A DNA stretch of 64,000 bases, taken from NCBI RefSeq assembly GCF_000011185.1, contig NC_002689.2, positions 434,001-498,000 on the forward strand, read 5' to 3'. This DNA comes from Thermoplasma volcanium GSS1. Lineage in GTDB: Archaea; Thermoplasmatota; Thermoplasmata; Thermoplasmatales; Thermoplasmataceae. The notes beneath the pieces were generated by a model. It saw nothing but the letters and a program-made list of their open reading frames with translations, did not search any database and was not told the DNA's origin. This document shows, piece after piece, positions 1-64,000 of the stretch. Numbering within the stretch: position 1 is the stretch's first letter; each line of letters begins with the position of its first letter. The translations under genes were made by a program, and so were the position numbers.

Positions 1-393
1 ATTAGTCTTTACTATACTATCCAAAGTTAGACCATAAGAATCATAGAATGAAATTGTCTCGTGGTCTATTCCGAGGCTAGTGCAAAGCCTCTTGGCACTT
101 TCCAGCCCACTTGGTCTATATCCATCTATACCTTCATCGACAGTAAAGGCCTTTATTTTCATATTTTTCCTATTACCTAGGATCTTGTGGAGAAGAAAAA
201 GGGTAACAGACGAATCCTTCCCACCAGAAAGTGCAACAGATATCGTTACATCATCACCGTGGAATTCTACCTGTTTTCGTATCTCCTTCTTAACCCTGCC
301 TTCGATCATCTCATTAAAATGATCTCGGCATAGGTATAAGCCATTGTATTTAGCATAATAAATGGCTTCTGCACTACACTTTGAGCATTTCAT
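1..393 (-). CDS. TtuA/NcsA-type tRNA 2-thiolation protein, partial (C-terminus outside window)
   Basis: The reverse strand reads from an ATG at 393 down to base 1 without a stop, giving the first 131 residues. An N-terminal zinc motif is visible (Cys3, Cys6, Cys22, His25), followed by the ATP-pyrophosphatase PP-loop SGGKDS at residues 56-61. This arrangement is characteristic of the TtuA/Ncs6 family, which activates a tRNA base with ATP and inserts sulfur (2-thiouridine or 2-thiocytidine). Known members are about 300 residues, so more than half the gene lies outside. It is divergent from nothing obvious: the next gene upstream is a broken mutarotase on the same strand. The choice between TtuA, Ncs6 and TtcA-like function cannot be made from this fragment. 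Confidence 0.85.
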   Translation of the reverse strand, partial: MKCSKCSAEAIYYAKYNGLYLCRDHFNEMIEGRVKKEIRKQVEFHGDDVTISVALSGGKDSSVTLFLLHKILGNRKNMKIKAFTVDEGIDGYRPSGLESAKRLCTSLGIDHETISFYDSYGLTLDSIVKTN

Positions 394-444
394 AACAAGC
401 AAGTATCAGGATTTGATATTAATAAATACTGAATTAAAGCGTCA

Positions 445-747
445 TCAATCCATATGGAAAACTTCCGTAAATTTGTTTGGGAAAGTATCTGTTCTCTCCA
501 ATATTATATTACCCATGTATTCCTGCCATTTCTTGTCTATTTCTCTATTAAAGAGGTAGTTCACAACGGTAGAAATATCACCATATTCCCAGTATCAGTA
601 TACATTGTCATCATCTATAAACAACGTGTAATTACGTATCCCAGCCTTTTTAAGTTCTGCTATCATTTCATCCCAAACGCGTCTATGCTTTTCGATATAT
701 TCTGCTTTTCTTGTACCATCTATTTTCAATGTAAAAAAGTACCGCAT
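445..747 (-). pseudogene. L-rhamnose mutarotase (RhaM/YiiL family) with an in-frame TGA
   Basis: Read on the reverse strand from ATG 747 to a stop at 445, the frame encodes 100 codons, the usual length of L-rhamnose mutarotase (about 104). Family features are visible: an N-terminal strand, KHRRVWDEM (compare RRHxxIWPEL), GIRNYTLFID, then YWEYGD and a C-terminal MGNIILERT segment ending in FHMD. Codon 51 (bases 595-597) is TGA, between Tyr50 and Tyr52, inside the core strand, so the product would be cut in half. The rest of the frame is intact, which suggests a recent lesion or a sequence error. The family interconverts the anomers of L-rhamnose, and the downstream dehydrogenase chimera fits the same pathway. 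Confidence 0.75.
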
Positions 748-818
748 AGTCTCAACGTGAATTCTATTTTAATATATATAATTATAGTAAATACCAAAAT
801 CAATGATACAGTCAAAAT

Positions 819-866
819 CTTATATAAGGTTTTGATATTTAATGATATATGTATATTTTTAAAGGA
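819..866 (+). promoter_or_regulatory. Promoter and Shine-Dalgarno for the HTH_10 gene
   Basis: A TATA-like element CTTATATAAG lies at about 819-828, and AAAGGA (861-866) sits seven bases before the ATG at 874. This is a visual call; the AT-rich context makes other TATA placements possible. Confidence 0.4.
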
Positions 867-873
867 TATAATA

Positions 874-1626
874 ATGCTTATTCATATATATTTTGATCAT
901 ATGTTAGCCATGAACTCTCGAACGTCCTTTGTCAGCCCAGATGATAGATTTTCGATGGTATACTTCAAGATGGAGCACGAAGGTTGCTGGACTGGTATTA
1001 CGAAAGAGCATAACATAGCCATTCATACTTTGAAGATAATTCCGCTTAAAGATAGGAATAATATATATGGGCTCTTTGAGATAAGGGCGCAAGGCAAAAA
1101 GGAGTTTAGAGACTTCTTAAGACGTATAAACAGGGAGAAAACAATTCACCGTGTTATGGCTTATAGCCCTAGCGAACTCCGAAAGAACGTCTACTTTATC
1201 GACCTATACGAAGTCTATGGGGGTATGATAGAAGGTATTTTAAATGATTACCAGAGCATCTTTGAATATGATGTAGTCAGGCGAGGCGTTGAGGAGAAGT
1301 ACGCAATAATTCCTTCGGATAGAGTCCTTGAACTGAAGAACTCCATTAATGGACTAGGAAAAATTTACCAATTTAAAGCGAGGTGTATTAAAAACTTCTA
1401 TTATGCTTTCTCTCCATTCCTTTCATACACACCATCTGAGATGCAGATCATAGCGGAAGCAGTGTCTAGGGGTTACTATTCTATCCCAAGGCATGTCGGC
1501 ATCAGGGATCTAGCAGAATACTTTGGCATGTCAAAATCTACAGTTCAAGAATATCTCAGGAAGGCCGAACAGAAAACAATGAACAATCTTAAACTTTTAA
1601 AATTAATGAATGAAATGAAGGAATGA
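874..1626 (+). CDS. Bacterio-opsin-activator-like HTH_10 transcriptional regulator
   Basis: The product is about 250 residues. The C-terminal helix-turn-helix is the HTH_10 type: SEMQIIAEAVSRGYYSIPR, then RDLAEYFGMSKSTVQEYLRKAEQK, the pattern seen in archaeal Bat-like regulators. The N-terminal part (FKMEHEGCWTGIT) resembles their ligand-sensing region. The open frame extends upstream to 454, but that stretch overlaps the mutarotase on the other strand and reads like non-coding AT-rich sequence. I chose ATG 874 because AAAGGA precedes it; ATG 901 or 910 are alternatives. It sits between a broken rhamnose mutarotase and the hybrid dehydrogenase, so it may have been the local sugar-responsive regulator. 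That role is inference. Confidence 0.75.
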   Translation: MLIHIYFDHMLAMNSRTSFVSPDDRFSMVYFKMEHEGCWTGITKEHNIAIHTLKIIPLKDRNNIYGLFEIRAQGKKEFRDFLRRINREKTIHRVMAYSPSELRKNVYFIDLYEVYGGMIEGILNDYQSIFEYDVVRRGVEEKYAIIPSDRVLELKNSINGLGKIYQFKARCIKNFYYAFSPFLSYTPSEMQIIAEAVSRGYYSIPRHVGIRDLAEYFGMSKSTVQEYLRKAEQKTMNNLKLLKLMNEMKE

Positions 1627-1695
1627 ATTTTTGGACAGTTCCGATACCTTATTTTTATCCTTTATTGAATTCATTGTACTTGGTAGCGATCTTAT

Positions 1696-2799
1696 ATGAG
1701 AACACTTGTTTTGACTGGCATCAAAAAGATGGAGATTGAGGATAATAAATTGGAAGATCCGCAAAGAGGGTGGGTTACACTTAAGGTAAATTATGCTGGC
1801 ATACGCGGCTCTGAACTTTCAGCATTTGTAGGTCAGAACGAGTTGAGGAAGTCACTCTCAGTAATGGGTCACGAGTTTACAGGAAAAGTTGTAAAATTAG
1901 GAGAGGATGTAGATCCTAAACTTCTTAATAAAAACGTTGCTGTTAATCCACTTGTGACATGCGGAAAGTGCAGGTATTGCAAGACTGGAAATAGACAACT
2001 CTGTCTTGAGAGGAAGCTGATTGGTGTGGACTATCCAGGTGCTTTTGCAGAGTATGTGAACGTCCCTGAGTACTCTTGTTACGAGATAAAGGAAATCCCT
2101 GAAGCTTCATTGGCAGAACCGCTCGCTACTGCCCTGCGTGGCGTACTTCAGGCTGGACCTGAAATTGATGATAGGGCCCTTGTCATAGGTGCGGGAACAA
2201 TAGGATTGCTGGCCACAAAGATATTCTCTTCTGTGGGTTGCAGGAAAGTAGTTTCAATGGATATCAACGATAACAGACTTGAACATGTTGACATATTGAT
2301 AAACAATGCGGGTATATGTCCATTTGAAGATTTCTTCAAAATCGATATAGATCTTTTTGAAAAGGTCTGGAAGGTGAATGTAGAGAGCCATTATTTTATT
2401 ACGCAGGCTGTGAGCAAGCACATGATCGAAAAGGGAATCAAAGGTCGAATTTTAATAATGAGTTCGATAAGTGGACGCGTAGGAGGAGAATTTCAGACTC
2501 ACTACACAACGACAAAATCAGCTCTGAATGGATTCATGCATTCAGTAGCGATAGTACTTGGTAGATATGGGATACTCGTAAATAGCCTAGAACCTGGGAC
2601 AATAACTACTGATATAAATAAAGACGATCTTTCTAACGAAGAGAAAAGGAAATACATGGAGAGAAGGACTGTAGTAGGGAGGCTGGGTGATCCAGAAGAT
2701 ATGGTTGCACCAGCTCTCTTCTTAGTCTCCGACGATAATACCTATGTAACTGGCTCCGAGCTGCTTGCCGATGGAGGCATGTTTATAAATTTACAGTAA
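1696..2799 (+). CDS. Hybrid dehydrogenase: zinc MDR N-terminal half fused in frame to SDR C-terminal half
   Basis: This is a 367-residue chimera. Residues 1-195 are a medium-chain zinc dehydrogenase: GHE at 58-60, four structural-zinc cysteines (89, 92, 95, 103) and the nucleotide motif GAGTIG at 165-170 followed by an acidic strand end (MDIND). The usual catalytic-zinc Cys in GICGS is Arg here (GIRGS). At about residue 197 (base 2284) the sequence becomes a short-chain dehydrogenase from its fourth strand onward: VDILINNAG, MSSISG with the catalytic Ser, YTTTK with Tyr270 and Lys274, then the C-terminal LLADGG region. The SDR half lacks its own TGxxxGxG motif and the MDR half lacks its substrate-domain tail. 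A deletion between two neighbouring sugar dehydrogenase genes is the simplest origin. Activity is unknown. Confidence 0.85.
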   Translation: MRTLVLTGIKKMEIEDNKLEDPQRGWVTLKVNYAGIRGSELSAFVGQNELRKSLSVMGHEFTGKVVKLGEDVDPKLLNKNVAVNPLVTCGKCRYCKTGNRQLCLERKLIGVDYPGAFAEYVNVPEYSCYEIKEIPEASLAEPLATALRGVLQAGPEIDDRALVIGAGTIGLLATKIFSSVGCRKVVSMDINDNRLEHVDILINNAGICPFEDFFKIDIDLFEKVWKVNVESHYFITQAVSKHMIEKGIKGRILIMSSISGRVGGEFQTHYTTTKSALNGFMHSVAIVLGRYGILVNSLEPGTITTDINKDDLSNEEKRKYMERRTVVGRLGDPEDMVAPALFLVSDDNTYVTGSELLADGGMFINLQ

Positions 2800-2808
2800 A
2801 TTTCCTAA

Positions 2809-2835
2809 TTTTTTTATCACTCTTAGACTTTTTTT
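2809..2835 (+). terminator. Double T-run terminator
   Basis: Two runs of seven T (2809-2815 and 2829-2835) follow the stop of the hybrid dehydrogenase, the usual archaeal oligo-T termination signal. No hairpin is needed or seen. Confidence 0.5.
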
Positions 2836-2865
2836 CATTGACCTTAGGACAAGTGTATTTTCAGG

Positions 2866-2949
2866 CGCTGGGAGGGAGATTTGAACTCCCGAGCTCTAAT
2901 GAGCACAGGTTTTCCAGACCTGCGCCTTACCAGGCTAGGCTATCCCAGC
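2866..2949 (-). tRNA. tRNA-Ser(GGA)
   Basis: The reverse strand folds as a type II tRNA. The acceptor stem is GCTGGGA/TCCCAGC with discriminator G. The anticodon stem CAGGT/ACCTG encloses the loop CTGGAAA, giving anticodon GGA. A long variable arm (TGCTCATTAGAGCT) and a T-arm with GTTCAAATC follow. The long variable arm and anticodon both indicate serine. CCA is not encoded. Confidence 0.95.
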
Positions 2950-2984
2950 AATAGACCCAGCAGATTTTCCTTTATTATACGTAA

Positions 2985-2994
2985 ATTTATAAAG
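2985..2994 (-). promoter_or_regulatory. TATA box for tRNA-Ser
   Basis: CTTTATAAAT on the reverse strand lies about 36-45 bases before the tRNA 5' end, the normal distance for an archaeal tRNA promoter. Confidence 0.6.
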
Positions 2995-3039
2995 TTTCCC
3001 CAATGGGGCATAACGTTGCACAAGCTAAATTCTAAAGCG

Positions 3040-3135
3040 TTATATATGAGCTCACAATCCCATCATACTCTAACATTTAACCTTAGCCTGCCCTCGATAC
3101 ATAGGTATCTAACGGGCCTCAAATAAAATAAATAT
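3040..3135 (+). promoter_or_regulatory. Leader of the ribosomal-protein operon: two TATA-like boxes and a stem-loop
   Basis: TTATATAT at 3040-3047 and AATAAATATA at about 3127-3135 are both plausible TATA boxes. Between them, at 3090-3117, is a two-part stem-loop: GCCC/GGGC outside, an asymmetric internal loop (TC/TAAC), and GATAC/GTATC closed by ATAG. If the first box is used, the stem-loop is in the mRNA leader of rpl7ae. L7Ae is known in another archaeon to repress its own mRNA through a leader K-turn, but I do not see the tandem G-A pairs of a K-turn here. It may also be a short RNA of its own. Confidence 0.35.
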
Positions 3136-3190
3136 ATGATTGGCATTAAGGTTAAGTTTAGAAGATTTAAAAGTGAAGGAGGTAATTGAA

Positions 3191-3556
3191 ATGGAGAAAA
3201 GCTATGTAAAGTTTGAAACTCCCGAAGATGTTTCGCAGAAGGCTCTTGACCTTGTGGAAAGTGCGTTCAGGAGCGGAAAGATCAAGAAAGGTACAAACGA
3301 AGTAATAAAGTCGATAGAACGCGGGGAAAGTAAGCTGGTAGTCATAGCAGAGGATGTAAACCCACCTGAGGTTGTGTACTATTTGCCTTCCCTATGTGAG
3401 GATAAGAAAGTACCTTATGTATACGTCAAAAAGAAGGCAGACCTTGGATCAAAAGTTGGAATTGCATCTGCAGCATCGGTGTCGATTGTTGACTACGGCA
3501 AGAACGAGGAACTTTATAAGTCCATAGTCTCCGCCGTAGAACAGTTGAAGAAGTAA
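3191..3556 (+). CDS. rpl7ae: Ribosomal protein L7Ae
   Basis: The 121-residue protein matches the size and motifs of archaeal L7Ae: KKGTNEVIKSIERGESKLVVIAEDV, then PPEVVYYLPSLCEDKKVPY and a C-terminal helix. It binds K-turns in 23S rRNA, box C/D and H/ACA guide RNAs and RNase P RNA. The frame is open further upstream, but a strong Shine-Dalgarno GGAGGT (3178-3183) fixes the start at ATG 3191. It is the first gene of a tight run with rps28e, rpl24e, ndk and infB, a standard archaeal order. Confidence 0.97.
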   Translation: MEKSYVKFETPEDVSQKALDLVESAFRSGKIKKGTNEVIKSIERGESKLVVIAEDVNPPEVVYYLPSLCEDKKVPYVYVKKKADLGSKVGIASAASVSIVDYGKNEELYKSIVSAVEQLKK

Positions 3557-3566
3557 GGTGAAGTAG

Positions 3567-3776
3567 ATGCCTAATGAGGCGACCCCAGCAGAAGTTGTTG
3601 AAATAATCGGCCGGACAGGGATGACTGGAGAGGCAACAACTGTAAAAGTGAGAATACTCTCCGGGAGAGATCAGGGCAGGATAATAGCTAGAAACGTGCT
3701 CGGGCCAGTAAGGGTTGGCGACATCCTCATGCTCATGGAGACTGCAAGGGAAGCTAAGAAGCTATCTATAAGGTGA
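3567..3776 (+). CDS. rps28e: Ribosomal protein S28e
   Basis: The product is 69 residues, typical for S28e. Family hallmarks are [33 protein letters not shown] and [16 protein letters not shown]. It is a small OB-fold protein of the 30S subunit. It starts ten bases after rpl7ae, and GGTGA just upstream serves as the ribosome site. Its stop overlaps the signals for rpl24e. Confidence 0.97.
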
Positions 3777-3781
3777 TTGTG

Positions 3782-3979
3782 TTGGCAAGGACATGCAGCT
3801 TCTGCGGGAAAACCATAGAACCCGGCACGGGCATAATGTACGTACGGAAGGACGGAGCAATACTCTATTTCTGCTCCAATAAGTGCAAAAAGAACATGAT
3901 TGGTCTCAACAGGGTTCCAAGATACGTAAGGTGGACTAACGAATATCACGAACTCAAGAAGATGAGGACTAGATCATAA
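3782..3979 (+). CDS. rpl24e: Ribosomal protein L24e
   Basis: A zinc-ribbon protein of about 65 residues: the pairs CSFCGK and CSNKCKKN carry the four zinc cysteines, and [10 protein letters not shown] is the family tail. In-frame start candidates are GTG 3773, GTG 3779 and TTG 3782. AGGTGAT at 3771-3777 is a near-perfect Shine-Dalgarno, so GTG 3773 inside it is unlikely. TTG 3782 gives the usual [10 protein letters not shown]-terminus and is preferred. The stop TAA shares a base with the ATG of ndk, so translation is probably coupled. Confidence 0.93.
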
Positions 3980-4422
3980 TGGATCGAACACTCGTTTTAC
4001 TTAAGCCAGATGCAGTTAAACGGCGCCTTGTCGGGAAGATAATAGAAAGGTTCGAGGAAAAAGGCTTAAAGATAGTTGCAATGAAATTCATGCAGATGAC
4101 AAAGGACCAGGCTAAAACCCACTATTCTGTGCATCAAAATAAACCATTTTTCAATGATCTGGTAAATTACATAACTTCTGGTCCAATAGTTGCGATGATA
4201 CTTGAAGGCGCCCACGCGATTGAAATTGTAAGGTTAATGAGCGGGGCCACTGACGGATCGAAGGCACAACCCGGTACTATCCGCGGTGATTATTCTATGG
4301 GCATCGAAAAGAATATAATACACGCTTCTGATTCGCTTGAAGCGTATAATCATGAAATGCCTATCTTCTTTAGTGATAATGAGATTATAGAATGGGCCTA
4401 TGGAGACGAAGTCATCTACTAG
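3979..4422 (+). CDS. ndk: Nucleoside diphosphate kinase
   Basis: The 147-residue protein has the N-terminal [11 protein letters not shown] strand and helix, the RGDYSM loop and the active-site motif NIIHASDS with the phosphorylated His115. Most family members read NxxHGSD; here Ala replaces Gly. The enzyme passes the gamma-phosphate from ATP to other nucleoside diphosphates through a phosphohistidine. Its start overlaps the rpl24e stop, and its last 23 bases overlap infB. That arrangement suggests coordinated GTP supply and translation in one transcript. Confidence 0.97.
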
Positions 4423-6169
4423 CCTTCCTGCAAAGAAATTACGGCAACCTATAGTATGTGTTCTTGGCCATGTCGACCATGGCAAGACCACTCTTTTGGA
4501 TATAATTAGAGGTACAGCTGTAGCCAATAAAGAGCCTGGTGGCATAACTCAAAGGATAGCTGCCACGACGGTTGACATAAACAAGATTTTAAAGGCCACC
4601 GAAAAGTTAAACAATAAAGGGATGAAGATACCAGGCCTTCTCTTCATAGATACGCCTGGCCATGTTGCGTTTTCCAATATGAGGGCGCGGGGCGGAGCCT
4701 TAGCGGATATAGCCGTCCTTGTGATAGACATTAATGAAGGTATAATGCCGCAGACAGTTGAGTCTATAGACATACTTAAAAAGTTCAAAACACCTTTTAT
4801 AATAGCTGCCAATAAGATCGATCTCATACCCTTCTTTACAGATGTTAAGACTAATCTTTTCACTGAATTTATCAGGAAGCAGAGACAGGAATACGTCAAC
4901 GAGCTCGACGCCAGAATATACAATATAGTTAACAAGCTCTACGAATACGGGCTTAACTCAGACCGCTTTGACAGGATATCCGATTTTACCAAGACCATCG
5001 CCATAGTACCAGTGAGTGCAAAGAAAAACATAGGCGTACCTGAGATACTGATGGTTTTGGCTGGTCTTGCTCAGCGCTTCCTTGAAAGTGAAATCGAATA
5101 TAAGGACATAAACGGCCACGCCACTATAATTGAGGTTAGGCGTGAAGAATCTGCTGGAATAGCCCTTGACGCAGTACTTTACCAGGGCACAATTTCGGTA
5201 GGCGATACCGTTGCAGTAAATACAAAAACAGGCCCGGTAACTACTAAGGTTAAGGCGCTATTCGTAAATACGGGAAAGAGCCAGAGATCCCTCAAAGAAG
5301 TAGAGACTGTTTCTGCGGCCGAAGGAATAAGGGTGCTTATCAGTGACAAGCTAGACGTTATATCGGGTTCTCCTCTGATAGTGGTCAAAGGAAACATGGA
5401 ACAAGTCATGAAAGAGATCGAGGAAGCATCGAAGGTAGACATTCCCCTAGACGAAAACGGTATATACGTCAAGGCAGAAGCTATAGGTTCACTTGAAGCT
5501 ATAAGTTATGAGCTGAATAAACAGGGGATAAAGATCCGTGCAGCTGCAGTCGGCGACATCACGAAGAGAGATGTGATGGATGTACAGACCTTGCAGGATC
5601 CACTTAACCGCATAATAATTGGCTTTAATGTGTCGATACTGCCGGAAGCAAAAGATGCTATAGAATCATCGGATGTTGGTGTCATAACGGGTGACATAAT
5701 CTATAAGATCGTTGAGGATACGCAGAAATGGATAGAAGAGCGGAAAAAGCAGCTTAGCCAGAAGAGGAAGGAGGCGATGCCTGTACCGGCAAAGATAAGG
5801 ATACTTCCACAGTACATTTTCAGGGCATCGAAACCGGTCATAGTAGGGATCCGCGTAGAAACGGGCCAGATTAAAGTTGGGGACAATCTTATACGATCGG
5901 ATGGAAAATACGCAGGCACAATAAAGAGCATCCGTAACGATGAGGTTAGCGTACGATATCAGGACGCGCCTGCAGAGGTGGCAGTGGCCATCGACAACGT
6001 AACGCTGAACAGGCAAATTTTCCCTGACGACGTTCTCTATGTAGATATTCCGGAGAGCGTAGTCAAAGAACTAAGAAAGGCCCCAATGGAAAAGGAAATA
6101 ATGGATACGCTCGAAGAGATAATCAAAATAAAGAGAAAAGAAAACCCGTTTTGGGGTACGAAAGTATAA
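4400..6169 (+). CDS. infB: Translation initiation factor aIF5B (IF2-like)
   Basis: The 589-residue GTPase has G1 GHVDHGKT at 23-30, G3 DTPGH, G4 NKID and a SAK G5 motif, followed by domain II, an alpha/beta/alpha domain III and a C-terminal barrel ending in a long helix. Size and architecture match archaeal aIF5B, which promotes subunit joining and initiator tRNA placement. The 23-base overlap with ndk implies translational coupling. It is the last gene of the operon and is followed by a 290-base gap. Confidence 0.97.
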
Positions 6170-6459
6170 CTATTATCGTTATCCTTTACTCTGCAGATAG
6201 TTTTTCGCATCAGCCGAGTTTCTGTTTAGAAAAATCTGTGCAGCTTTTGATAGATGCGTTCAAAAAAATCGACGCTAACCCAGGACCGGTAAATTTTACA
6301 TACAATATACGATAAATTATTCTCTACGATTAGATTGCATATTGTCAGAGATCTTTTAGAAATCTAAAAGTATAAAGAAGATTTTGAATACACAAGTACT
6401 TAGTGTTAATTGGGAAAAAATATCCTTGAAAGTATAAATAAGATCACAAGGAAATAAGA
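6170..6459. other. Convergent intergenic gap with a perfect inverted repeat
   Basis: No coding sequence is seen between the ends of infB and the threonine dehydrogenase gene. At 6353-6370 there is a perfect palindrome with arms CTTTTAGA and TCTAAAAG around AA. Between convergent genes it could be a terminator element for either strand. The rest is AT-rich without clear structure. Confidence 0.4.
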
Positions 6460-7416
<957 letters not shown>

Positions 7417-7621
7417 TTATCATTAAATCTACGTATAAAAAGAATTTTATACCTAAGTTGATATAATCCGTGCTATTTTACAGCTTGTCTCATGCTATTC
7501 GTGTCCGGATTTTAGCACTATTAAGTACAAGAAAAAAATACTATGCTATTCCATTGTTATTTGGTCATTATACTGGCTAAAACTACTCAAGATATTTATT
7601 GAAATAAGGTATTAGCCCGTG

Positions 7622-8698
7622 ATGAACGTAGGTATTATAGGAAGCGGGCAGCTGGGCTATATGATGATAAATGAAGGTCGAAGGCTCGGAAACAAGTATT
7701 TTGTCCTCGATTCTAACGGAGTCGGTCCGGCATCTCTTATTGCAGACGCCCATTTCTCTGTCGATCAGTATAAGGAATTCGTTGATAAGTGCGATGTTGT
7801 AACTTATGAATTTGAGCACGTGCTTGAAGAAGCTCTCTTGTATGCTGAGGATCAGCACAAATTAAAGCCTTCAATAAGGCCCGTAGAGTTAAAGAAAGAC
7901 CGTTCTCTTGAAAAAGACTATTTGACAGGAATCGGGCTAAAGGTCGCTAATTACAGAGTTGCCCATAGTTTCAGCGAAGCTGTAAGATACGCCAAGGATT
8001 TTGGCAAAGCGATGATTAAGAACTCTTTCGGGGGCTATGACGGAAAAGGTCAGACCATATACGATAACGGAAATTACGAGGAACTTAAAGGTGAAAAATT
8101 CGTAGTAGAGGAATTTGTTGACTTTGATTATGAAGCCTCAATAATAGCTTCAAGGAGCGAAGATAAATCGTTCAGGTACCACGATCCTTCCTTCAACTAT
8201 AACAGGAATGCCATATTTATATACAACTATGCCCCAATAATGCCTGCTAATATGCCGGATATAGCGAAGAAGCTTATGGATTCTCTGGATTACGTCGGTG
8301 TTATGGGCATAGAATTCTACGTTAAGAATGGCGAAGTTATAATAAATGAGTTTGCGCCAAGAGTCCATAATTCTGGCCATCATACCCTGCTAGGCTCATC
8401 AATATCACAATTCGAGGAACACGTACGCGCTATAACAGGAATCCCCATATCTCAGCCAATCCTGTACAGGCCATCTTCTTCAATAAATATATTAGGAACA
8501 AAACTTAGCACGGACGCGTGGAATTCCATATTATCCATGAGCTCGACCCAGATATATTGGTATGGGAAGGAAGAGATAAGGAGGAGGCGCAAAGTCGGGC
8601 ACGTTAATGTAACTGCTGGTACAGTTGAGGCGCTGATAGATAAGATAGGAAAGATCATGGAAATAATATACCCAGATGGTATTGAAAACTATATTTGA
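7622..8698 (+). CDS. purK: N5-carboxyaminoimidazole ribonucleotide synthase
   Basis: The 358-residue ATP-grasp enzyme begins MNVGIIGSGQLGYMM, the PurK N-terminal signature. KDRSLEKDYL, FGGYDGKGQ, the VVEEFVDFDYE ATP-binding strand and NEFAPRVHNSGHHT follow, all typical. It carboxylates aminoimidazole ribonucleotide using ATP and bicarbonate in purine synthesis. Codon 7619 is GTG immediately before ATG 7622; the ATG is taken as the start. It is divergent from the threonine dehydrogenase gene with a 205-base spacer. The usual partner purE is not seen nearby. Confidence 0.95.
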   Translation: MNVGIIGSGQLGYMMINEGRRLGNKYFVLDSNGVGPASLIADAHFSVDQYKEFVDKCDVVTYEFEHVLEEALLYAEDQHKLKPSIRPVELKKDRSLEKDYLTGIGLKVANYRVAHSFSEAVRYAKDFGKAMIKNSFGGYDGKGQTIYDNGNYEELKGEKFVVEEFVDFDYEASIIASRSEDKSFRYHDPSFNYNRNAIFIYNYAPIMPANMPDIAKKLMDSLDYVGVMGIEFYVKNGEVIINEFAPRVHNSGHHTLLGSSISQFEEHVRAITGIPISQPILYRPSSSINILGTKLSTDAWNSILSMSSTQIYWYGKEEIRRRRKVGHVNVTAGTVEALIDKIGKIMEIIYPDGIENYI

Positions 8699-8720
8699 GC
8701 TATAATTTTAATTGCGGAAT

Positions 8721-9236
8721 TCAGAGGATGGTTATGCCCTTTACTCCATCTACTGACCTGAGCTCAGGTATAAGTTCAGCAGGCACCTTCTGATCCGTAA
8801 CTACTACGGCTTTAGGGTCTTCAACTATCTCAGGATCATCAACTATAACTTGCCTTATACTTATGTTGTGCTTTGCTATTATTGATGAAATGCCTGCTAT
8901 TATGCCTGGCTTATTTGCGCTCTCTGGTATGATCTCTATTACACCTAGCCCCATTTTCACGCTTGCCTTCCAGAGGTTTGCAACTGGCTCAAGCTGGGAA
9001 AAAAATGGGTATAATTTATCATCATTTGCTATGCGATTGATCACGCTTATGACTGATCTTCTATCTGTCTCTGCGGCTTTTGCCAAGGTGTTTGGCCTTA
9101 TTTCAATATCACCGCACATCAATACCGGCTCATTATCAAAACTCTTCGTTACTTTAATTCCAGTGGAAATCATCTTTTTCACTATCTTCAGTTGCGAAGG
9201 ACTCCTAGAAAATTTATCGTATATATATGACCACAT
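8721..9236 (-). CDS. ACT-domain regulatory protein
   Basis: A 171-residue protein of two parts. Residues 1-85 contain a helix-turn-helix-like stretch (NTLAKAAETDRRSVISVINRI). Residues 95-171 form an ACT domain (VIEIIPESANKPGIIAGISSIIAKHNISIRQV). This pairing matches the archaeal COG2150 group described as regulators of amino-acid metabolism. The ACT domain probably binds an amino acid. Which genes it controls cannot be seen; no biosynthetic genes adjoin it. It ends convergent with purK, 22 bases away. Confidence 0.7.
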   Translation of the reverse strand: MWSYIYDKFSRSPSQLKIVKKMISTGIKVTKSFDNEPVLMCGDIEIRPNTLAKAAETDRRSVISVINRIANDDKLYPFFSQLEPVANLWKASVKMGLGVIEIIPESANKPGIIAGISSIIAKHNISIRQVIVDDPEIVEDPKAVVVTDQKVPAELIPELRSVDGVKGITIL

Positions 9237-9338
9237 TCATATTAAAATATCCTTGATCTACTTAAACATTTTTTAGGTCAGTTCTTTTAAAATATTGATT
9301 TTCTTAGATAAATAATTCGATAACATCAGTATAGTTGC

Positions 9339-10310
9339 TTATGTCCCATCGTTGACTCCTTCCTCGCTAATCTGTATTACAGTTTCTCCCTCTGGTAAAT
9401 AAGGCGAATCTATCAGCCTGGCTATCCTCTTTCCACCTTTGCTCTTCCTAAGGTAGACCCTGAAAGTTGCCGTGTGGCCAACTATATTGCCGCCTATCGG
9501 TGCCATAGGGTCGCCGAAGAATACATCAGGCCTTGCAGATACCTGGTTGGTAACAGCAATAACTGCATTGTATATAGTGCCGAATCTCAGCAAATCGTGC
9601 ATGTGCTTATTCAACAGCTGCTGCCGTTCAGCTAAAGAACCCCTCCCTACATACTCTGATCGGAAATGTGCGGTAAGCGAATCAACAATCAGCAGCCGTA
9701 TGTTGAATTCCTTGGCAGTTTCTTGGGCTTTCTCCGCCAATAGTATCTGGTGGTGTGAATTGTAGGCCCTTGCTACGTGAATTCTTTTGAGCGTTTCATC
9801 CGGATCGAGTCCCTTGCTCTTCGCCATCTGTATTATTCTTTCAGGCCTGAATGTATTTTCAGTATCTATCATCATCACGTCGCTGTCAAAACCGCCTTTT
9901 TCCTTTGGCATAGTACAGTTTACGGCAAGCTGATGCATGATCTGGGTCTTTCCTGATCCGAATTCACCGAAGAATTCAGTTATTGCCTGAGTCTCTAACC
10001 CGCCGCCTAGGAGGTCATCGAGGTTTTTGCTTCCAGTAGTTAATTTCTGTATTGTTTTCCTCCTCTCAAGGATCTCCTCCCCAGTTTCAAAGTTGCCTAT
10101 ATCTGCAAATTTTCTAGCCGCGGCAATTATTTTTGCTGCGGCCCCTTCACCTATGCCAGTCACATCAGACAAATCCTTTGGGCTTGCAACAGCTATGGCC
10201 ATTATGTCGTCGTATCCATTCTCCCTTAGTTTTTCAGCGGTAGCCTCGCCAACTCCAGGGAGGTCTTCAAGCGTAGTTTTCTTTTCTTTGTTTTCTTCAT
10301 TATCTTCCAT
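9339..10310 (-). CDS. radA: DNA repair and recombination protein RadA
   Basis: The 323-residue archaeal recombinase has N-terminal helix-hairpin-helix repeats ([24 protein letters not shown]), a polymerisation motif region, Walker A GEFGSGKT at 115-122, Walker B LLIVDSL and the L2 region before GGNIVGH. It forms filaments on single-stranded DNA and performs strand exchange. A TTG precedes the ATG at 10310; the ATG is preferred because its bases overlap the stop of gap (TGATG), which suggests coupled translation. Confidence 0.98.
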
Positions 10311-11326
10311 CAATACACCCTTTTTTCTATTCCAAGACTCTTATCAGTCTTTTCAATTGATTTTTCCTTATCAGCTAGATTGAACATTGCCCTTATTGCA
10401 TCGACATTTTCAGGTATTACATCGCTCTCCTGGTGAACAGCCTGGATATAACTTATTCTGTTGGCCTTTGCTGAAACGCTGCCTTCCCATATAGCTATTT
10501 CGTATAGGTCTGAGCGGTCTCTGCCAAATTCTCGAGCAAGATCCATAATCTGGGCAGTGGACTTTATTCCGTCGTCCTTCTTTACATGTATTATACGCCT
10601 ATAATTATTCCATGCTTCGAGCACACCATCGTTTGATGCATTCTTCTCTGTATCTACCTGAACCACGTGTACGTGCATTAATGTTGTTGGAACCTTTATG
10701 GCGACAGTATTCACGTCTATGTTTCCCATTACAGTCTTTAGGTCAGGGGCATGGTGTGAAGGTATTTTTAAGCTTGGCTCAACCGCATTTATGGGCCCTT
10801 TGCTGCTATCGTTTTGATCCGTTGCTCTTCTGATGAGGGTAGCTTCAACATGCTTAACGCCAAAGGCTTGCTGAATTGGATATAAAGTTCTCGCCAAACC
10901 TGTTGTGTTGCAGGAAACTACCCTCACATAAGATTTTCCAATAGCGTCATTGTAATTTGAATAAGCATTAAAACTTGTTTCTGCTACATCAGGCTCTTCT
11001 CCGCCTTCAAATATCGCTTTAGCCTTCTTTTTTATGTAGAGCGGCTTATTCTTTTCACCCATGCCTTCGGGAGTCGCATCTACTATTATCTCCGCATCAT
11101 CTAAAAGGTTGTCAAGCGTACCTTCAACCTTTATGCCGGCATCCTGAAAGGCTTTCATGTAGCTGCTATCCGGGACAAATATTTTGAATCTCCTGGAGGC
11201 CACTTCTGATATGTAGTCAGGCTTCGTTTTGACTATGCCTACAACTATCATATCGTCCTGGCTTGAGACAGCGTTTGCCACACGTCTTCCAATAGTTCCA
11301 TAGCCATTTATACCTACTCTAATCAT
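10310..11326 (-). CDS. gap: Archaeal type II glyceraldehyde-3-phosphate dehydrogenase
   Basis: The 338-residue enzyme starts with [13 protein letters not shown] (NAD(P) binding) and carries the catalytic Cys139 in [10 protein letters not shown], the archaeal form of the SCTTN motif. Length and motifs fit the phosphorylating archaeal class. In Thermoplasma sugar breakdown is thought to use a non-phosphorylating Entner-Doudoroff route, so this enzyme probably serves gluconeogenesis. A TATA box (TTTATAAG on the reverse strand, 11349-11356) lies about 23 bases before the ATG, so the transcript should be nearly leaderless. radA overlaps its stop. Confidence 0.96.
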
Positions 11327-11588
11327 TTATTTTTGTAAGTTATATCATCTTATAAATGTATTCATCATTACAGTCTGTAAAATTTACATATCTTGGCTAA
11401 AAATAAGTGAAATTCTGGTAAATATGAGACATTGCGAACATAATGTCCATATCTTTTATTTTGTTCTTTTCTGGGACATGTTTTCTGATATAGTCCTATA
11501 TAAATAAATCGGAGCATTTTATGTATATTAATGTACTAATACATTGCTTATAAAAATAAATTTAAGTAATTAATGTGATGCATCTATT
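11327..11588. promoter_or_regulatory. Divergent promoter region between gap and the large surface protein
   Basis: This 262-base AT-rich spacer holds the gap TATA box at its left edge and, near the right, CTTATAAAAAT at about 11547-11557 as the likely TATA box for the surface-protein gene. No further structure is clear. Confidence 0.45.
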
Positions 11589-14500
11589 ATGAAAAATAGA
11601 TTAATTTCATTTATTCTAATGGTTATAATAATTTCTACAACGGTCATATTGATAAATGGATCAGCAAGTGCTCAACCGTACAGTTCGTCTTATCTAAATT
11701 TCCAAAAATACGCATCAGGTTCATTTCCATCCAATACGAGTAATTACAGCTTTTCTATAATAAATAAAACTAAAGATACTAATATAGGAATAAAATCAAT
11801 AAACGGTGTTAAAGGTCTCAATATATACTCCATAAATGAATCTGACAATGCTTATGAAAATTTGTTTAGCCAGGGAACATTCCTGAAGATATCATTCAAT
11901 AATGCAGAAAATAAGACTATCGCCTTAAATTTTACATATGCTTATTGGGATATAGGTGGGCTCGATGAAAATGACTTCTATATTTTCTCTGGAGGTAGAG
12001 AAATAGAATCTTTTAATTTTACATACTATTCTCCGTTTGATCAATACTATCCGGCTTTTCACGAAACAAGTATGAGGCTAAAACAAAACGTAACGTATAC
12101 ACTTTCATTGTCGGTGTATAGAAATTTTACGCTCCTCTCTTTGGCTTCATTAAACCAGAATTTAACATATCCTATTTACTTCCAGTCCGGATTAGTGAAC
12201 GGTCCACTGAGCTTACTTATAGGCTCTGTTGGAATAAATCTCACATTGTACAGCATAAAAGAACTTCCTGAAATTCCAGTTGCCTCACCAAAATTGATAA
12301 GTTATAGCCAAGAAAAGACAGATTTTTTAGTTAGCAGCAAGTCGCCTCTATATTTAGATGAAAAATTGAATTCTATTATAGTGATGAACAGCACAGGCGT
12401 ATATTCTCTTAACTACGAGGATAATAGATCTTCTATGTTGTATAGTATGAATTCTACTTTTCAGCAATATTGCGTTTCCAGTGGCATACTTTACATACTA
12501 TTGTCCGGAGATACCTCATCGATTGTAGCTCTTAATACGATAAATCTACATGTACGTAAGTACGTTCAGATCGACGAACACCTCGATGATTATTGGATAT
12601 CGGCCGGAAACAAATTAATTGTCTATAATAAGACTACCTTGCAAGTAATCAATAGTACAGGCACAGTATATATAATAACTGGTTACGGAAAAATTATCTA
12701 TATAAATCCAAACAGTACCTTAGTTGAATACTACAACAGTACCGAAAACAAGATCTACGTCTACAATTATTCATCTAAATCGTATGATATCTACAATATC
12801 GGCCTTTCAGCTTCCAACATCACCTTTCTATTTGATGGGTCTTCATCATTGGTTGAAAATGGCGCAGGCAGTCCATTTTCATTTTACGATGGGGCCCTTT
12901 ACCCAGAGGAACTAACGGCTGGAGACAATTACTTTAGATACGGCGATACAGTACTCCTAAATTCAGGATATATATACGACAACTCATTGCCAGCACATCT
13001 TTTCTTCGTAAACGAAAACTATCTAGTTGGTGAGCAAAACGGATACATCGTAATTATGTACAATAGTTCCAATATACTATCTAATTTCACAATACGAGCT
13101 AACTATACAGGTTATTCGTATTTAAGGGGGATAGAAAACCTCAACTTCGTTGTTAATAGCACGCTGCAATACACTTCACAACTAAGAATTGGTAATTATT
13201 CTGATGAAAAGGAAAACAATTCAGAATTTACAGTTAATACGCTCGAGATCGGAAACGGAAGTAAAACAATGAAGTTTTGCGCTGAAAACATAGCAGGTTA
13301 CTCCATAAATATATCAGATCAGATATTCGTAGATAACTATTTCCCAACGATAAGGCCATCCATAGAAAACGGATCTTACGTATCAGACTATTCCGCTGTT
13401 AATTTTAGCATATTTGGCGATCCGATAATATCAAATGTTAGTTTGTTCATAAATAACGAAACCCATACGTATATTGGTAACTTCACCTATATTTTAACGA
13501 AAAACGGAACCAATTCGTTTAAAATAAAGATAACCGACATCTATGGTTTCTCATTTAATTTTACGTACACATACTTTGTATATTCAATCCCAAAGTTAGG
13601 AATAAATATATACGATGGTGAATACTTCAACACATCTAAAGTAACCCTCCGTATGAATCCATATAACCTCTCTTATTCTATACTAATTAAGGGATCGAAC
13701 TCTTCATTTTATACTGTATCCAAGGAAGGCGTTCAGAACCTATCGCTAAGAAATGGTATATATCTTGTGGACGTCAGTACTACGTACTTTGGCAGAAACA
13801 TAAACGTGTTTAACGGTTCTATAACCATATTAACCTATGCACCAAAATTAAATGTAGAGTTCAACGGAAACAGATATTACTCTATCTATGGAAATTCCAA
13901 AAATGATACAGTCCAAGTAGGCTTCTCCACAAACATTACGGCTTATATATCAGTAATTTTGTCGTACGGAAAAGATAAATTCCCTATAGGACATTTTTTG
14001 GATAATGGCCGAGTAACATTAAATTCCACGGACAATCTACTGATAAAAAACGGTTATTACAATTTGACTATCCAAGCAATTTCAAATAGCGGTACGTCTT
14101 CTAATTCCACAATATTATTTTACGTTAATAATTCAATACCTACACGACAAGTTTTCAGGGTATATTCGAACAAAACTTACGTGAAATTGCCTTATGGCCT
14201 CCTCGGTGAAGAAAAGATTTACCCTGAGATAAACGATTCTTTAATGTTTCCTGCTCTGGGCCATTATGTTCTAAACTTTACTTACGTAACGAAAACTAGT
14301 AATTGGATCAATAATACGTTGTATGCAAACCTATCCAACTATGCGCCAGCCATTTATCTTAAAATTAGCAACCGTGATCTTAACGGTTCTTATTATTTGC
14401 ATATACTTGCATACCCTAAGAATTTGACATCTCTAGTTATAACGATAAATGGTCTTCGCTTGAGATGCGAAGCGGATTTCATCAATTATCTAGTGGTAAA

Positions 14501-15104
14501 CGATTCGCTTCTGAAGATATCTGCTATTGGAACGGACATATACGGAAATTCAAATAAAAGCCAGATCTATAACTATTCCGCATTTTACTATCCTTATGTG
14601 AATGGATACCGCTTGACTATGCACTTTGGCGTTAGTGAAACGCAGTTTTCCCTATACCTTCTTGGATACAAACTCAGTGGCGTTCACATATACTGGCTAT
14701 TCGACGGAAAAAACTACAGCGGTGGTACGAACATGGAGTTCAGAAACGGAATTGGAAGCTATCGATTAACCGTTTTGGTAACCTTTCATAATGGTATCCT
14801 TAAGATCACTAGGTCTTACTTTTCAATAGGGTACCTATTCATCTCACCAGTTTTGGCAATAGGCCTAATTCCGATCTACCTTGCAACAAGGAATAGCGAT
14901 GTTGAACGGCTTAAAGATATGCTTATTTCCGTAGAAGACAAGAGGCTGGATGCACTCATAAAGGAAATGAAGAGATTAAGATATACGAAGAGGACTATAA
15001 ATAAAACAATAAAAGAATTAAATTCAATTGGAAAATTAGAAATTGGCAAAGATATGGACGGAAAACAAGTTGTAAGCGGATTACATGGTAAAACAGACAA
15101 ATAG
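11589..15104 (+). CDS. Large secreted surface glycoprotein with single membrane anchor and winged-helix-like cytoplasmic tail
   Basis: The 1171-residue protein starts with a signal peptide (hydrophobic residues 7-25, then NGSASAQP). The long exterior part is packed with N-x-S/T glycosylation sites. Its first half has repeated short beta segments reminiscent of a propeller (IIVMNSTGVYSLNY, LYILLSGD, IVALNT), and its second half looks like tandem Ig-type domains. One membrane helix (FISPVLAIGLIPIYLAT, about 1083-1101) follows. The remaining 70 residues are charged and read like a winged helix: RLDALIKEMKRL, RYTKRTINKTIKEL, then a GKLEI hairpin. Thermoplasma has no cell wall, so such glycoproteins cover the membrane. 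No named family is recognised; a sensor role is inference from the tail. Confidence 0.8.
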   Translation: MKNRLISFILMVIIISTTVILINGSASAQPYSSSYLNFQKYASGSFPSNTSNYSFSIINKTKDTNIGIKSINGVKGLNIYSINESDNAYENLFSQGTFLKISFNNAENKTIALNFTYAYWDIGGLDENDFYIFSGGREIESFNFTYYSPFDQYYPAFHETSMRLKQNVTYTLSLSVYRNFTLLSLASLNQNLTYPIYFQSGLVNGPLSLLIGSVGINLTLYSIKELPEIPVASPKLISYSQEKTDFLVSSKSPLYLDEKLNSIIVMNSTGVYSLNYEDNRSSMLYSMNSTFQQYCVSSGILYILLSGDTSSIVALNTINLHVRKYVQIDEHLDDYWISAGNKLIVYNKTTLQVINSTGTVYIITGYGKIIYINPNSTLVEYYNSTENKIYVYNYSSKSYDIYNIGLSASNITFLFDGSSSLVENGAGSPFSFYDGALYPEELTAGDNYFRYGDTVLLNSGYIYDNSLPAHLFFVNENYLVGEQNGYIVIMYNSSNILSNFTIRANYTGYSYLRGIENLNFVVNSTLQYTSQLRIGNYSDEKENNSEFTVNTLEIGNGSKTMKFCAENIAGYSINISDQIFVDNYFPTIRPSIENGSYVSDYSAVNFSIFGDPIISNVSLFINNETHTYIGNFTYILTKNGTNSFKIKITDIYGFSFNFTYTYFVYSIPKLGINIYDGEYFNTSKVTLRMNPYNLSYSILIKGSNSSFYTVSKEGVQNLSLRNGIYLVDVSTTYFGRNINVFNGSITILTYAPKLNVEFNGNRYYSIYGNSKNDTVQVGFSTNITAYISVILSYGKDKFPIGHFLDNGRVTLNSTDNLLIKNGYYNLTIQAISNSGTSSNSTILFYVNNSIPTRQVFRVYSNKTYVKLPYGLLGEEKIYPEINDSLMFPALGHYVLNFTYVTKTSNWINNTLYANLSNYAPAIYLKISNRDLNGSYYLHILAYPKNLTSLVITINGLRLRCEADFINYLVVNDSLLKISAIGTDIYGNSNKSQIYNYSAFYYPYVNGYRLTMHFGVSETQFSLYLLGYKLSGVHIYWLFDGKNYSGGTNMEFRNGIGSYRLTVLVTFHNGILKITRSYFSIGYLFISPVLAIGLIPIYLATRNSDVERLKDMLISVEDKRLDALIKEMKRLRYTKRTINKTIKELNSIGKLEIGKDMDGKQVVSGLHGKTDK

Positions 15105-15192
15105 ATCGCAACGAACTTAAGATATTAAGAAAATAGAATCAAGGGGAGTCCTATAAATAAATATTTAAAGCAATTTTTCATTCTCTTATAAA

Positions 15193-15738
15193 ATGAAGGC
15201 TTTAGCAATATTGTCCGTGTTCATAGCTCTTATATTCGTTGCCTTACCAGCCGTTTCGAGTGCAAGTACTCCAACGTTACCACCTCCGCCATCTTCGCTG
15301 CCGTCCATTACTTATTATTATGATAGTACACACTACACGATAACGAGTACAGAATGGGGATCTTTTTTCGGGGAAATAATAGATAACAAGTCTTATGTTT
15401 CGTACGACTGGATAAACGTATCCACGCAGGATCTTATAGTATTCGACCTTTCATACACAGGGCTGAATCCCTTTGGTCTTGAGCTTGTTGTAGCTCTATC
15501 GTCGATAGGCTTCCCAAGTGTTTCGAACATGACAAAGGCCTTCCTTAGCATTGAAAACAAGCCTTCTCAAATACCAGGCTATTCCAACATACAGGCTCTT
15601 GATGCTGGGGCCTATCCTGGATTCTCATTTTCTAAGCCGGTTACAAATTATACTGGAGAATACATTGGTATAGGTATAATAGTGGCCCTGTTTGCATCTA
15701 TTTTCGTGCTGTATTACGTTTTTAATAGGAAGAAGTGA
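15193..15738 (+). CDS. Small secreted membrane-anchored protein
   Basis: A 181-residue protein with a signal peptide (MKALAILSVFIALIFVALP, cleavage probably after VSSAS), a Pro-rich linker (TPTLPPPPSSLPS), an exterior domain of about 110 residues with several glycosylation sites, and a C-terminal membrane helix (IGIGIIVALFASIFVLYYVF) ending NRKK. The basic tail places the C-terminus in the cytoplasm. CCTATAAATAAA at about 15150 is a likely TATA box, so it may be transcribed apart from the giant neighbour. The function is unknown; co-localisation suggests a partner or fellow coat component. Confidence 0.75.
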   Translation: MKALAILSVFIALIFVALPAVSSASTPTLPPPPSSLPSITYYYDSTHYTITSTEWGSFFGEIIDNKSYVSYDWINVSTQDLIVFDLSYTGLNPFGLELVVALSSIGFPSVSNMTKAFLSIENKPSQIPGYSNIQALDAGAYPGFSFSKPVTNYTGEYIGIGIIVALFASIFVLYYVFNRKK

Positions 15739-15749
15739 TATGATTTTGG

Positions 15750-16298
15750 ATGAGAATAGTTGTAGGAGTATCAGGGGCCAGTGGTATACCATATGCAGTT
15801 AAGCTACTTGAAAACCTAGGACAAAATGAGGTACATCTAATAATTTCAGAGAATGCTAAAAAGGTAATGAAGTATGAGATGAATCAAGATCCATCATACT
15901 TAAGTTCCCTGGCAAGCTATACATATTCTGATGATGATTTTACTGCACCTGTTAGTTCAGGAAGTTTTCTTTTTGATGCTATGGTTATTGTGCCATGTTC
16001 GATCTCAACTTTATCTAAAATTGCTGTAGGAATATCGGATACTCTTATTACTCGGGCAGCAGCTGTTTCAATTAAAGAGAGGCGCAGGCTCATCATCGTA
16101 CCAAGGGAAATGCCTTTAAGTTCCATTGATCTTAAAAACATGCTCTCTCTATCGGAAAATGGCGTTATAATAGCTCCTGCATCACCAGGATTTTACAATA
16201 AACCTAAATCTATAGATGATCTTGTATCTTTTGTAGTTTCTAGAATACTAGATCTTATCGGTGTTAAAAACGAACTCATCAAGAGATGGCAAGATTAA
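15750..16298 (+). CDS. ubiX: Flavin prenyltransferase UbiX/PAD1 family
   Basis: The 182-residue protein has the family start RIVVGVSGASGIPYA with the flavin-binding SGASG, VPCSISTLSKIAVGISDTLITRAA, the RRRLIIVPREMPLS motif and IAPASPGFYNKP. UbiX attaches a dimethylallyl group to FMN to make the prenylated cofactor for UbiD decarboxylases. No ubiD is in the window. Its end overlaps the next gene by 38 bases, an unusually long same-strand overlap. Confidence 0.95.
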   Translation: MRIVVGVSGASGIPYAVKLLENLGQNEVHLIISENAKKVMKYEMNQDPSYLSSLASYTYSDDDFTAPVSSGSFLFDAMVIVPCSISTLSKIAVGISDTLITRAAAVSIKERRRLIIVPREMPLSSIDLKNMLSLSENGVIIAPASPGFYNKPKSIDDLVSFVVSRILDLIGVKNELIKRWQD

Positions 16299-16734
16299 AT
16301 TAACCGTTGACCAGATGCTTGGAAAGCTGGCAAGGTGGATAAGGCTGATGGGGTACGATGTATATTATCCTGCGGGAAATGTAAGTGATAATGAAATAAT
16401 TGAAGTATCAAAAAATGAAGGGCGCATATTGATAACAAAGGACTACGAACTTTATTCAAGGTATCCATTATCAATCTACGAACTGTATTCTAACATAGAT
16501 GACCAATTGTATGACTTCGTTTTTCATTTTAGGAAACGGACTGAAGAGGAATTCAAGCGCTGCCCGGTATGCAACGGAAAACTTGTAAAAGTATATGCCT
16601 CTCCTCATGTCCTTAACCATCGCGACCTCTATAGATGCGAATTCTGCGGAAAATTATACTGGAAAGGGACACATTACAAGAAAATATACAGGAAATTGAA
16701 AAGCTTAGAGAAGAAGAGTGGTGCTGGGAGATGA
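16261..16734 (+). CDS. Mut7-C RNase-domain protein with C-terminal zinc ribbon
   Basis: The 157-residue product contains a PIN-like Mut7-C core: [22 protein letters not shown], then acidic positions in VSDNEI and ILITKDYEL, typical metal ligands of PIN nucleases. A zinc ribbon follows (CPVCNGKL with CEFCGKLYW). Similar archaeal proteins are grouped as COG1656. The start GTG 16261 lies inside ubiX; the only later in-frame start (ATG 16315) would cut the first strand with its Asp, so GTG is preferred. Its stop overlaps the pelota ATG. A role in RNA degradation with pelota is inference. Confidence 0.8.
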
Positions 16735-17753
16735 GGCTACTTGATAAGGATGAAAAGCTAGGCCGCTACACGCTAAGAATCGAGAACTTAGATGACTTAT
16801 GGTACCTTAAAAACATAATTGCGCCCGGTGATAAAATCAGCGCAGTCACGTTTAGGAGGATAGAAGAATCAAGCGATATGCAAAGGTCCAGGGAAAAAGA
16901 ACGAATACCAATTCGGGTTACTATTGAAGTTGAAAAGATAGAATTCCAAGACTTTGAGAATCGGCTTAGGATACTTGGGAAGGTAACCAACGGCCCCGAG
17001 GATACGATAGGTAAATACCAATCCATAACAGTTAGCGAAGAAACGGAACTAGATGTGATAAAGGTATGGGATGATGATTCCATAAACATGTTGAAGGAAG
17101 CAACCGAGCAGGAGCATGCCGCTGTATACCTTGCGATAGCACTAGACGATGATGAAGCAAACGTGTTCATAATCCATCCTTACGGAATACAGCAGATGGG
17201 AACGATCTACTCAGGTAGATCAGGAAAATATTCAGAATCAAGCTATTCTGAAACTTCCTATTTTTCTGCTATAGAAAATGCAATTAAACAGTTTAAGTAT
17301 CCAATTATTGTGATCGGTCCAGGTTTTGCAAAAAACGGACTTTCTGCATTCCTTAAAGAAAGGAATTATAAAGTAGTAGCTGTGAGTTCATCGAATAGAA
17401 CGGATCAGGGTGCGATTTACGAGTTCATATCTTCTGAAGATGGAAAGAAACTGATAAGTAAAGAACAAATATCAAGAGACAATGAAATAGTGTCAGCATT
17501 CCTTTCTTCGCTTAGGAGGGGAAGCGGTATATACGGATCAGAGGAAATAAGGAAGTACCTTGAGATGGGCGCTCTTTCAGATCTGATAATAACAGATAAA
17601 AAATTTCGTTCTGAGACTGGCAGAGAATTGCTATCACTTGCAAGATCCGTTGGTACGGATATACATATTGTAAGCACAAGCAATGATATGGGGGAAATCA
17701 TAGAAAAATTTGGAGGATATGCTGGGATACTCAGGTATAAAGTACAACAATAG
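16731..17753 (+). CDS. pelA: Pelota (Dom34) ribosome-rescue factor
   Basis: The 340-residue protein begins [28 protein letters not shown], an Sm-like domain typical of archaeal pelota, and [16 protein letters not shown] follows. The middle and C-terminal domains resemble aRF1 but lack the GGQ hydrolysis motif, as in the family. With aABCE1 it splits stalled ribosomes. The frame extends 96 bases upstream, but ATG 16731 matches the family N-terminus and overlaps the stop of the Mut7-C gene (ATGA), which indicates coupling. Confidence 0.95.
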
Positions 17754-17836
17754 ATTTTGCATGATCAAAAACATTGGCATCTCTAGAAATGATACATTGA
17801 AAAGTTAAATATACTGCCTATAAATCAACCTATGTT

Positions 17837-17911
17837 GCTCCGGTGGTGTAGTCCGGACAAGCATATCGGCCTTTCGAGCCGACGACCTGGGTCCAAATCC
17901 CGGCCGGAGCA
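17837..17911 (+). tRNA. tRNA-Glu(TTC)
   Basis: A cloverleaf of 75 bases: acceptor GCTCCGG/CCGGAGC with discriminator A, anticodon stem TCGGC/GCCGA around loop CTTTCGA, anticodon TTC, and T-arm loop with GTCCAAATC. It stands at the left edge of the accessory island, a common position for integrase insertion. CCA is not encoded. Confidence 0.95.
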
Positions 17912-17965
17912 TCACGTCCACTTCAGCTGGAATTTGAACTCTATGTTCATTTTTCCACGTATTTT

Positions 17966-18472
17966 CTAAAAAAATTTCACCTTCTTCGCCTCCTCTATCG
18001 CCGCATCCTGTGACGGGTGCAGGTAGATGAATTTTCCGTCGAGCCAGTCAGGGTTCTCTCTGAATCTTTGTAGCTCTGCGTACCTCATTCCTGTAGCTAT
18101 GAGGGAGGTGCATATCCTCTTTGTATCAATGTCCATTGCATCCCTTATGGTCTCCCATTCAGATGGCCTGAACTGGCACACATCAAATTGTCTCGAGACA
18201 TCCTTAAAACCATGCCTGAGAACCGACAATGAACCGTCTCTGTCCATCACCTTCACCATGCGTTTAAGGAGGACATTTCTATCATCGGGTTCATTTATTC
18301 CGGAGCCTTTGAACTTTTCAGGTTGAGTGTCCTCAAGCCACCTAAAAATATCTTCAGGATAAAGTGCAAGTTACCTATCATACTCTGAAGATTCGCCAAT
18401 AAGCCAGCCATGTTCGCCAAGATATTCCATTATGTAATCTTCAAAATTAACTTCATGGAGTTTGTCTGGCAG
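17966..18472 (-). pseudogene. Truncated type I restriction subunit HsdR joined to an integrase fragment
   Basis: On the reverse strand, a frame beginning at CTG 18472 (after GGAGGTGA) reads as the HsdR N-terminus: VNFEDYIMEYLGEHGWL, then codon 34 is TAA (18371-18373) where relatives have Glu in YDRELAL. It continues LALYPEDIFRWLEDTQPEKF and VLRHGFKDVSRQFDVCQFRP, all HsdR. Near 18164 it switches without a break to an archaeal tyrosine-recombinase segment (SEWETIRDAM, LIATGMRYAELQRF) and stops at 17966. The recombinase piece lacks its catalytic C-terminus. HsdR normally exceeds 900 residues, so about 90% is gone. Confidence 0.8.
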
Positions 18473-19146
18473 ATTCGTTCACCTCCTTGACTAATCCCCT
18501 TACATCTATCTTGCCTGTTACTGCGTGGGGTAATCAGTGAAGCACGATGCTCCTTGAGAAGTTCTATCATCTTTTCTTGTTTTGAAATCATATTCTTAAT
18601 AACATGTATTTGATTATCCGAATAATTCGAAATTGCGAATTGTTCTTGCAAGCTTGGAACTGGAATGCGGAGTTCTCTTAAAACTGATAAGGAAAGACCA
18701 TCTCTTAAATCATCGCCTACGAGTCCTCTCATTTGTTTATATTTGCTCTTGAGAAAGTAATATAAATAGCGATAATGCAGTGTTCTTTCGTTGACATTAA
18801 AAGCTGCAAGAGATTGATTGCAAGTCGACTCTACTTTTAGAATACCCACCATACCCTTAGTCTTTCCTTGCCCATTCAGGGCGATCATAACCTAATTTAC
18901 AGGCAACGATGTTGCGTTGGAATTTTTATATCCTAACTCAGTAATTTTTCCTTCAACTTCGTATATCAAATCTTTATTTATCTCACCTGAGGACATCCAG
19001 TTGATTTTGCCATCTTCCCAATACTCCAGCACTCTTTTATCTGGAGTGCCGCAGGTCTTCAATTTTGAAAAGTAAATAATTTTGACGATCGGCCATTTGG
19101 AATTGATAGAACCTATCCATTCAATTCCGCTGTCCTTCATGGGCAC
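18453..19146 (-). pseudogene. Type I restriction specificity subunit HsdS, broken twice
   Basis: The frame starts ATG 19146 with MKDSGIEWIG, a typical HsdS segment, and runs into an in-frame TAG at about 18889-18891 directly before VMIALNGQGKTKGMVGIL. It resumes through IPVPSLQEQFAISNY and the conserved helix ending LLKEHRASLIT. There CCCC in place of CCC shifts the frame; removing one base restores AVTGKIDVRGLVKEV and a stop at 18453, overlapping the start of hsdR as in normal operons. hsdM is missing upstream, replaced by ISL3 sequence that begins at the hsdS start. Confidence 0.8.
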
Positions 19147-20051
19147 GTCTGGGTCGAGGCCTTTACCCTGGATATGATGAAGGGCATGGACATCATGAAT
19201 TCAGCCATGATCCTGGAAATATCATGGTTTCAAGAACATGGAATCATGAGGAGGGCAGTGAATAGGGGACTTGCACGCAAATCCTCACATCCCTCAAGGA
19301 TAGGTATAGACGAGAAATACTACGGCAAGCACCATCGCTATATCACATTGGTGTTCAACCATGACGATCACTCGGTTGAATTCATCTCACTGGACAGGAA
19401 GCAGGAATCACTGGACCTTTACTACAGGAGCATAGGTGAGGAAGCCTCCGGCAGCATTGAGGCAGCCCCCATGGACATGTGGGATCCATTCATAGTCTCC
19501 ACGAAATCAAATGTAACGGACGCAGAATCGAAGATCGTGTTCGACAGGTTCCATGTCATGAAACATATGAACATGGCCCTTGACGATGTCAGGTGGATGG
19601 AATCAAGGATGGCAGAGTATAAGGAGATGTTCAGGAAGACAAGGTGTCTCTGGCTCTACTCTCCAGAGAACCTTCCGGACAAGTACGGGGAGAGATACGA
19701 GATACTGAAGGAATCCGATCTCAAGACCGCCAGGGTATATGCAATAAAGGAAAATCTGAGGAACCTGTGGAACTGTTCTGGTGAGGATGAAGCACGATCA
19801 TTCTGAAAGAAATGGTACTGGCGGGCCTCGCATGCCAGGTTGGAGCCGGTTAGGATTGTAGCGAGGATGATGAAGAACTATCTTTACGGTATACTGTCTC
19901 ATACTTCAGGCACCACATAACCAATGCCATAGCAGAGGGACTGAACTCCAAGATCGCGACAGTGCAGAAGATGGCATATGGATACAGAAATCTGGAGAAC
20001 CTCAAGACAGCAATTTACTTTCACTGCGGGAATCTGGATGTGAGTTTCTAA
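19147..20051 (+). pseudogene. ISL3-family transposase remnant
   Basis: The longest open piece (19174-19806) contains the DDE domain start SRIGIDEKYYGK, then MDMWDPFIVSTK and KIVFDRFHVMKHMNMALDDVR, the hallmark block of ISL3 transposases. A TGA at 19804-19806 interrupts it, coding continues as KKWYWRASHARLEPV to about 19900, and a further frameshift leads to the conserved end HITNAIAEGLNSKIATVQKM and a stop at 20049-20051. The N-terminal zinc-finger/HTH part is missing. It lies directly against the hsdS start. No terminal inverted repeats were identified. Confidence 0.8.
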
Positions 20052-20213
20052 AATTCAGGAAATAATATTCATCCCCAAAAATGTGGTATGAACCAATTAA
20101 TTATTTGCCATTTATTCATAAAATACTGTTGCAATGTTACCCTGGGTGGTGCTAACTCTCTTGAGAGTGTTGACTAAATAATAAGCGGCAATACAACTTA
20201 ATATTAATGGAAG
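20052..20213. other. Gap between ISL3 remnant and AbiV-like gene
   Basis: A 162-base spacer without recognisable coding sequence. It contains a short CTCTTGAGAG palindrome near 20157-20166, the kind of end sometimes left by a transposon; no partner copy was found. Confidence 0.3.
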
Positions 20214-20984
20214 CTATTTTATGAGCACTTTAAGGCGGTTTCTGTACTTGTTAATGAGATCGCCGACTTTCTTTTTTTCGCCAAAGGTATCCCACTGATC
20301 AGCAAGCTGAACAATTATGAAGAACTCCATATAGTCCATGATTTTCTTGTTTTTAGGCTCGAGAGGTAGTTGGAGTCTGTCCGTCGAAGGATCTATGTCC
20401 ACATACAGTGATTTGTTTTTTAGGTCGTTGTAATAGTCCACGTCTTGAAGATTCAGGAAGTCAATAATCTCTTTGACCATCTTTTTAATGATGCTCGACC
20501 TATCGTCCAAGGCAATCTGCCTTGCCATACTTATTTTGGCCTCCCTTGAATCACGCTTTTCCCCTTCTGTGCCATATCTTACGATTCGCTCAATATAGTC
20601 TAAATCACTAGCCATATCAAAGGCTGGTATGTTTTCAGCCAAAAAGGACATTACGTTTTTCATTATTTCTATCTTAGTCTTGTGATTCTTAAAAATATCT
20701 CTCAAATTCTCTTCCACGCTGCCTTTCACTAATAGTTGGCCTTTGTCATGTGATAGAAGATAAAAATACAATAATATTGACTTAGCAGTTTCTTCAAATG
20801 ATAGTTCCAGCAGTGCCATTCTAGTCTGAATCGAAAGCGAATTATTCGAGGCATCGTCAAGTAATCTCTCGGCATTCCTCATACAAAGTTTACAATCATG
20901 CTCAGTAAAGATGTGTTTTCTTATGGCGTCGTCGTGTTCCCTTCTATCAGCCATGTTTTTGTCTCTTGACTTAGCTGTTTCCAA
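20214..20984 (-). CDS. AbiV-like (HEPN) abortive-infection protein
   Basis: The 256-residue protein is mostly helical. Its first part carries the AbiV pattern: CMRNAERLLDDAS, then MALLELSFEETAKSILLYFYLLSH, followed by HKTKIEIMKNV. This NA...EE..K...L and HK arrangement matches the AbiV family of phage abortive infection, a HEPN-related group. No canonical RxxxxH HEPN catalytic motif stands out. The frame is complete with no lesions, unlike its neighbours. The start ATG 20984 gives METAKSRDK; ATG 20954 (MADRREHDD) is also possible. Function as a defence gene is inferred from family and location. Confidence 0.6.
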   Translation of the reverse strand: METAKSRDKNMADRREHDDAIRKHIFTEHDCKLCMRNAERLLDDASNNSLSIQTRMALLELSFEETAKSILLYFYLLSHDKGQLLVKGSVEENLRDIFKNHKTKIEIMKNVMSFLAENIPAFDMASDLDYIERIVRYGTEGEKRDSREAKISMARQIALDDRSSIIKKMVKEIIDFLNLQDVDYYNDLKNKSLYVDIDPSTDRLQLPLEPKNKKIMDYMEFFIIVQLADQWDTFGEKKKVGDLINKYRNRLKVLIK

Positions 20985-21155
20985 TATTTAAACCATAGCA
21001 TGCAGAATATTGCATGAATTTCTTCAATACTTGCAACGTAGGCATGGCATTCTCTTTCCGGTATCGATCAGATCCATTTTATGTAGGTCAAGCCTCCTTG
21101 AGAAAACACGGAAAAGTTTATTCTCAGGAGAAGGGATCGTGATATGCTCTTTAAA

Positions 21156-22192
21156 TTAGGGAGTAAGGGTCTTCCCCTCCGGGGGAGGATCAAGCAGTTC
21201 AATTCCGGCTATGCCTTGACGGAAGCTTTGCCTGCTTCGTTGATCCTCAGGGGCAGACTTATCCCATGCCTTGAAAGACGTATAATTTCCGGGATGCTCA
21301 TCCTTCAAGAAAGCATGTCCTGGATCATCATCAGGGCAATATACGCAATCATGGCGGTGAAGACCGCACCTACATCCTTCTTCTTCAACTCCTCCATTAT
21401 CTTCCTTACCATACTGTTAAGGGCATGCTTCAGAAACCTCTTCCTTTTTTCATGTAATAATTTCATCTCCCTACTCCCTCCCTGCTTATGCCTAGCCAGG
21501 GTTTTCTGTGCGACACTTATTCTTTTGCTATAATACTCGTACTGAGAGAGAACACTACCACCTTTGAAAATATACCAAGACCCGTCCTCAACGTAGACAG
21601 TTGCTGAGTTTACTATTCCTATGTCTATGGAAGCCTTTAGTTTGTCTTCAGCTTTCACGTCATTCTGGACTTCCACTGGTATATATGCATACCAACTCCT
21701 CCTAGCCTCATTATAGATTATTTCCAGCCTACCTTGTTTCCCGCGCCACTTCAACTTTCCATTAAAACTCAGAGAGAGTTTGAAGTCCTTCAAATAGATG
21801 ATCCTCTTTTCCTCATCAATTTCGTAGCGGTCGTTTCTAATGATTATTAACATCTTGTATTTTCCACTTTTATCCTTCCAGTACCCTGGGGGTCTAGGTT
21901 TAAACCATTTGGGCAATTTACCCTTCTTCTCTTCGACTAATGAGAAGAAGCTCCTCCAGCTCTCAGCGTTCTTCCTAGCAACCTGTTGTGTGTTAACCTT
22001 TAATATTTGCTTGTACTTCTCATACACCTCCTTTTCTGTTTTAGAGAAATCGACCCTCTCCCCTTTCTTAAACTGTTGCATTCTTAACCAGTTCACTTCG
22101 TTCCAGCATTTTGCAGTAACGACAGCGAGTTCTTTGAGCTTCTCGTGCGTCTTCTTGTCTACGGTTAGTTTAACCGCGTTAGCCCTCTTCAC
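21156..22192 (-). pseudogene. TnpB (IS605 OrfB) with internal deletion and frame change
   Basis: From GTG 22192 the frame reads as TnpB: a KLTVDKKTHEKLKEL start, NTQQVARKNAESWRSFF, and the first RuvC block IDIGIVNSATVYVEDG with its Asp, then RKRFLKHALNSMVRKIMEE. After KKKDVGAV the frame ends in unrelated residues and stops at 21305. In another frame the sequence resumes with a cysteine cluster (CRCGLHRHDC) and runs to PPEGKTLTP and a stop at 21156. This looks like loss of the second RuvC block and most of the zinc finger. Without those acidic residues, RNA-guided nuclease activity would be absent. Confidence 0.75.
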
Positions 22193-22213
22193 CTTCCTTC
22201 ACCCACTGTTCTT

Positions 22214-22579
22214 CTATCTTTGTATGGTCTCACTGGACACATTGCCAGCTGTCGATACAAAATAACTTCTAGACCAGAGCTTTTTGTACCTCCTTAGCTC
22301 TGGGGATTTCTTCAGTATTAGTCTAGCAGACTTCCCCTTGAAGTAGTTTGTTAGATATGATGGCGAATATCTTGGTGGGCAGTTTACGAAGAGGTGTATG
22401 TGGTCTGGCATGACTTCTAAGGCTATAATCTCACATCCCAGCTCCTTTGCTATTGATTTTAAAACCTCTTTAGTGTATTCAGCTACCTCGTTAGTTAGTA
22501 TAGCTCTTCGATATTTTGGGATCCATAGGTAGTGGTAGTTGCACAGATATTTTACGTGTCTCGTCGATTTTAGCTCCAC
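22214..22579 (-). pseudogene. TnpA (IS200-type Y1 transposase) cut before the catalytic tyrosine
   Basis: The 121-residue frame has the HUH motif in MPDHIHLFVNCP, the YLCNYHYLWIPKYRR start and the end block LWSRSYFVSTAGNVSSETIQR. In relatives the next residues are YIEEQ, whose Tyr attacks DNA. Here the codon after Arg is TAG. In a shifted frame IEEQWVKEGEEG follows and stops at 22179, overlapping the tnpB start, which is the normal layout. A few bases including the Tyr codon therefore appear to be lost. Confidence 0.75.
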
Positions 22580-22640
22580 AACGCTTAGAGTATTCCAGAG
22601 TTTAAAAAACTTACCCGGCCCCTAGAAGGGGCGAGGCTTG

Positions 22641-22854
22641 TCTCTCGTTTTTGTCATGAGGCCAAAATTGCAGAATCCGGATGATCTGATGGCACAATAC
22701 GAAAAGAAAAACTGACCCTCTTCAGATATGTGGACATCCGGAATAATAATTATTTTGCTATTTAAAGACTGCCAGATCCTTACTGGTTCAATCTGATGTG
22801 CTGTTCATCCCCATTCCGAGTCTCATCAGTTGATCTCCCACAGCAGGTTCAGAT
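22641..22854. other. Gap right of the insertion sequence
   Basis: No supported gene. A 19-codon frame at 22657 (MRPKLQNPDDLMAQ) might be the remnant start of a lost gene, but it cannot be identified. Confidence 0.3.
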
Positions 22855-22920
22855 TTGGTCTCTCAGAGGCGATTTTCTCGTGGCAGATCGCCATATTCTT
22901 ATGTAATGCGATTCGATATT

Positions 22921-23223
22921 ATGGAATTCAATTTATCGATGTCAAATCAAAAGATAGAGGCCCGTGATTATGATGCTGTGATAATAGGATCTGGCGCGCC
23001 GGGAATGTCTGCAGCAGTTTACACAGCAAGGTACGGCCTGAAGGTTGTAATACTGGGCCAGAGTGTGGCAGGCGGCCTGACCGCAGAAGCCCCACTGGTT
23101 GAGAATTATCTTGGATACAAGGCCATAAAAGGGACAGATCTTGCATCAAACTTTGCAAAGCATGCCCAGGAATATTCACAGATAATAGACAATACTCTCC
23201 GGAACATATTCCATTGTGGATGA
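22921..23223 (+). pseudogene. Thioredoxin reductase, N-terminal fragment
   Basis: The frame encodes the first FAD-binding portion of a thioredoxin-reductase-like flavoprotein: YDAVIIGSGAPGMSAAVYTARYGLKVVILG, then VENYLGYKAIKGTDLASNFAKHA. It stops after about 100 residues, whereas the family has about 310 and a CxxC active site that is absent here. Codons look intact up to the break, so the gene was probably cut by rearrangement. An in-frame ATG at 22906 is another possible start. Confidence 0.75.
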
Positions 23224-23515
23224 CATGAACGGATCCCACATGTCCATTGATACCGCTGTTATGTTTGAAAGGTCTTCTTCTGTACAAATCGCAGTCCCCT
23301 TAAAACCTTACATTTCCATATGAACTTTTTCTAAATTCATATTTGGGCGAATTGATTTCCGAGTGATTATCTTTGTGAATTAGCTCTACTTAAATAATTT
23401 GAAAAATAAATAATATAATAAGTCTATTCAACGCATAGATTAAAGATGGCAGACAATACATAAGATTCGGCACATTGCGCTACGTACAATGGTCGAAATT
23501 AATAAAACAAAATAT
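23224..23515. other. AT-rich gap at the right edge of the island
   Basis: No coding sequence is recognised between the reductase fragment and the CARF regulator. Base composition shifts to strongly AT-rich after about 23330, which probably marks the return to native chromosome. Confidence 0.35.
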
Positions 23516-24142
23516 TTAGATTAATAGAATTTTTCCAAAATCATTTAGTTTGTATAAATAAGGATAATTTCTTGTACCTTTACCTAGTCTCATAATCATG
23601 TCAAGTGATAGGAGACTCTTTAGTCTCCTAGATATAGTAGAAGTATCTATTTTTAATGATCTTGAAAGATCTTTTATTGTTTTGGGATCTTTGCTTATTT
23701 CTCTTATTAAAGTTATGTATTTATTATTGTATATATTGATTTTTTTTAATCTCTTGGCCTCTATCATAACGGTCTTATCAATATATTTGTCATAGATAAC
23801 CATTGGTATATTTTGTTTAAAGGCATGAATTGTGAGTGCAGATACGCCTAGACCTGAACCACATGATACATTTATCCATCTCGGAATACCTTTTGTTTTG
23901 CATATTTTTTGAAGTATTAAAAAGACTTGGAAGAAGTTGTTTACATCTCCTATCCCTACAAATTCAGTCTTTATTCCAGATAATTTTAAAAAATCTAAAA
24001 TTTCTTTTCTTGCTTGTTCATATTCAAGGTTTCTATCATAAATGATGGATAAAGTTGAAATTTTTGGAATTCCTGAGAAGAAGGGTTTTATAATGTATTC
24101 ACCTTCTCGTTCAAGGATTGCTATTCCGTAGTTTTCAAGCAT
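23516..24142 (-). CDS. CARF-domain winged-helix regulator (Csa3-like architecture)
   Basis: The 208-residue protein has a Rossmann-like N-terminal domain with the CARF signature strand WINVSCGSGLGVSALTIHAF (residues 88-107), then a winged helix: TIKDLSRSLKIDTSTISRRLKSLLSLDMI followed by a wing and the tail LYKLNDFGKILL. The domain order matches Csa3-type regulators of CRISPR loci, but no CRISPR array or cas gene is in the window. A TATA box (TTTATAAA on the reverse strand, about 24156-24163) lies just before ATG 24142. It is divergent from the first YeeE/YedE transporter across a 117-base spacer, so it probably controls the sulfur genes. The ligand is unknown. Confidence 0.75.
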   Translation of the reverse strand: MLENYGIAILEREGEYIIKPFFSGIPKISTLSIIYDRNLEYEQARKEILDFLKLSGIKTEFVGIGDVNNFFQVFLILQKICKTKGIPRWINVSCGSGLGVSALTIHAFKQNIPMVIYDKYIDKTVMIEAKRLKKINIYNNKYITLIREISKDPKTIKDLSRSLKIDTSTISRRLKSLLSLDMIMRLGKGTRNYPYLYKLNDFGKILLI

Positions 24143-24221
24143 ATTTATTTATACTGCGGTAATTTATAAAATTTTTGCAACGAGTTATTATTTTCATTAT
24201 TTTTTGCATAGAATAAATTTG

Positions 24222-24245
24222 TTTATATACATATAAATTTTTATA
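24222..24245 (+). promoter_or_regulatory. Promoter of the first YeeE/YedE gene
   Basis: TTTATATACATATAAA at about 24222-24237 combines a TATA box with a palindrome (TTTATA/TATAAA around TACA). It lies roughly 25-38 bases before ATG 24260, so transcripts should be nearly leaderless. A regulator binding here would cover the TATA box. Confidence 0.45.
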
Positions 24246-24259
24246 TATTGGTAAGCTAC

Positions 24260-25657
24260 ATGAATGAAAATATAGGTTCTATAAATATTAGCTCTGATGC
24301 TTACAAACGGGATAAATCTCTCTTCTGGAAATCAGTCTACGCTCTGCTAATACTTGCATTGGCTCTGTTGATAGGTGGAATAATAATGCAGGTTTTATTC
24401 CACGTAACAAAAGCACCATTGCTTCTAGGATTAATTGTGGCTTTTCCATTAGCTATCCCTCTGGAACTGTGGAACTTTACTGACCCTGATACGTTGTTTA
24501 GAGTAATGGCGTTTCAAGATAGATTCCTAATGGTATGTTTTGGGTTTGCAATTGGCCTGGGCTCAATAATTCTCTACCTTGTAGCTATATTCACGCATCC
24601 AAATTTCGGTATAAAGGATTTCTTCGTTCCTGGCATAGTGATAGGAGGCCTCATATTTGGGATCGGAGTAGGACTAGCAGGATACTTTCCTGGAACCATC
24701 TGGATAGCACTCGGTCAAGGAAGGAGGGATGCAATATATGCGTCTTTTGGGGGCCTTTTAGGTGCTTTTACTTGGTCTATAATATTTGGAAATGTTAAAT
24801 GGTTCTTCTGGGATACGTTAAACTTTGGTCCTATTACCTGGGCATCAGTCGCCGGTATATCAAGCAAATTTGGTGTTTTTGCAGTCAGTCTGGTGTTTGG
24901 AATTATCCTCCTACTGGTCTTTCTTTTGCTTCCAAGATACCCAAAAAGTAAAGTGAAGGATTCATGCGGTTATCATATGCTGGGCAAAAGTGAGAAGACG
25001 ATAACTTTCGATTTGGTCATAAGCGAGGACTTTGAAAAATATCCAAAAGCTAATAGATATTTAACAAAACTTATTAACGAAAGCAGCAAAGAAAACGCCA
25101 GGATGACTATACCTCTAGGGCTTGCTTTTACAATTACTGCTGTTGCAGTTATAATACTCCATCAAATATTTGGAGAATCTACTACATTTTCATGGATTGG
25201 AGCTCAGCTATCGTATCTCGCCAATCCGACTTGGGCAGCTTCAAACGCATATTTCCAATTATTCGGTGGACTTCACATGGTTAATGGTGTTCCTGTGAAC
25301 CATCCATTCAGCGAAATTGGGTGGGAACCATTTACTGATCTGAGCTCGTTCCTTGGCGGTTTGATCGCAGCGACATTGATATCTAAGAGATATATGGCAT
25401 TCAAACCTCAAGTTCCAAAGATATGGAGCCATAGCCACAACCCAAAATACAGGCCAATTGGAGCCTTCCTAGGGGCCTTTATGGTATTGTTCGGGGCGCG
25501 TATGGCGAACGGCTGTGCCTCAGGGCACATCCTTAGCGGCAACATCCAGATGGCTATTTCTAGTTTTGTCTTTATGATTTTTGTACTTCTGGGAGCCTGG
25601 GTTACATTGAGATACTTTATGCATCTCAAAATTAACTCTCAGGGTTACACAAAATAA
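24260..25657 (+). CDS. YeeE/YedE (TsuA-like) sulfur-compound transporter, first paralog
   Basis: The 465-residue membrane protein has about nine hydrophobic helices. The C-terminal signature GARMANGCASGHILSG contains the conserved Cys of this family. A second conserved block near the middle is GYFPGTIWIALGQGRRDA, and HQIFGESTTFSWI is shared with the downstream paralog. Characterised members import thiosulfate through a relay of cysteines. TTG 24248 could be an alternative start; ATG 24260 is preferred. It lies beside a CARF-type regulator and upstream of a sulfide:quinone-oxidoreductase-like gene. Substrate here is inferred. Confidence 0.85.
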   Translation: MNENIGSINISSDAYKRDKSLFWKSVYALLILALALLIGGIIMQVLFHVTKAPLLLGLIVAFPLAIPLELWNFTDPDTLFRVMAFQDRFLMVCFGFAIGLGSIILYLVAIFTHPNFGIKDFFVPGIVIGGLIFGIGVGLAGYFPGTIWIALGQGRRDAIYASFGGLLGAFTWSIIFGNVKWFFWDTLNFGPITWASVAGISSKFGVFAVSLVFGIILLLVFLLLPRYPKSKVKDSCGYHMLGKSEKTITFDLVISEDFEKYPKANRYLTKLINESSKENARMTIPLGLAFTITAVAVIILHQIFGESTTFSWIGAQLSYLANPTWAASNAYFQLFGGLHMVNGVPVNHPFSEIGWEPFTDLSSFLGGLIAATLISKRYMAFKPQVPKIWSHSHNPKYRPIGAFLGAFMVLFGARMANGCASGHILSGNIQMAISSFVFMIFVLLGAWVTLRYFMHLKINSQGYTK

Positions 25658-25731
25658 TATTATAAACCTTCATAAAAATTATATTTTTTAACTATGGAAT
25701 ACGTATAGTATTGAAATTAGAATTTCCATTT

Positions 25732-25755
25732 TTAATATAACATGTTTTATATTAA
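25732..25755. repeat. Perfect 9-base inverted repeat downstream of the first transporter
   Basis: Arms TTAATATAA and TTATATTAA flank CATGTT. It lies in the 283-base gap between the transporter and the flavoprotein gene and may be an operator or a termination structure. Confidence 0.5.
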
Positions 25756-25848
25756 TATAATCATGAAAATTAATTATAACTATGTCGATACTCTTTAATT
25801 TTTAGAACTCTATTATTTGCTCTGACGTCGTTAAAAAATCGTTATTAT

Positions 25849-25862
25849 CTTATCACGATAAG
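25849..25862. promoter_or_regulatory. Palindrome upstream of the flavoprotein gene
   Basis: CTTATC and GATAAG flank AC, about 80 bases before ATG 25941 and upstream of the probable TATA box (AATAAATATT near 25907). It is a candidate operator; six-base arms are short enough to arise by chance. Confidence 0.35.
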
Positions 25863-25940
25863 TACCCAAAGATATAGGATGTAATTTCCCATGATTATGA
25901 AAAGAGAATAAATATTAACTGAAAATCAATAAACATTCAT

Positions 25941-27107
25941 ATGGCGAAAAAAATAGTCATAATAGGGGCTGGAGCTGGGGGCGGAATTTCTCTTAGTAAA
26001 CTTAGGCGAGTGTTGAAAGACGAAGATGTTGATATAACTATAATCGATAAATTGGGAAGAACAGATTTCCAGCCGTCTTACATTTTCTTATCAATAGGTC
26101 AGAAAAGAGTAAAAGATTTATCTAGAGACTTTAACCTTCTAAATGGTGGGCATGTAAAAACAGTAAAGGATGAAGTTGTATCTGTTGATGCACAAAACAG
26201 GATCGTAAATACTTTAAAAGGCAAATATAGTTATGATTATCTTATTATGTCTCCGGGCCCAGATATAAAAAAAGATTCCTTTGAAGGCATAGAAGCTACA
26301 GATAGCGTATGGACATTGGAAGATTCCCTTAAGCTGAGAGCCAAAATAAAAGAGTTCAACGGAGGAAAGATACTCATAAGCGTGTCCTCACAATGGTACA
26401 AGTGTCCGCCAGTGCCTTGGGAGATGGCCCTATTGCTTGATGATTACTTTAGAAAAAAGAACATGAGGGATAAGGTTGAGATAACCGTTGCTCATCCTGT
26501 ATCTAAACCCATGGAGATGTATGGGCCTGGATTGTCTGATCCATTTGCAAAAATGTTGGAAAAAAGATCGATCGGTGGATTATATGGAAAGAAACTTTTA
26601 GGAATTGATGCTTCAAAAAAGGAAGCTGTCTTTGAAGATGACGATAGGTTGAGATTTGATCTTTCAATAGTTGCTCCTCCACATTCACCACCATCATTCA
26701 TAAAAGATAACGAATATCTCAGATCAAAAAATGGATGGGCTTCAACCAATTTAAAGGATTTTAGAAACCCGAAATACGATGACATTTTCGCAATCGGTGA
26801 TGTAATAGCTCCTACTATACAAATAGGTATGGCAGGTGTACTTGCCCATTTTCAGGCAGATACAGCTTCCTCTGCTATAGCTGAGGATATAATTGGTTAT
26901 CCATTTATAGACTACAATAAGAATGCCGTGTGTATAATAGCGACAGGCAGTTCTGGGGTATTTTCGTATTGTGATCTTTCAGCCAAATTAACAGATCCAA
27001 GCGTAAAGTTTCCGGAGTGTAGGATGATAGGGAACGATCCTCTTTTCAGATTCGCTCATGATTTATATGAAGTGAATTTCCTTTCGTCCATATATGGCAA
27101 TAGGTGA
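25941..27107 (+). CDS. Sulfide:quinone oxidoreductase-like flavoprotein
   Basis: The 388-residue protein starts with the FAD motif IVIIGAGAGGG. A redox Cys155 is in WYKCPPVPWEM, the second dinucleotide region includes YDYLIMSPGP, and FAIGDVIAPT is the C-terminal FAD contact. Further cysteines at 331, 344 and 360 could supply the second half of the redox pair. This fits the sulfide:quinone oxidoreductase/flavocytochrome-c sulfide dehydrogenase group, which oxidises sulfide at the membrane and passes electrons to quinone. The DUF1641 gene follows six bases later, a pairing known for such enzymes in archaea. Confidence 0.85.
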   Translation: MAKKIVIIGAGAGGGISLSKLRRVLKDEDVDITIIDKLGRTDFQPSYIFLSIGQKRVKDLSRDFNLLNGGHVKTVKDEVVSVDAQNRIVNTLKGKYSYDYLIMSPGPDIKKDSFEGIEATDSVWTLEDSLKLRAKIKEFNGGKILISVSSQWYKCPPVPWEMALLLDDYFRKKNMRDKVEITVAHPVSKPMEMYGPGLSDPFAKMLEKRSIGGLYGKKLLGIDASKKEAVFEDDDRLRFDLSIVAPPHSPPSFIKDNEYLRSKNGWASTNLKDFRNPKYDDIFAIGDVIAPTIQIGMAGVLAHFQADTASSAIAEDIIGYPFIDYNKNAVCIIATGSSGVFSYCDLSAKLTDPSVKFPECRMIGNDPLFRFAHDLYEVNFLSSIYGNR

Positions 27108-27112
27108 TTTGA

Positions 27113-27535
27113 ATGGATGAAAATAAAGAGAAGGATATTAATGATATAAGTAAAGAACTTAACAAATTGAAACCCACTATAGATCTTCTTAAGTCAATGC
27201 AAGAAACAGGAATGACTGAGACGTTAAAGTATCTCGTTGAGAATTATGATACAATTTTCAATCTCACAGCTAGGATGGACATTTACGATATAGCTACTGG
27301 GCTCAAGAAGCTTTCAAAGCTGGCAGCTTCATTGAGTTCAATAGACGATAATTATTTTGATGAACTTGCTAGGATAGTTAAGAATCTTCCGGAGGTAATA
27401 GAAAAATCAAATAAAGCTGCAGATGAAAACAAGAATATAGGGGTACTAGGCCTATTAAAGTTAATGAGATCGAACGATATCCTTTTTTTGATCTTTATGG
27501 CTTTGGAAATATCAAGAGAACTTAGAAAAAAATGA
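27113..27535 (+). CDS. DUF1641 protein, likely partner of the sulfide:quinone oxidoreductase-like protein
   Basis: A 140-residue, mainly helical protein matching DUF1641: LVENYDTIFNLTARMDIYDIATGLKKLSKL and the Gly-rich tail NIGVLGLLKLMRSNDI. The C-terminal stretch (ILFLIFMALEISREL) is hydrophobic or amphipathic and could sit at the membrane. It starts six bases after the flavoprotein gene, so the two are co-transcribed. The domain often accompanies sulfide:quinone oxidoreductases and FdhD-type genes; its exact function is unknown. Confidence 0.8.
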   Translation: MDENKEKDINDISKELNKLKPTIDLLKSMQETGMTETLKYLVENYDTIFNLTARMDIYDIATGLKKLSKLAASLSSIDDNYFDELARIVKNLPEVIEKSNKAADENKNIGVLGLLKLMRSNDILFLIFMALEISRELRKK

Positions 27536-27539
27536 ATAT

Positions 27540-28262
27540 TCAAGTTTTCGAAAGGAGGAGAGATTTAATCTCTTCTGCATTTTTTGGCGCATAACCATTG
27601 TAATCATTGTTGAAGTAAATGTAAGCATAATCTGGCGATAAATCGATGATCCTATTGAGCATATCCTTCAGTTTTTCTAAAGGATAATCCGTAGCATATC
27701 CGTTTGTATCCCCATGCATTCTCATATATATGATAACATCTTGGATCAATAGGAACGGCAAATCTTTCGAACTTACCGTTGCTATGTGGAATCCATTATC
27801 TACCAATGAAGATAATATTTTTTTATCGAACCAACTTTTGTGCCTGAATTCCAATACCCTGCAATATTTGGATAATGGGATTTTCGCAATGAGTGATACG
27901 TTCTCTTCGCTATATTTAAATGAGGGCGGAAACTGGAACAATAAGCATCCTAATTTTTCTTTAAGCTTTCCTGCTACGTTGTAGAATTTCAATATTTCTT
28001 CATCGGTATCCCTAAGTCTTTTAATGTGGGTGATGGATCTATTTATCTTTAAACTGTAGGTGAAATTTTCCGGTGATGAATTATACCAACCCAAAGCTGT
28101 TTTATCCGAAGGAAAACGATAGAATGTTGAATTAAGTTCTACAGTATTAAATCGAGACGAGTAATAACGGAACCAATACTTCGTATGTATATCTTCAGGA
28201 TAAAACCTGCCTTTCCAGTGAAGATAGAACCATCCAGAACAGCCTATAAAAAATTTTACCAT
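27540..28262 (-). CDS. DUF72 (COG1801) TIM-barrel-like protein
   Basis: The 240-residue protein begins IGCSGWFYLHWKGRFYP and continues FNTVELNSTFYRFP, LLFQFPPSF, VLEFRHKSWF and YIYFNNDYNGYAPKNA, all diagnostic for DUF72. The family has a TIM-barrel fold and unknown activity; some members lie near nuclease or sugar genes. It is convergent with the DUF1641 gene, four bases away, so the two transcripts end against each other. Confidence 0.9.
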   Translation of the reverse strand: MVKFFIGCSGWFYLHWKGRFYPEDIHTKYWFRYYSSRFNTVELNSTFYRFPSDKTALGWYNSSPENFTYSLKINRSITHIKRLRDTDEEILKFYNVAGKLKEKLGCLLFQFPPSFKYSEENVSLIAKIPLSKYCRVLEFRHKSWFDKKILSSLVDNGFHIATVSSKDLPFLLIQDVIIYMRMHGDTNGYATDYPLEKLKDMLNRIIDLSPDYAYIYFNNDYNGYAPKNAEEIKSLLLSKT

Positions 28263-28511
28263 GTGTCCCAGTTATAGTAATATATTACAATTTCTTTATC
28301 TTTATGAATTTATGTTTTTAGATCTTTGTGCCTCATGTTCTTGAAATATTATAGAAAATTCGTTCTAGTGTTAACTAAAAGGAACAACGAGGCAATTTTT
28401 TTATAAATGTGTATTATTCATAAAATAATCATATTTATGAATATTCTGTACAGATATGATAAGTTTAAATATTTCTATGAAATTATTAGGTGATTAAGCA
28501 GAGGAATATAA
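28263..28511 (+). promoter_or_regulatory. Control region of the second YeeE/YedE gene with a 9-base inverted repeat
   Basis: At 28416-28442 arms ATTCATAAA and TTTATGAAT are perfectly inverted around a nine-base spacer. GTTTAAATATTTC near 28462-28474 is a likely TATA box, and AGGTGATTAAGCAGAGGAAT precedes ATG 28512. Unlike most genes here, the transcript may have a real leader with a Shine-Dalgarno. Confidence 0.5.
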
Positions 28512-29720
28512 ATGATAAGTGTGACAGCATATGAGTGGATCGGCCTATTCATTGGTATGATTATTGGCGGATTGGCTGAGGCGTGGGGGATCTCTAACCC
28601 TGAAGTTCTCATCAGACTTGGAAAATGGGAAGACAGGCTATTCATCGGCTGCATCGCAATTGCAATAGGCGCAGGTGCAATAGTACTATATGGGCTTTCA
28701 GCTCTAGGAGTGTCTTTCCATTGGGGTATAAAGCCAGATTACGTGATCGGTGTTGCTCTCGGTGGGATAATATTTGGTACTGGTATAGCCATATCTGGCT
28801 ACGTGCCGGGTACCGTCTGGATGGCCCTCGGTGAAGGGAGGAGAGACGCAATATACGCTGTGCTTGGTGGCCTTCTGGGTGCTGCAAGCTGGACATTGAT
28901 TTATCAAACAAGTTTTGGACATTGGCTTACAACTTACCTGAACTTTGGTCAGATTTATTTCGGTGGAAAAGTCGGTACTGACTTAAAATTAGGCTTTATT
29001 ATAGCGATAGTTTGGGCTATCATAATGTTCGTTATAGCATATACGCTTCCAAGGTATAGAAAAGGGAAGAGTTGTGCATACCTTTCCACACACAAAAATT
29101 ATAAACTGGATGCAGAGGAAGAAAAGGAGTATATAGAGACAGCAAACTTCTTGATGGAAGGAACTTCTATGCCTATCGGTAAAAACAATTTACCAGAGAA
29201 GGTAAATTATCACTGGACAGTTTCATCAAAACTCTTCGGCGTAACTATGCTGTCTGTTGGGATCATTATAGGTCTTACCGTAGTGCTTGAGATGTTTCTG
29301 CACCAGATATTTGGAGAATCAACTACATATTCATGGATTGTTGCTCAGATATGGCTTCCGGCTGGGTACTGGCAGTACAGCACAATAGTTGTACACACCA
29401 TAGGATGGGAACCATTCAGTGATATAGGTACCCTATTCGGTGCATTCCTCGCTTCAATCTTCTTCACAAGGAGATTCCAGGCTTTCAGTAATGTTATACC
29501 TCCATCTTGGAAGGAAAGATTTGGGAACAGCCAGATCAAAAGGGCTGCTGGGGCTTTTTCAGGAGCATACCTGATGCTGCTTGGTGCACGGATGGCAGAC
29601 GGATGTGCCTCAGGACACATATTGAGTGGTGATTTACAGATGGCTGTGAGCAGCTTGGAGTTCTTCATATTCGTAGTAATATTCCTGCTTCTTGTTGCTC
29701 ATATAATATACAGGAGGTAA
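28512..29720 (+). CDS. YeeE/YedE (TsuA-like) sulfur-compound transporter, second paralog
   Basis: The 402-residue protein is a shorter paralog of the one at 24260-25657. Shared blocks include GYVPGTVWMALGEGRRDAIYA, HQIFGESTTYSWI, IGWEPFSDIG and GARMADGCASGHILSG with the family Cys. About nine membrane helices are visible. It lacks the first paralog's N-terminal helix of about 60 residues and its insertion before GWEPF. A two-helix protein follows six bases after its stop. It may transport the same or a related sulfur species. Confidence 0.85.
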   Translation: MISVTAYEWIGLFIGMIIGGLAEAWGISNPEVLIRLGKWEDRLFIGCIAIAIGAGAIVLYGLSALGVSFHWGIKPDYVIGVALGGIIFGTGIAISGYVPGTVWMALGEGRRDAIYAVLGGLLGAASWTLIYQTSFGHWLTTYLNFGQIYFGGKVGTDLKLGFIIAIVWAIIMFVIAYTLPRYRKGKSCAYLSTHKNYKLDAEEEKEYIETANFLMEGTSMPIGKNNLPEKVNYHWTVSSKLFGVTMLSVGIIIGLTVVLEMFLHQIFGESTTYSWIVAQIWLPAGYWQYSTIVVHTIGWEPFSDIGTLFGAFLASIFFTRRFQAFSNVIPPSWKERFGNSQIKRAAGAFSGAYLMLLGARMADGCASGHILSGDLQMAVSSLEFFIFVVIFLLLVAHIIYRR

Positions 29721-29725
29721 GTGAG

Positions 29726-30013
29726 ATGTCAAGTGAAATTAATGAAGAAAAATTAAACACAACTATGGAGGAAAGAAGAAAGAAGGAACCCGAGAGAAAA
29801 AATGAAGGTGGAATAAAAGCGTTCATATTAAGCATGGTGGCTATTGTCGTGATTACGGCTGCGTTGACCTCGGGCACATACAAGGGATACGATCCTAACC
29901 CTTATTCAGTGGCAATAACCGGATTCTTCGCCATAGTAACTATAGTAATGACAGCAGTATGGTATAGATCGAAATACAATAATTACTTTTACAATTCGGA
30001 TCAAAAAAATTAA
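29726..30013 (+). CDS. Small two-helix membrane protein linked to the transporter
   Basis: A 95-residue protein with a charged N-terminus (EERRKKEPERKNEGG), two membrane helices (FILSMVAIVVITAALTSG and VAITGFFAIVTIVMTAVWY) and a polar tail. Its start follows GGAGGTAAGTGAG, a strong ribosome site that also spans the end of the transporter gene. I do not recognise a family. Tight coupling suggests an accessory subunit of the second YeeE/YedE transporter. Confidence 0.7.
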   Translation: MSSEINEEKLNTTMEERRKKEPERKNEGGIKAFILSMVAIVVITAALTSGTYKGYDPNPYSVAITGFFAIVTIVMTAVWYRSKYNNYFYNSDQKN

Positions 30014-30025
30014 TGGCTATTGCCA

Positions 30026-31282
30026 TTAATTCCTATTGAGAGTTGCAGTCATGCAGTGAGCTCCACCGTATCCTCCTGTTAGTTCTATCAACTCTGCATC
30101 TATAAAATCTATTCCAAAATCTTTTATCTCCTTTCTATTTGGGAATATTTTTTCTCCTATTTTACTCAGTTCTGTTTTTATTACTTCTTCAGTTGATTTA
30201 TCAAATGCCCTCTGGCTTATTAGCCGTTTTATGACACTTTCCACGTTAACAGATATTATCTTTCTATCGCTTATTGTTAGGAAATTGGAAGAATAGGCAA
30301 GTTGTTCTGGAACTGTTAGGTCTATGAAATTAAAACCCTTCTCCTTCAAGTATTCGTAAAGGTTAGTTTCGCTTAATTTTTCGTATCTGCTCCTTGATTT
30401 TTTCCCGTAAACGCGTGCTTTTGCCCTTTTTGCGAGATATGTGGATGTAACGGCAATACCATCGCCAGCCAAATTAAAGTAAGTATCCAGATGCATGTTC
30501 ACCATATTGTCCTCCTGAGAAAATTCGTATTTTGGATTTTCAACAACTAGCACCTCGTCACAGTCTATTTTTCCTGAAGATAATGCCTGGAAAGCGCCAT
30601 TGTAATCTGTCCTCGATCCAGTTCCTATAAATGCGAAATCGCCTGCGGGCATGAAATCTCCCCCTTCAAAATGTGCGTTTTGAGGCATTTTAAAGGCGTC
30701 CGTTTCGCCAAACACGTTCAGCAGTACGAAACTGGTTATATCAGATTCACTCTTTCTCTGTTCTCTCTTCATATTTCCAATTATCACTCCGGAATCAGCT
30801 ACTGCCTGCTGATCCCTCATAAAATAGAGGTTAGCCAGCGGTATATTCGAGTAGACAGTAGGATAATTGCCTGAGTTTTCATAGTCGTTTTTAAGGTCTA
30901 TAGATGGTTCAAGTATGAGATAATCAAGAAGCGTTTTACTGTCTATTTGCCTGATATTTTCAGCGAATTCGTTTTCTGCCCTTCTTATATCCTCTATCCT
31001 GCCATAGAAATGTACTATAGACCTGACATAGTTCAGTAAAAGCTCCCTGAAATTTGCATCATAATCAGCCTTTTTTATTATTTCTTCTTCAAGCCTGTAT
31101 ACTTTAATTCCATTCTCCCGTAAAATTTCTTCAAGCCTAATGTGCTCTTCAATGGCTTTTTTTACACTGAAAACTCTCTCGAATAGAAAAGGCCTCGGAG
31201 CAAGCATCGCATACTCTATTTCTATGGATGGCCTGTGTATCATGACCTCCCTGAGGGGAGACCACTCTGACCGTGCTCGCAT
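30026..31282 (-). CDS. arcA: Arginine deiminase
   Basis: The 418-residue enzyme has the family blocks ARSEWSPLREVMIHRP near the start, LANLYFMRDQQAV, HFEGGDFM, MHLDTYFN and the catalytic Cys410 in GGAHCMT. It converts L-arginine to citrulline and ammonia. Bacterial pathways continue with ornithine carbamoyltransferase and carbamate kinase to make ATP, but neither gene is adjacent. The enzyme is uncommon in archaea. Ammonia release could buffer against acid in an organism living near pH 2; that is inference. Confidence 0.92.
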   Translation of the reverse strand: MRARSEWSPLREVMIHRPSIEIEYAMLAPRPFLFERVFSVKKAIEEHIRLEEILRENGIKVYRLEEEIIKKADYDANFRELLLNYVRSIVHFYGRIEDIRRAENEFAENIRQIDSKTLLDYLILEPSIDLKNDYENSGNYPTVYSNIPLANLYFMRDQQAVADSGVIIGNMKREQRKSESDITSFVLLNVFGETDAFKMPQNAHFEGGDFMPAGDFAFIGTGSRTDYNGAFQALSSGKIDCDEVLVVENPKYEFSQEDNMVNMHLDTYFNLAGDGIAVTSTYLAKRAKARVYGKKSRSRYEKLSETNLYEYLKEKGFNFIDLTVPEQLAYSSNFLTISDRKIISVNVESVIKRLISQRAFDKSTEEVIKTELSKIGEKIFPNRKEIKDFGIDFIDAELIELTGGYGGAHCMTATLNRN

Positions 31283-31344
31283 ATACCAATATAGCTAACT
31301 CAATTATAAACTTCAATTTATTTGGCCATGTGGTGAAGTATCTG

Positions 31345-32352
31345 TCACATGAAGTATTTTCCTTTGTATGTGAATAAATAGACTTCATCAGACTCTGGAG
31401 TGCCTTTGACCGTGATCATCTTAAAAGTCTGTGCATCCATCAGGAGGCTTTCATTTCCCTGCCTTGAGACAACTATGAATTTTCTCATTTGTGGTTCTTT
31501 GGTGACGATCTTTCCATCGTTTACAAAGAACGTGTTTCTGTTTATCCTTGTCTTATCTTCTGTTTCTACGTCAATCACATCTATGTGCCTATTCCTTATG
31601 GCGGTAAGTATATACTTCTTCCTGTTTACAGAAAGGAGCGATCCCTCCTTAGCATCAAGTATCCTCAACGAATACGTGAATCTGAAGAACTTCTTTCCAT
31701 CCTTTACTCCAGCCAACGTTTTCGTAACTATTATGCTTGAAAAGAAATGATCTAGGACAAAGGATGAAACTACATCGCCGTCAGTCCTCTTGCCTAAATA
31801 TATGTCAATCCCTTCAGGCTTTTTTTCCACCTTTGAAATAAAAGATTCAGCATCTTCCTTCTTTCTTTTCTCGACAATAGCTTCGATACTTTCAAGGACT
31901 GATTCTAGTATATTATCATACTTTGTGCTTACTGTCCTTAACTGTATTGTAGCTTCAAAATATGAACCAGTTATCTTGTTGCAAGTTGGGCAGCTTATGT
32001 AAGTAACGGAATAAGGAATAGCTACATTTTGAATTTTGTCCTTCATATTGCTTCTTTTTATTGTAACCGGAAGTATTATCTGCTTATTCTTTTCATCGAA
32101 GAATATGCCCTTTTCATCGCCTGAAATCCGGGCATTAACGTCGCTGCATTTAACTTCATCAAGCAGCATCGGCAACAGCTTATTGCCGTAGCTATCCCTG
32201 TACCATTTTTTACCTATGCGTATAGATCCACACTTTGGGCAGAATACCAAGCTGACTGGGCCGATATTTTCAACGTTTGTGTTATCATAAATGCAACTGC
32301 TGCACATGCCATGCTCAACAGCTTCATTTCTGCCACAAACTACACACTTCAT
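31345..32352 (-). CDS. Nmd3 family ribosome-biogenesis protein
   Basis: The 335-residue protein begins MKCVVCGRNEA, MCSSCIYD and LVFCPKCGSIRIGKKW, giving the successive CxxC zinc ribbons of Nmd3, and ISCPTCNKITGSYFEATIQLR follows, a highly conserved family segment. Eukaryotic Nmd3 loads the export factor on the 60S subunit; the archaeal form presumably acts in late large-subunit assembly. It is encoded 62 bases upstream of arginine deiminase on the same strand, and the two may share a transcript by chance only. Confidence 0.92.
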   Translation of the reverse strand: MKCVVCGRNEAVEHGMCSSCIYDNTNVENIGPVSLVFCPKCGSIRIGKKWYRDSYGNKLLPMLLDEVKCSDVNARISGDEKGIFFDEKNKQIILPVTIKRSNMKDKIQNVAIPYSVTYISCPTCNKITGSYFEATIQLRTVSTKYDNILESVLESIEAIVEKRKKEDAESFISKVEKKPEGIDIYLGKRTDGDVVSSFVLDHFFSSIIVTKTLAGVKDGKKFFRFTYSLRILDAKEGSLLSVNRKKYILTAIRNRHIDVIDVETEDKTRINRNTFFVNDGKIVTKEPQMRKFIVVSRQGNESLLMDAQTFKMITVKGTPESDEVYLFTYKGKYFM

Positions 32353-32378
32353 TTAATACCTATATTGCGAGTTTATTA

Positions 32379-32996
32379 TTAAGTTTTGAGGCGTACTTTC
32401 TTCGCCCTTACAATTGCTAAGTTTGCAAGGTATATCGATACTACTATGTCTATGACAGAGATGCCAAACACCTCACCTTCAGCCACTGAACCCCATCTTA
32501 CGGAAGAATACACGATCCAAGATGCGAGTATTATTAAAATTATTGTAATGCCAAATTTTTTGTCTCCAACTAAATACATACCAATACCAATCGTTACAAA
32601 TGATATCGAACTCAATATGAAGAACCATATTGAAACAAAGGCGTGTGGATAGGTGCCCTCGTGGTAGATACCTATAAGAGCAAGGAATAGGGCCGATATT
32701 ATAAAGAAGGATAGCCCCATTATCTCTACTTTTGAATTTACGTGTGATATAGAAAGGACTGAAAAAGAAAATACAAGGAGAGCAGTAACCATTAATCCTC
32801 CATTGTAAATGAACGGATATGTTGGAGCAGGATGTCCGTTTGAGATGAAGTTTCCTCCACCCAAATCACTGAGTGCATTTACATTTATCCTAAACCACGG
32901 GTTAAAATGTATAGATATAGCAATGGTTAACCATGCACATATGATAGCTGCTATTCCTGTGAAAAATATTAAATTGTAAAAATCCCGCTGCATCAA
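32379..32996 (-). CDS. DUF998 membrane protein
   Basis: The 205-residue protein has six hydrophobic helices. Its family marker is the first-loop motif NPWFRINVNALSDLGGG followed by YPFIYNGGLMVTALL. DUF998 members are of unknown function, common in archaea. It is read in the same direction as nmd3, 27 bases upstream of that gene. The spacer to the divergent DUF763 gene is only 72 bases and holds both promoters. Confidence 0.8.
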   Translation of the reverse strand: MMQRDFYNLIFFTGIAAIICAWLTIAISIHFNPWFRINVNALSDLGGGNFISNGHPAPTYPFIYNGGLMVTALLVFSFSVLSISHVNSKVEIMGLSFFIISALFLALIGIYHEGTYPHAFVSIWFFILSSISFVTIGIGMYLVGDKKFGITIILIILASWIVYSSVRWGSVAEGEVFGISVIDIVVSIYLANLAIVRAKKVRLKT

Positions 32997-33068
32997 AAAT
33001 AATATATAAATTAACGTTAAGAACTTTTTCTAAGAAAAGATTTTTAATCGCAAAAAAATTGTCTAATA

Positions 33069-34151
33069 TTGGAAAGAAAAGGTACATCTATACTGCCGCT
33101 CCATTATGGGCACCCTCCTGAATATTTATACTGCAGGGCAGTAAAGCTTTCTGGCCTGCTCTCAGAGCTCGTTATAGAGAACTACGGTGTAGAAGAACTA
33201 ATAAGGAGGATCGCAGACCCCTTCTGGTTCCACTCTATGTCCTTAGCTATAGGCTTCGATTGGAACTCTAGCGGTACTACTGTATTTGCACTTAGCGCTT
33301 TGAAGGATTACTTCAGCAAAAGACCCGGCGAGATCGTAATCTGTGGCGGAAAGGGAAAGAAAATGGGTAGTATGCAGGATGAACTCGAATCTGCTAGAGC
33401 CTTAGGGTTTATTACAGCAAGTGAATCCAACAAATTATCGGTGGATGCAAAGAGAGTAGCTAAAATCGATAACAATCTTTTGCAGGATGGTTTTGATATA
33501 TACCTGCAGTTTCTTGTGGTCTCTTCAAAGGGTACCCATGCCGTAGTGCAGCAGGGCATGAATACTCAGCTGCGATCTGCAAGGAGATATCATTGGACCT
33601 TAGGCAATACGTTTGCAGGTATTGATGGCAGAAACGGCATCTCTTCTGAGCTAGTGTTGGATAGAACGTTAGACTTATCGGCTAAAGAAAGTGAAGGGAA
33701 TAGGAAAGGTATAGTTGACGTTATACGGGAGAAGTCCTTTTTGAATGTCCCTGGCGAGAAACAAGCTACTCTCGATGGATTTGTTATGCCTGAGCTAAGG
33801 ATGGATTATAGGATCAATTGGAATAAAGTCAGGAATCTTTACGAATATAATGTAGACGACTTCGAGCAGGTGTACATGGCCCCAGGCATTGGAAAAAGCA
33901 CCATAAGAGCCCTCTCCTTCCTTGCGGAGATAGTATACGGAGAAAAGCCTTCTTTCAAGGATCCAGTAAAATACTCGTTCGCATTAGGCGGCAAAGACGG
34001 GGTGCCAAAGCCTGTCAACGTATACGATTATGACAAAGCGATCGAGTTCTATCAAGATGTCCTAAAACACATTGAAATCGGTGATCAATCTAGAAAGAAC
34101 CTTGTTAAACTATTGGCAAGAATGAGTGCTGAGGCTTCCAGAATAAAATAA
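33069..34151 (+). CDS. DUF763 (COG1415) protein
   Basis: A 360-residue protein starting KGTSILPLHYGHPPEYLYCRAVKLSG, a segment typical of DUF763, with IADPFWFHSMSLAIGFDWNSSG and VYMAPGIGKSTIRALSFLAEIVYG further on. The last block resembles a helix-hairpin-helix, suggesting nucleic-acid binding. The family has no assigned function. The first in-frame start is TTG 33069, and no ATG fits the conserved N-terminus, so TTG is taken. Confidence 0.85.
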   Translation: MERKGTSILPLHYGHPPEYLYCRAVKLSGLLSELVIENYGVEELIRRIADPFWFHSMSLAIGFDWNSSGTTVFALSALKDYFSKRPGEIVICGGKGKKMGSMQDELESARALGFITASESNKLSVDAKRVAKIDNNLLQDGFDIYLQFLVVSSKGTHAVVQQGMNTQLRSARRYHWTLGNTFAGIDGRNGISSELVLDRTLDLSAKESEGNRKGIVDVIREKSFLNVPGEKQATLDGFVMPELRMDYRINWNKVRNLYEYNVDDFEQVYMAPGIGKSTIRALSFLAEIVYGEKPSFKDPVKYSFALGGKDGVPKPVNVYDYDKAIEFYQDVLKHIEIGDQSRKNLVKLLARMSAEASRIK

Positions 34152-34196
34152 TTATTATTTAAAAACATTTAAATTTGAATCTGCTATTTGTGAAAC

Positions 34197-34499
34197 ATGG
34201 CAGAATACAAATGCTATGTTTGCGAAAAGCCAGTTAAGACCGGGGAAAAATTCACATTTACTAAGAAAGGTTCAGTTCACTATGACTGCTTTATTGCAGA
34301 CAAAAGGAACAAACTGGGCGAGGAGAAGCTTGAAAACCTTAGAGTCCTATCGATTTTATTAGACTCCAATCTGCAGAACCTTGTTAATGTACTAGGTGTG
34401 CCTGCAGATTCTCCTGAATTAGCTGAAATAAAAAGGCAAAATATTCAAAGCATAGAGAAAATGGCAGGTGATATAACTAGAAAGATAGAAGAATTATGA
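34197..34499 (+). CDS. DUF2175 zinc-ribbon protein
   Basis: A 100-residue protein with a zinc site formed by [15 protein letters not shown] and flanking positions, then a helical tail. It matches the archaeal DUF2175 (COG4847) group, whose function is unknown. A TATA-like ATTTAAAAACATTTAAAT block precedes the ATG at 34197. Its stop codon overlaps the end of rps27ae on the other strand by six bases. Confidence 0.75.
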
Positions 34500-34661
34500 T
34501 TTTGCTTTTTTAACCTTTTTAAATTCTGTGTAGCCGCACCTACCACAGGTGAACCTGTCTGCGTGTTCAGCAAGAAACACTCCAGGGCCGCACCTTGGGC
34601 AAAATCTGTGCTTCCTTACAAGTTTTCCATCCGCGATTTCGTATAGTTCTCTCTTTTGCAT
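34494..34661 (-). CDS. rps27ae: Ribosomal protein S27ae
   Basis: A 55-residue zinc-ribbon protein: [37 protein letters not shown] and [11 protein letters not shown], the complete archaeal S27ae pattern with four cysteines. It was found by reading the reverse strand after rps24e. The ATG at 34661 lies 12 bases after the rps24e stop, closing the operon that begins with rpoE. Eukaryotic versions are fused to ubiquitin; archaeal ones are not. Confidence 0.95.
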
Positions 34662-34672
34662 TCATACACCCC

Positions 34673-34972
34673 TTATTTTGCTTCCTTCTGTTTTAGCCCG
34701 TTTCTTATCAGTTCGTAGTCTGGTTCATACAGCATTGCACTGGCTTTGTCTTGGTATATCTTTGTATATCCCACAATTTCGTGCTTGCCAGTAAGCTGTT
34801 TGTTGCTCTCCACTATGATAAGCTCTTTCTGTGCGCCCTCGTGCTTCGCAATTATTTCCTTTATCTCTTCCCTAGAAGGTGTCCTTGCGTTTTCAAACTT
34901 TAGCGTGTACTTCAATTCCTTCCTCTTTAGGATAGGATTGTCCCTCTTTTCAGTTATTACTAATTCAACCAT
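34673..34972 (-). CDS. rps24e: Ribosomal protein S24e
   Basis: The 99-residue protein begins MVELVITEKRDNPILKRKELKYTLKFENARTPSR, as S24e does, and contains GYTKIYQDKASAMLYEPDY. An upstream in-frame GTG (34981) exists, but AGGTGA just before ATG 34972 fixes the start there. It binds the 30S body. It follows the dephospho-CoA kinase gene by 11 bases. Confidence 0.95.
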   Translation of the reverse strand: MVELVITEKRDNPILKRKELKYTLKFENARTPSREEIKEIIAKHEGAQKELIIVESNKQLTGKHEIVGYTKIYQDKASAMLYEPDYELIRNGLKQKEAK

Positions 34973-34983
34973 ACCATTCACCT

Positions 34984-35484
34984 TTATTCTATGGCCATCT
35001 TGGCAATAACCTCGGTTACGTGATCCCTAAGGTCATCTGTAACTGTCAAGGCGGCCATACCAACATCGGGTATGCCATAGGCTATTACCGTATTATTCTT
35101 TGAATAATAAATTATCGGAAGGACAGCAAGATCCTCCTCACCGATGACCTCTATCCGTGTCGGCTTATTATTTTCTATCGAACTCTTTATAGCTTCTATG
35201 AGATCGAAAGATATAGTTCCAGGGTCGTTTCTTACAGTTATAGATCCTTCTTCGTGTTGAAATATGCTTTCTCCTCTCTTTGTTTTTAAATCGACAATTT
35301 GGAGAAATAATTTCGCGCCTGCTCTCCTTAGATTCGTTGTAGTCACATCCCCAACTGAATCCAACTGTGTTGATTTGGAGACCTCTACCATCTCATCTAT
35401 CGTTACTAGCTTCCCATTTCTTTTCTTTATTTCTTCCCTAGCCTCAGCAGTAATTATATATTTACTGCCTGACCTTAATAGCAT
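34984..35484 (-). CDS. GTP-dependent dephospho-CoA kinase (DUF359)
   Basis: A 166-residue DUF359 protein: [28 protein letters not shown] at the start, [42 protein letters not shown] and [14 protein letters not shown]. The family performs the last step of CoA synthesis in archaea using GTP. The frame is open 36 bases further upstream, but ATG 35484, inside the end of spt4, gives the standard N-terminus. Its place between spt4 and rps24e is conserved in many archaea. Confidence 0.9.
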
Positions 35485-35656
35485 ACATACCTGGCTCAGA
35501 TATTCCTGCACGCTTAGCAATTGCAGAAAATTCCGGTTCTGTTATAATGAGGAATCCAAACCATTCAGTTGTAGTCTTCTCATCTGGATGAATTGGGCAT
35601 GTTTTCTCAGGTGTTAGCCTTTTACATTTTTTGCAGGCCCTATACTGTACCTTCAT
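35462..35656 (-). CDS. spt4: Transcription elongation factor Spt4
   Basis: A 64-residue protein: [26 protein letters not shown], with a zinc site of three cysteines where His appears to replace the fourth Cys (CPIH rather than CPxC), then [23 protein letters not shown], the Spt4 strand-helix block. Spt4 binds Spt5 on RNA polymerase to aid elongation. ATG 35656 overlaps the rpoE stop (ATGA). The end overlaps the kinase gene by 23 bases. Confidence 0.9.
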
Positions 35657-36231
35657 GCTTGTGCCTCCTTTTCCAACCACTCTAGCTTCCCTAATCCGAC
35701 CTGCTTCATAGTGAATCCTATCTTGCTATCCTCAACAGATGACGAAGCCAGATTTAAGGCCACTATCCTTACCCTTACCTTGTCGCCAACCTTAAGATCC
35801 CTCTTTGTATCTTTTCCTATAAACCTCTTATTCTCAAGATCTACGTCTATCCTATCATCCATAATCTGGCTTATATGGAGAAGCCCCTCGAATGAGCTGA
35901 ATTTCACAAATGCGCCAAACTTCTGTACAGAAACAACCTCTCCGTCCACTATCTCCTGCATTTCGGGGTAGAATACTAATGCACTGTATTTTACCTCTTG
36001 ATATACGCCACCGTCGCCGTGAACTATTGAGCCTTCGCCGACTGCCTTTGTGCTTATGATAGATATGACAAGATACTTCCCCTCGTTTACACCCGTTTTT
36101 TCATTTACTACATCTACTAACTTCCCCTCGAGGGAACGCTTAGTTACTTCCTCAACGGCCTTATCGTAATCCTCACCAAGCATATCCGGAGGGATTCTTG
36201 CTATATATTTATCTTCAACCATCATATACAT
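35653..36231 (-). CDS. rpoE: RNA polymerase subunit E' (Rpo7)
   Basis: The 192-residue protein has the N-terminal tip domain (VEDKYIARIPPDMLG) and a C-terminal S1 fold (GEVVSVQKFGAFVKFSSFEGLLHISQI). It forms the polymerase stalk with subunit F. AGGTGAT overlaps an earlier GTG (36240), so ATG 36231 is taken as the start; ATG 36225 and 36222 also occur. It heads the operon rpoE-spt4-dephospho-CoA kinase-rps24e-rps27ae. Confidence 0.94.
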   Translation of the reverse strand: MYMMVEDKYIARIPPDMLGEDYDKAVEEVTKRSLEGKLVDVVNEKTGVNEGKYLVISIISTKAVGEGSIVHGDGGVYQEVKYSALVFYPEMQEIVDGEVVSVQKFGAFVKFSSFEGLLHISQIMDDRIDVDLENKRFIGKDTKRDLKVGDKVRVRIVALNLASSSVEDSKIGFTMKQVGLGKLEWLEKEAQA

Positions 36232-36347
36232 ACATATCACCTTTAACTGGACTTATATTATTACTATTATATTTTACATGCTTGCTAAGTCAACTTATAT
36301 TTAAACTTAAACCTTATTCATAAGATAATAATTAATTTTGCTTAAGA

Positions 36348-37445
36348 TTAATGGAACCAGGATTTGTGGTTCTCCTTTATATCGAAAAGTTCCCTTATGA
36401 GTTCTCTCTGCTTTGCCGTTAGCCTTTTTGGTACTTCGACATTAATTCTAACTAGAAGATCACCTGAACCATGCCCATTTAAGTGTGGCATTCCAGCGCC
36501 CTTTATTTTAATCACATCTCCTGGTTGGGTCCCCTCAGGAATCTTTAGGTTATATTTTTCATTGAATATTTGTATAGGTATGTCTGCACCTAGCGCCGCC
36601 TGACCAAAGTTGATCTTTTGGTCGAGCAATAGGTCGTCGTTAATTCTCTGTAGATTCTTGTCTTGTTTTATCCTTAGGATAACGTAGAGATCCCCGGTTC
36701 GGCCATCATAGGACTGACCTTTTCCAGAGACCCTTAACCTCAGATTATCTGTTGCACCCCTTGGTATTTTAACAGTTATATCCTCGTCTACGACTATCGT
36801 ACCCGTCCCGTTGCATCTTGGGCATTTTTCCTCAGGTATTCTACCCTTACCACCACATGTGTTGCAAGTCGTAACAGTTACCATTCTAAAAAAGCCCTGG
36901 CCTCTAACTACTCTCTGCTGACCTGTGCCATGGCAGGTTGGACAAGTTATTAGTTTCCCGTTTTTAGCACCAGTTCCCTTGCAATCTGGGCAAATAGCAT
37001 TTCTCCGGAATTTTATCCTTTTCTCTGTTCCGTAATATGCTTCTTCCAGTGAAATGTCAAGGTTCGTATACATGTCGAGGTCGATGTTCCTCGTAGACTG
37101 TCTATTGCCAAACCCTGAGAAGAAATCGGATCCAAAGTTACCGCCGAAGATTTCATTGAATATGTCATTTATGTCGCTGAAATGAGTAAAGTTATCCCAG
37201 TTGAAGTTGCTGCCTCCGCCGCCAAAATCAACAGACCCTGTTTGGTCATAAATGCGCCTCTTCTCAGGGTCCGAAAGGACTTCGTAAGCTTCGCTGATTT
37301 CCTTGAATTTTTCTTCAGCTTCTGCCTTGTTATCTGGATGTAGATCAGGATGCCATTTCTTTGCAAGCTCACGGAATGCCTTTTTAATATCTTCCTCAGA
37401 GGCATTCCTATCTACGCCAAGTATTTTGTAATAATCCTTTGCCAT
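36348..37445 (-). CDS. dnaJ: Chaperone DnaJ
   Basis: The 365-residue type I DnaJ has a J-domain with HPD ([11 protein letters not shown]), a Gly/Phe-rich region to about residue 115, four CxxCxGxG zinc repeats ([32 protein letters not shown]) and the peptide-binding C-terminal part. It stimulates DnaK ATPase and delivers clients. It follows dnaK by 20 bases. The grpE-dnaK-dnaJ set in archaea is generally considered acquired from bacteria. Confidence 0.97.
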
Positions 37446-37465
37446 TCTATCTTTCTTCGATTATT

Positions 37466-39307
37466 CTAACTCTTCTCTTTGTACTCCGCATCAACGGTCT
37501 TATCATTTTCTTGTTTTGAAGAGTTCTGGTTTCCACTGCCTGTCTGTGTAGTGCTTGATGCAGACTGGTACATTTTTGTGCCTACTTCCTGTATATCTTT
37601 AGATATCTTTTCCATAAGCGTCTTGACGTTGTCCATGTTCTTTTCCTCTATGGCTTTTCTTAGATCTTTGACTTCCGAAAGTATCCTATCTTTTGTCTCC
37701 TTGTCCACTTTGTCACCAGCCTCGTTTAGAGTCTTTTCAACACTGTATGCTAATGATTCAGCGTTGTTTAAAGTCTCGATCTGTTCCTTCATTTTCCTAT
37801 CTTGCTCTGCGTACTGTTCAGCTTCTTTTTTCATCCTCTCAATTTCATCCTTTGAGAGCTTTGTGGAAGCGGTTATAGTTATGCCCTGTTTCTTTCCAGT
37901 GGCTTTATCTACTGCAGTGACGTTAAGTATGCCGTTTGAATCTATATCGAATGTAACCTCAATCTGTGGAATACCCCTGGGCGCAGGTGCAATACCGGTT
38001 AGGTTGAACATACCAAGAGAGACATTGTCTTTTGCTAAAGGCCTTTCTCCCTGTACGACGTGTATTGTGACAGTGGTCTGCATATCCTCTGCCGTTGTAA
38101 ATACCTGGCTTTTCCTTACTGGGATTGTAGTGTTTGCTGGGATTATTGGTGTGGCAATGCCGCCAAGAGTTTCAACGCTCAGTGTCAACGGCGTTACATC
38201 AAGCAGAACAATATCTTTTATTTCACCCTTAAGTACCGCACCCTGGATTGCCGCTCCAATAGCCACGGCTTCCATTGGGTCTACACCACCTTCGGCTTTA
38301 ATACCTAGATAATCCTCAACGTATTTCCTGACGTATGGTATCCTGGTTGGGCCTCCAACGAAAAGCAGCTTAGTTATATCGGTCTTTTTGAGCTTTGCTC
38401 CTTCAAGGGCTTTATCTATCGGTGCTTTCACTCTTTCTACTATCGGTGAAATAAGCTCCTCAAGTTTAGCCCTTGTAAGCGTCATCTTAATATGCTTTGG
38501 TCCAGAACTTGTTACCGTTATATACGGTAGATCAATATCACTTGATAATGTTGTCGATAGTTCTATTTTAGCCTTTTCGGCTGCATCTCTAAGCCTTATG
38601 TAAGCGCCCCTGTCCTTTCTTAGATCTATGCCCTCCTTTTTCTGGAAGTCATCAGCAATATAATTGACGATGGCTTCGTCCATATCGGTACCGCCTAATT
38701 GGGTATCTCCAGAAGTTGAAAGTACCTGGACGTTCGGCCTCTTCGAAATCTCAATTATCGTGACATCGAGAGTGCCTCCGCCTAGATCAAAGACTAGGAT
38801 CTTCTCGCTCTTTCCAGATTTGTCGACTCCGTAAGCGAGGGCAGCAGCCGTTGGTTCATTGATGATCCTTTTTACGTCAAAGCCGGCTATTGTTCCTGCG
38901 TCCTTTGTTGCTTGCCTCTGATTATCGTTGAAGTATGCAGGAACGGTTATAACAGCCTCGTTGACAGGTTCTCCTAGGAATGCCTCGGCGTCCTTCTTTA
39001 TCTTTTGAAGTATAAAGGCAGAAATTTGCTGTGGAGTAAACTCTTTATCAAAAACTTTGAATTTATAATCTGTACCCATCTTTCTCTTAGCAGCAAATAT
39101 TGTGCCTTCTGGGTTTAGGAGCGCCTGTCTCCTAGCAGGCTCTCCTACCAGCATCTGCCCATCCTTTGTAAAAGCTACATAACTTGGAAATGCCTTACCG
39201 CCAATCGAGACCCCTTCAGAACTTGGTATGACGGTGGGTTTTCCAGAGATCACGACAGCAGCAGCAGAGTTACTTGTTCCTAGATCTATACCTATTATCT
39301 TCGACAT
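37466..39307 (-). CDS. dnaK: Chaperone DnaK (Hsp70)
   Basis: The 613-residue Hsp70 starts [15 protein letters not shown] and shows [46 protein letters not shown], the linker [12 protein letters not shown] and a helical lid ending in DAEYKEKS. The EEVD tail of eukaryotic Hsp70 is absent, as in bacteria. AGGTGATG precedes ATG 39307; GTG and ATG codons six to nine bases upstream are less likely starts. The gene lies directly after grpE, overlapping its stop region. Confidence 0.97.
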
Positions 39308-39312
39308 ATTCA

Positions 39313-39843
39313 TCACCTTTTAACAACAATTACCTTAGATGTCCTCAATACACTGTTATTAAGGGTATAACCCCTTTGAACTTCGTATTTGATTTTGCCA
39401 TCTTCGCCATCCTGAGTCATTCCGATAGCTTCATGCAGGTAGGGATCAAATTTTTCTCCCTCGGCTTTTATGGGTTGGAGACCATATTTTGAGAGTATAC
39501 TGAGCATCTGATCCCTTATTCTGATTAGGTTGTTATCTTTTTCTGCTTGGATCGCAGCATCCATTGAATCTATCACTGGGAGAAAGTCCTTAATAAGACT
39601 CTCATTGGCATTTTTTCTGATAATTTCAGTTTCCCTGTCTTTTATTTTAAGATAATTCTCCATATCGGCGAGCTTATGTTTATATGCTTCTGAAATCTCA
39701 GCTAATTTTCTGCTGGACTGTTCAGCAATGCTACGGTAAAGTATGGCTTCTTCAGCTCTCTTCTTCAGATTTCTTGTCTTTGACTTTATTATTTCAGTGC
39801 TTATAGGATCCTTAATGTAATTTGATGACGAAGGTGAATACAT
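39313..39843 (-). CDS. grpE: Nucleotide exchange factor GrpE
   Basis: The 176-residue protein has a long N-terminal coiled coil (about 15-85), then [38 protein letters not shown] and the final beta domain ending SKVIVVKR, all standard for GrpE. It promotes ADP release from DnaK. It is first in the chaperone operon. Confidence 0.95.
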
Positions 39844-39957
39844 CCATCAGGTATATTTGTTCTTCTATATAAAGATAGTGAGATATCTGATAGTATCTAT
39901 CAATTGCCCTCTATTTTCACTATTTTAATATAGTGTGCAGTCATTTAGTGCTAAATT
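39844..39957. promoter_or_regulatory. Divergent promoter between grpE and the MFS gene
   Basis: On the reverse strand CTTTATATAG (39865-39874) is the grpE TATA box, placed 22-31 bases before its ATG, so transcripts are nearly leaderless. Directly upstream, ACTATC occurs twice around the palindrome AGATATCT, a plausible site for a stress regulator. The forward MFS gene probably uses TTTTAATATAG near 39922. Confidence 0.5.
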
Positions 39958-41190
39958 ATGGCATATATTTATGGTTTTAGAACTCTTGATCGAAGGGTAT
40001 TCTATCTCGCACTATCTAGGCTCATAAGAGCCTCAGGTAGAGTATCTTCCTTTATTTTCCTACCGCTAATCTTTATCGAGATATATAGTATCAGCTTTCT
40101 GATAACTGGCCTAATACTTGGATCTTCTGCCATAGCTATGGCTTTCGTCCAGTATTATTCAGGCCGCTGGACAGACAGGATAGGTAGGAGGTTTTTCCTA
40201 ATAGTAATCCCAATACCGGCTGCTGTTTTCTATTTTTTAATGTTTACAACGGTCTATTTGCACATGTCCGTTATTCTTTTGATAATATTTTGGTACGGAA
40301 CGATAATAACTAATTCGCTTCAGTACCCTGCAATAGAAGCTTCTGTAGCCGATGTTACCAGCACAAGCGAGAGGTTATCAGGATACACTCTTATAAGAAT
40401 AATGGCTAACTTAGGTGCAGCAGTTGGACCACTTGCGGGAGGATTTCTGGCTGGCATAAACTTTTCTTATATTTTTTTGCTCGCATCCATTTTTACAGTC
40501 ATAGAGCTGTTTATACTATATTACAATGTGCGTGAAACATTCCTACCTGCAAGAGCAATAGCGGAAAAGATAAAACTTAAGATATTTAAAACAGATCGTT
40601 TCTTCTTCCTCTTTACGCTTGTCGGCGTATTTTTAGGCTTCACGCTAAGGCAAAACGGCCCAACACTAACCGTTTACGCTTTCGACCTCAAGAACCTACC
40701 ATTAATGGACATAGGTTACCTCTATTCGTTGAACGGTATAGTTGTCATTGCCCTACAGATGCCAATACTAAGACTTATGTCTTCAAGGTCCAACCCAGTC
40801 TTCTGGCGTGGCATCGGTACGATCTATTATTCAATCGGCTTCGTTATACTAGGGATTGCTCCGACTTTTCTATACATTCTCCTCGCTATGTTTATATTTA
40901 CCGTTGGTGAGGATTTTATGTCTCCTACTACTCAAACTATAATAACGACTTTAGCTCCAGCTGAGAAGAAAGGAAGTTATATTGGTTCATACAATTTGCT
41001 CACGAGCTTCGGTCGTTTCTTCGGCACTATTTTCGGTCTCTATTTTCTATTCATCTATCAAAAAACAACCTTCACTTTTTGGATAATTATAGCAACTTCC
41101 ACAGGTGTAATTGGGTTGCTGTACATATTTATGAGCGAGAGCTTTATTAAGAGGACAAGCAAGATAGCTACACTTCCAGGAAAAGCTTAA
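39958..41190 (+). CDS. Major facilitator superfamily transporter
   Basis: The 410-residue membrane protein has about 12 hydrophobic helices. The conserved loop between helices 2 and 3 appears as SGRWTDRIGRRFFLI, the MFS GxxxDRxGRR motif, and RIMANLGAAVGPLAGGFLAG is the helix-5 motif of drug and sugar exporters. Substrate cannot be inferred. It is transcribed away from the chaperone operon. Confidence 0.88.
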   Translation: MAYIYGFRTLDRRVFYLALSRLIRASGRVSSFIFLPLIFIEIYSISFLITGLILGSSAIAMAFVQYYSGRWTDRIGRRFFLIVIPIPAAVFYFLMFTTVYLHMSVILLIIFWYGTIITNSLQYPAIEASVADVTSTSERLSGYTLIRIMANLGAAVGPLAGGFLAGINFSYIFLLASIFTVIELFILYYNVRETFLPARAIAEKIKLKIFKTDRFFFLFTLVGVFLGFTLRQNGPTLTVYAFDLKNLPLMDIGYLYSLNGIVVIALQMPILRLMSSRSNPVFWRGIGTIYYSIGFVILGIAPTFLYILLAMFIFTVGEDFMSPTTQTIITTLAPAEKKGSYIGSYNLLTSFGRFFGTIFGLYFLFIYQKTTFTFWIIIATSTGVIGLLYIFMSESFIKRTSKIATLPGKA

Positions 41191-41214
41191 TAAGTTATTA
41201 TAGATATTATTAAT

Positions 41215-41661
41215 ATGAAAATCTCCATAAAAGATTTTGAAAACGAATCATCAATACCGACTAAATTCACCTGTGATGGAGAAGACGAAATGCCCGTATT
41301 GTCTGTTACGGACGTCCCAAAGGAAGCCAAGTGTCTCGCTTTAGTTGTCGACGATCCAGATGCACCGTCCGGTTTATTTACTCACTGCATTATATACGAT
41401 ATACCTTTAAGCAAAATGGAGATAGATTCATCTATATTAAACGAAAAAGGCGTTAAGGCAGGAATCAACGATTTCGGGGAAAAGGGATATAGGGGTCCAT
41501 GCCCACCGCCTGGAAAGCCGCATCGATATTATTTCACTGTGTATGCATTAAACACAGAGATAAAAGAAGATGGACTAAAGAGGAGAGAATTTGACAAAGA
41601 AATTAAAAACCATATCATTGAGAAAGTTTCCTATATGGGTACATATATAAGGAAGCATTAA
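41215..41661 (+). CDS. Phosphatidylethanolamine-binding (YbhB/YbcL) family protein
   Basis: The 148-residue protein contains the PEBP signatures VVDDPDAPSGLFTHCIIYDIP and GYRGPCPPPGKPHRYYFTVYAL. The ligand-site His and Asp residues are present. Cellular role is undefined in archaea; bacterial and eukaryotic relatives bind anionic ligands or inhibit proteases. It lies between the transporter and a membrane protease, 24 bases after the former. Confidence 0.92.
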   Translation: MKISIKDFENESSIPTKFTCDGEDEMPVLSVTDVPKEAKCLALVVDDPDAPSGLFTHCIIYDIPLSKMEIDSSILNEKGVKAGINDFGEKGYRGPCPPPGKPHRYYFTVYALNTEIKEDGLKRREFDKEIKNHIIEKVSYMGTYIRKH

Positions 41662-41672
41662 ATTGTTAATAC

Positions 41673-42992
41673 GTGGATTCAGCAAAGGCATTACTTTTAA
41701 TAATTGTCATTTTCATATTATCGCTTCTACTTGTAGAGGGAATTGGAAATTCAGTAGCTACTCCTCAGAAAAATATAGTTGTAATAAATCTTGATGAAGA
41801 GATAGACGCTGGATCGGCCAATATGATTACGAGTACTTTATCGAGTGTATCTAATTCGACTACAGCTGCTGTTGTTATTTATATGAACACTCCGGGAGGC
41901 ATATTGGAGAATATGATGCAGATGGTTTCAGCCATCTCATCTGTCGAAAACCAAGGGATAATAACCATAACGTATGTGCCTGTTGATGGGATGGCTGCTT
42001 CTGCTGGATCCTATGTTGCCATGGCATGTGATTACATATTTATGGGCAATGGTTCGTACATAGGGCCATCTACGCCTATCGTAGTTGCTGGTACTTCACT
42101 TGAGCAGCAGCACACTACAAGTGCAATGGAGCAATACATGGTCAGCCTTGCGGAGCAACACGGCAGGAACACAACAGCTGTGTTTTCTATGGTGAGTAAT
42201 AATACAGCATATACCGATGTAGAGGCCTACAAGATAGGCATATCTAACGGTATTTACAATTCGCTGAGCGAGGCACTTGCCTCTATCCATCTTCAGAATT
42301 ATCCTCTCGTAGAAGTCTATCCATCTGCATATGACAATTTCTTAAGCTTTATAGGTAACGCTTACGTTGACGGAATATTTATATTGCTTGGCTTCGTAGC
42401 CATAATGCTTGACATATATCATGGGAGTGTGGTGCTTACGGTCATTGGCATAGCATTGCTAGTCCTAGGCTTTTTAGGACTGCAACTGATATCGGCATCT
42501 CTTGTCGGGGTTCTTCTTCTTATACTTGGTTCGGTTCTTATACTCCTAGAGGCTAAAATGGGTCACGGTTTTGCATTGCTGTCTGGTGTTGTTATAGGCC
42601 TCGTTGGTACATTCATGCTGGCAAGTCCCTATTATTCATCGAACCCAGGATACTCGCCTTCACCATTTACTACATTTGATCTTCTTACTTCTATCCTAAT
42701 AGTAATTGTGGCAGGTTTTCTGGCATTTTATATAAGGAGAATTGTAAGGACCATAAAGTTCAGGGGACGCTGGACAGGAGCTGAATCCCTTATAGGGAGA
42801 AGTGCCAAAGCAGTTTCCAATATAAATTCGCACGGATGGGTTTCTGTTGATGGTATTGAATGGCAAGCCAAGAGCAATGATGGTAAGCCCATAAACAAAG
42901 GTGAACCTGTAAAGATAGTGGATAGGAGCGGTCTAGTCCTCATAGTTGAGCGTACCAATACAGAGGAAAAACAGGATCTAAAATTAAAGTAG
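41673..42992 (+). CDS. NfeD-type membrane serine protease (ClpP class)
   Basis: The 439-residue protein starts at GTG 41673 with a signal-like helix. A ClpP-fold domain follows: YMNTPGGILENM, then GMAASAGSYVAMA containing the nucleophilic Ser, and IGPSTPI. The catalytic Lys of characterised 1510-N-type proteases should lie about 40 residues later, but I cannot place it here. Three or four membrane helices (about 225-350) and a small OB-fold NfeD tail (AVSNINSHGWVSVDGIEWQA) complete it. Relatives cleave stomatin at its C-terminus; no stomatin gene adjoins here. Confidence 0.85.
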   Translation: MDSAKALLLIIVIFILSLLLVEGIGNSVATPQKNIVVINLDEEIDAGSANMITSTLSSVSNSTTAAVVIYMNTPGGILENMMQMVSAISSVENQGIITITYVPVDGMAASAGSYVAMACDYIFMGNGSYIGPSTPIVVAGTSLEQQHTTSAMEQYMVSLAEQHGRNTTAVFSMVSNNTAYTDVEAYKIGISNGIYNSLSEALASIHLQNYPLVEVYPSAYDNFLSFIGNAYVDGIFILLGFVAIMLDIYHGSVVLTVIGIALLVLGFLGLQLISASLVGVLLLILGSVLILLEAKMGHGFALLSGVVIGLVGTFMLASPYYSSNPGYSPSPFTTFDLLTSILIVIVAGFLAFYIRRIVRTIKFRGRWTGAESLIGRSAKAVSNINSHGWVSVDGIEWQAKSNDGKPINKGEPVKIVDRSGLVLIVERTNTEEKQDLKLK

Positions 42993-43044
42993 GATGCGCA
43001 TTGTTATCTTTATGTCAGACATGCATCTAAACATACTAAAAAAA

Positions 43045-43061
43045 TTTATATACTGTATACT
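43045..43061 (+). promoter_or_regulatory. TATA region of the small HTH gene
   Basis: TTATATACTGTATACTGC, just before ATG 43074, holds a TATA box with the tandem repeat TATACTG. Leaderless transcription is likely, and the repeat could be an autoregulatory site. Confidence 0.4.
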
Positions 43062-43073
43062 GCATTTTCATCT

Positions 43074-43415
43074 ATGGAACCGATAATCGATGGAAACATA
43101 TTAAGATCATTAAACAGAAGCGAACTTAGGAGAAAGGTTCTTTTCTACTTATTGTCAATATATCCCTACAGGTCTTACCTTTCAGAGATATCGAGGGCAG
43201 TAAAGTCAGACCCCTCAAACGTAAAAGGTTGCCTAGAAGGTCTAGGCGTAAGGTATACAGGAGAAGAGAGCCTGATTGGGCTTGGCCTAGTCATAGTTGA
43301 ACAATCTAAGAATGGCTTCAAATACTTTAAGATAAACCCTGAAATTGTTGATGAAGTAAGGAATATGAAAGTGATGTTCAACGATAAGAAGGTATTTACC
43401 GTTGAAATAGGTTAA
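43074..43415 (+). CDS. Small winged-helix transcriptional regulator
   Basis: A 113-residue protein with a winged helix: SELRRKVLFYLLSIYPYRSYLSEISRAVKSDPSNVKGCLEGL, then VEQSKNGFKYFKINPEIVDEV. This layout is seen in small archaeal regulators conserved among thermoacidophiles. The C-terminal strand (KKVFTVEIG) may mediate dimerisation. It stands alone between the NfeD protease and lonB; a role in regulating either is only suggested by position. Confidence 0.75.
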   Translation: MEPIIDGNILRSLNRSELRRKVLFYLLSIYPYRSYLSEISRAVKSDPSNVKGCLEGLGVRYTGEESLIGLGLVIVEQSKNGFKYFKINPEIVDEVRNMKVMFNDKKVFTVEIG

Positions 43416-43555
43416 TTCTATATTTCTTTGATAATAATATTATAATTGTCGAAGTTTAAGCAACAAATTGTTTTGATGAATTACTTGTCTTCTATTGCTT
43501 CGTTTGATCAACCGCGGCGCAATTTTCTTCATTAGATTTGCCAACATTTTAATCA

Positions 43556-43581
43556 TTCCTATTTAGGAAAGACTTATTTAT
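43556..43581 (+). promoter_or_regulatory. lonB promoter with an adjacent palindrome
   Basis: TTCCTA/TAGGAA around TT (43556-43569) is immediately followed by the TATA-like CTTATTTAT (43573-43581), about 21-29 bases before GTG 43602. The transcript is probably leaderless, and the palindrome overlaps the BRE position. Confidence 0.5.
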
Positions 43582-43601
43582 GAAATTTTGATTATCAAGA
43601 C

Positions 43602-45569
43602 GTGGAAGAAAACATAGAAAGCGTAGAGGAGTGGGTCAGCAAGCTGGACATTGAAACCACGAAAGATATTCACGTGCCAAAACTTCTCTTCGATCAGGTA
43701 ATAGGGCAGGATCAGGCAGGAGAAATTGTAAAAAAAGCTGCCCTGCAGAGGAGGCACGTGATTCTTATTGGAGAGCCAGGAACAGGGAAGTCTATGCTCG
43801 CTCAGTCGATGGTGGATTTTCTTCCAAAGAGTGAGCTTGAGGATATACTGGTATTCCCTAACCCAGAAGACCCCAACAAGCCGAAGATTAAAACCGTCCC
43901 AGCAGGGAAGGGTAAGGAGATAGTTAGACAATATCAGATCAAAGCTGAAAGAGAGAAAAGAGATAGGTCTAGAAGCATAATGTTTGTGATATTTTCAGTA
44001 GTGCTCTTGGGAATAATAGCGGCTATAGTGCTAAGATCTATTACGCTAATATTCTTCGCCATAATGGCTGCCGCATTTCTATACATGGCTATGGCCTTCA
44101 ACCCAGTTATAAGAAACGAAAAGGCTATGGTGCCTAAACTCTTAGTTTCGCATTCATCTACAGATAAACCACCGTTTGTTGATTCTACAGGAGCACATTC
44201 TGGGGCCTTGCTTGGTGATGTGAGGCACGATCCATTCCAGTCTGGAGGTTTAGAAACACCTGCTCACGAAAGGGTTGAGGCTGGCAATATACACAAAGCC
44301 CATAAAGGGGTTTTGTTCATCGATGAAATAAACCTGCTTAGGCCGGAAGACCAGCAAGCCATATTGACTGCACTTCAGGAGAAAAAATACCCCATTTCTG
44401 GCCAGAGTGAAAGAAGTGCTGGCGCTATGGTACAAACTGAACCTGTCCCGTGTGACTTTGTTCTTGTAGCTGCCGGCAACTATGATGCCATAAGGAATAT
44501 GCATCCAGCCTTAAGGTCCAGGATAAGAGGGTATGGATATGAGGTTGTTGTTAACGATTACATGGACGACAACGATGAAAATAGGAAAAAACTAGTACAG
44601 TTCATAGCCCAAGAGGTTGAAAAGGACAAAAAGATACCTCACTTCGATAAGTCAGCAATTGTAGAGATCATAAAAGAGGCCCAAAAGAGATCAGGCAGAA
44701 GAAATAAGCTAACCCTAAGGCTTAGGGAACTTGGCGGTCTGGTAAGGGTAGCTGGAGACATTGCGGTATCGCAGAAACGCAATATTGTTACTGCTTCGGA
44801 TGTCATAGCAGCCAAGGCCCTTTCAAAGCCACTCGAGCAGCAGATTGCGGATAAATCAATTGAAATAAAGAAGATCTACAAAACATTTAGAACCGAAGGC
44901 AGTGTAGTGGGAATGGTCAACGGGCTTGCGGTTGTTGGTGCAGATACTGGTATGGCCGAGTATACTGGCGTCGTATTGCCGATCGTTGCAGAAGTTACAC
45001 CTGCAGAACATAAAGGTGCAGGCAACATAATTGCTACGGGAAAACTAGGTGACATAGCTAAAGAGGCCGTATTGAATGTATCTGCTGTCTTCAAGAAAAT
45101 AACTGGGAAAGACATATCTAACATGGATATACACATACAGTTTGTTGGTACTTACGAAGGTGTAGAAGGCGACTCGGCTAGCGTATCTATAGCTACTGCA
45201 GTTATATCTGCCATAGAGAATATACCGGTTGACCAGAGCGTAGCTATGACCGGTTCCTTAAGTGTCCGGGGCGACGTACTTCCTGTCGGCGGTGTAACTG
45301 CCAAGGTAGAGGCGGCTATAGAGGCAGGAATGGCAAAGGTTATAGTGCCAGAACTGAACTATAACGACATTATACTTGACGCAGAACACATTAACAGGAT
45401 ACAGATAATACCGGCTAGGACAATAGAAGACGTATTAAAGGTTGCACTCGTCAATTCCCCTGAGAAAGATAAGCTATTTGACAGGATAGCAAGCATAATC
45501 AACAACGCAAAGATAATAAAGCCGCAGAAACCAGTAGCATCAACTCGTGCTGGGCAGAATGTCGCATAA
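43602..45569 (+). CDS. lonB: Membrane-anchored archaeal Lon protease (LonB)
   Basis: The 655-residue protein has Walker A GEPGTGKS (57-64), two membrane helices inserted in the AAA domain (about 126-166), Walker B LFIDE (237-241) and a C-terminal protease domain with Ser525 (EGDSASVS) and Lys568 (GGVTAKVE). These positions agree with the well-studied Thermoplasma enzyme as I remember it. It is an ATP-dependent, membrane-bound protease. The start is GTG 43602. The end overlaps the next gene by 11 bases. Confidence 0.97.
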   Translation: MEENIESVEEWVSKLDIETTKDIHVPKLLFDQVIGQDQAGEIVKKAALQRRHVILIGEPGTGKSMLAQSMVDFLPKSELEDILVFPNPEDPNKPKIKTVPAGKGKEIVRQYQIKAEREKRDRSRSIMFVIFSVVLLGIIAAIVLRSITLIFFAIMAAAFLYMAMAFNPVIRNEKAMVPKLLVSHSSTDKPPFVDSTGAHSGALLGDVRHDPFQSGGLETPAHERVEAGNIHKAHKGVLFIDEINLLRPEDQQAILTALQEKKYPISGQSERSAGAMVQTEPVPCDFVLVAAGNYDAIRNMHPALRSRIRGYGYEVVVNDYMDDNDENRKKLVQFIAQEVEKDKKIPHFDKSAIVEIIKEAQKRSGRRNKLTLRLRELGGLVRVAGDIAVSQKRNIVTASDVIAAKALSKPLEQQIADKSIEIKKIYKTFRTEGSVVGMVNGLAVVGADTGMAEYTGVVLPIVAEVTPAEHKGAGNIIATGKLGDIAKEAVLNVSAVFKKITGKDISNMDIHIQFVGTYEGVEGDSASVSIATAVISAIENIPVDQSVAMTGSLSVRGDVLPVGGVTAKVEAAIEAGMAKVIVPELNYNDIILDAEHINRIQIIPARTIEDVLKVALVNSPEKDKLFDRIASIINNAKIIKPQKPVASTRAGQNVA

Positions 45570-45984
45570 AGTGGTCTACTTCAAAATAAAATATAAGATA
45601 GATATCAATAAAATTGTAGGTTTTATTAGATCAACCAAAAATCTATTTCAATTGATAGACGGCAGGTGTTTATTATCCCAAACGCAGATCCTATCTGCAA
45701 TCTCTAGGGCAGGAAGAAGGTACATAAAAGGGTCTCGAGTAAACAATGAAGGCATACTCATACTCATGTTCGTTTCAGCGTCAACACAGATCGATTCTGC
45801 AATAAGTTCATGCGGTTTGAAGCCAGATAGCAGTACTGCGGCCCTTATATATGATGATGAGTCAGACTATTCTAATTTCATTGCTAAATTTCCTGAGTTT
45901 GTAATGGTTGATCCCTTCGTCCCCTATGACGTAAAGGATGACAGCATTTTTGAAAAGATGTCGTATGTTGATGCCACGTTATAA
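45559..45984 (+). CDS. cgi121: KEOPS complex subunit Cgi121
   Basis: The 141-residue protein resembles Cgi121: QILSAISRAGRRYIKGSRVNNEGILILMFVSAS has the family core in which the tRNA-binding helix and strands lie, then TQIDSAISSCGLK. Cgi121 binds the Bud32 kinase and recruits tRNA for t6A synthesis. ATG 45559 overlaps the end of lonB. Its last 61 bases run over the 3' end of cobS on the opposite strand, an unusual coding overlap. Similarity to the family is moderate. Confidence 0.75.
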   Translation: MSHKVVYFKIKYKIDINKIVGFIRSTKNLFQLIDGRCLLSQTQILSAISRAGRRYIKGSRVNNEGILILMFVSASTQIDSAISSCGLKPDSSTAALIYDDESDYSNFIAKFPEFVMVDPFVPYDVKDDSIFEKMSYVDATL

Positions 45985-46700
45985 TGTGCAATTATTATCA
46001 ACATAAAAATAAATAGTGATCTAGAAAACTCGCCTAAAAATCCAATCACATCACCGTTTATGCCTCCAAATCTTCTCGATATCATTGTCTTTGTCAATTG
46101 CACTATTAAAAGGTTCAAAGCTACAATTACAACATAAAGAGGAGAAAATATGAATGAAACTATTATTGGTATAGCTAAGAATTCTATTGTGTAACCAACA
46201 CTATGCTTTCTAAATAAACTAATAAAATAGTCAGCAAGGCCTGGAACGAAAGGTTGCGAACCGATCAGAGAGATCATCATTGATGATCCAGAAACTACTT
46301 GTCCGATCAAAATACCGACAAGGCCTATATATAGGGTAGATCGCGCCAAAGAAAGAACTGCAATTCCATAAACAAAAATTACTGCGAAAATACCACCTGC
46401 CCCTACATGATGATCCTTAATAACCTCTGGTATGCGGGATTTATCCCTGACCATAAGTGCATCCCCTAAGTCGGCAGTAGCATCAAAATGGTTTAGGCCG
46501 TTGTAAATAATGATCGAAGATATGCTAAGGAAAGATGCAATAAGGTGAGAAAATTGCCAAGTTATGTACAAGATCGAATCGCCAATGAGGGCACCCACCG
46601 TAACAACCAGAGGCAAGAAAGTAATTGGGTTTCCAATATCTTTTTGCCTAGAGGGCACAAGTGTAAAAAATGAAAACGATGATCTAAGACCGGAAATCAT
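45924..46700 (-). CDS. cobS: Adenosylcobinamide-GDP ribazoletransferase (cobalamin synthase)
   Basis: The 258-residue membrane protein has six or more helices and the CobS motif NGLNHFDATADLGDALM with its acidic metal site; DHHVGAGGIFAVI is also conserved. It joins adenosylcobinamide-GDP with alpha-ribazole. ATG 46700 follows the stop of the aminotransferase gene by four bases. Presence of this gene suggests cobamide synthesis or salvage. Confidence 0.9.
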   Translation of the reverse strand: MISGLRSSFSFFTLVPSRQKDIGNPITFLPLVVTVGALIGDSILYITWQFSHLIASFLSISSIIIYNGLNHFDATADLGDALMVRDKSRIPEVIKDHHVGAGGIFAVIFVYGIAVLSLARSTLYIGLVGILIGQVVSGSSMMISLIGSQPFVPGLADYFISLFRKHSVGYTIEFLAIPIIVSFIFSPLYVVIVALNLLIVQLTKTMISRRFGGINGDVIGFLGEFSRSLFIFMLIIIAHYNVASTYDIFSKMLSSFTS

Positions 46701-46704
46701 CACA

Positions 46705-47742
46705 CTACACCGCTTCTTTCTTTAAAAATTCTTTCAGAACGTTAAAGTCCTCCTCAGGTTTGTTGGATGTAAGGCAAACTCTTATGTGGTGTTCTTCCCC
46801 AAAGAACGATCCAGGCGCGAAGAGTATACCATAACGCTCTACAGCTAGCTTTGCAAGCTTTACAGATTCTATATTTTTGCTATAGCTCAAAAATATGAAC
46901 GGTGCCCCTTCAGGTTCTTTGTACGATATGCCCGGCAATCCTTCCAAGTATTCTCTCGCAACTCGTAGATTTTTATTGATTAGATTGTCTTCAGCTTCCT
47001 TAAAATAGTTCCATTTTTGTATGGCTTGTGCCGCAATATATAGCGAAAAGCTGGCGTTATTTATCGACGTCAAATCCTTTATTCTCCTCATACCAGCTAC
47101 GTTGTGCTCTGAGGATATTATCCAGCCAGTGCGTAGATTGCTAAGTCCGTAAAACTTTGTCATAGTGCCGCTTACTACCATTGTTTCAGATCCGTCAAAA
47201 AGGGTAGGCCGTGTACCGGACGGCAAAAAATCTCTGAACGTCTCATCTATATAAATCAAACCTTCAGAATGGATTACGTTATCCAATAAGGATATACGAT
47301 CTGAATATTGGGCCGTAGGGTTATTGGGCAAAGTCATAGCAATGCTTTCATTCTTGGATATTCTCCCTGGCATAACTTTGGATTCTATTTTAGAGGTCTC
47401 AATGCCAAGGGACTCAGGCACGAGGAACATTGGTTCATATTCCGGCAATGGGACATGTATCCTCTTAGAAACGGAAGAAAGGTGCGACAAGGCGATGAAT
47501 ATTGCTTCAGTACCGCCTACAGTTGGTATTATTAGGTCTTGATCGACCCTAAGTCTTCTTGAGAGAGCCTCAGTGAACCTGTATTCTACTTCCCCAGCAG
47601 CATCAAGATAGTGCTCATAAGACGTATCTATGCCAAGCGATTTCAAGTCGGGTTCTGGCATACCGCTGTTCGAAAGATTATGCTTTGCTTTTTCTCTATA
47701 CTCCCTGATAAACTCAAGCCACTGAAAAGTAAGCCACTGCAT
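46705..47742 (-). CDS. Class I/II PLP-dependent aminotransferase, possibly CobD-like
   Basis: The 345-residue protein has fold type I features: PTVGGTEAIFIALSHL, LPNNPTAQ, YIDETFRDF and the PLP lysine in SGTMTKFYGLSNLRTGW, then VCLTSN near the end. Aspartate aminotransferase, histidinol-phosphate aminotransferase and threonine-phosphate decarboxylase (CobD) share these. Because cobS follows four bases later, a role in making the aminopropanol linker of cobamides is attractive. The sequence by itself does not settle it. Confidence 0.75.
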   Translation of the reverse strand: MQWLTFQWLEFIREYREKAKHNLSNSGMPEPDLKSLGIDTSYEHYLDAAGEVEYRFTEALSRRLRVDQDLIIPTVGGTEAIFIALSHLSSVSKRIHVPLPEYEPMFLVPESLGIETSKIESKVMPGRISKNESIAMTLPNNPTAQYSDRISLLDNVIHSEGLIYIDETFRDFLPSGTRPTLFDGSETMVVSGTMTKFYGLSNLRTGWIISSEHNVAGMRRIKDLTSINNASFSLYIAAQAIQKWNYFKEAEDNLINKNLRVAREYLEGLPGISYKEPEGAPFIFLSYSKNIESVKLAKLAVERYGILFAPGSFFGEEHHIRVCLTSNKPEEDFNVLKEFLKKEAV

Positions 47743-47864
47743 AAAGCAATATACTCTCTGGGTATAGAATTTTATTTATCATAATTTTGTTTATTCGATT
47801 CTGCGAACTAAATTGCATCTTTGGACATATCAAGCAGAGATTAGTTAGAATATGATACTATGAT

Positions 47865-48790
47865 GCTGATCGCATTACCATCGCACCGTTCTCAAGAAGG
47901 CTTGGTAAAAGCCTTGACATCAACAACATAAATTATAAGGTGAGTATATATTCCTTTGTCTACTGCCAATTTGGCGAAACAATACATTATGAAGTTCATC
48001 GATCTTTTTTATGATCCATAAATCATTTACCAAAGTGTCTATAGAAAGGTGAAGGAAGCTAAATCATCTTGTCATAAAATAGATTTTATAACGTATGTAT
48101 CGGATGGAGAACCAACGCAGGGCATTAATCTAATGAACGAAGTTCGCAGGCTAAAGAAAATTGGAATAAAGACAGCCATAATTACGAATTCATCCCTTAT
48201 AGATAGGGAAAACATAAAACGTGATCTCCTGGAATTTGACTGGGTGTCTTTTAAAGTAGACAGCATAACGAATGGCATATAGAGGGCTTAGGATAGGCCT
48301 TATATAGCAATATCTATGTAGCAAATTAATTAGAGTATACTTGCTTTCCCTAAAGAGTACAGCGGCACTCTAGTAACAGAAACTATGCTGATTGGCAACT
48401 TAAGCTACGATTTTGTAGGAAACTCGAAGTTCATTAAACTTTTGAACCCTAGAAAAGCCTAAATATACGTTCCAACACGCCCATCAGCAGGGAAATGGGT
48501 CTCTATACCAGGCCATTCAGTCATCCATGAGACTTTCCAAGTGTATTCATATGAGCTTTGGTTCGGAACGTGTTTAGGTTTTGTCAGGCAAGATCGTTAA
48601 CGATTTCTACGTAGGTTCAAGTACCGAACAGGATCTGCTTTCCTTCCTCCTTGTCCATCCTACGAACGAGAAGGCGTTCAGAGCTTCGATTGTGGAAAAT
48701 ACAAGGGTGTGCTTGAAAAGCTTGCCTCAAGCGGATTGATAGTTTCAGTCCTTTGAAGGGGAAAAAACGTAGTACGTCTTTTGGCCAATT
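47865..48790 (+). pseudogene. Radical-SAM protein (COG0731-like), full-length but decayed
   Basis: Read across frames, the region follows a COG0731-type radical-SAM enzyme. APFSRRLGKSLDINNINYKV matches the usual GPVPSRRLGxSLGVN start. The iron-sulfur triad, normally CxxxCxxC, has become VSIYSFVYC, so only the last Cys remains. The open piece 48049-48282 gives FITYVSDGEPTQGINL and AIITNSSLI. Later pieces read SGTLVTETMLIGNLS, NPRKAYIYVPTRPSAGKWVS and QDLLSFLLVHP. At least five stops or shifts separate them. Relatives may act in tRNA modification. Confidence 0.75.
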
Positions 48791-49115
48791 GCAGATAAAA
48801 CTAATAAACCGCATATACGTTTTCATTTAATCACGCTTATTGTTAATGTTTTAATTCTTCATAAGAGGTATTCATCGAAATAGCGATCAGATAAATTGTA
48901 TTTCATTCGTAAATGCCTGCCTATATGTGATTAAAATTCGGTAGGCTTGATTCGGTTTTATACTGATCAAAGCACGTATTGTATGCGGTTAAACCTAATG
49001 GATTAAAACAAATAAAAAAATACGAATATAAATAAAGAATGGATCAGCGAGGATGTCTAATTGGCCAAGTTCTTAAAATAAAGGCAATCGAGGGGAAATT
49101 CCGGGATAAATTAAA
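48791..49115. other. AT-rich gap left of tRNA-Arg
   Basis: I see no gene or strong structure between the radical-SAM pseudogene and tRNA-Arg. The stretch looks like further decayed sequence. Confidence 0.4.
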
Positions 49116-49188
49116 CGGGCCCGCCGGGAATCGAACCCGGATTAGGGGCTCCGGAGGCCCCTGTGATATCCGTTTACACTACGGGCCC
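49116..49188 (-). tRNA. tRNA-Arg(CCG)
   Basis: A 73-base cloverleaf on the reverse strand: acceptor GGGCCCG/CGGGCCC with discriminator G, anticodon stem GGGGC/GCCCC around CTCCGGA giving anticodon CCG, and T-arm CCGGGTTCGATTCCCGG. No intron or encoded CCA. It starts one base from the end of the adenosine-specific kinase gene, so the two may share a transcript. Confidence 0.95.
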
Positions 49189-49189
49189 T

Positions 49190-49672
49190 TCACTGTTTGT
49201 ATCCTATTTTCCTTAGCAGATCCCTCCTCTTTTTCTTATCGTCATCGGATTCAACGCCTACTGGAGACATGCCATCAATAACGCCAAGTACGCCATTCCC
49301 ATTCTCTCCCTTGTATATAATTATCTTTAGGCTGTTTGCTGTAGCTGCAAAAATACCACCTACTTCCTGGCAGCTTTTTACTGCATTGAGTATGTTTATC
49401 GGATATGCATCTCTCAGCAATATCACAAACGTGTGCCCAGCAGATATTCTCTTGATATTTTCTATCGCAGCGTTGACAAGTTCATCGTCATTGCCTTCGT
49501 ACCTGATAAGGCGATCACCGCTTGCTTCGGAAAATGCAATCGCGTATCTGCATTTTGGCATGCTTGTATGTACTATCTCGTTGAGGTCTTCTACAGTCTT
49601 TATGAAATGAGAATAACCAACTATTATGTTCGAATCGTTAGGTACTATCATATCCACAGCTTCGATATCCAT
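49190..49672 (-). CDS. Adenosine-specific kinase (DUF355, COG1839)
   Basis: The 160-residue protein follows the family closely: SNIIVGYSHFIKTVEDLNEIV, RYAIAFSEASGDRLIRYEGND, ISAGHTFVILLRDAYPINILNAVKSCQEV, FAATANSLKIII and GVLGVIDG. A member from Pyrobaculum has been described as an adenosine-specific kinase, but the physiological role is unclear. The gene reads directly into tRNA-Arg. Confidence 0.88.
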   Translation of the reverse strand: MDIEAVDMIVPNDSNIIVGYSHFIKTVEDLNEIVHTSMPKCRYAIAFSEASGDRLIRYEGNDDELVNAAIENIKRISAGHTFVILLRDAYPINILNAVKSCQEVGGIFAATANSLKIIIYKGENGNGVLGVIDGMSPVGVESDDDKKKRRDLLRKIGYKQ

Positions 49673-49802
49673 ACTTGTTGTAATTGCTTATCTTCTTAAA
49701 TTGCTTTCCCTAGTGCGATCTGTTGCGTGATAATCTTTGATATCCTATAAATTGGTGATGGTTTATGGAATATTCTTATTAACGGATTATCAATTGAGTT
49801 GC

Positions 49803-51350
49803 ATGGATTTTTTCTCCGAAATCAGGGAGAAACTGTTAAACGGCGAGATTGAAAGCAAAGAGGAACTCGAAGATCTAAAGGTAGAGCTGTCTAGGAAGTA
49901 CCATCTTGATTATGTTCCTGGAGATGTTGAAATTTTAAATTCGTACGAGTTCGATGACGATGTAAAGAGCATGTTGAGGAGAAAGCCTACAAGAACGATA
50001 TCTGGGGTTTCTGTTGTTGCAGCTATGACATCACCGGATCGCTGTCCTCATGGAAAATGCATCTTCTGCCCAGGCGGAGTAGACAACAATTCACCACAAT
50101 CATATACTGGATTTGAGCCAGCAGCCCTTCGCGGAAGGAACAATAGGTACGATCCGTACATGGAGACCTTTAGCAGGATCAAGCAACTGGAAACTATCGG
50201 TCACGATACTTCAAAGATAGACCTCATAGTAATGGGCGGCACGTTCACTGCAAGGCCTGTTGACTATCAAAATTCATTTATAAAGGGATGTCTGGATGCT
50301 ATGAACGGATACATATCCAACGATCTGTATCAGGCAATAAAGATAAACGAGACGAGTGAACATAGATGCATAGGCCTTACTGTTGAGACAAAGCCAGACT
50401 GGTTCTTTGAGAAGGAGATAGATGATGCCCTGAATTACGGGACTACTAAGGTAGAATTAGGAGTTCAAAATATAAACGATCGCATACTCCGCATTAACAA
50501 CAGGGGGCATACAGTAGAGGACATAGCCCGTTCCACACAGCTCGCCAGAGATGCAGGGCTTAAGATCGTATACCATATAATGCCTGGTATGTATGGTTCA
50601 AGCCCTTCACTAGATAGGGAATCATTCTTGCTTATGGTTAACGATGAACGTTTTAAGCCAGATATGTTGAAAATATATCCAACTCTGGTTACAAAGGGCA
50701 CGGCTCTATACAACCTGTGGAAAAATGGAAAGTATAGGCCATATACAACCGAAGAGACGGTCGAATTAATAGTTGACTTCATGAAGATGATGCCGCCGTG
50801 GATAAGGGTGCAAAGGATACAAAGAGACATACCTGTTCAGTTTATTGTAGCCGGTGTTAAGAGATCAGATCTAAGGAACCTAGTGGAAGAAAGAATTAGG
50901 AAGGAAGGTACAAAAACTAGGGAGATAAGGTACCGTGAAATAGGACATTACAACGGAAGCGTTGAAAACATCCATCTTAGTGTTGACAAGTATGAGGCTG
51001 CAGGGGGCACGGAATATTTTATCTCCTATGTGACCGATGACGATCATATAGTTGGTTTCGTAAGGTTGAGACAGCCATCCGAAATGGCGCATAGACAAGA
51101 GATGCTTGGATCTGCAATAGTTCGTGAGCTCAAGGTGTTCGGGCAGGAGGTGCCGGTAGGCCGCAGAGACTTAAAGAATTGGCAGCATCATGGCTATGGC
51201 ATGCGATTAATGGAAGAAGCAGAAAGGATAGCGAGGGATGACCTTGGCTTGGATCGTATACTGGTAATAAGCGGTATAGGAGTAAGGCAGTACTTCAGGA
51301 AGATAGGATATGAAGACCTAGGGCCGTACGTTGCAAAATCTTTAAAGTAA
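49803..51350 (+). CDS. Elp3 tRNA uridine(34) acetyltransferase
   Basis: The 515-residue protein combines a radical-SAM domain with Cys81, Cys86 and Cys89 (CPHGKCIFC) and LIVMGGTFTA, VETKPDWF and VELGVQ blocks with a C-terminal GNAT domain (QHHGYGMRLMEEAERIA). Archaeal Elp3 alone makes 5-carboxymethyl-type modifications at the tRNA wobble uridine. The frame opens at 49737, but ATG 49803 (MDFFSEIREKLLNG) gives the normal N-terminus. Confidence 0.95.
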   Translation: MDFFSEIREKLLNGEIESKEELEDLKVELSRKYHLDYVPGDVEILNSYEFDDDVKSMLRRKPTRTISGVSVVAAMTSPDRCPHGKCIFCPGGVDNNSPQSYTGFEPAALRGRNNRYDPYMETFSRIKQLETIGHDTSKIDLIVMGGTFTARPVDYQNSFIKGCLDAMNGYISNDLYQAIKINETSEHRCIGLTVETKPDWFFEKEIDDALNYGTTKVELGVQNINDRILRINNRGHTVEDIARSTQLARDAGLKIVYHIMPGMYGSSPSLDRESFLLMVNDERFKPDMLKIYPTLVTKGTALYNLWKNGKYRPYTTEETVELIVDFMKMMPPWIRVQRIQRDIPVQFIVAGVKRSDLRNLVEERIRKEGTKTREIRYREIGHYNGSVENIHLSVDKYEAAGGTEYFISYVTDDDHIVGFVRLRQPSEMAHRQEMLGSAIVRELKVFGQEVPVGRRDLKNWQHHGYGMRLMEEAERIARDDLGLDRILVISGIGVRQYFRKIGYEDLGPYVAKSLK

Positions 51351-51406
51351 TGCATATTTCATTTCATTGTTTCGGAAATTTTATCTATATTAAGTTATTG
51401 TGTAAA

Positions 51407-51415
51407 ATTTAAATA
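51407..51415 (+). promoter_or_regulatory. TATA box of the kdp operon
   Basis: AATTTAAATAT at about 51406-51416 stands 24-33 bases before the kdpF ATG at 51439, so the operon should be leaderless. No obvious operator palindrome flanks it. Confidence 0.5.
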
Positions 51416-51438
51416 TCATATACTAATCTAACGGAAAG

Positions 51439-51528
51439 ATGTTTGCCTCAATCATCATACTTTCCACGATCGTGTTGATTATGGCGATCTACCTTATATA
51501 TAGCATATTAGAGGCAGAAAAGATATGA
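51439..51528 (+). CDS. kdpF: KdpF-like small membrane peptide
   Basis: A 29-residue frame: MFASIIILSTIVLIMAIYL, then YSILEAEKI, one membrane helix and a short polar end. Its stop overlaps the kdpA ATG (ATGA), exactly where kdpF sits in bacterial operons. KdpF stabilises the potassium pump complex. Being so short it is easily missed; size, position and the overlap support it. Confidence 0.8.
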   Translation: MFASIIILSTIVLIMAIYLIYSILEAEKI

Positions 51529-53282
51529 TATTTCCTGCAGAGGATGTGTATTTCTGGTCGAAGTTCTTTGCTACGGAGAGAGCTGTCTCAGGTGTTATAA
51601 TAATATTCATATACCTTGGAATAACATCAATTTTCTCCTACGTCCTATCATTCTATATTGCTAAGATATACAGGGATGAGCCAACTTTCCTGAGAAAACT
51701 AACTGGTTCTGTAATATCATTCTTCGAAAAAATTATAGGGGAGAGCGAGAATCATCAAATGGAATTCAAGGAGTATTTTATAAATCTTCTTCTTTTCAAT
51801 TTTTTTGCCGGTCTTATATCTTTTCTCGTTATAATGTATCAGAAATACTTGCCTTTTTCATACTATGCGACTGGCATGAGCCCTTCACTTGACTTCAACA
51901 CAGTAGTTAGCTTCCTGACAAACACAAATCTGCAGCACTACTCTAACCCCTTTCGGCTGTCTTACTTTAGCCAGACCTTTGTTATCACCGGCTTAATGTT
52001 CTTATCTGCTGGTACAGGTTTTGCAGCTTCAATGGCTTTTGTCAGGGGTCTCCGCACAGATGTAGGAAAAATAGGCAATTTTTATCATGATTTTCTTGTA
52101 TCAATTTTTGATCTGATACTCCCCCTCTCTATACTTGTTACGATAATACTCATACTCGCTGGAGTACCAGAAACAATTCAAAGATTCATATCTGTAACGC
52201 CTTTTTTTACGAATAATACCGTGAACATACCGCTTGGGCCGGTAGCTACGCTTGAAGCAATAAAAAATATTGGAACAAATGGCGGTGGATTCTACGGTGC
52301 GAATGCTGGCTTTCCCTTTGAGAATCCGGACTGGTTTACTAATTTGCTTGAATTTGTTTCGTTCACAATTATACCCTTAGGCTCCCTCATGGCACTAGGT
52401 ATCGTATTTGAAGATAGAAAGTTCGGAAGGATGCTCTATTATGTGATTATGTTCTTCTTTGTTTTTGACGGCCTCTTCGCTTTCTTTGGCGAATACGTTG
52501 GCGTCCCCTTCTTGCACATTGGATACTATACTGGAAATATGCTTGGGAAAGAGACTGCGATCGGAGTATCTCAGAGCAGCATATTCGCTGTGGGCGCAAC
52601 TCTAACCTCTACAGGTGCTTCTGATGGAGCCCTCGTCTCTTACACTCCTGCCGGAATAATTGGCGTCTTGATAGGCCTACTCTTAAATGACCCGTTAGGT
52701 GGAGTAGGAACAGGAGTTCTCAATATATTTATGTATATCATATTCACAGTTTTCATCGGCTCGCTTATGGTTGGAAAGCTGCCAGAATTGATGTCCCTCA
52801 GGATAGGCTCCAAAGAAATAAAGTACTCTACGCTCTCACTAGTCACGCACCCACTCCTTGTTGTAATTCCGTTGGGGATAACGCTGATGATACCGCACCT
52901 GAGCTCTACATTTGTAAATCCAAACTCTTCGAGAATAACTGAATTACTCTATGAATTTGCTTCAGCAGCTTCAAACAACGGATCTGAGATGGGTGGTTTC
53001 TTAACAAATCAACCGTACTTTAATTATCTGGACGGGGTTATTATGCTTCTTGGCAGATACTTATTGATGGGGTTCCAGCTTGTTATAGCGCAGTCTTTTT
53101 CTATTAAGAAAGCCAAGGTTCAGTATTTAAGATCGATAGATACAAGCAACTCAGTCTTTGCACTTCTGTTAATATCTGCAATGCTTATAATTGGCCTTCT
53201 ATCTTATTTCCCTATAATAGTACTTGGGCCGCTTCTATCTTGGACTCACGATTTTAGCCTGATTGTGGGGGCGATTCTGTGA
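51525..53282 (+). CDS. kdpA: Potassium-transporting ATPase subunit KdpA
   Basis: The 585-residue, ten-helix protein has the four selectivity-filter-like loops of KdpA, including TNLQHYSN, GTNGGGFYGANA, TSTGASDGALV and ASNNGSEMGGF. It forms the potassium entry channel of the high-affinity pump. ATG 51525 overlaps the kdpF stop. It has a longer N-terminal region than the E. coli protein. Confidence 0.97.
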   Translation: MIFPAEDVYFWSKFFATERAVSGVIIIFIYLGITSIFSYVLSFYIAKIYRDEPTFLRKLTGSVISFFEKIIGESENHQMEFKEYFINLLLFNFFAGLISFLVIMYQKYLPFSYYATGMSPSLDFNTVVSFLTNTNLQHYSNPFRLSYFSQTFVITGLMFLSAGTGFAASMAFVRGLRTDVGKIGNFYHDFLVSIFDLILPLSILVTIILILAGVPETIQRFISVTPFFTNNTVNIPLGPVATLEAIKNIGTNGGGFYGANAGFPFENPDWFTNLLEFVSFTIIPLGSLMALGIVFEDRKFGRMLYYVIMFFFVFDGLFAFFGEYVGVPFLHIGYYTGNMLGKETAIGVSQSSIFAVGATLTSTGASDGALVSYTPAGIIGVLIGLLLNDPLGGVGTGVLNIFMYIIFTVFIGSLMVGKLPELMSLRIGSKEIKYSTLSLVTHPLLVVIPLGITLMIPHLSSTFVNPNSSRITELLYEFASAASNNGSEMGGFLTNQPYFNYLDGVIMLLGRYLLMGFQLVIAQSFSIKKAKVQYLRSIDTSNSVFALLLISAMLIIGLLSYFPIIVLGPLLSWTHDFSLIVGAIL

Positions 53283-55285
53283 ACCAGAACATAATTTACA
53301 CGGTTTATGGAGATTTAAAGTTGACACTTAAAAACATGAGGCCGGATGTACTCCTTCACAATCCAGTAATGTTTCTAACCGAAGTATCACTCTTTGTATC
53401 TATTTTTATATACATTTTCCCCAGTTTCTTCGGCGTGCCATACACTGGTACGTATAGATCTTTTTATGTTGCAGTAGTTGTGTTGTTGTTCCTTACTGTG
53501 TTTTTTTCAAGCATAAGCACTGCTTTGTCCGAAGGAAAGAGTAAAGCAATAACTGATTCATTAAAGAAATTCAAGACCGATGTTATTGCTCACGTACAAA
53601 AAGATGGAAATATAGTCGATGTGAGATCGAACGAACTGAAAAAGAATGATATAATAATTATTTACAAAGACGAAATAGTGCCAATAGATGGAGAAGTAAT
53701 TGAAGGCTCAGGCTACGTAGATGAATCTAACGTAACGGGAGAATCACGGGCAGTAATGAAGGTAATCGGCGATACCGTTACTGGATCGACGAGGCTTGTT
53801 ACAGATAAACTAAAGATAAGGGCTACAGCAGACCCAGGCAGCACGTTTATAGATAAGATGATCGAACTCGTTGAAAAGTCGACTAGAGAAAAGACTCCAA
53901 ACGAAATATCGCTTACCGTATTCTTGTCAGGTCTTACACTTATTTTCCTCGTAATAACTGCTTCTATATTCGCTATTTCACATTACTTTGGAAGGACAGC
54001 AAATATTGTGATGCTCATAGTTTTGCTGATAGCTCTGATTCCAACAACAATTGGAGCACTGTTGCCGGCAATAGGTATAGCTGCAATAAATAAGGTATCC
54101 GAATACAATATAATTGCAAAGAGTGGGAGGGCAATAGAGAACGCTGGAGACATAGACACTATAATCCTAGACAAAACCGGAACAATTACCATAGGAGAAA
54201 GGAAAGCTGTAAAATTCTATCCGAACAAGGGCATATCAGACGTAGAGTTTGCAAAACTTGCCGCCATGTCATCATACTACGATCAGACTAAGGAAGGCCT
54301 ATCGATTTTCGAACTGGCAAAAAAACAAGGAGCAGAGATAAGCAAAGACGATCTTAAGGGTTATGAGTTCATACCATTCTCGTCTGAAACAAAATTCAGT
54401 GGTATACAATCTCCTAGCGATACTGTAATAAAGGGATCCCTTAAGGCCTTAAAGGAGAAGTTCCAAGTCGCAGATGAATTCATAGAAGCATTATGCAAGG
54501 AAATATCTATGCGAGGAGGTACAGCCATACCTGTTGTTCACAATGGGAAGTTTGCTGGTGTCATCGAACTTCAGGATTTGATAAAGCCTGGCATTAAAGA
54601 GAGAATATCCGAGATTAAAAACATGGACATAAAGACGGTTATGTGCACAGGCGATGACGAGGTAACAGCACAATACATATCGGCCCAGGCAGGCATCGAC
54701 GAATATATTGCCAACTCTAAGCCGGTGGACAAGTACAACGTTGTGATAAGGGAGAAGGAGGGCCAGAGGATGGTTGCCATGGTCGGAGATGGGACGAACG
54801 ATGCACCAGCTTTGGCTAAGGCGGATGTTGGGCTGGCAATGAACAATGGTACTCAGGCCGCAAAAGAGGCCGCAAATATGATCGATTTAGACAGCAATCC
54901 GACAAAGCTTATGGATGTAATATTTCTTGGCAAGCAGATACTCATAACTAGAGGATCGCTAACAACGTTTAGTATAGCAAATGATATATCGAAGTATTTC
55001 GTAATAATACCAGCTATATTTTATATGTTTCCAAGTTTATCTCTCGTGAATATCCTTGACTTGACAGATCCCATAGTTGCAGTTACATCAGCTTTGATCT
55101 TCAATACTATCATTATAGTCTTTTTGATACCGTTGGCATTAGGCGGAGTACATTATAAACCCACATCAATTTCTGAGATGCTAAAGCGCAACCTTATGAT
55201 ATATGGTATTGGGGGAGTTATTACACCTTTTATAGCTATTAAGCTCATATATATGCTGCTCATTGCATGGGGGGTGACATGGTGA
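53279..55285 (+). CDS. kdpB: Potassium-transporting ATPase subunit KdpB
   Basis: The 668-residue P-type ATPase has TGES (153-156), the phosphorylated Asp298 in DKTGT, LIPTTIGALLPAIG in the membrane core, and MVGDGTNDAPALAKADVG. It powers potassium uptake with ATP. Its start overlaps the kdpA stop (GTGA), with GTG as the initiation codon, and its end overlaps kdpC. Confidence 0.97.
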   Translation: MNQNIIYTVYGDLKLTLKNMRPDVLLHNPVMFLTEVSLFVSIFIYIFPSFFGVPYTGTYRSFYVAVVVLLFLTVFFSSISTALSEGKSKAITDSLKKFKTDVIAHVQKDGNIVDVRSNELKKNDIIIIYKDEIVPIDGEVIEGSGYVDESNVTGESRAVMKVIGDTVTGSTRLVTDKLKIRATADPGSTFIDKMIELVEKSTREKTPNEISLTVFLSGLTLIFLVITASIFAISHYFGRTANIVMLIVLLIALIPTTIGALLPAIGIAAINKVSEYNIIAKSGRAIENAGDIDTIILDKTGTITIGERKAVKFYPNKGISDVEFAKLAAMSSYYDQTKEGLSIFELAKKQGAEISKDDLKGYEFIPFSSETKFSGIQSPSDTVIKGSLKALKEKFQVADEFIEALCKEISMRGGTAIPVVHNGKFAGVIELQDLIKPGIKERISEIKNMDIKTVMCTGDDEVTAQYISAQAGIDEYIANSKPVDKYNVVIREKEGQRMVAMVGDGTNDAPALAKADVGLAMNNGTQAAKEAANMIDLDSNPTKLMDVIFLGKQILITRGSLTTFSIANDISKYFVIIPAIFYMFPSLSLVNILDLTDPIVAVTSALIFNTIIIVFLIPLALGGVHYKPTSISEMLKRNLMIYGIGGVITPFIAIKLIYMLLIAWGVTW

Positions 55286-55908
55286 AGAGTCCACTAAAGG
55301 CGTTGGTTATTTCGCTCGTATTCCTGTTCGTATTGGGCTTTTTATTCCCTACCGTTACTTCGCTGATCACCGAGAAGGCTCTGCCTAACCAGTCCGAGGG
55401 CCAGCCAATTAAGATAGATGGTAAGGTATATGGAAGCTATTTGCTGGCTGAAGCCTTTAATTCTTCAATATTCTTCCATCCAAGGCCTTCTGCCATAGGC
55501 TATAACCTTAGTGAATCAGGCTCATACCCCTATTCCTTAGGGAACCCTGAGGTGCTAAACCTCACAGAAAAATATTTGGATGAGTTTCTGAAGGATAACC
55601 CCGGAATAAACGCATCTCAGATCCCTTATGCAATGCTCTCATATTCTGCCTCTGGCTTGGATCCGAATATACCTTTACAGGGTGCTTTAATACAAATACC
55701 AAGAATATCAATCGCACTTCACAGCATAACCAATAATTCTGTATCTTTATGGGAGAATTACCTAAACGATCTTGTAAACAAGTATACAACGCAGAACTTC
55801 CCGTTTTTCGGTTCCTATTACGTCAATATAATGTACCTTAACGTTAATATCTTAGAGTACCTAATGAATAATGGGTACATAAAATCCCTAAATTCAATTC
55901 CGCCATGA
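55279..55908 (+). CDS. kdpC: Potassium-transporting ATPase subunit KdpC
   Basis: The 209-residue protein has one N-terminal membrane helix (LVISLVFLFVLGFLFPTVTS) and the family motifs GSYLLAEAFNSSIFFHPRPSA and GLDPNIPLQGALIQIPRIS. KdpC stabilises ATP binding by KdpB. ATG 55279 follows GGGGTGAC and overlaps the kdpB stop; an earlier in-frame ATG (55267) is less well placed. Confidence 0.95.
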   Translation: MVKSPLKALVISLVFLFVLGFLFPTVTSLITEKALPNQSEGQPIKIDGKVYGSYLLAEAFNSSIFFHPRPSAIGYNLSESGSYPYSLGNPEVLNLTEKYLDEFLKDNPGINASQIPYAMLSYSASGLDPNIPLQGALIQIPRISIALHSITNNSVSLWENYLNDLVNKYTTQNFPFFGSYYVNIMYLNVNILEYLMNNGYIKSLNSIPP

Positions 55909-55920
55909 AAATTCGAAGGA

Positions 55921-56739
55921 TTATTTTTTGAATAGTATACTGTCAAAGTCTCCTGTTTTCATGAGATCTTTAATAATGCTATTAACACGTATTTTTCCGT
56001 TTTCACCGGCCTTTACTCCAAGCACAACTGCATCTGCACCTGTGCTTGCTGCCCCATTTAGGACAGATTCTTTGAGGTCATATTTTGTTCCACCCTTTAT
56101 AACAGTTACGTTGTCACCAAAGTTCGACACTATCTCATTCATATAGTCGAAAATATAGCTGAACCTATGTGTAGGATTTGAATCAAACGCCCTAAGGTCA
56201 GCCAACACTGCTTTTGCCCCCATAACTTTTTTTAACGTAAGGCCGAAGGCCACTGCACTCCTTGTGTTTATGGTTTCGCTGAGTGGTATGTAGATCGATT
56301 TGTAAGGAAAATTTTGGGTTTTTACAGATACAAGTGCAGTAGGTGATTCTGCCTTCTTTATAACCTGATTTGACACAGGGCCAGAAGTTATTCTTGTTAT
56401 TATCGATCTCTTTTCAGAGGCTATTATCACTAGATCATAAGAATGCCTGTTTATTTCGTTGATGAGCGCTGACTTCACATCGCTGCTTGTTATGATCTTT
56501 GGTATTATCTTTATATTTCTAGCTAACCCTTCTTTATAAGCGTTGGTTACGACATTTATCTTATTTGTCCACATTATATCTTTGGCCTGATCCCTCACCG
56601 TTACGGCACTTATCTCAGATCCAAATACGTCTGCAAGAGCCATAGCTATGTGAAGGACGCGCCTTGAGCTTCGGCCTTCAGCCATGGGTACAGCTATTTT
56701 GCCCAAGTGTAGTGAGTATGGTCTTGGGATCTCAAACAT
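55921..56739 (-). CDS. Tandem universal-stress-protein (UspA) domain protein
   Basis: The 272-residue protein has two Usp-like halves. The first runs KIAVPMAEGRSSRRVLHIAMALADVFG to YDLVIIASEKRSIITRITSGPVSNQVIKKAESPTALV. The second starts SIYIPLSETINTRSAVAFGLTL and ends GADAVVLGVKAGENGKIRVNSIIKDL. Usp domains bind ATP in many proteins. It ends 12 bases from kdpC, convergent. KdpD sensors of bacteria contain a Usp domain, and none of the KdpDE genes is present here, so a role in potassium or osmotic signalling is possible but unproven. Confidence 0.8.
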   Translation of the reverse strand: MFEIPRPYSLHLGKIAVPMAEGRSSRRVLHIAMALADVFGSEISAVTVRDQAKDIMWTNKINVVTNAYKEGLARNIKIIPKIITSSDVKSALINEINRHSYDLVIIASEKRSIITRITSGPVSNQVIKKAESPTALVSVKTQNFPYKSIYIPLSETINTRSAVAFGLTLKKVMGAKAVLADLRAFDSNPTHRFSYIFDYMNEIVSNFGDNVTVIKGGTKYDLKESVLNGAASTGADAVVLGVKAGENGKIRVNSIIKDLMKTGDFDSILFKK

Positions 56740-57020
56740 AGTAAATAGTACTCACATTTGTTATTTAATCTTTTGTGTTTTTAGAGATAATGCTGATATT
56801 ATTTATCTAACTCGATAGTTGCTGTATATGAAAAATGTTGCCTTAGATAGATTATTATGATCAATGATTATTTAAATAATAATGGTACTGTTTGACACTT
56901 TGTTTTAATAATATGAACTAAATATATTACCAGCAATAAAAAATAATAACTGCAACTTGTTGTCGGATACAAAAGGCAACATGGTAAAAATATAAATCAA
57001 TCCTATACAATATACCTACA
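56740..57020. other. Intergenic region with long-range inverted repeat
   Basis: No gene seen in 281 AT-rich bases. ATGTTGCCTT at 56835-56844 has a perfect inverse, AAGGCAACAT, at 56973-56982. TATAAATC near 56990 is probably the TATA box for the gene at 57021. Confidence 0.35.
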
Positions 57021-57515
57021 TTGAGAATTAAAACTATATCTATATACGACGGCACTGTAGATAGAGATGCTGTGAAAAGCCTTCTCGGGGAGAGTACAAT
57101 AATGGTATTAGACATGGACGCCATACAGCATCACACCCTCAATGTAAGTGAATACACTTACCTATCCCATTTTTTTAGCATAGTAGTCGTCAATTTAGCT
57201 AGGAAGCTAAACGACTTAATAGATAGCATCATGGCCGGATCGTCTATGGTTGTTATCTCGCCATGGGTGAAAGAACGGGTTTTACGTGATTTCCTTGACG
57301 TTTCGGAAAACGTCGTAATGCCGTACGTGAATGTGGCACTTCTGCATGTATATCAGGATATGGGAGGCCAATATTATTTAGTGGAATACCCGATTGATAA
57401 GCCGTTTAAGACAGCGTTCTATCTTGGTGTACCTCCAGACGATACGTATACCCAAGTAGATGGGTTCCCTGACAGCGTGAAGAATATTATATTCAGGGAT
57501 TCAGCGAATAAATAG
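57021..57515 (+). CDS. Unknown protein, 164 residues
   Basis: I do not recognise a family. The protein is not membrane-bound; it has alternating strands and helices (STIMVLDMDAIQHH, SFFSI-type hydrophobic centre, then SMVVISPWVKERVLRDFLDV), which suggests an alpha/beta fold. The start is TTG 57021, about 28 bases after a TATA box, consistent with leaderless expression. Its last 15 bases overlap the end of the GHMP kinase gene on the other strand. Confidence 0.65.
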   Translation: MRIKTISIYDGTVDRDAVKSLLGESTIMVLDMDAIQHHTLNVSEYTYLSHFFSIVVVNLARKLNDLIDSIMAGSSMVVISPWVKERVLRDFLDVSENVVMPYVNVALLHVYQDMGGQYYLVEYPIDKPFKTAFYLGVPPDDTYTQVDGFPDSVKNIIFRDSANK

Positions 57516-58490
57516 ACGCCTTGTCCCCCTTTTGTCAAACGAAGTCCTTACTACAAAGTTAGAAGCATTCATCATTGCTCTCTGGAGTTCGTTTATCTTT
57601 CCAGGTCTTGAAAGAACAAGGATGAATCCCTGAGATCCGCCGCCCATCAGCCTTGCTGCGGATGCTCCGTTCTTCAAGGCGCTCTCTATTATGGTGTCTA
57701 CACGCCTGTTCGTAGTCTTTTGCCCTAGGGTCTTCTTTATTTCCCAGCCGTAATTTATTGCCTGATCAAATTCGGAGTAATCGTTATCGATCACTGCTTT
57801 TCGAAGCCTGAAGGCAACCTCTTTTAGCTGTAAAAGTTTCTCCGTGGTCTCCTGATCGCCCTGAGTGGCCGCTCTGACCTGATCTATAAGTACTTCTGAA
57901 CTCTGCCTAGTATGGCCTGTATATATGAGGATAATTCTCTTTTCTAATTCAGATGTGAAGTCCCCATACTTGTCAAGCATCTCATACTTTACACCATCGC
58001 CGTTGAACTCCATGAACTTGAACCCACCGAGTGCAATTGCATATGGATCTTGTAACCCCAAAACTATGTGGAAATAATTCTTTTCTATATTGTATGATTC
58101 CCTGGCAATACTTTCCCAATTGTACTTCGTTTTTCTTATTATCGAAGTTAGATTGACAAGTGCTGACATGGCTGCACTTGAGGATCCGAGCCCTGAACCG
58201 GGCGGCACGTCACCGCTCATTATTATTCTGCCAGTCCTTAGGCCGCTTCTTAAAAGGTAATCTAACATCCTACTAGATACTGTACTTGGGCCGTGCATGT
58301 TTATTATATAGCTTTTAACAAAGTCTCTAGATGATAATTCTGTCTGGTAGCCGTCGTCTATGTACCTTACGGTTACACCTCTGTCGATAGTTGCGTTGAC
58401 TACCGCACCACCGTATTTCGATACGAACGGCTCTATATCTGTTCCACCGCCTCCAAATGTTATACGGAGTGGGCTGTATGAAAGTATCAC
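57501..58490 (-). CDS. GHMP-family sugar kinase (HddA-like)
   Basis: The 329-residue protein begins SYSPLRITFGGGGTDIEPF, as in D-glycero-D-manno-heptose-7-phosphate kinases and related sugar kinases. The ATP motif is VPPGSGLGSSSAAMSALV, and the C-terminal GASAARLMGGGSQGFIL is the third GHMP motif. The likely substrate is a sugar phosphate for glycan synthesis, but the sequence does not show which. It is divergent from the epimerase gene at 58576. Confidence 0.87.
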   Translation of the reverse strand: MILSYSPLRITFGGGGTDIEPFVSKYGGAVVNATIDRGVTVRYIDDGYQTELSSRDFVKSYIINMHGPSTVSSRMLDYLLRSGLRTGRIIMSGDVPPGSGLGSSSAAMSALVNLTSIIRKTKYNWESIARESYNIEKNYFHIVLGLQDPYAIALGGFKFMEFNGDGVKYEMLDKYGDFTSELEKRIILIYTGHTRQSSEVLIDQVRAATQGDQETTEKLLQLKEVAFRLRKAVIDNDYSEFDQAINYGWEIKKTLGQKTTNRRVDTIIESALKNGASAARLMGGGSQGFILVLSRPGKINELQRAMMNASNFVVRTSFDKRGTRRLFIR

Positions 58491-58575
58491 TCTGGAATAT
58501 CATAAATACACTATAAAATATTGTTTAACTCTCATAACACAAACTATTTTATTTTTCTTAATAGTTGTGTGTTCC

Positions 58576-59451
58576 ATGAAAGTAGTTATATTTGGAGGGA
58601 CAGGACTCATAGGGAGAGCCATATATTCATCGTTGCCTCACGATTTTTACATAGTGTCAAGATCGGCGAAGGGACAAGAAGGTCAGGCGCATATTATCGG
58701 ATTGGACGAAATAGACAAAATTAAGGAATGTGATGTCGTGATTAACCTTTCAGGATATAGCATCGCATCCAAGAGATGGAACAGAAAAGTTAAGGAAGAG
58801 ATAGTGCGAAGTAGGATAGATACAACAAGGCTGGTGGTAAATTTCATACGAAACTTAGAAAAGAAGCCTTCCGCGTTTCTATCTGGATCTGCCATAGGTT
58901 TCTATGGTCACAATACCAATAAGGAACTCACAGAAGAAGATCCGTTTGGAAGTGGCTTCTTGGCTGATCTTGCAAGATCCTGGGAAGAGGAAGCGATGCA
59001 GGCAGATGGGATTTGCCGGACAGTATTGTTAAGAACGGCAAACTTTTTAAGTCCGAAGGGCGGATTCCTCTCTGCTCTCATCAATCCAAAGTCAAAAAAC
59101 GTAATGTACTTTGGTGACGGGCGGCAACCCGTATCGTGGATGCATTACGCCGATTACGTAAAGGCTGTAGAGTTCGTTATAGAAAACGCTAGTATCGCTG
59201 GGCCAGTGAATATGTCGTCTCCTCAGCCAGTCACATTCAAGGAGTTTGCTGAGGCTTTTTCAAAAAGTCTTGGTAGCCACATAAGATCCATACCGGAATT
59301 CTTAGGCAAGATCGCACTTGGATCTGAGATGTACAGAGAACTTATGTCAGGTCAAAAAGTTATTCCGAAGAAGTTGATTCAGGCCGGATTCAAGTTTGAT
59401 TTTCCAGATATAAATACAGCTGCATCATCCATAGCTTCGCTTATGAAATAA
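58576..59451 (+). CDS. TIGR01777-type nucleoside-diphosphate-sugar epimerase
   Basis: The 291-residue extended SDR starts MKVVIFGGTGLIGRAIYS. INLSGYSIASKRWNRKVKEEI and FLSGSAIGFYG follow, and later GDGRQPVSWMHYADYVKAVEF. This set defines the YfcH/SDR39U1 family, whose substrate is unknown. The frame opens 216 bases earlier, over the GHMP kinase on the other strand; ATG 58576 matches the family start. Confidence 0.9.
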   Translation: MKVVIFGGTGLIGRAIYSSLPHDFYIVSRSAKGQEGQAHIIGLDEIDKIKECDVVINLSGYSIASKRWNRKVKEEIVRSRIDTTRLVVNFIRNLEKKPSAFLSGSAIGFYGHNTNKELTEEDPFGSGFLADLARSWEEEAMQADGICRTVLLRTANFLSPKGGFLSALINPKSKNVMYFGDGRQPVSWMHYADYVKAVEFVIENASIAGPVNMSSPQPVTFKEFAEAFSKSLGSHIRSIPEFLGKIALGSEMYRELMSGQKVIPKKLIQAGFKFDFPDINTAASSIASLMK

Positions 59452-59453
59452 TC

Positions 59454-60392
59454 TTAAATGTTAGAAAAATCTATCTTTGCCTTGGACGGATCTTTTGCAA
59501 TCATGGCTACCCTGCTTTCTACTCTGTCTGCAACAAATTGGTATCCAAGTTTTTCGGAGAGGCTGTGAGAAAATTCTAGTATTTCACTGTGTGGAGGCAT
59601 ATTATTAGTGCTAAGCTTGCTTATTGAGTATCCTACGTGTACATAACCCTTAGCTTCAATGAAATCTGGATCTCCTTTACTATCGAGTTTAGCATATTCT
59701 TCAACGTATGGCATGTTTACGTCCCTAACGAGGGTATGCCTTATAACCTTCCTTGTGTTAAGGCTTGGCAATAGTTCAAGTGTCTTGTTTAGATTTTCCC
59801 ATCCATTGCCTATTGATGGCTGAAGAAGCTGATTGAATATCTGCTTGTTTGGTGCAGCTACAGTTACGTATAGTTGTGTTGGCAAAGGATCGAGTTTTTC
59901 AAGAACCATTGGCAAAGTGCCGTTAGTAACAAGGAACGTGCTTATGCCTCTCTTCTTTGCCGCTGCTATAAGCTCTCCAAGCCTGCTATATAGGGTTGGC
60001 TCGCCCGTAAGCGATATTGCCATGTGTTTTGGGTGTGTGGCCTCTTCCCATATCTCCTTAGATACCTTTGGGTTTCCCTTGAATCCGGATATTAGCTTCA
60101 GGTGTTGCTTAATGCTCTCTTCAAGTATAAATTCAGGGTCATCTTCATCGGAAATATGCATGGAATCAAAACCCTGAAAGCGCCAGCAAAAAGCACAGTT
60201 TTCTGTGCATGCGTTTAAGGCTGGTGTCATCTGTATGCATTGGTGTGATTTTATACCATAAAACGTGTTTTTATAGCAGCCTTGGCCTCCTAAGAGTTCA
60301 TCTTTTGTCCAGTGGCATACCTTTACGGCAGAGTGCTTTCCGACAAGCCCGTAATGTTCCTTCTTGTATATGTCAGCGTAGAGGTTATTCAC
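59454..60392 (-). CDS. taw1: tRNA 4-demethylwyosine synthase (Taw1/TYW1)
   Basis: The 312-residue radical-SAM enzyme has CTENCAFCWRFQ (CxxxCxxC) and upstream cysteines (CHWTKDEL, GCYKNTFYG, HQCIQM) for the second iron-sulfur cluster, then AISLTGEPTLY and FLVTNGTLP. It builds the tricyclic base of wyosine from pyruvate and N1-methylguanosine at tRNA-Phe position 37. The start is GTG 60392. It is convergent with the epimerase gene, three bases away. Confidence 0.95.
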   Translation of the reverse strand: MNNLYADIYKKEHYGLVGKHSAVKVCHWTKDELLGGQGCYKNTFYGIKSHQCIQMTPALNACTENCAFCWRFQGFDSMHISDEDDPEFILEESIKQHLKLISGFKGNPKVSKEIWEEATHPKHMAISLTGEPTLYSRLGELIAAAKKRGISTFLVTNGTLPMVLEKLDPLPTQLYVTVAAPNKQIFNQLLQPSIGNGWENLNKTLELLPSLNTRKVIRHTLVRDVNMPYVEEYAKLDSKGDPDFIEAKGYVHVGYSISKLSTNNMPPHSEILEFSHSLSEKLGYQFVADRVESRVAMIAKDPSKAKIDFSNI

Positions 60393-60465
60393 GGATAATG
60401 CATGCAGAACCTATATTTAACTAAATCGTAACAAAAATAATTTTAAAAATGTATTACATTAAATT

Positions 60466-62100
60466 TTAGTCCTCACCTGATGAGGACTCAGAAGACGGCG
60501 ACTTAGGTGGATTCGAAGAGGAACCGCTCGACTTTGTCGCAATCACATCGTCTATGCGGAGTATCATTATTGCAGCTTCGGTTGCAGATTCAATGGCCTG
60601 CTTGCCCACCCTTATTGGCTCTATGACTCCGTTGTTAACCATGTCCTCTATTTCGCCGCTGAATACATTTACACCAGCATATTTGTTGCCCTTTGCGTGT
60701 TCAGCTCTCAGCTTCAGTATTATGTCTATAGGATCTAATCCGGCGTTTTCAGCAAGGGCTCTGGGCACTTCTTCGATGGCATCTGCGAATTTTTCAATTG
60801 CAAGCTGCTGCCTGCCACCTATTTTCTGTGCATATGATCTGAGCCTTACTGCTATCTCTGCTGCAGTTGCTCCACCACCAGCGGTATAGGCTCCATCCTC
60901 GAGAGCACTGGCAACTACGTGCAGCGAATCAGTTATGGATCTCTCCATTTCATCAACAACGTGTTCAGTCTCGCCTCTAACTAGAACACTTACCGCTTTC
61001 GGATTCTTGCAGCCAGTAACAAAGGTCATGTAGTCGTCTCCAACTTTGACTTGTTCTACTCTGTCAGCGGATCCAAGATCACTAGCCGAAATCTCATCTA
61101 TAGTTGAGACAACTGTCGCGCCTGTAGCTTTTGCGAGTTTGTCCATATCGCTCTTCTTTACCCTGCGTACTGCGTATATCCCTTCTTTCGATAGATAGTG
61201 CTGGGCCATGTCGTCTATTCCCTTCTGGGTAATTACAACGTTGGCACCCACGGATTTAATTTTTTCAACCATCTCTCTGAGCATGTTTTCTTCCTGCGCT
61301 AGGAACTTCTGTATCATGCTCGGGTCTTCGATCCTGAGGTTTGTATCAAATTCAGGCTTCTTAATTTCGAGTGGGGCATCTAGGAGGGCAATCTTTGCAT
61401 TCTTAACTACATCCGGCATTCCAGGGTGGACCTTTTCCTTGTCTACTATTATTCCGTTTATCAACGCAGTGTCATCTATTGCACCACCCTGTTTCTTTAC
61501 GACCTGTATATTGTCAAAATCCACGTAATACTTCCCATCCCTAAGCTCTGCTACAGATTTAACAGCTTCATAGGATATCTCTGCGAGTTTGTCCTTTGCT
61601 ACAGATGCACTTTTGCTGTTAAGTGATGTCTGTGCCAACTTTATAAGGAGCTCCTTTTCGTCTTTGCCGATCTTTGTTGATATTTCATCTATGATCCTCT
61701 TTGCCTCTTCAGAAGCCATTCTGTAACCTTCAGATATGACCGTTGGGTGTACATTCTGGTTTATAAGTGCCTCAGCCTGCTGTAGTAGGCCGCCAGCGAT
61801 GATCACTGCGGTGGTTGTTCCATCTCCAACAAAGGAATCCTGTGTCTTAGATACCTCTACCATCATTTTGGCAGCAGGGTGTTCTACATCCATCTCTTTG
61901 AGAATTGTAACACCGTCGTTGGTAATTACTATGTCGCCAAGAGAATCCACCAGCATCTTGTCCATTCCCCTTGGGCCAAGGCTGGATCTGACAGAGTTCG
62001 AAATCGCAATTGCTGCCTCTATATTCTCTTTCATCGCATCCTTGCCGCTCTCTCTTTTTGTACCTTCCTTAAGAATGAATATTGGTTGTCCCGCTATCAT
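60466..62100 (-). CDS. thsB: Thermosome beta subunit
   Basis: The 544-residue group II chaperonin starts [23 protein letters not shown]. It carries the nucleotide motifs [22 protein letters not shown] and [14 protein letters not shown], plus [11 protein letters not shown]. The ending, rich in Ser and Asp ([10 protein letters not shown], then SGED), is that of the Thermoplasma beta subunit; the alpha subunit ends in a Gly/Met-rich tail. With alpha it forms eight-membered double rings that fold proteins. Confidence 0.95.
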
Positions 62101-62128
62101 AGCTATCTAACAGAGTAAAAATAAACTT

Positions 62129-62150
62129 CTATATAAGCATTTCTAGAAAT
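62129..62150 (-). promoter_or_regulatory. thsB promoter with perfect palindrome
   Basis: On the reverse strand GCTTATATAG (62129-62138) is a clear TATA box about 30 bases before ATG 62100. Immediately upstream is ATTTCTAGAAAT (62139-62150), a perfect 12-base palindrome over the BRE position, a likely site for a heat-shock regulator. Confidence 0.6.
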
Positions 62151-62173
62151 AATCTCTAATTTATAATAATGTT

Positions 62174-62809
62174 TTAACATCGACCGTTGATAATATCCTC
62201 AACTTTCTCCTTTAGTTCCTTGGCTGCTTTCTTTACGTTCTCAGCTGCAAGGATAGCTGAAACTACTGCGATGCCATCTATGCTATAGCCGCAAAATTTT
62301 GTTATAGTTTCTAGATTTATGCCTCCTATGACAAAAATTGGTATCTTCACAAAATGTCTTGCCTTTTCCAGTATTTTTATATCGTAAATTCCTGCGTCCT
62401 TCTTTGTATCGGTGTGAAAGAAGGAGCCGAATGCAACATAGCTTGCGCCCTTTTTTTCAGCCTCAGTTGCAAGTTCGAGGTTTCCGTAGGTTGATACTCC
62501 GATTAGGCCATTGAAAACGTCCCTAACTTGCTCAATTGGAGGATCATCTCTACCTATATGAACTCCATCTGCACCAGCTTCTTTAGCTAATTTAGGATCG
62601 TCATCAACGAAAAATGGTATACCATAATCTGCAGCAATAGATGTTAGTTTTCTCGCAACCTGCAGCTTAACTGAATATGCATTCGTTTTGTCCCTGTACT
62701 GTAGTATGTCGACACCTCCCTCTATGGCATCGATGATCTTTTCGTAAAACTCGGCACCATAGTAGTCGTACGTTACGAGATAGAGCCCTCTAAGCTTTTT
62801 TTCATTCAT
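62174..62809 (-). CDS. thiE: Thiamine-phosphate synthase
   Basis: The 211-residue TIM barrel has [66 protein letters not shown] and GIAVVSAI, the full ThiE set. It joins the pyrimidine and thiazole phosphates. Its ATG overlaps the stop of the upstream PurM-like gene (ATGA), so they form one operon. Confidence 0.94.
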
Positions 62810-63855
62810 GAAAGCCCCATCTTCATTGATTTTTCAACGGCATACCAGAAAGGATCCTTTTCCGGTTCACCTATTGGCTCTGATCCATCCTTGAATTTAA
62901 TTCCTTCATCCTTCGTTGTCATCTTTCCTATTACATAAGAGTCTATTCCTGATTTCGTGAGTCTCTTCATGAACTCGTCTGCATATTCCGGATCAATAGT
63001 CATCAGCAGCGTGCCTTCGCTTATGGATCTTAAGGGATCGATTCCGAATAGGGAATGTATCTCCTTTACGTAATCGTCAACGTGTATAGCTTCCTTGTCG
63101 ATTGATACGCCATTTCCAGAGGCTTCAGCGACTTCGTACACTGCTCCAAGTAGTCCTCCCTCAGTGGCATCGTGCATGCTGGTTATCGCTTTTCTTGTTC
63201 CAAATTCAATAGCCTGAATTGCCTCATCCACAGTGCTTAATTTCCTGAACAATTCAAAGCCGTAACGATATTTATCTTCACCAAGGTTTTTCTTAACGTG
63301 ATTTGGAAAAATCCTAGTGAGTAATGATGCTGCTTCTATGCCTGCAGTTTTCGTCATAATCATAATGTCACCTGGCCTTGCCATAGCTGTAGTTACATAT
63401 TTGTCATCATCGGTGAAGCCAAACATGGTTGCTCCGCCTACCATTGGAAATCCTGTATTTGCATACCTAGCCGTATGCCCCGTTATGATCGATGTCTTGT
63501 ACTTATAAGCCTCTTCATGTACAGTCTTCCACATTCTCGCTATCTCTTCATTAGAAATGCTAATGGGAAGGTTTAGATCTACTGTCATATATTCGGGATA
63601 AACACCCGCCGTGGTTATATCAGAGGCCAATATGTGGTATGCAAACCAAGCAGAATCTTCATAACCAAACACAGGGTCGAAATAGAATGGATCAGTTGTC
63701 ACAGCCATTACCTTTCCGTTACCGATGCTTATAATGCCAGTATCAACTCCATTCTTTGGTGGAACCTTATCTTCAGGTCTTCTATATCCAGTGTAACGAA
63801 GTATACTCTCGGTGAAAAATTTTCTATCTAATTTCCCAGGATTCTCCAAATACAT
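62806..63855 (-). CDS. PurM/HypE/ThiL-superfamily protein
   Basis: The 349-residue protein has the superfamily layout: [39 protein letters not shown] (ATP-binding half), then [20 protein letters not shown] and an AGI/IEAASLL segment (second half). It is closest in style to HypE and AIR-synthase-related proteins. It is encoded directly before thiE with an ATGA overlap, and ThiL (thiamine-phosphate kinase) belongs to the same superfamily, so a thiamine role is possible. The frame opens at 63930; ATG 63855 ([10 protein letters not shown]) is preferred, ATG 63861 possible. Confidence 0.75.
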
Positions 63856-63930
63856 CACCATCCGCGTGCTTATTGGATGAATGCTAACCAGCATAATAAG
63901 GGTTTTAATGCGAGGTGTGATTATTAGCAT

Positions 63931-64000
63931 AAGCCTAAATTAATTAGCATTATGGAAATATTATATAATACGAAATAATTACTGGGCAATGAACGTTGGG
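63931..64000. other. Right edge of window
   Basis: AT-rich sequence with no supported gene in the last 70 bases. Confidence 0.3.

Follow-up and report, generated by a model that had tools for sequence, protein, structure and literature searches.

An in-frame hybrid of a zinc dehydrogenase and L-rhamnose 1-dehydrogenase in Thermoplasma volcanium, probably a relic of a dismantled rhamnose cluster

The window analysed here is a stretch of 64,000 nucleotides from the genome of Thermoplasma volcanium GSS1. Positions 1696 to 2799 of its forward strand form one open frame that starts with ATG and encodes a protein of 367 residues, made up of parts of two dehydrogenases. Residues 1-197, ending at His197 (positions 1696-2287), are the N-terminal half of a zinc dehydrogenase of the MDR type, comprising the GroES-like domain and the first beta-alpha-beta unit of the Rossmann fold, and are 70-74% identical to the separate mdr genes of four other genomes (G001 to G004). 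Residues 198-367 (positions 2285-2799) are the C-terminal two thirds of the short-chain dehydrogenase (SDR) L-rhamnose 1-dehydrogenase, running from strand 4 (VDILINNAG) to the C-terminus and including the Ser-Tyr-Lys site, and share 84-85% identity with the separate sdr genes of G001 to G003. In Pfam searches ADH_N matches residues 24-132 (80.1 bits against a cut-off of 23.5) and adh_short_C2 matches residues 193-362 (135 bits); since the latter match covers profile positions 67-235 of 236, the SDR part lacks the first ~66 profile positions. No MDR C-terminal domain scores above the Pfam cut-off in the hybrid. With the intact congeneric genes as queries, tblastn aligned mdr to 1690-2286 and sdr to 2278-2796, and in a PDB search the L-rhamnose 1-dehydrogenase structure 7b81 was matched from its own residue 96 while MDR enzymes matched residues 1 to ~200. 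Pfam, tblastn and the single open frame thus bear out the original prediction of an in-frame MDR/SDR hybrid. The hybrid is real: both of its halves match specific genes of other Thermoplasma species (69-85% identity), far beyond chance.

The predicted anatomy is also present in full, with the GAGTIG loop, the acidic MDIND end of strand 2, VDILINNAG, the Ser-Tyr-Lys residues and four structural-zinc cysteines. Like the zinc MDR of the Thermoplasma rhamnose cluster, residues 1-197 carry the structural-zinc cysteines (CGKCRYC...C), GHE and GAGTIG; unlike it, the hybrid has no second Rossmann half and no C-terminal return to the catalytic domain, the MDR match ending near residue 197. The catalytic-zinc cysteine (GICGS in orthologues) is lost, as had been proposed: codon 37 (1804-1806) is CGC and encodes Arg, a change unique to the hybrid among the eight orthologues, the seven others all having Cys. 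In the SDR half the alignment shows the catalytic residues kept (SSIS...HYTTTK). The TGxxxGxG cofactor loop of SDRs is absent, with the GAGTIG of the MDR in its place.

L-rhamnose 1-dehydrogenase of the Thermoplasmatales type (NF041159, Rham_dhyd_Thplmales) is cited in PMC12028159 as the T. acidophilum enzyme of Kim 2012, and structures of L-rhamnose 1-dehydrogenase from A. vinelandii are available (7do5-7do7, 7b81). Hybrid residues 198-367 align with the Thermoplasmatales type from strand 4 to the C-terminus and keep the Ser-Tyr-Lys site and the -NLQ tail, whereas some 80 N-terminal residues are missing, and with them TGGSRGIG, strand 3 and helix 3. Against this model the hybrid scores 346.8 bits (profile positions 74-253 of 253), below the curated cut-off of 450 bits, and the intact sdr of G001 scores 483.4 bits, above it.

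In terms of Rossmann topology the hybrid consists of MDR strand 1, a helix and strand 2, followed by SDR strands 4-7, and the edge strand 3 and its helix are missing. An AlphaFold2 model gave a mean pLDDT of 59, with the join (residues 184-205) below 50 and no strand formed at VDILINNAG (strand 4); as the alignment was shallow and the model had no intact control, this points only weakly to a hybrid that does not fold well. A thinner alignment gave a pLDDT of 45.7, and an SDR-rich alignment that misplaced the MDR rows was replaced by a better set, whose 13 SDR rows were selected among random subsets for the separation of the two halves by MAFFT, independently of the fold result. The best Foldseek match was L-rhamnose dehydrogenase, with TM 0.43/0.59 (0.43 by query length), a value of little weight given the low-confidence model.

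The two parts meet at positions 2285-2287 of the forward strand in a microhomology of three nucleotides, ATG, and the codon phase is identical before and after it. The window reads GAACATGTTGAC at the junction, the mdr of G002 GAACATGCATTG and the sdr of G009 GGAAATGTTGATG; DNA similarity to mdr runs out at ...GAACATG and similarity to sdr starts from the ATG. The length of this overlap is an estimate, judged against the G002 and G009 genes in place of the parents of the hybrid's own lineage.

Upstream of the frame a promoter/operator-like element of the ancestral mdr promoter, GGACAGTTCC...TTTTTAT, lies at 1633-1658 on the forward strand and aligns in all six genomes compared; the GGAC(R)GTTCC-like and TTTTTAT elements are kept upstream of mdr in 6/6, and their spacing in the window is identical. 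The pattern GGAC[AG]GTTCC, nine nucleotides and TTTTTAT is found upstream of mdr in the window (1633-1658) and at L022:9705 and L140:8448, and a related sequence, GGACAGGTATGAT, occurs upstream of mfs. Sequence conservation marks this element as a candidate operator for the rhamnose regulator. The window lacks the start ATG that most congeners use, and a new ATG lies four codons in, at the ACG of the congeners. A promoter has probably been retained, and the hybrid may still be transcribed.

Congeners have complete sdr and mdr genes in a single L-rhamnose cluster, and in G001 to G003, G053 and others the two are separate and in the usual order. The cluster of G001 to G003 consists of rhaM, an aldolase-like gene, an MFS transporter, sdr, a regulator, mdr and a diketo-deoxy-rhamnonate-hydrolase-like gene, and ends on the other strand with a metallo-beta-lactamase-like gene and an enolase-superfamily (rhamnonate dehydratase-like) gene. 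In G001 the gene after mdr has 2,4-didehydro-3-deoxy-L-rhamnonate hydrolase as its best model match, below the cut-off. From its position in the cluster, mdr probably encodes 2-keto-3-deoxy-L-rhamnonate dehydrogenase, and on that reading both fused enzymes belong to one pathway. The mdr of G001 (L020:9790-10799) is itself broken: its frame shifts near 10596 and the conserved start position lacks an ATG. The MDR step seems to have been lost there independently. In the rhamnose cluster of G010 (L028), sdr, rhaM, mdr and mle are split by frameshifts or stops, a decaying or error-rich copy.

Gene order in these clusters bears directly on how the hybrid arose. The original prediction had suggested looking for the two parents as separate tandem genes in relatives; they are indeed separate and close together, but they stand in the opposite order to the hybrid and mostly with genes between them. 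In all 12 relatives where a single contig holds the two, sdr is upstream of mdr. A plain deletion in such a cluster would therefore yield the reciprocal combination, SDR(N)-MDR(C). Relative to these 12 relatives the order in the hybrid is reversed, as for a chimera derived from a tandem duplication or a circle.

Two further genes of the rhamnose cluster lie to the left of the hybrid. An L-rhamnose mutarotase frame like rhaM occupies 445-747 on the reverse strand; its 100 codons are readable apart from one in-frame TGA (597-595), where homologues have Gly, though the frame is strongly diverged. An HTH-type regulator of the rhamnose cluster follows at 910-1626 on the forward strand, its frame intact and strongly diverged, with 55-57% identity to the congeners' cluster regulator, against 83-99% for the congeners among themselves. 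The regulator differs at 37 of 137 sites that are invariant in five relatives, a larger number than a silent gene free of stops should show.

The order in the window is thus rhaM on the reverse strand (747-445), then the regulator and the mdr'-sdr' hybrid on the forward strand. Set against a presumed string sdr> <rhaM reg> mdr>, this is a circular permutation whose opening lies between sdr and rhaM and whose join falls within mdr and within sdr. In eight relatives (G009, G014, G016, G010, G083, G049, G097 and G371) sdr is followed tail to tail by rhaM, and in G016 the regulator follows sdr> <rhaM in the orientation seen in the window. The full presumed ancestral string was found in no single genome, and the permutation is therefore pieced together from several.

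The location has changed as well. To the left lies the start of an Ncs6-like tRNA thiolation gene (1-402, reverse strand) and to the right a tRNA-Ser (GGA) gene (2864-2949, reverse strand), the same tRNA that adjoins L7ae in G001 to G004. The Ncs6-like gene neighbours tRNA-Ser and L7ae in G001, G003 and G004, while in G002 they are on separate short contigs. Between these flanks the other genomes have a small unrelated gene (G001 a second one too) and no rhamnose genes. As the flanks are conserved without rhamnose genes in other Thermoplasma, the site of the segment differs from that of the congeners' cluster. We sought a duplicated 3' end of tRNA-Ser in the window, as for tRNA-mediated integration, and found none within three mismatches; direct repeats at the ends of the segment gave nothing informative.

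Little else of the pathway is present in this genome, a single contig of 1,584,804 bp. Close copies of the transporter, rhamnonate dehydratase, diketo hydrolase and lactamase-like gene are all absent (best 31-41% identity), and neither of the missing halves, SDR(N) or MDR(C), was found (best 41% and 23%). Flanking intact or reciprocal copies of the parents are likewise absent from the genome; because the reciprocal copies may have been lost, an origin by duplication or through a circle is something we infer and cannot prove.

Substitutions suggest that part of the segment has evolved faster than its orthologues. In a comparison of the hybrid with seven other orthologues, its MDR half is changed at 9 of 94 otherwise invariant sites (W6L, P24R, C37R, P53S, P54L, S70E, A149G, L177F and V187S), while any other orthologue is changed at 0-2. 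The SDR half is changed at 4 of 106 (A240S, L304T, E310D and L363F, which are milder); the congeners have none there, but G053 has 11. The corresponding counts are 37/137 for the regulator, 9/28 for RhaM and 3/108 for the Ncs6 control. Relative-rate counts with G009 as outgroup gave 17-18 changes on the window lineage against 5-8 for the MDR half, 23-28 against 4-10 for RhaM, 11-13 against 5-7 for the SDR half, where the excess is not significant, and no window-lineage excess for Ncs6. By Fisher tests the MDR half against Ncs6 is borderline (p 0.07), and neither the MDR half against the SDR half (p 0.15) nor the whole hybrid against Ncs6 (p 0.19) differs significantly.

If the excess reflects neutral drift since the fusion, it amounts to ~0.026 changes per site. 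The probability that a neutral ORF of that age would still be open is 0.37 counting stops alone and 0.05-0.14 with frameshifts, assuming 0.05-0.1 indels per substitution; the open frame is therefore mildly surprising for a relic and does not require selection. Codon models gave omega values of 0.04 and 0.014 on the window branch, much of which may precede the fusion, and as synonymous sites are saturated the dN/dS of this branch cannot date the fusion.

The architecture is not widely conserved, which agrees with the view of it as a new fusion. Among 400 genomes of the class both halves occur in one frame only in the window's own genome, and no other hybrid was found among the best 80 GTDB loci matching six short hybrid peptides. 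Double matches in Paraburkholderia (L121:5761-7686 and L122:5752-7635) proved to be SDR and MDR genes that lie side by side in one orientation but remain separate. We found no description of the gene in the literature searched. A parallel is offered by the Drosophila chimeras formed at tandem-duplication breakpoints, in which the front of the downstream gene is joined to the back of the upstream gene (PMC4503668). The hybrid has that front/back order; unlike the Drosophila cases, the intact flanking copies are gone, the segment is at a new site and the junction unit alone is left.

Taken together, we think it probable that the hybrid is a young, still-open relic of a dismantled L-rhamnose catabolic cluster, produced by a rearrangement from mid-mdr to mid-sdr. 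The middle of mdr would have been joined to the middle of sdr at the three-nucleotide microhomology, closing the segment sdr(C)-rhaM-reg-mdr(N) on itself, either as an excised circle or as the junction of a tandem duplication. The closed segment would then have been re-opened between sdr and rhaM, the circle being re-integrated or the tandem duplication losing both its flanks, and would have come to lie with the Ncs6-like gene on one side and tRNA-Ser on the other, the remaining cluster being lost. The reading frame would have survived the join by luck, and the hybrid would most likely yield no working enzyme and be drifting. This reading draws on the gene order in relatives, the flanks that lack rhamnose genes in other Thermoplasma species, the absence of pathway genes and reciprocal halves, the nonsense codon in rhaM, the excess of changes in the MDR half and RhaM, and the poor fold model. 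It is weakened by the stop-free frame, the kept mdr promoter element, the intact regulator, the mildly changed SDR half, a dN/dS far below 1 on a branch with saturated synonymous sites, the non-significant rate differences and an ancestral string pieced together from several genomes.

The original prediction had offered a deletion fossil that happens to be open as one possibility. An open fossil is supported; its origin by deletion is poorly supported, since sdr is upstream of mdr in all relatives that have the two on a single contig. A simple deletion could still apply if the ancestor had already been reordered to reg> mdr> ... sdr>, so that one event at the junction sufficed to fuse mdr to sdr. 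The order of the cluster does vary between relatives, reg, rhaM and mfs differing in position and orientation, but mdr precedes sdr in 0/12 of them, and the unseen reordering would also have to leave rhaM at the left end in just the orientation that a permutation predicts; we consider this route unlikely. Lower still we place a working chimeric oxidoreductase with a new substrate, its Rossmann fold built from MDR strands 1-2, which would supply the dinucleotide loop, and SDR strands 4-7, which would supply the remaining sheet and the Ser-Tyr-Lys site, with the GroES-like domain and its structural zinc appended and the old rhamnose promoter and regulator in use. The open 367-codon frame with codon phase kept at the join, the promoter with its operator-like element, the intact though diverged regulator and a mildly changed SDR half that retains its catalytic residues all fit such an enzyme, in which edge strand 3 and its helices alone would be missing. 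Each half, however, lacks part of its own domain, the MDR catalytic-zinc Cys is lost, the pathway partners are absent from the genome, and the hybrid falls below the RhaDH family cut-off, with a low-confidence join, an unformed strand 4 and a best TM of 0.43 in the fold model; a functional protein thus seems distinctly improbable. That the hybrid came from two real genes wrongly joined in sequencing or assembly is very improbable indeed: one assembly is its sole source, but the 1.58 Mb single contig holds no other copy of either half or of the missing halves to mis-join, the flanks are syntenic and the MDR half has unique substitutions of its own.

If the hybrid is a relic of the rhamnose cluster, it would be a clean example from the Archaea of a rearrangement that circularly permuted an operon and fused two enzymes of the same pathway in frame, caught before the frame broke. 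If instead the protein works, it would show that an exchange of dinucleotide-binding halves between two dehydrogenase superfamilies, made within the fold, is possible in nature.
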